Part shown: positions 1 through 64,000 of the stretch, in pieces | Layout of the letters: each line of letters begins with the position of its first letter | How positions within the stretch are numbered: the stretch's first letter is position 1 | Assembly: GCA_963920705.1 (NCBI GenBank) | Contig: OY987226.1 | Coordinates: 25,367,162-25,431,161, forward strand | Length of the DNA: 64,000 bases | Reading direction: 5' to 3' | From: Odiellus spinosus | Taxonomy: Eukaryota; Arthropoda; Arachnida; Opiliones; Phalangiidae | Program-made: the position numbers and the translations under genes | Notes under the pieces: model-generated | Databases searched by the model: none | Seen by the model: only the letters and a program-made list of their open reading frames with translations | What the model was told of the DNA's origin: nothing

Positions 1-22
1 CAATGATAACTGAGGTTTTCTC

Positions 23-53
23 CTTCTTCTTCTTCTTCTTCTTCTTCTTCTTC
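23..53. repeat. (TTC)n microsatellite
   Basis: An uninterrupted TTC/CTT tract of about ten units at the start of the window. The ORF that runs through it owes its Phe run to the tract and is not evidence of a gene. Confidence 0.9.
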
Positions 54-754
54 GTCCGACCGCGAGTCCGTTTCATTGAGTGTTTGCATTCGAGAGAGAA
101 AAATTTGTTAGGCTCGTGGGGGTACTCTATATTTTTCTATACGTTTCGGATGAATACTAAGACTGAGATAACAAAAGCTGTAGATAAGGTTGAAACACCG
201 TGAAAGACGGCGTTTCATTGGGAGTTTGCATTAGAAAGAGAGAAATGTGTTAGATTTACAAGGGTGTTCTATTATATTTTTATTATACTTTTATTATGTT
301 GAATACTAAGACTGAATAACAGTAGCTTTGATTACGTTGGATAGGAAGACGGATAAAAAGATAACGTTGGTGTATGCAGTTGAATAAAAAACTTGTGTCT
401 AATTAAATATAAATAATAAATCAGAACGCGAGAGATACAAACGATATATGTTTTGGTTTAAAAGATATAGGACGATGCCTAGAATTCTACGTATTGAGTC
501 AAATGCAAAACAGTGTTTTTAACGTTTATAGTGCGTATTGAATTTTTTTTTATCAATGATTATAAGCCGCAGGGTACATAAACTTGGGTATTATACATTA
601 GCCCAAATGGTATATAACGGTGAGATTTTGAAATGTCTTAGAAAATGGACTCTGAGACAGACGTACAATAAATTGATTTAGTTATAAAAGTTGGCGGGAA
701 ATTTAAATGATGCTGCAGAATTTAAAGGAGTCTAGAAAGGATACGGATATAAGA

Positions 755-1075
755 ACAAAATTGGACACACGCGCGATAGGACACAATATCGATGGGATAT
801 AATCTCGATGGGACGCAATCTCGACAGAACATAATGTCGATGCAACACAATCTTGATAGACCGTAATCTTCATGTACATAATCTCAAGTGGAATCTTTAT
901 CGATAGTGCACAACCTCGAAAGGACATTTTGTTTCCTTGCCCTTCTTGTAATATTTTAGGTAAGGTTACGTTAGTTAATCACTCGAACTACGTCATCCCT
1001 CCAACTAGTTAAACACTTGCTCTAACCCATTCCTCTTATAATATTATAGGTAAGGTTACGTTAGTAGAGTGCAAC
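755..1075. repeat. Short-word array with TTAGG-type core (locus A)
   Basis: From about 755 to 925 a word close to GGGACACAATCTCGATG recurs roughly ten times with 15-18 bp spacing and point variation. It is followed by a core (about 957-1070) containing two copies of TAGGTAAGGTTACGTTAG and the motif TCACTCGAACTA. The same core lies beside entirely different words near 34081, 55020 and 60617. No inverted word arm is visible on the far side, so this is probably a truncated copy of the element class described in the findings. No gene is seen here. Confidence 0.6.
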
Positions 1076-3286
1076 AGTCTCAGTCTGATTTAGTTGCAGT
1101 CGACGCGAAGTCAGCTCCTTTTGAGTATTCGAACTTTCGGTACTATCATGTGTTCGACATAACGAACTTTCGGACTCGTCGTCCAATTCTTACAATGGGA
1201 TGTAAATACGTTTTTCAGTTGGCCTATCGCCAGTAGGCCAAATCCGTTTTTTAAGGGAAGTCGACGTAGTTTTTCGAGAGATAAAAGTCATTTGCGCCTA
1301 TGGATAGAACACATTCTCTCTCTGTCATTCATGCGGTCAACATCGTGTAAAAAAAAAAAGTTAACGTCTCTAGCCTGCTGCAGAGGTGGAAGTTCCGTGG
1401 TGACGCCTAGAATGTCTTAGCCTTCAAGGATTAGGATAGGCCAAGTAGAGGACAAGTAGTGGATAGATGCCTGGGGCCATCATCCTGTACATCTCTTGGA
1501 CAGCAGAGTAAAGGAAGACTTACGTTTCTTTAGGAACAGTGCGGAGGACTTGGCATAGTTTTTTGCAAATATGTTCTTTAACGCGATGTTGTTTTTACGA
1601 CTTCGTTTGCTTTTTTTTTTTTTTTGCAGGGCTCTTTGAATTTATGAGAATTATACTTGTAATAATAAAGTTTAATGTTTATTCTGGTCTCGATCGTCTC
1701 GTTAATTCTCGAGTAGATATTTTAGTATCTTAGTGGATGTTCATGGTAATCACTTTTCGTTATCTTTAAGTTAGCAGATTAAAACAACGCTAGTAAGGTC
1801 ACGTCAGGCTAGTATATTTTATCATTCGAATTAGCCAATATCCCTTTAGCTAGTAATCCCTTGGTATCACCCTTCTCTCTTATAAATGCCGAGTTCGGAA
1901 TTGAAGCGAATCTTCCAGAGCCATGGCGCGATTGAGGTATAACATCGTTATGCCGCTTTCGTCGTTCTTATTCTAAACTAAGCGTAGTGGATGAATACAT
2001 GGATGGAAACAAAGAAAGAGTCATCATATTATATGTAAAGGCAAATTCGGACTTTATTTATATTTTCTTATATAACCTTTAAAATCTTTGACTCCTACCC
2101 TTTAATTCGTAAATACTTTTATTTGAAAACGGCAGAGACTCCGCCCCCCCCCCCCCCAGAACAATTACAGTTGTAGGGTGTTTTTTCTTTTAGGTCTTCC
2201 GATACGCGTATCTAGCTAGCGCGAGGTCGGAGGTTAGAGTTGTAATGGTTTTTCTTGCACATGGATTCCTTTTTTTTATAAATCGGTCCCATGTGTACTC
2301 AATTTTAAGAAAACTTTAAATTCCTTTTAGTTGCCATGCCCGCGTATGCCGCGTCATGGTACCAATTATATATTTTCCTACTTACTGGTATCCTGAGGTT
2401 GGACTGGAGACTTAAAAGCGAGAGGTCATAATTTTTAAATTGAGTTTAAATATACGGAGTAAGAAAAAGGCTTGATCGCCATGTACAAAATAAAATCTAA
2501 CCGGGCAATCAGATGATTCGAAATCACGCGATGACGAGACGTCAGCGACCAGTATTCTGTATACATTTCAATCTTTAATTGTGCGCGTCCGTCCACCATT
2601 ATTTGTGCGCGTCGTGTAACGCGTCCTCACAGGAAAACGAGTGAGTTCAAAGCTATTTTAAAAGGGTACCAATTAATTAGGTCAAAACTATTAATCTAAT
2701 AGCCCATGAGGTGCACCATGGCAGACCAGTATTTATTAAGTGTTGTTAATAATTTTCATTAACCGGCAAATAAACTGAATGGTTTCATTTTAAATCTAAG
2801 TGAAAAATGAAAATTAAACGGTATAAACCATCAAAATGAAAACAACGGCTTAAGCGATGTTAATATTCATCTAAATCGAAAGCACTTCTGAATTAAACTG
2901 TGTGAAATGAAATTTAAGAACTGTAGTTTTATGCTGAGAGTATTGACGTGTTCGTTCTGCGGGAGCTCGAGGGAATATTTTTGAATATGGCAAAAACAAG
3001 AACTTAATCAATTTACTTTTAAAAAGATCGAATAACGTGCTGCGATCGAGATTAAAAAAGATGTCGCGTGCACCATAGGATATTTAATCTTAAACCACAG
3101 TTATAGGGCCCCATAATTTAGAACAACAATAACCGATTATAAAGTTTGTACAATATAAAATAATCATATATATTAAATCATTTCAATTTAAACTTGTAAA
3201 TTTGCAATTTTAATTCCTACCACTAAATTAAAAAAAAAAATGGGTTAATTGATTTACAAGTGTTTAATTTTTCCAAAAGCAAACAC
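1076..3286. other. Non-coding stretch, no gene seen
   Basis: No ORF here resembles a protein I recognise, and no exon of the neighbouring gene fits. It contains T runs near 1610-1625 and a 14-base C run at 2144-2157. It lies beyond the 3' end of the argininosuccinate synthase gene and is probably intergenic. Confidence 0.5.
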
Positions 3287-4218
3287 AAATTATACAAAAA
3301 CGTTGTTTTGCTTCGCACTTCAAAAAAGTGCATTTATAGGTAAGAATTTCAAACCCGTGAAGGGACAGAAATTATAAATTCACAGTGAAAGAAATATGAA
3401 AGTCACAGTCTAAGAAATCATAAAGCTATAATTATTATACAAAAACGTTGTTTTGCTTCGTACTTCAAAAATGTGCATTTAAAGGTTAGAATTTCAAACC
3501 CGTGAAGGGACAGAAATTATAAATTCACAGTGAAAGAAATATGAAAGTCACAGTCTAAGAAATCATAAAGCTATAATTATAATAATTAATATGAATAAAA
3601 AATTTACAAAAAAATGACGTATAAATTCGGCCTATCGAAACTTTTAATTATGCAGAAATCATTCTGTTGTAGAATTCACTCTTGGTAAGGGTAACTAAAA
3701 GCCAACTATGCGTGGAAAGGTAGAATAGCATAATACCAAATAGTTCCTGCCCGCGTTTTTAAAATGTTTAGTTGTTAGGATGGATGGTTGCAGTTTTCAG
3801 TTAGTAAAAGGAAACATTCGCCTCTTTATAAAGTTTCTAATCATTAAATCTACATAAGTAAAAGTTTCGATAGGCCGAATTTATACGTCATTTTTTTGTA
3901 AATTTTTTATTCATATTAATTATTATAATTATAGCTTTATGATTTCTTAGACTGTGACTTTCATATTTCTTTCAATGTGAATTTATAATTTCTGTCCCTT
4001 CACGGGTTTGAAATTCTAACCTTTAAATGCACATTTTTGAAGTACGAAGCAAAACAACGTTTTTGTATAATAATTATAGCTTTATGATTTCTTAGACTGT
4101 GACTTTCATATTTCTTTCACTGTGAATTTATAATTTCTGTCCCTTCACGGGTTTGAAATTCTTACCTATAAATGCACTTTTTTGAAGTGCGAAGCAAAAC
4201 AACGTTTTTGTATAATTT
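3287..4218. mobile_element. Foldback element with doubled arms
   Basis: The left arm (3287 to about 3640) and right arm (about 3870-4218) are reverse complements with only a few mismatches, around a spacer of roughly 230 bp. Each arm holds two tandem copies of a unit of about 145 bp that begins with ACAAAAACGTTGTTTTGC, continues with TTCGCAC or TTCGTAC, and carries AAACCCGTGAAGGGACA, so that motif occurs four times. A related element lies at 61911-62320. No coding capacity is seen. It ends about 90 bp beyond the likely polyadenylation signal of the ASS gene. I cannot assign a superfamily, and no clear target duplication is visible. Confidence 0.8.
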
Positions 4219-4306
4219 AATTTTGTTTAATCTAGTCATAATTATTCACATTATACAGACATTTCTCTATTTTAAAGACATTGAATCTTTATATATTTCC
4301 ACAATT

Positions 4307-4312
4307 TTTAAT
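4307..4312 (-). promoter_or_regulatory. Possible polyadenylation signal of ASS
   Basis: On the minus strand this reads ATTAAA, about 140 nt downstream of the ASS stop codon, followed by a TTGTGG-rich stretch. No AATAAA occurs between the stop codon and the foldback element at 4218. The signal is a common variant and its position is plausible, but nothing in the sequence proves it is used. Confidence 0.35.
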
Positions 4313-4449
4313 CAACATTAAACTATTATCATTATATAAATGAAATTTTATATTTTCTAATCGCAAAACTAAATTCAACTACACTCGTGATATTAATGAA
4401 CTATCCGTAACATCGAGTCTCTGTAAAGTATACGAAGCGGAATCCGGAA

Positions 4450-47710
<43,261 letters not shown>

Positions 47711-47715
47711 TGTAT

Positions 47716-48297
47716 CTGAAAAGAAAACAACTATTAAAATGTTACAGATATAAATTAAGAGCGCGCATTTTATGATAAGGCGGGGAGCATCTACTTTCTT
47801 TCATTTTCACTTTAACAACATGATTTTTTAAAGGAGAACTAAACCCACCCACATGCTTTGGAGCTGTAGCAAACTCCAGTAGACCCCAAAGAAATGATAT
47901 TTAACTTATTACCAAGTTACTTTATTCCGACTCATAGCCCAAAGAAAGAGTTCCACTAACCCAGTCTCTCCCTCAAAGTTAGATGAAAACCGTATTATTA
48001 TTTCTGATTAGATGAATAAATCACTATAGTGGCTTATGGTTACCAACAATACCAGTATCGAGGAACGGTGGCTGGGATGTGCTCTACGGGGTGGCCGTTC
48101 TAGGCATCTGGAAATAGCTTTGGGATTGACCAGAAATAGGATAGAAATAAACCTAGGGTACGAGATGAAGGTGCGAAAAATTAAGGCGCGTAGAGTAAAA
48201 TTTAAACAAAGAAATGGCAGTTGGAAAGAGATTTGAGATAAAACACTTGTACTAAAATTAGGGTTAAGGAAATAAAAGAGTTCGTTGCAGAGTTGGC

Positions 48298-48336
<39 letters not shown>

Positions 48337-48803
48337 CAAATCTTCACAACAAACTTACAAAACTAAACTTAAATTTTCCAATATTGAATCGATAATCGAA
48401 AAAAAAAGTCATGGAAGGAGGAAGAATTCATTAAAGGTAAAGGCAACCCAACTTTAAAAGTACTTCCATTGGAAAGAGCATGCTTAAAAACCTACAAATC
48501 AAAACACATTATAGTGATTTAAGTCTTGGTTAATTTATAAATATCATTTTAAAACCGAAATTGACGTTCCTAGAAGAACGCCATATTTGCTTCCCGGCAT
48601 TTCGAGTTTTAAAAATAAGGATCCGCTTCAATGATTGGCCTTTAAGTCACCCAATAAAGATTCGCGAAACGAAGGCCATTCGAGTCGGCTGCAGTCAGAT
48701 CGTCTGTTCGTAACTTCGTAAGAAGATCCGTAATTTTGTGATTTCTAACTTTCTACGAAAACATGCCTAATTGCGTAATTAATGAATGCAGTTTAGTTCT
48801 TAC
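47716..48803. other. Proposed 5' UTR intron of ASS
   Basis: It lies between the acceptor at 47716 and the proposed first-exon donor at 48803. It contains a 36-base T run at 48299-48334 and a 66-codon plus-strand ORF (48036-48236) that I do not recognise. Confidence 0.4.
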
Positions 48804-48850
48804 CTTCTAATTCTTCAAATCAACTTAAGACTCGGTTAATACCTAGTACT
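48804..48850 (-). promoter_or_regulatory. Proposed ASS non-coding first exon and initiator
   Basis: On the minus strand 48852-48848 reads TCAGT, the arthropod initiator consensus. 47 nt downstream is a strong donor, AGAAG/GTAAGAAC at 48803. The coding exon has its own acceptor at 47716-47717, so a 5' UTR exon is needed and this is the nearest good donor I can see. Upstream (48850-48960) is GC-richer, with CGCGCGCG. No TATA box is obvious. This is inference without transcript data. Confidence 0.4.
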
Positions 48851-48852
48851 GA

Positions 48853-49260
48853 CTGCTACTAGCTCAGCTGGCCGACCGACCTTCGGGTTAGTGTTCGCGC
48901 GCGGGATCCTTCGGAAGTAGCCTATGTTTCGGCCCGGCATATCTTATTTGACTCTAAAGAAATTGAGCGCGCTTATACCCACATCTATTTTCAGCTAGAG
49001 TCAAGTGACTTTAGGTGAGAAATAAACCAATCGGCGAAGCCGATCCTCAGCAGGCATCGAAAGGGCATGAAAAAACTAAAATGGCGTTCACTAGAGATCA
49101 ATTTTTGCTTATAATAAACGTAAATATCTTAATATCTACTAACTATTAAATTTTTTGCGATATGATATTAGTCGTTTTAATATACGCTCTATAATTTAAG
49201 ACACACTTTTTTTTATCCCGGTCTGTACCTTTAAAGCAGGAGAACACAATCAGGGGTTCT
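48853..49260. other. Upstream region of ASS
   Basis: Probable promoter-proximal DNA of ASS on the minus strand. It includes GCGCGCG near 48897 and TGGCCGACCGACC near 48872. No gene is seen on the plus strand. Confidence 0.35.
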
Positions 49261-49261
49261 C

Positions 49262-49985
49262 TAGAACTAGCCCCGTTCGGATTATATTACCTGGTTTAAA
49301 CCGGTTTAATCTAACTAAATAATCCTACTTTTTTAAATCTTAAAAACAGATTATTTAAGATTTTTAAAGCATTGAAAATATTTATACTTCAAATTCCGAT
49401 ATGAGTTTATACATTGCATGGAATTGTAGTTAAAATCTGACAAATAACGAATCAGTTTTAAAAGATCCACGAAATTCAAGTTTCAGGTATTTATTTGCGC
49501 TATTAGGCCGGACTTTCGACAGTGTCCCTTCAAAAAACAATTTTACAAGGCTTCTACTTCTACAAAAAAAGGGCAATCAGAAATATTGTCAACGAATCGT
49601 TTTTAGCGAATTCACGTCCCATTTTCCAATACTTAAATATAACACCCATTCACACGCTATATTTACATTCCATATTAATTTATGTTCATAAAAGCATAGC
49701 ATCAGAAGTAAATACAACCTTCGAATACAGCAAACTTTCAAGATATTTTATGCGCAGAAATTTCATCCTCCTTATCCCCTTTCACGTACCTCGCTTAAAC
49801 TTAATTCGATATTCAGTAAGGGAGCCATTTATCCGCCATATTTCCATCCCCCACATTTTTCGTGAAAATTAGGAAACTGGTACTCTTTAAATAGCAGGTT
49901 TTCCAGACATTGAGCGCGAACCGTGCGTCTGATCTATTAAACCGGTTTTATCTAGGCCTTAGTCTCGAACCGGGCCCCGGTGACC
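49262..49985. mobile_element. Possible element with GGTTTAAACCGGTTTAATC ends
   Basis: Left: AGCCCCGTTCGG then GGTTTAAACCGGTTTAATC. Right: ATTAAACCGGTTTTATCTAG then CTCGAACCGGGCC, roughly inverted. The interior holds a decayed reverse transcriptase C terminus. The boundaries are approximate. Confidence 0.4.
49522..49872 (+). pseudogene. Non-LTR reverse transcriptase C-terminal fragment
   Basis: 116 codons including YKKRAIRNIVNESFLANSRP and IFQYLNITPIHTLYLHSILI. The pattern LQ.KAIR.I.......PLF..L.I....LY matches the region after the reverse transcriptase domain in arthropod non-LTR elements. The catalytic domain is absent and no start codon fits. Confidence 0.5.
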
Positions 49986-50522
49986 GGAGTAACCAAAATA
50001 CACTAAAAACCAGCAGAAACGGAGCTGCCAGACTATAGTTTTAAAGAACACAAAATAGTAAACTAAGTGCTAGTCCACTTCAAAAACAAATTATACAGGG
50101 TGTTTCTGAAAGGTCTGGAAAAAATGAAGGGGGTTTTTCGTGGGGTCAGACTGAGTGAAAAAGGTTTATGAACCTTTAGTCTCACGCGCTGCGCTGCGTT
50201 GCGTAGTTATGAGCCCTTGAAAATAGTCCTCAATACGAAAAACGACAGAAAGGTGTAGGTAAGATTGTGCCTTTGACCATTATTGTTTGTCAATTTAATT
50301 GTGCATAAGCTAATTATCGATAGATAAGTGAAACAAGGTGTTTATTAACTAAAAAAAGCGTATCAACATGCTTAGGTGTGCAATCATTAACTTTGGTCAG
50401 AAGTACTTGAACTCAAAGTGTGGTTTATTACGTGTGTTTCGGGTGTTGAAAAAGGAATTTTACAAGAAACCATTATTAATTACCATAATTATCGATTGTT
50501 TAATGATCGGAATCAGAAGTAT

Positions 50523-51800
50523 TTACAAAAATTGTTCGAAATGCATTCCGTCAGCGTTGATACACACTTGAGCCCGTCTAATAAAAGATTGTCTAACTCG
50601 TTCGAAGATCCCTTGTGTGTTGCGTATGGTTTCGCAGGCATCAATAATCCTTTGACGTAGATCTTCCACGTCACGCACTTCACTAACATAAACTAAGTCC
50701 TTAAGGTGGCCCCAAAGAAAGAAATCACAAGGGTTTAGGTCCGGAGATCGGTCTACCCCCATTTCGCCCAATTTATTTTCGCCCAATTTCATTTCGCCCA
50801 ATTCCCATTTCGCCCAGTTTCTTTTCGCACAATTTCATTTCGCCCAATTCCCATTTCGCCCAATTTCTTTTCGCCCAAATCCCACTTCGCCCAATCCCAT
50901 TTCGCCCAACCCCATTTGGCCCAATTTCTTTTCGCCCAATTCCCATTTGGCCCAATTCCCATTTTGCCCAATTCCCATTTGGCCTAATGTCTTCTCGCCC
51001 AATCTCGTTTCGCCCAATTTTGATTTGGACCAATCTCATTTTGCCCTTGTCACATTTTTCCACTTTTTCCCCCCAACCTAACCTAACCTAACCTAACCTA
51101 AATTAAATAAAAGTCACTTTTTTGGCCTACTAAGACTTTAAATTTTAAAAGGTTTAAGCTTTAATCGTTTTAGGCGAAAAGGGAAGAGAAATTTTTGGGT
51201 TGGGCGAAATGGGAATAGATAATTCTAGGCTAGCTGATAAAACGATTGGGCAAATTGGGATTGGGCGAATTGAGAATAGGAATTTTTAGTTTGGGCAAAA
51301 TGGGAAGAGCTAATTTAGGGCCAAATGATAAAGCGATTGGGCAAAGTAGGATTGGGCGAAATGGAAATAGATAATTTTGGTCCAAAAAAATCTTGGGCGA
51401 AATGGGAATAGATAATTTTGGGCGAAATGTTTTGGGCGAAAGGGGTACATACCCGGAGATCTGGCTGGCCACGCAACCGTTCCGCCACGACCAATCCACC
51501 TCAAAGGGAATGTTTCATTAAGGAAGGCCTTAACTAGGAGAGAAAATGAGATGGTGCACCGTCGTGCATAAACCACATGTCTCGTCTCAAGGCCAGTGGT
51601 ACGGCTTCAAGAAGCTCGAACAGATTGTCTTGAAGAAATCGGAGATATGCCTCACCATTAAGCCTTAGCTGCAAAAAGAATGGTCCAATTAAATGGTCAC
51701 CAACAATTCCGCACCAGACGTTTAAGTTGAATTGAACTTGGTGAGCCCTAACACTTGTAGCGTGGGGGTTTTGTTGCGCCCACTGATGCCTGTTGTGCAT
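50523..51800 (-). pseudogene. Mariner transposase fragment, left arm, interrupted
   Basis: From 51800 down: VWCGIVGDHLIGPFFLQLRL, FMHDGAPSHFLS (second catalytic Asp), then RWIGRGGTVAWPARSPG up to the insertion. It resumes at about 50745 with SPDLNPCDFFLWGHLKDLVY and ends FEQFL. The third catalytic Asp is the one in SPDLNPCD, at the insertion point. There is a frame break near 51535. Confidence 0.75.
50750..51452. mobile_element. Word-array element F, perfect 9-bp target duplication
   Basis: CCGGAGATC flanks it at 50741-50749 and 51453-51461, and the mariner right arm shows the uninterrupted site. The left half repeats TTCGCCCAATTCCCATTT words, the centre is CCTAACCTAACCTAACC (51075-51101), and the right half has inverted words (GGGCGAAATGGGAATAG). 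The ends are GGTCTACCCCCATTTC and the complement GTATGTACCCCTTTCG. It is 703 bp and non-coding; the GW-rich minus-strand ORFs are word translations. It has the clearest boundaries of the class. Confidence 0.88.
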
Positions 51801-51904
51801 GTTGAATATGTCATCACGGGAAAAATTGGCCTCATCCGTAACTAAAAGGTTTTGGGGTAAGTTGATGTCTTGTCAGTGGTTAATCGCTTAACATCAAGAC
51901 ATCA

Positions 51905-52371
51905 ATGTGCGGAATTGTTGGTGACCATTTAATTGGACCATTCTTTTTGCAGCCAAGGCTTAATGGTGAGGCATTTCTCCGATTTCTTCAAGACAATCTG
52001 TTAGAGCTTCTTGAAGACGTACCATTGGTCTTGAGACGAGACATGTGGTTTATGCACGACGGTGCACCACCTCTTTTTTCTATCCTAGTTAGGGCCTTCC
52101 TTAATGAAACATTCCCTTTGAGGTGGATTGGTCGTGGCGGAACGGTTGCGTGGCCAGCCAGATCTCCGAACCTAAACCCTTGTGATTTCTTTCTTTGGGG
52201 CCACCTTAAGGACTTAGTTTATGTTAGTGGAAGATCTACGTCAAAGGATTATTGATGCCTGCGAAACCATACGCAACACACCAGGGATCTTCGAACGAGT
52301 TAGGCAATCATTTATTAGACGGGCTCAAGTGTGTATCAACGCCGACGTAATACATTTCGAACAATTTTTGT
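51905..52371 (+). pseudogene. Mariner transposase fragment, right arm
   Basis: It reads CGIVGDHLIGPFFLQPRLNG, FMHDGAPPLFSIL, RWIGRGGTVAWPARSPNLNP and CDFFLWGHLKDLVYV, then shifts frame near 52235 before the conserved tail ending FEQFL at about 52371. The catalytic Asp of SPDLNP is Asn here. It is the inverted copy of the fragment on the left. Confidence 0.8.
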
Positions 52372-52919
52372 AAATACTTCTGATTATTATACAATTGATA
52401 ATTATGGTAATTAATAATGGTTTCTTGTAAAATTCCCTTTTCAACACCCGAAACACACGTAATAAACCACACTTTGAGTTCAAGTACTTCTGACCAAAGT
52501 TAATGATTGCACACTCCTAAACATTTCGTATTTTTGAGGACTATTTTCAAGAGCTCATAACTACGCAACGCAGCGCGTGAGACTAAAGGTTCATAAACCT
52601 TTTTCACTCAGTCTGACCCCACGAAAAACCCCTTCATTTTTTCTAGACCTTTCAGAAACACCCTGTATATTCTTTCTTGACTTGTACAGTTTTACTACCC
52701 GTTTGATGGAAAGGAGTATATAAATCCCTGATCGTAGATTACTGGAAAATATCCTGCCTACATTCTCTCTCATTTTTTGTTTATATTCTCTTTTTATAGT
52801 TTTTTTGCTTGTATTTACTTAATTATTTTTCACATATGTAACTTAATGGCATTAAAGCCGTAACCGACATAATTATTAAATCAAATCAATAAATTATTAT
52901 TATTATCATATTATAATAG

Positions 52920-53350
52920 TCTAAATTATAGGGCTGAAGAGTACTACCCAAGTAGAAGAACGCAGTGAATGTAAATTTCTTATACCATTAAAAATGTAGC
53001 TTGTCTACTGTTTAATAAATTCAATTTCAGTTTATCATTTTAGAAGCAATTTATAAAGCTCCGCTAAGCTTATGTTTTAACCCTTTCAGGCTCATTTCTC
53101 TCTATATTAATCTTTCATTATTTAAAACTTTATTTAACCATGAGAAGCACTTATACCCAACAAAAGCCTTAATTTTTATTCAAACTACCTTTCTCTTTAT
53201 TAACTCGATTTCAATTCGTTATCTATCTACAATTTTTCTTTATAATTTTAGAAACAATAAATATAAGCTCGGCTAAGCTTCTGTTTCAACCCTTTTGTAA
53301 CCCATTTTTTTCTATTACTTCATAAACCTTATCATTGGTAAATCAAACTT
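52920..53350. repeat. Dispersed repeat, copies 4 and 5
   Basis: It begins TAGGGCTGAAGAGTACTACC, then two copies of the AAGCAATTTATAAAGCTC and TTTCATTATTTAAAACTTT unit. It is related to 29396-29720 and 45895-46270. Confidence 0.6.
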
Positions 53351-53881
53351 TAAGTTAACAACAAGTTATACTCTGGGTTACGATGAAGCGAGTCAAAATT
53401 TGAACACGCTGCAAATTATGGCTGACGTACTAAAGCTTTTCGACTCATTGGGAAGAGCCCCGAAAATAGAGGATTTGCTGCCCCTCTCCCCCAACTTTAG
53501 TTTCAATCTCAAAAGGGCTAATTCAATTTCCGGATCTCGGTCGTTGTTGAGGTTTTAATTTTTCCTCGGGTGCGAAAGCTCTGACGACTCAATTTCTAGA
53601 ACCACATACAAATGGAAATATACCCGCTGTAAACTTGAAGGATCATTTACTTGTGACCTTATCAACCATTGTTTTTTGAATCTTTGAGAAGCACTCGTAC
53701 CCAACACTACCCTTAATGCTTAATTGCCATTGCAATGCACCATATCTCGTTGTTGAAGTAAAATTTAAAATCCACCATGGCAAAACGATGCTGACATGAA
53801 AATCTACTCAGTGTGAGACAGGCTTTAGGCTGCATTCGCAAAGGAATGGAAACCAGGAAAATTACTATGTAATGGAAAAGT

Positions 53882-53924
53882 CCAGCTTTCCGCTCCTTTG
53901 CGAAGGCAAGGAGCGGAAAGCTGG
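53882..53924. other. Perfect 17-bp hairpin
   Basis: CCAGCTTTCCGCTCCTT pairs exactly with AAGGAGCGGAAAGCTGG across a 9-base loop. It is GC-rich against its surroundings. Its role is unknown; it could be the core of a small MITE. Confidence 0.7.
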
Positions 53925-54093
53925 CGTCCCATATGGCGGCCAAGCCGACACAACGAATATAAGCCCTTAAGGGGCGAATAACTACAACCTGGTCACTTTC
54001 TACTAACTCGGCCAGTTATATAGAGGCTTTGTAAAAATACAAGGGTTATAATTTCCTTGTACTGACTTTAATAACTCTCAAATTTATCGCATT

Positions 54094-54095
<2 letters not shown>

Positions 54096-54128
<33 letters not shown>
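54096..54128. repeat. (AAT)n microsatellite
   Basis: About 11 uninterrupted ATA/AAT units. Confidence 0.9.
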
Positions 54129-54129
<1 letters not shown>

Positions 54130-54863
54130 TTATTTTTGGAAGGCCCTTAAATTTTTGAAGCTATACAAAATTTTGAACTAATATTATGGCTGACAAGCAA
54201 TTCTAGAGCTCAAAATGAGAGCAATTACTTCAAAATCGGACAACATATAAGACAGTATTTAAATAAACTATGAAATATATTTTTCGTTTTTTATACTATT
54301 AAAAATCCATATTCAAAAGTTTAACCTCTAGGTTTAATTTATTTTAAAGACTAAACATTTTTAATGCGAAAATATATAGATTTATTCTTTCCCGATATAT
54401 AACGTAGTTTTGTTCTGGAATATAATTAACGATAATTTTCATACGAAAAGTGGATTTTTGTCAACTAAGTACTTTCACGAAAAAGACAAAGCGAAACCAA
54501 CGGCACCACATCTAGTCACAGAAGGCGCGAGAATCAACTCTAGACTATGGGGACATGGTAATTCTTGAATTTTTGTTTTAAAAAATCGAAGATAGATATT
54601 ATAAAATACTAATTATAACTGACATACTGTTATATTTCTATTCCACCAAACACTTAATTTACAATGTCCTGACATGCGTACGCCCGTAACGTTTTCCAGA
54701 ATGTTCTAAAGGGTTACAGAAAAGACTGGAGTGATCAATAAAATTCTAGAAAAGTCTAGAACATTCTGGAAGATTAATTCTAGAAAGTTTTTACATTTTT
54801 TAAATTTTTTTGCGAATATGTATACAATTTTTGAATTGCTATTGAACTATATTATTTAGAGCG

Positions 54864-55222
54864 GTAAGGTTCCAATTGCGCAGTTCCCTTTTGCGCATTT
54901 CCCATAAGCGTATTTCCTTTTTGCGCAGTTTTTCACTTGCGCAGTTTTCCATTTCCGCAGGTTTCCATTTCCGCAGTTTCCATTTGCGCTTTTTTCATTT
55001 GCGCAGTGTTCATTTACAGGTTAGGTTAGTTAATCACTCGAACTAGCCTGTCCCTCTTGTTATATTATAAGTTAGGTTAGGTTAGGTTAGTTAATCACTC
55101 GAACTAGCCTGTTCCTCTTGTGGACAGCTCGAATGGCAAACTGCGCAAATGGAAAACTGCGCAAATGGCTACTGCGCAAATGAAAATGCGCAATTGGGAA
55201 ACTGCGCAAGCGGACGCAAACC
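54864..55222. mobile_element. Word-array element G (GCGCA words, shared core)
   Basis: It starts GTAAGGTTCCAATTGCGCA, has TTGCGCAGTTTCC words, two copies of the core TCACTCGAACTAGCCTG with GGTTAGGTTAGG (55020-55125), then inverted words (AACTGCGCAAATGGAAA), and ends CGGACGCAAACC. Same family as 33962-34802. The flanks TTTAGAGCG and TTTATAACT match only 6/9. Confidence 0.75.
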
Positions 55223-55312
55223 TTTATAACTCATAAAAAATCTGTGACAGCCTCATTTAATTCTAATTTCTCTGAAACATAAATTCCGAAAGAACTACAC
55301 TATGTTACTTAT

Positions 55313-56099
55313 GGGAAGCCCTCATATGAGCAGTTCCCATAATCGCGGTTCCCAAAACAGCAGTTCTCAAAACAGCGGTTCCCACAAACGCAGTTTATTC
55401 ATTATACCAGTTCCCATTACAGCGGTTCCCAAAACCACAGTGTTCCCATTACAGCGGTTCCCGAAATAGCGGATTGAAGTACTTGATGAATTTTTAGGGG
55501 CTGTACGTACGATTTTTAGAATGTTGACCTGCAACTTATATCTATCTACACAAGTGTTAGGTTAGACGTACATTCCCAAGGTTTGATGAAGGACGGATAC
55601 TTTCAATGGTTTTAATGAGTTAGGTTATGTTAGGTTAGGCTGGGATAGACATCCATTTCTATGGTTGGATGAAGTACGAATACTTAGTAATGGTTTAACA
55701 GGGTTAAGTTAGGTTTGGTAAGATATCCATTCCCAAGGTTTGATGAAGGGCGAATGCTTCGTATTGGGTGAGGTTAGGTTGCGTTAGGACATACATATAT
55801 CCCATGGTTCGATGAAGGACGATTTCTTTGTAATAGTTTGGCTTGGTATGTTAGGTACGAAGGACGATTACCTCGTATTGGGCTAGATAAGAGCTCCTTT
55901 CCCAAGTTTGTATCAGAGCCGAACATCGTATATTAGAGAAAAGCTCATAGCCCTAGAAAAACTCTGCTATTTCCCAAAAGAGCGGCCACCAGTTCCCTAA
56001 ACAGCGGCCGCTCTTATTAAAAGAGCAGTTTTGAGATTTGCCGCGGTTTTTTGGAAATCGAGGCTGCTATTTTGGGAACTGCTCTTCTGGGGTACACCC
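55313..56099. mobile_element. Word-array element H (AGCGGTTCCC words)
   Basis: Flanks GTTACTTAT (55304-55312) and GTTAATTAT (56100-56108) match 8/9. The left end GGGAAGCCCTCATATGAGC and complemented right end GGGTGTACCCCAGAAGAGC share AGAGCAGTTCCC or TGAGCAGTTCCC. Words such as ACAGCGGTTCCCAAAA fill both flanks. The centre (about 55555-55910) is a 90-bp tandem repeat with TTAGGTTAGG and AAGGTTTGATGAAGGACG, four to five diverged units. Non-coding. Confidence 0.75.
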
Positions 56100-56799
56100 G
56101 TTAATTATCATCCCATATGTCACGTTCAATTTTACTTTTAGACGTAAAACGGGCGAAGTAAATTAAATTACTTAATATGAATTCCACATTCACAAACTTG
56201 ACATTACCAGGGAATATTTATTATGTAAAGCTACTTTCGGTTTATGCCAGTTCAAATTGAATTAAGGCTTGGTATTTAAAATAAAATTTTGCAATAAATT
56301 AATTTCAATAAAATAATATATTAAAAGGAAATAACAGTCAAACCCAATACATTTTATAATATTCTTAACTAAAAATCATGTAAGCGTATTTTAAACTTTA
56401 TTTACACGGAAAATATTAACGTAACTTACACGTTCGCTGACTTCTTATTAATATTCACCTGTCGCTTTGGTTGTCGAATAACACAGTCTAGCTTCACCCG
56501 AAGCTGTCGTGTCGATAAATGAGGTGAAATTTATTGAGCTAGCCAACTAGACCCTATTGCATCTGCGCTGGGTAACTAGTAAATGAATCGTGAAAGGATG
56601 TCGAGATGCGCTGGGAGGCTGGAGATCTACCGGTCTAACAGAGTCTGGGCCTAGGGTTTCTCCAATCTCTCTTCCCCCATCGATCTCAGTATCCCCTCTT
56701 AAAAGCTACTCCTTAAATTGTAAAGGTAGAATTAACTGTCGTTAATTCTTTAACGAATTAAATTTCAATAAAAACCAAATTTCGCGTATCTGACTCGTT

Positions 56800-56905
56800 C
56801 TGGGGTATAATCCGATTGGATCGAATTAAAAATATATTTTCCCAATTGATCGAATTAGAATTTTCCAATTCCATTGGCTTGAATTCCATTCATCCGAAGT
56901 TTAAA
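56800..56905. repeat. Small word cluster (ATTGGATCGAATT)
   Basis: It begins GGGGTATAATCCGATTGG and repeats words around GATCGAATTA and CCAATT to ATTCATCCGAAG. It resembles one arm of a word-array element (locus I). The boundaries are unclear. Confidence 0.4.
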
Positions 56906-58754
56906 TAATGTGAATTAAAGAATGCAATATAAAATTTAAATTAGTTTATTTCGCATAATTATTAGCCGTTAGGGGGATATTACTATATTATCCCCTAAAT
57001 AACACTGGTTATGGACTAATTAGGACCTCGGGAGTTCAGAAAAAATACTTAAAAGAATCTACGACCATCGGAAGTGGGAGAAAAACTTAATGGAAACTTT
57101 GCCCACTTGTTTTCATGGTTTAAGTCAACGATGTTGGAGAAGGAAATACCTTATGACGCGCTATTATGTCTGGTGCGGATATCAGTGCCTTACAAACCTT
57201 GTTGGTCTTGGAGTTCTCAATGGCATATGCACTATGATGAGCATCCACAAGATGGCGTCAAATTTCTCAAATTATTCCATTAAGTACAACTTCATCACTA
57301 TGTAGAGCTTTCGCCTCTCAGTTGATTCTTGGGCGTGATACTATTGCTTTTGTGCAAACTTTTTCATGATCCGGAAAGTACTTCCTTTCGCACGAAAACA
57401 TAGTTAAAACAAACAACGTCATTTATTGGAAATAAATATATGTTTTAGTAATTTTAATTTTGATTTTTTTTTAAAACTAATCAATCCAGAAGTGTACAAT
57501 CCATACGGCTTTTTAATAGTATGGAAAAACTAAAACTGTAATCCATAATCCTTTTCCAAAAATTTTGAAAACCTCACTTTAAGTAATGTAGATATTTATC
57601 TACTTAAATCAACATATATAACAATAAATTCACAGAATCCTTTTGTTTCATAGGTCGAAATTATCCATTTTTTGTAAAAACATTTAACCTCATCATAAGT
57701 TTATAACTTAAGTTATAAACTTACGACCTTATGAATTTTATTTTTGAGTATAGTGAAGTAAAACCATAAACTAAAATTTTAAAAATATTGTATTGCGATT
57801 TCTCTAAGAATTTTTAAAATCGGACCTTTTCCGGGTAACTATCTTTTTTAAGGGTGCATATGCTCAACAAACTGTTTTCTGTATGCTATACATTTACGAT
57901 AGTTTTATGGATTAGGATCGAAGTGATCGACTTTCAAATGAACGAAACGAATAGTGGGTCAAAACTCACTTAAACTAACTTTTGTAAGCATTTTTCGATG
58001 ATTTGAAAGTCGAAAAATCGGGGCCGCCGAGGATGAAGATCTCCATAAGGGATAAAACCGTTTAGTAAAACTCGTTCCATCCCCTTTGCAGCCATTCACC
58101 GGAGGAAAAACGTAGTAGTATACAGAGTCGATACAAAATAGTTCATGTCTGCGGGCGCAGAACTCGGAATTTGTTTAACTTTTATTAATTGGATAGATAT
58201 ACTGAATTAAATTCAGATATTATTCGTTTGGTTAAAAAAGACTATTTATTCATTCAGTTAACTAAATCCAAAGATTATCCCCTTTTGATAATACGTACGC
58301 GTATCTATTTTTTATTCTAGAGCAGTATCCGAGCAATACGTTCGGTTAAGAAAATTAAAAAAAAAAAAAAAAAATGGTTATTTCTTTTTATTGAAACGGA
58401 GGTATGATTATTATGTCTTAAAAAAAATATTTTTAAAATAAGGTAAAATCTTACCCAATCACCGAACTATTCACATTGAAAGACTACGTGTCTCTAAGAA
58501 GGTGTTTTCCTCGATTAGGAACTGAACGTCCGGTCTTTTGTCCTAAAAATTATGTTCTTTTATTTATTTTTGTCTATATCGTATGAATTGTTGCATAACA
58601 TGATGAAATATAATTTAATATACAAGATGTTTGATGTTGAAAATATTCAAGGATCTTTTCTTCTTTGGGCTGCCGTTTTAGAGTTAATTGATATGAATTA
58701 ATAATTACTTTCGTTTCCTAATTATTAAGCTATAAAATATGTATCATGGTTAAA
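56906..58754. other. No gene seen
   Basis: Short overlapping ORFs at 57074-57305 lack recognisable motifs. An A run lies near 58358-58374. Confidence 0.4.
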
Positions 58755-59253
58755 TTAAAGGGAAACTTGGAGCTAAAAAATGAAACAGCTTTTGAATCTA
58801 TTTTCGGAATCACCATGCCTAAAACCGTATCAGACAATTTTTCAGAATTTTTAGACACGTTTTTGTTTTTTAAATTAATTTAAAAAGTTTGGTAAAATTT
58901 CTATAAACGTTAATATAAATAAATAACCAATCATATTATTTCAACATTCAACAGTGCTTGTATTATCCTAACATAAAAATAATAGACCCGCGTTTGATGC
59001 CTATGACCATGGGCGTCAAACTCCAGGCTATTCTTTTTGATGTTATGACATTACTAGAGTTATTGAACAATATGATTGGCCCGAATTTATATTTACTTTT
59101 ATAGAATTCTTACCAAACTCTAGAAATTAATTTTAACACCGAAAGCGTGTCTAAAAATTGTGAAAACATAATTGTCGAATGCGTTTTTGACACTCCGATT
59201 CCAAAAATAAACTTAGAAAGCTGTTCCATTTTTAGCTGCAAGTTTCCCTTTAA
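58755..59253. mobile_element. MITE, TTAA-flanked
   Basis: The ends TTAAAGGGAAACTTGGAGC and GCTGCAAGTTTCCCTTTAA are inverted repeats that continue with AAAAATG.AACAGC. The interior hairpin is around TGATTGGCCCGAATTT. TTAA at both ends is compatible with piggyBac- or Kolobok-type target use. It is related to 15781-16260. Non-coding. Confidence 0.75.
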
Positions 59254-60600
59254 TTAATCTCGTTACTGCCTAAATTAAAAAAGATTGGGTTAAAAATTAG
59301 ATATAGGAATAATATAGTATTTAATGATGTCCGGGCATAACAATAAAAAGTTAGGCAAACGATATTTTTGCAGCTCTACAAAGCGGAAGATCCTAAATCA
59401 GCAAAGGAAACTCGTGCAATATCTTTGAGAAAACACGTTGTGGCATTTCATTTTCCCATTAGTAATTTATCTTGTTTCTAGCCCATCACACCCGCTCTAT
59501 CTCCTAGTGCATGGTATCTGCCTTCCTGGCCAAATAGACGCGCGTACACAGTTTGTCTCTTTTTATCGTTTTCCTGCTCAAATTTCGGAGAAATATCGCT
59601 AAACGCTTGCGTAATACGTTGCTAAGAGAATAATTTATATTGTTTTTAGGAAAATGTTTAAGACTTTCATTCCTTGTGTAATAATAAATTGAAAATTATT
59701 CCATTATTTTTTGTATTTGGGAATATTGAATAAATTACAGCATTTATTCACGAAGGACATCATTATATAGGCCTATATATTTTAATAAAAATATTAATTT
59801 TTGACACTTAATGGAAAACGTATTTTGAAATTCCCGGAAAATTATATTCCAGCAAATACCCATATTTTAGGAAGTTAGAATTTTCAATACATTTTTAGAC
59901 AAGATTTCTGTGTTTAAAGGAATTTTAAAGGGGGTACGATTTTTGGAGATAAATGGGATGGAAACAAGTTGGGATACGAGTAAATAATATATATATTTTA
60001 AGGAGAATTGTTTTATTAACGTTCAACTTTATATAGAATCCAAGGTAGAGATAAATTTTGAAAATTTTTATTAATGAAAGAAATGCATGGAGATGGAGTT
60101 TTTAGTCTTAAAGTGAAAATGTAACCTAAAAATTAGAATTTTTAATGATTTCTTATCGTTTAAATAGGCCTAAGTTCTAAATTGATGAATGAATTTCTGA
60201 ATTTCTTGTTCTGACGTTCTAATAGAGCACCATTGCTGATGTTTTCATCAAACGTGTGATCTCAGTCATTGGAAGAATTCAAGAATCCTAGGATATAGCT
60301 TGTCCAAAACCGCTGACAGCCTGATAAGACCTTCTTCTGCACTTATAAAATAAAAAAAATATCTTAAAAAGCCTGGAAAAAAGACTTAAATTCCATACTG
60401 TTAGTATTTACACTTAAATATCTTCGTATATGTGACTGTAGGCATCTAACATGTCGAGTCTCACAACACTCGCTACTTTATGTCCCAATTCTTGTAGCCA
60501 GGCCGCCTCTACCTGCTGTTATATGGAAATGGCAGCCGTGAAGTCGCTCTGTTGACTTCAAATGGTGATGACATTCTGCGCTAGTCGGGCTACCCCGTCC
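59254..60600. other. No gene seen
   Basis: AT-rich non-coding sequence without a definable repeat. Confidence 0.4.
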
Positions 60601-60609
60601 ATTTGGTAG

Positions 60610-60705
60610 TCTTTAAGGTAAGGTTATGTTAGGTTAGTTAAAGACTCGAATTAGCCCATGCCTCTTTTACTGCTTTATATAAGGTTAGATTAGTTAATCT
60701 CTGTC
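60610..60705. repeat. Isolated TTAGG-type core (locus J)
   Basis: GGTAAGGTTATGTTAGGTTAG followed by a diverged ACTCGAATTAGCC and CCTCTTTTACTG. This is the core of the word-array class without obvious words beside it. Confidence 0.5.
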
Positions 60706-61090
60706 TTTCGAGATTTGTACAAGGCTCTTAATTACGTATAGATTGAAGCCTCATTAAACGCTATAATTTTTATTCAGCATTAGTAAGAATTAAGATTCAA
60801 AAGACCTATAAAGCAAAATAGTGAAATGTGGAAAATGGGTATATTTATGGTAAACAAGATGGTCAAGCCCATAGGAATAGCTAGACCCCTGACATTGTAA
60901 AAGAGGCTGAAAGGAATGATTCTATAGCAGGGGTGTGTTATGCAGGCATAAACGCTCTTTAAACAATTTGAATGGCGTCTCGAGATTCATTTAAACACGA
61001 AGTTGCGGAAATTTCTCGAGCCGACTATATTACCGTGATCGTTTTTATGCGATATATTGAAAAAGACGAATATCCCCGCAGTCATTGCAT

Positions 61091-61450
61091 TCAAATCATG
61101 TTTTTCAAATCATGTTTTTCAAATCATGTTTTTCAAATCATGTTTTTCAAATCATGTTTTTCAAATCATGTTTTTCAAATCATGTTTTTCAAATCATGTT
61201 TTTCAAATCATGTTTTTCAAATCATGTTTTTCAAATCATGTTTTTCAAATCATGTTTTTCAAATCATGTTTTTCAAATCATGTTTTTCAAATCATGTTTT
61301 TCAAATCATGTTTTTCAAATCATGTTTTTCAAATCATGTTTTTCAAATCATGTTTTTCAAATCATGTTTTTCAAATCATGTTTTTCAAATCATGTTTTTC
61401 AAATCATGTTTTTCAAATCATGTTTTTCAAAACATGTTTTTCAAAACATG
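61091..61450. repeat. 14-bp minisatellite, about 25 units
   Basis: The unit TTTTTCAAATCATG is repeated almost perfectly; the last two units carry AAAACATG. Since 14 is not a multiple of 3 and the unit lacks stops in all three plus frames over 42 bp, three overlapping ORFs of about 135-166 codons result. They are artefacts. Confidence 0.95.
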
Positions 61451-61452
61451 TT

Positions 61453-61765
61453 TTTTATTACTGACAGACTAGAACTCAACACGCATAAGCTTCCTTCGCG
61501 ATGACTTGTTTATTGTTTTCGAGTTTTCATTACTGACAGACTAACACTCAACACGCATAAGCCCACTTACTATCTCGTTCGCGACGACTTGTTTATTGTT
61601 TTCGAGTTTTCATTACTGACAGACTAACACTCAACACGCATAAGCTACCTTACTATCTCGTTCGCGACGACTTGTTTATTGTTTTCGAGTTTTCATTACT
61701 GACAGACTAGAACTCAACAAGCATAAGCTCCCTTACTATCTCGTTCGCGACTACTTGTTTTCGAT
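61453..61765. repeat. Tandem repeat, four units of 72-83 bp
   Basis: Each unit runs ATTACTGACAGACTA, ACTCAACACGCATAAGC, then (except in the first unit) CTTACTATCTCGTTCGCGA, and ACTTGTTTATTGTTTTCGAG. The first unit lacks about 11 bp. The fourth ends early at CTTGTTTTCG. Confidence 0.9.
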
Positions 61766-61799
61766 ACGATGACGTTTTTCGTCATTTCTGGGACACCGA

Positions 61800-61844
61800 C
61801 TTCAGACTTCAGACTTCAGACTTCAGACTTCTGACTTCAGACTA
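61800..61844. repeat. CTTCAGA heptamer tandem
   Basis: Six units of CTTCAGA with one CTTCTGA variant. Confidence 0.9.
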
Positions 61845-61910
61845 CCAGCACGACTCAAAACACTAGCTAGAACCTATACAAGTATAGGGTCTAGCTAAAA
61901 AGGGACAGAA

Positions 61911-62320
61911 AGTATAAAAAAGAGGTTCCTTCGCACCCTTAAAAAGGGCCCTTATCTATTTCGAATCAAACCCGTGAAGGGACACAAAATAATTGATAGA
62001 GAAGGAGCAATTTAATATGTTTAAATATATAGTTAGTAGATATAGTCTACTACTCCAAAGATTTTGTTCTTATTAAATATTTTCCGAAAAACGGATAAAG
62101 ACGATCTAGGAAAAGCCTAGGTCGTCTTTATCCGTTTTTTTTGGAAAATGTCTAATAATAATAAAATCTTTGGATTAGTAGACTATATCTACTAACTATA
62201 ATTTTAAACATATTAAATGACTATTTCTCTAACAATTAATTTGTGTCCCTTCACGGGTTTGATTCGAGTTAGATAAGGGACCTTTTTAAGGGTGCGAAGC
62301 AACCTTTTTTTTTGTATAAT
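61911..62320. mobile_element. Foldback element related to 3287-4218
   Basis: The arms pair from TATAAAAAAGAGGTTCC/CTTCGCACCC through AAACCCGTGAAGGGACA to a centre at about 62117 with a perfect CGGATAAAGACGATCTAGG palindrome. The right end TTGTATAATT matches that of the 3287 element. Another half copy with AAACCCGTGAAGGGACA follows at 62341-62430. Confidence 0.8.
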
Positions 62321-62598
62321 TGCTAATTTGGACAGAAATCAAAAATTCAAACCCGTGAAGGGACAGAAATTACTTGTTAGCGAAAGAACAATTAAATACC
62401 TTTAAAATTATATTATTATGATTAAATATTTTCCAACTCAAGTATATAGAAAAACGAACAGTCGGCGCCTCCATCTGACATACCTACTCCAAGGTATCCA
62501 CTTAGTAAACCATTGATCAATCTAATGTTAGGTCTAGAGAGAGCGAGTAAGTCCCTCGCTCTCTGCTTAGAGGGACCAAGGATAAACTTCTTGGTTTG

Positions 62599-63060
62599 TC
62601 ATTGACCTTCCATCTCAAGCCAGAGCCTTAGTTGTAGATTAGTCATAACTTTACGAAATTGGTTCCGCACCATGCCAATCGGAACAGGGACAGTGGGTTC
62701 TGGACCGAAGAACCTGCCCTCCGCCCCCTTCCTGGCAAGGATGTCGGCATTCTCATTACCTTGATAGCCCTGATGTCGAGGTATCCCATAAAGGTGAACA
62801 TTATTATGGGTACCTAGCATTGATAGGAGATCCAAGCAGCTACAAACCAGTCTTGAAGATGTATCTAATCTGTAGCCTTAAGAGCAGCCTGGCTATCAGA
62901 GTGAATCTGAATAACTTTGCCACAATAATTCTTCTTAAGACAGAAGTCAACATAGAAGCATATGGCAGATATTTCGGCCTGAGAGACACGTATAAACCCC
63001 TAGGCTTTCGTAAAAACCAAACTCTCCGGGTTTGGCAGTGGACCCCAGCACTTACGACAG
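62599..63060 (-). pseudogene. Non-LTR retrotransposon RNase H relic
   Basis: On the minus strand, one frame reads VSQAEISAICFYVDFCLKKN then YCGKVIQIHSDSQAALKATD before a stop. A second frame continues NNVHLYGIPRHQGYQGNENA and DILARKGAE. These are the AE, DSQAA and GN..AD..A motifs of RNase H in Jockey/Pol-type elements. At least two frame changes and a stop make it dead. No reverse transcriptase is seen upstream. Confidence 0.75.
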
Positions 63061-63099
63061 AGTCTGTCTTGGCTAAATAGCCCTTTGTCAAACAAACGG

Positions 63100-64000
63100 T
63101 TCCAGGAGACTAATCAGTGCGGCTAGGAAAGTTGATATCCTTAGTCTTGTTAAAGTGGAACTTTGTGGCAACATTATCAGAAGCCATTGATAAAATAGGT
63201 AACTGATTGTAAAACTGTCGGAATAATTTGGTGTGGCTACATTCTCAGTTTGAAGGCCGCCACCATCCATTGTGTTATAACCTATAGACACCCATAACAG
63301 CAATTTCCTCAATATATAAATGTAGAGGAAGAAAATTCAGGAGGATTTCTAGAGAATTATTGGTTGCAGCTCTCATGGCGCATGTAGTGCTTACACAGGC
63401 AAGCCTTTGTAGTCTACGTAACTTAAGACTTCACCAGGTAAAGAAACGATATGAACATCTTATTTTTAACTTTAATAATTAAAGGTAATTGAAATATTCT
63501 TAGTTGTAAACTTTTAAATTAAAGTTTTTAAATTGCCTCCACGCGAATACTCTTCTATAAAACAAATTACGATTATAGAAATCTGAGTTAGTTTATGCCC
63601 ATAATATAGACCATCGGCTATTTAAGCCTTGGCACAAGGTACCTCTAATTTAATCGGAAATTTTCAAATCCACTAACAAATTGTGAAAATGTCCTAGCTG
63701 CTGTCTCTAGCGAAATAATTCTCTCTCCCATAAGGACCGTTTATTCATCTTTTATTTGAAAATAGAGGCGAAATTACGATTTCTCTCCTATGTAAGAGCA
63801 TTAACTGCTGTTTGAAATCGCTCATTTTCTTCTGCTACAATTTCGCGACTGTCATGGAAAAACATTATATGTGGATGGTTTTCGCATAGAACGCACGAAT
63901 TTTCTATGCGAGATTTCGAGCGACGTCTGTGGGCATCCGCCTTTAATGTAGTATTTAATTTCAACAAATTTTCCGTTTCACCAGCCACCCTTTATAAGAT
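63100..64000. other. End of window, no clear gene
   Basis: A 66-codon minus-strand ORF at 63788-63988 (MAGETENLLKLNTTLKADAH...) has a CVLCENHPH cluster and a polar helix-like composition. It could be an exon or a transposon piece, but I recognise no family. Confidence 0.25.

Follow-up and report, generated by a model that had tools for sequence, protein, structure and literature searches.

The question raised by the 64,000-nucleotide stretch analysed here (the window) is whether its arrays of short words, inverted around a TTAGG/CCTAA centre, are transposons or tandem repeats that grew in place, and, if they are transposons, to which family they belong. The sequence-only reading had proposed such arrays with locus-specific words, and they are found at six loci (50750, 54863, 55313, 33961, 29760 and 16870), the word varying by locus, with half-elements near 755, 44689 and 56800. 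The nine elements and halves, all annotated on the forward strand, make up 10% of the window and hold 11 of the 12 positions at which exact TTAGGTTAGG occurs in it (overlapping occurrences counted, both strands).

One of these arrays is E50750 (50750..51453), a non-autonomous foldback element of 704 bp with the ends GGTCTACCCCC...GGGGTACATACC, which were placed by empty-site alignment and are both common to 30 fetched loci, its own included. A left array of the 15-bp word CATTTCGCCCAATTT (50750..51046, by TRF) is followed by a (CCTAA)n tract (51073..51101) and by a right arm in which the word is inverted (51170..51453); comparison with a gene-bearing copy, L052, places the tract at the junction of an internal deletion and defines the right arm by alignment. 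The element folds much better than dinucleotide shuffles (z -8.7, 0/20 as good). Comparison of the target copies gives CGGAGATC on the left (50742..50749) and on the right (51454..51461), and the joined flanks align, at 93% over 481 columns and with the junction unbroken, to a paralog in the window, a Tc1/mariner-type fragment (type assigned by reading) on the reverse strand (51919..52385), which represents the empty site. In a search of the same genome, where the best 40 of 1200 first-look candidates were scored, 29 of the 39 candidates besides E50750 start within 10 bases of its left end and 39/39 end within 8 bases of its right end. The genome contains at least 212 exact left ends (control 1; pattern with no C 13 bases upstream) and 182 exact right ends (control 0; pattern with no G 13 bases downstream). 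Among 30 copies, the CCTAA count ranges from 2 to 8 and the array length is variable.

Regarding the target site duplication (TSD), a length of 9 bp had been proposed from the sequence, and this holds for part of the window only. E16870 (16870..19118), a CGAATGGG-word element holding another inverted-repeat insert, has TAAAATAAT at 9/9 when its right end is set at 19118, and E55313 (55313..56099), with the word AGCGGTTCCC and the ends GGGAAGCCC / GGGTGTACCCC, has 8/9 (GTTACTTAT/GTTAATTAT). The TSD of E50750 is 8 bp (8/8), with a right end of ...ACATACC; the ninth base was apparent because one C is shared, and 9 bp was dropped in view of 30 E50750-type loci, at which the match is maximal at exactly 8 bp. 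E33961 (33961..34802), the second GCGCA-word element, was delimited by sequence and a TSD of 7/8, and a CGAATGGG-word piece appears by reading to be nested in it at about 34420-34640. The GATCGA-word element E29760 (29760..30684) has GGTATATG at 8/8; both of its ends, like the right end of E16870, were positioned with the TSD in view. E54863 (54863..55222), with the word GCGCAGTTT and the ends GGTAAGGTTCC...GGACGCAAACC, was placed from the best 40 of 1650 candidates scored and from TSDs at 20 fetched loci, and itself shows only 6/8. The TSD of the GCGCA family is 8 or 9 bp, 6/20 loci having no clear one. The halves, recognized by sequence, comprise a GCGCA-word left half (44689..44850), a half with CGATGGGACACAAT-like words and a TTAGG/GTTAATCACTCGAACTA module (755..1065, also by TRF), and one with GATCGAATT words starting with CTGGGGTATAATCC (56800..56920).

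With fixed boundaries and satellites excluded, an 8-bp match is expected by chance at 6.5e-5 for 8/8, 8e-4 for at least 7/8 and 7e-3 for at least 6/8, and a 9-bp match at 5e-6 for 9/9 and 2e-4 for at least 8/9. A cruder null, with satellites kept and the best of 8-11 bp taken, gives p 0.006-0.034 per element when the ends are fixed, and 0.10-0.34 when 4 bases of leeway are allowed on each side. The window TSDs are therefore modest evidence by themselves, and the case is carried by the copies genome-wide, at which duplications are far more frequent than chance. The target copies agree as an 8-bp TSD in 57 of 65 distinct sites, 29 being perfect and 28 having one odd fixed change, and several sites are filled where a paralog in the same genome is empty. 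Mobility, as first suggested from the sequence, agrees with the empty sites, the copy number, the TSDs and the gene-bearing copy.

The gene-bearing copy L052 (3604-5908) has E50750-type ends, arrays on both sides and the TSD AAATAACT at 8/8, and its right arm is 97.4% identical to 51102-51453 over 352 bp. A Pfam scan of three frames revealed a MULE domain (PF10551, 2.1e-9) and, in a separate frame 5' of it, a FLYWCH domain (PF04500, 4.8e-8), both over the cut-off, and no family in the third frame. The MULE frame contains an in-frame stop, suggesting that this copy may be inactive. A MULE DDE transposase domain together with a TSD within 8-11 bp places the element in the MULE superfamily, in accordance with the Mutator-like affinity first proposed, and the architecture is that of a foldback element, with a centre flanked by long inverted arms that are built of short tandem repeats. 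The Phantom subclass is characterized by an N-terminal FLYWCH finger and a MULE domain (PMC3169594), and L052, with the two in separate frames, is assigned to it by domains. A Galileo-like origin from the P superfamily was dropped, the L052 frames having given MULE and FLYWCH only. The Merlin-like mobilisation also suggested from the sequence gained no support from the L052 frames, which match MULE. Considering the common ends, the arrays, the 8-bp TSD and the two domains of L052, E50750 is a foldback element of the non-autonomous kind, related to a Phantom-type Mutator transposon. Among the loci fetched, no gene-bearing copy came to light with the GCGCA, GATCGA or AGCGGTTCCC word. L041, which has FLYWCH/MULE-like frames (by reading), a TTAGG module and another array nearby, was rejected as a gene-bearing copy, having no clear end pair.

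In Drosophila Foldback (FB/NOF) and sea urchin TU, short tandem repeats make up long inverted arms on either side of a centre, and the arrays described here resemble them by architecture alone. The closest likeness in design is to Tm1, a Mutator/Foldback element of root-knot nematodes whose arms consist of tandem words of 13-15 bp, whose outer 7-mers are asymmetric and which has a Phantom transposase and TSDs of 9 bp (PMC3169594). Thus, the impression that no named family has this design was mistaken, the foldback arm design being already known. The likeness to Tm1 extends to the asymmetric 7-bp outer motifs (one CCTACCC), the many short copies, a paralogous empty site and a single gene-bearing copy with FLYWCH and MULE, in M. 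incognita (PMC3169594). The two are alike in kind only, since neither the Tm1 word CGATTCAGTATCCGC nor its outer motifs CGGTTAA/CCTACCC were matched here; the TSD of Tm1 is 9 bp, whereas it is 8 bp for E50750 and 8/9 for GCGCA. In the sections of the Tm1 paper drawn on, neither a TTAGG tract nor a flank scar is described; the genome studied here holds several lineages that differ in their words. Galileo has foldback arms with internal tandem repeats and multiple THAP binding sites in the arm repeats (PMC3688188, PMC3573991; also PMC4079207), but a P-type transposase in place of FLYWCH and MULE. Tetris shares foldback arms with internal tandem repeats and a TSD of 8-10 bp (PMC4079207). Muta1 of Aedes aegypti is an insect MULE with a TSD of 8 or 9 bp, for which excision and reinsertion were shown in yeast; in contrast, the parts of its report consulted mention no word arrays (PMC5225508).

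The odd change at 28 of the 65 sites deserves separate consideration. Here the right target copy carries, starting at its 6th base, a G, GG or GGT, often followed by C, which resembles the left end of the element; the change always begins 5 nt outside the right end, spans no more than about 4 nt and is one-sided. That the right end itself reaches further outward was rejected, since the five intervening bases vary by site and match the left target copy. Four scarred sites have an empty-site paralog among the DNA of the fetched loci, found with a query that carried the left copy (L013, 88% over 347 columns; L021, 81% over 53, weak taken alone; L027, 72% over 393; L038, 80% over 174), and in 4/4 the paralog has the left base wherever left and right differ. 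Scars as a mark of older copies are unsupported (mean divergence 0.018 at 13 scarred sites vs 0.023 at 8 unscarred ones, p 0.18). We give almost an even chance to the explanation that the scar is left when the target gap is filled in at integration, either because the template is switched or because the 3' terminus of the left end is extended along the right flank, no circle being needed. In its favor, the divergence of scarred copies is not above that of unscarred ones, and a tandem or circle-like junction, GTACATACC-N3-12-GGTCTACC, has 0 exact matches in the assembly, in which free circles are invisible. Gap repair alone, however, leaves the fixed distance, the limit of about 4 nt and the one-sidedness unexplained. 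IS256 and ISCth4 have a MULE-related transposase and an 8-bp TSD, and their strand transfer is asymmetric: one end is joined to the DNA flanking the opposite end, with a short spacer between them that measures 6-8 bp in ISCth4 (PMC7780238). The present scars, which lie 5 nt outside the right end, are compatible with such transfer and with other readings too. Tentatively, GGT(C) in the right flank could be the fossil of an IS256-like figure-eight, in which the left 3' end attacked the DNA next to the right end of the same element and failed events were cut back, leaving 1-4 nt. The bacterial elements differ in forming circle junctions in either direction (PMC7780238), whereas the traces here are one-sided with a 5-nt spacer. 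If the fossil reading is true, this eukaryotic MULE family would use or attempt copy-out/paste-in via a circle. That there is no scar, GGTC-bearing targets being preferred and the left copy altered, is very improbable, since nothing besides the pattern itself speaks for it and 4/4 paralogs keep the left base at differing positions.

Regarding the words and the TTAGG centre, the MULE frame of L052 has 71 matches, among which 10 fetched loci represent 9 distinct elements, L052 included. L077 (60%) has inverted TTCGCCCAATCCCA arms whose word is nearly that of L052, L074 and L078 (61% and 66%) have TTCTCCCAATTCCCAT-type arms on both sides, unlike the L052 word, and L075 (68%) and L079 (65%) have the TTCTCCCAATTCCCAT-type word on a single side in the 1.5 kb covered. 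The inverted TCGGTCGAATGGGAT arms of L081 (43%) equal the TRF unit of E16870. The word of L077 implies that transposase and word divergence are not strictly parallel. The TSD of L077, AACAAAAC, is weaker than apparent, being a simple sequence taken from a scan of about 70 x 150 position pairs with a 3-base end match required. In 8/9 of the distinct elements, L052 among them, sense TTAGGTTAG is located 5' of the MULE frame; L080 lies near a GCGCA array and is without the tract. Among the first ten PF10551 loci, the tract occurs in L001 and L009 only, antisense in both, and no long inverted arms were found within 1.5 kb in L001-L010. The centre has probably descended from the tract 5' of the MULE frame. 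As TTAGG is the arthropod telomere repeat (PMC8977481) and break-associated telomeric insertions are known from vertebrates (PMC8537989), the core could instead be telomeric DNA captured at breaks by telomerase or break repair, an idea that the variable length of (CCTAA)n at the deletion junction of E50750 favors; the recurrent sense position of the tract in L052-related elements makes such capture unlikely.

Taken together, the elements are very probably foldback-type, mostly non-autonomous members of Phantom-type MULE lineages, with their own words of about 15 bp, a TSD of 8 (or 8/9) bp, short copies made by internal deletion and an inherited tract. Observed directly were the sharp ends shared by the copies, the TSDs, the empty sites, a gene-bearing copy bounded in the same way and other words beside more distant transposases. 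Each lineage would carry its word in both arms, adjoining short GGT...CCC-type ends. The transposase, presumably binding the words, would pair both ends and join them to a staggered target, so that 8 bp (8 or 9 in the GCGCA family) are duplicated. L052 or a close relative may have mobilized E50750, and short copies such as E50750 would be products of internal deletion, their mid-element TTAGG/CCTAA tract being a remnant, inherited rather than newly captured, of the one that gene-bearing elements carry 5' of their MULE frame. That these are satellite-like arrays which lengthened by slippage where they stand and mimic transposons is scarcely credible: unit number does differ among copies, but the empty sites, sharp common ends, 8-bp TSD and gene-bearing copy argue against it.

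What looks new here is the use of different words in related lineages, the retention of a shared telomere-like tract and the frequent four-letter scar in one family. The coexistence in one genome of Phantom-type lineages whose arm words differ provides a natural series in which the transposase and its presumed binding-site arrays can be followed as they change together, and in which one may ask whether the arrays stop lineages from mobilizing one another's copies. The one-sided scar, if a strand-transfer fossil, would make this step traceable genome-wide for a Mutator element of a eukaryote, and predicts circles whose junction is N5. That the TTAGG tract recurs implies that telomere-like repeats inside this genome can be parts of transposons and need not be remnants of telomeres.

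The element at window position 50750 (E50750) is mobile. It sits in a fragment that reads as Tc1/mariner-type, an inverted partner of which lies at 51919-52385, and its flanks, when joined with one target copy, align at 93% over 481 columns, unbroken at the junction. E50750 is one of six complete inverted word arrays that the sequence-only reading had described, together with three halves, in the 64-kb window on contig C2 of the host genome (443 Mb in 286 contigs); sequence and word counts bear these arrays out. Eleven of the 12 exact TTAGGTTAGG positions fall inside the nine arrays, which together cover 10% of the window. Taken singly, each target-site duplication (TSD) among the six complete arrays is modest evidence. 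Inside the array at 16870 (E16870), at about 17487-18373, an inverted-repeat insert (GGGTGGTGGCGGGTAATTCCGTCC...GGACGGAATTACCCACCACCACC) contains several GGACGGAATT words; by reading, the flanks of the insert suggest a 2-bp TA target. The window also holds an 18-bp satellite (TTCACTAGACATTCGAAC, 466 copies at 6158-14541, with at least four open frames over both strands) and, on the minus strand of 24228-25420, frames resembling by reading a DDE-type transposon gene.

Among the best 40 of 1200 candidate relatives of E50750 scored across the genome, 39 are copies other than the window's own; 29 of the 39 start within 10 bases of its left end and all 39 end within 8 bases of its right end. Thirty loci of the family were fetched, its own included, with a length of 663-739 bp, a median pairwise divergence of 3.2% and a CCTAA tract of 2 to 8 units. 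Exact ends of E50750 type number 212 on the left and 182 on the right, each count being limited to matches that have the required letter at the pattern's far end, and TSD agreement peaks at exactly 8 bp when the ends are GGTCTACC...ACATACC. Regarding the GCGCA-word family of the array at 54863, relatives other than itself are 81-92% alike among the best 40 of 1650 candidates scored. The 20 loci fetched include 8-bp TSDs (8/8 in six, 7/8 in two, 6/8 in two) and 9-bp TSDs (9/9 in three, 8/9 in one), and no clear TSD was seen in six. This mixture resembles that of Muta1, for which the available text of PMC5225508 gives TSDs of 8 or 9 bp. A GTTAATCACTCGAACTA module is found in the arrays at 54863, 33961 and 755, with relatives near the MULE loci L001 and L009. 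A tandem repeat in locus L041 (6087-6303), the 56-bp unit of which includes TTAGG and GTTAATCACTCGAACT, is related to the core of the same three arrays; L041 also carries another inverted element at 2614-3814, with ends GGTAGGG...CCCTACC and TTCTGAACG-like words.

The 30 loci of the E50750 family represent 25 distinct sites, comprising eight perfect TSDs, 13 scarred ones, which have G, GG or GGT in the right copy and mismatches at positions 6-8 only, and four others. Pairing within 400-1200 bp, based on 100 of the 212 left ends and 78 of the 100 right ends listed (of 182), gave 53 copies at 51 sites (26 perfect, 20 scarred, 5 other), and the remaining copies were dropped; chance would give 0.9 scar patterns among 25 imperfect sites (uniform model; P ~4e-33). 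The first 25 sites served to define the pattern; the 40 that pairing added comprise 21 perfect, 15 scarred and four others. Pooled, the 65 sites comprise 29 perfect, 28 scarred and eight others; among these eight, two have one flank in common with another copy and a third has unrelated flanks. Mismatches were confined to positions 1-3 at none of the sites; therefore, no mirror of the scar was seen on the left. Comparison with empty-site paralogs indicates that the right target copy was rewritten, since the paralogs keep the left base at every differing position in all four scarred sites with such a paralog in the fetched DNA. At L028, a locus outside the scar pattern with differences at positions 4-5 of the target copies, it is the right copy that the paralogs resemble, so the left one seems to have changed instead. 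The motif GAAAKGGGTACATACC-N5-GGT occurs 66 times (control, 0); its five bases are CTAAT in 14 matches, probably one insertion multiplied. The GGT-type right flank that recurs 14 times among the 66 matches reads CTAATGGTCCCAT, and the three loci with it that were fetched (L044, L050, L051) showed no left end within 1.3 kb.

When the 90 distinct flanks of the 100 right ends listed were typed, C followed GGT in 19/24, versus 9/66 for other flanks. T comes next in only one of the 19 GGTC flanks, so the scar tract is at most about GGTC, and the left end of E50750 starts with GGTC. The scar may be a trace of asymmetric strand transfer as in IS256-type elements, where an end is joined to the flank near the other end; in ISCth4 the spacers are 6-8 bp and the TSDs 8 bp (PMC7780238, available text). 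The 3' end of the left end would join the flank a few nucleotides from the right end, and 1-4 nt would remain if such a branch were cut close to the joint. Against strand transfer of this type, the scar has a spacer of 5, not 6-8, and is one-sided, whereas ISCth4 works in both directions. Moreover, no tandem junction was found in the assembly, scarred copies show no age difference, and the scar is absent from the other family examined, with no GGT(C) tract in the 14 GCGCA-word loci with a TSD. The chief alternative to strand transfer is misrepair at integration.

A partial E50750 match on contig C18 adjoined a MULE match and was fetched as L052. The L052 element (3604-5908, 2305 bp) has the same ends as E50750, and its right arm is 97.4% identical to that of E50750 over 352 bp; it also has words arrayed on the left and is flanked by a perfect TSD (AAATAACT). 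The minus strand between its arms contains frames for FLYWCH (4.8e-8) and MULE (2.1e-9), both above the Pfam cut-off, the latter with an in-frame stop. By the definition in the available part of PMC3169594, the combination of FLYWCH with MULE gives L052 the Phantom architecture. Foldback-type Phantom MULEs are already known, namely Tm1 (same source and part). The CCTAA tract of E50750 is at the deletion junction relative to L052, and E50750 looks like an internal-deletion relative. The literature covered (few subscription journals, without Repbase, partly in excerpt) showed no element that has these words, repeatedly carries a TTAGG tract or bears scars of this kind.

With the 260-aa MULE frame of L052 as query, 71 matches were obtained. 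Ten loci, fetched together with 1.5 kb of flank to either side, represent nine distinct elements, since L076 and L082 are two matches of one element at one place. The TTAGG core is probably inherited, because 8/9 elements carry TTAGGTTAG in the sense orientation, 5' of the MULE frame, L080 being the one without it. It lies 425-500 bp from the match start in L073 (L052 again), L074, L076, L078 and L079. In L075 and L081 the distance is about 960-990 bp; in L077, the match of which starts only at residue 86, it is 440 bp. In L052 the tract is placed between the FLYWCH and MULE frames. An antisense tract also occurs further 3', near a AGCGGTTCCC array, in L074, L076/L082 and L078. Counting against an inherited core, the first ten MULE loci have the tract in L001 and L009 only, antisense in both. 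A AGCGGTTCCC-type array (the word of the array at 55313) adjoins the MULE match in L074, L076, L078, L080 and L082, as if copied together. Minisatellites of 24- and 27-bp units in the MULE loci L001, L006, L007 and L010 recall the Rehavkus group in the available part of PMC6446971.

Words differ among elements with differing matches to the L052 MULE frame, and so appear to shift with transposase distance, although not in strict step. In L077 (60%) the inverted arms are built of TTCGCCCAATCCCA, a word almost the same as that of L052, and the element has ends GGTTCTACCCC/GGTTAGTTCCC and an 8/8 TSD located by scanning; L074 (61%) and L078 (66%) have inverted arms with TTCTCCCAATTCCCAT-type words; and the inverted arms of L081 (43%) consist of TCGGTCGAATGGGAT, which is also the TRF unit of E16870. 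A TTCTCCCAATTCCCAT-type word is present on one side or both in L075 (68%), L076 (69%) and L079 (65%). Arm repeats of Galileo contain THAP binding sites (PMC3688188, as cited in the available part of PMC4079207). The likeliest reason for the change of word with transposase would be that the words are arrays of putative binding sites.
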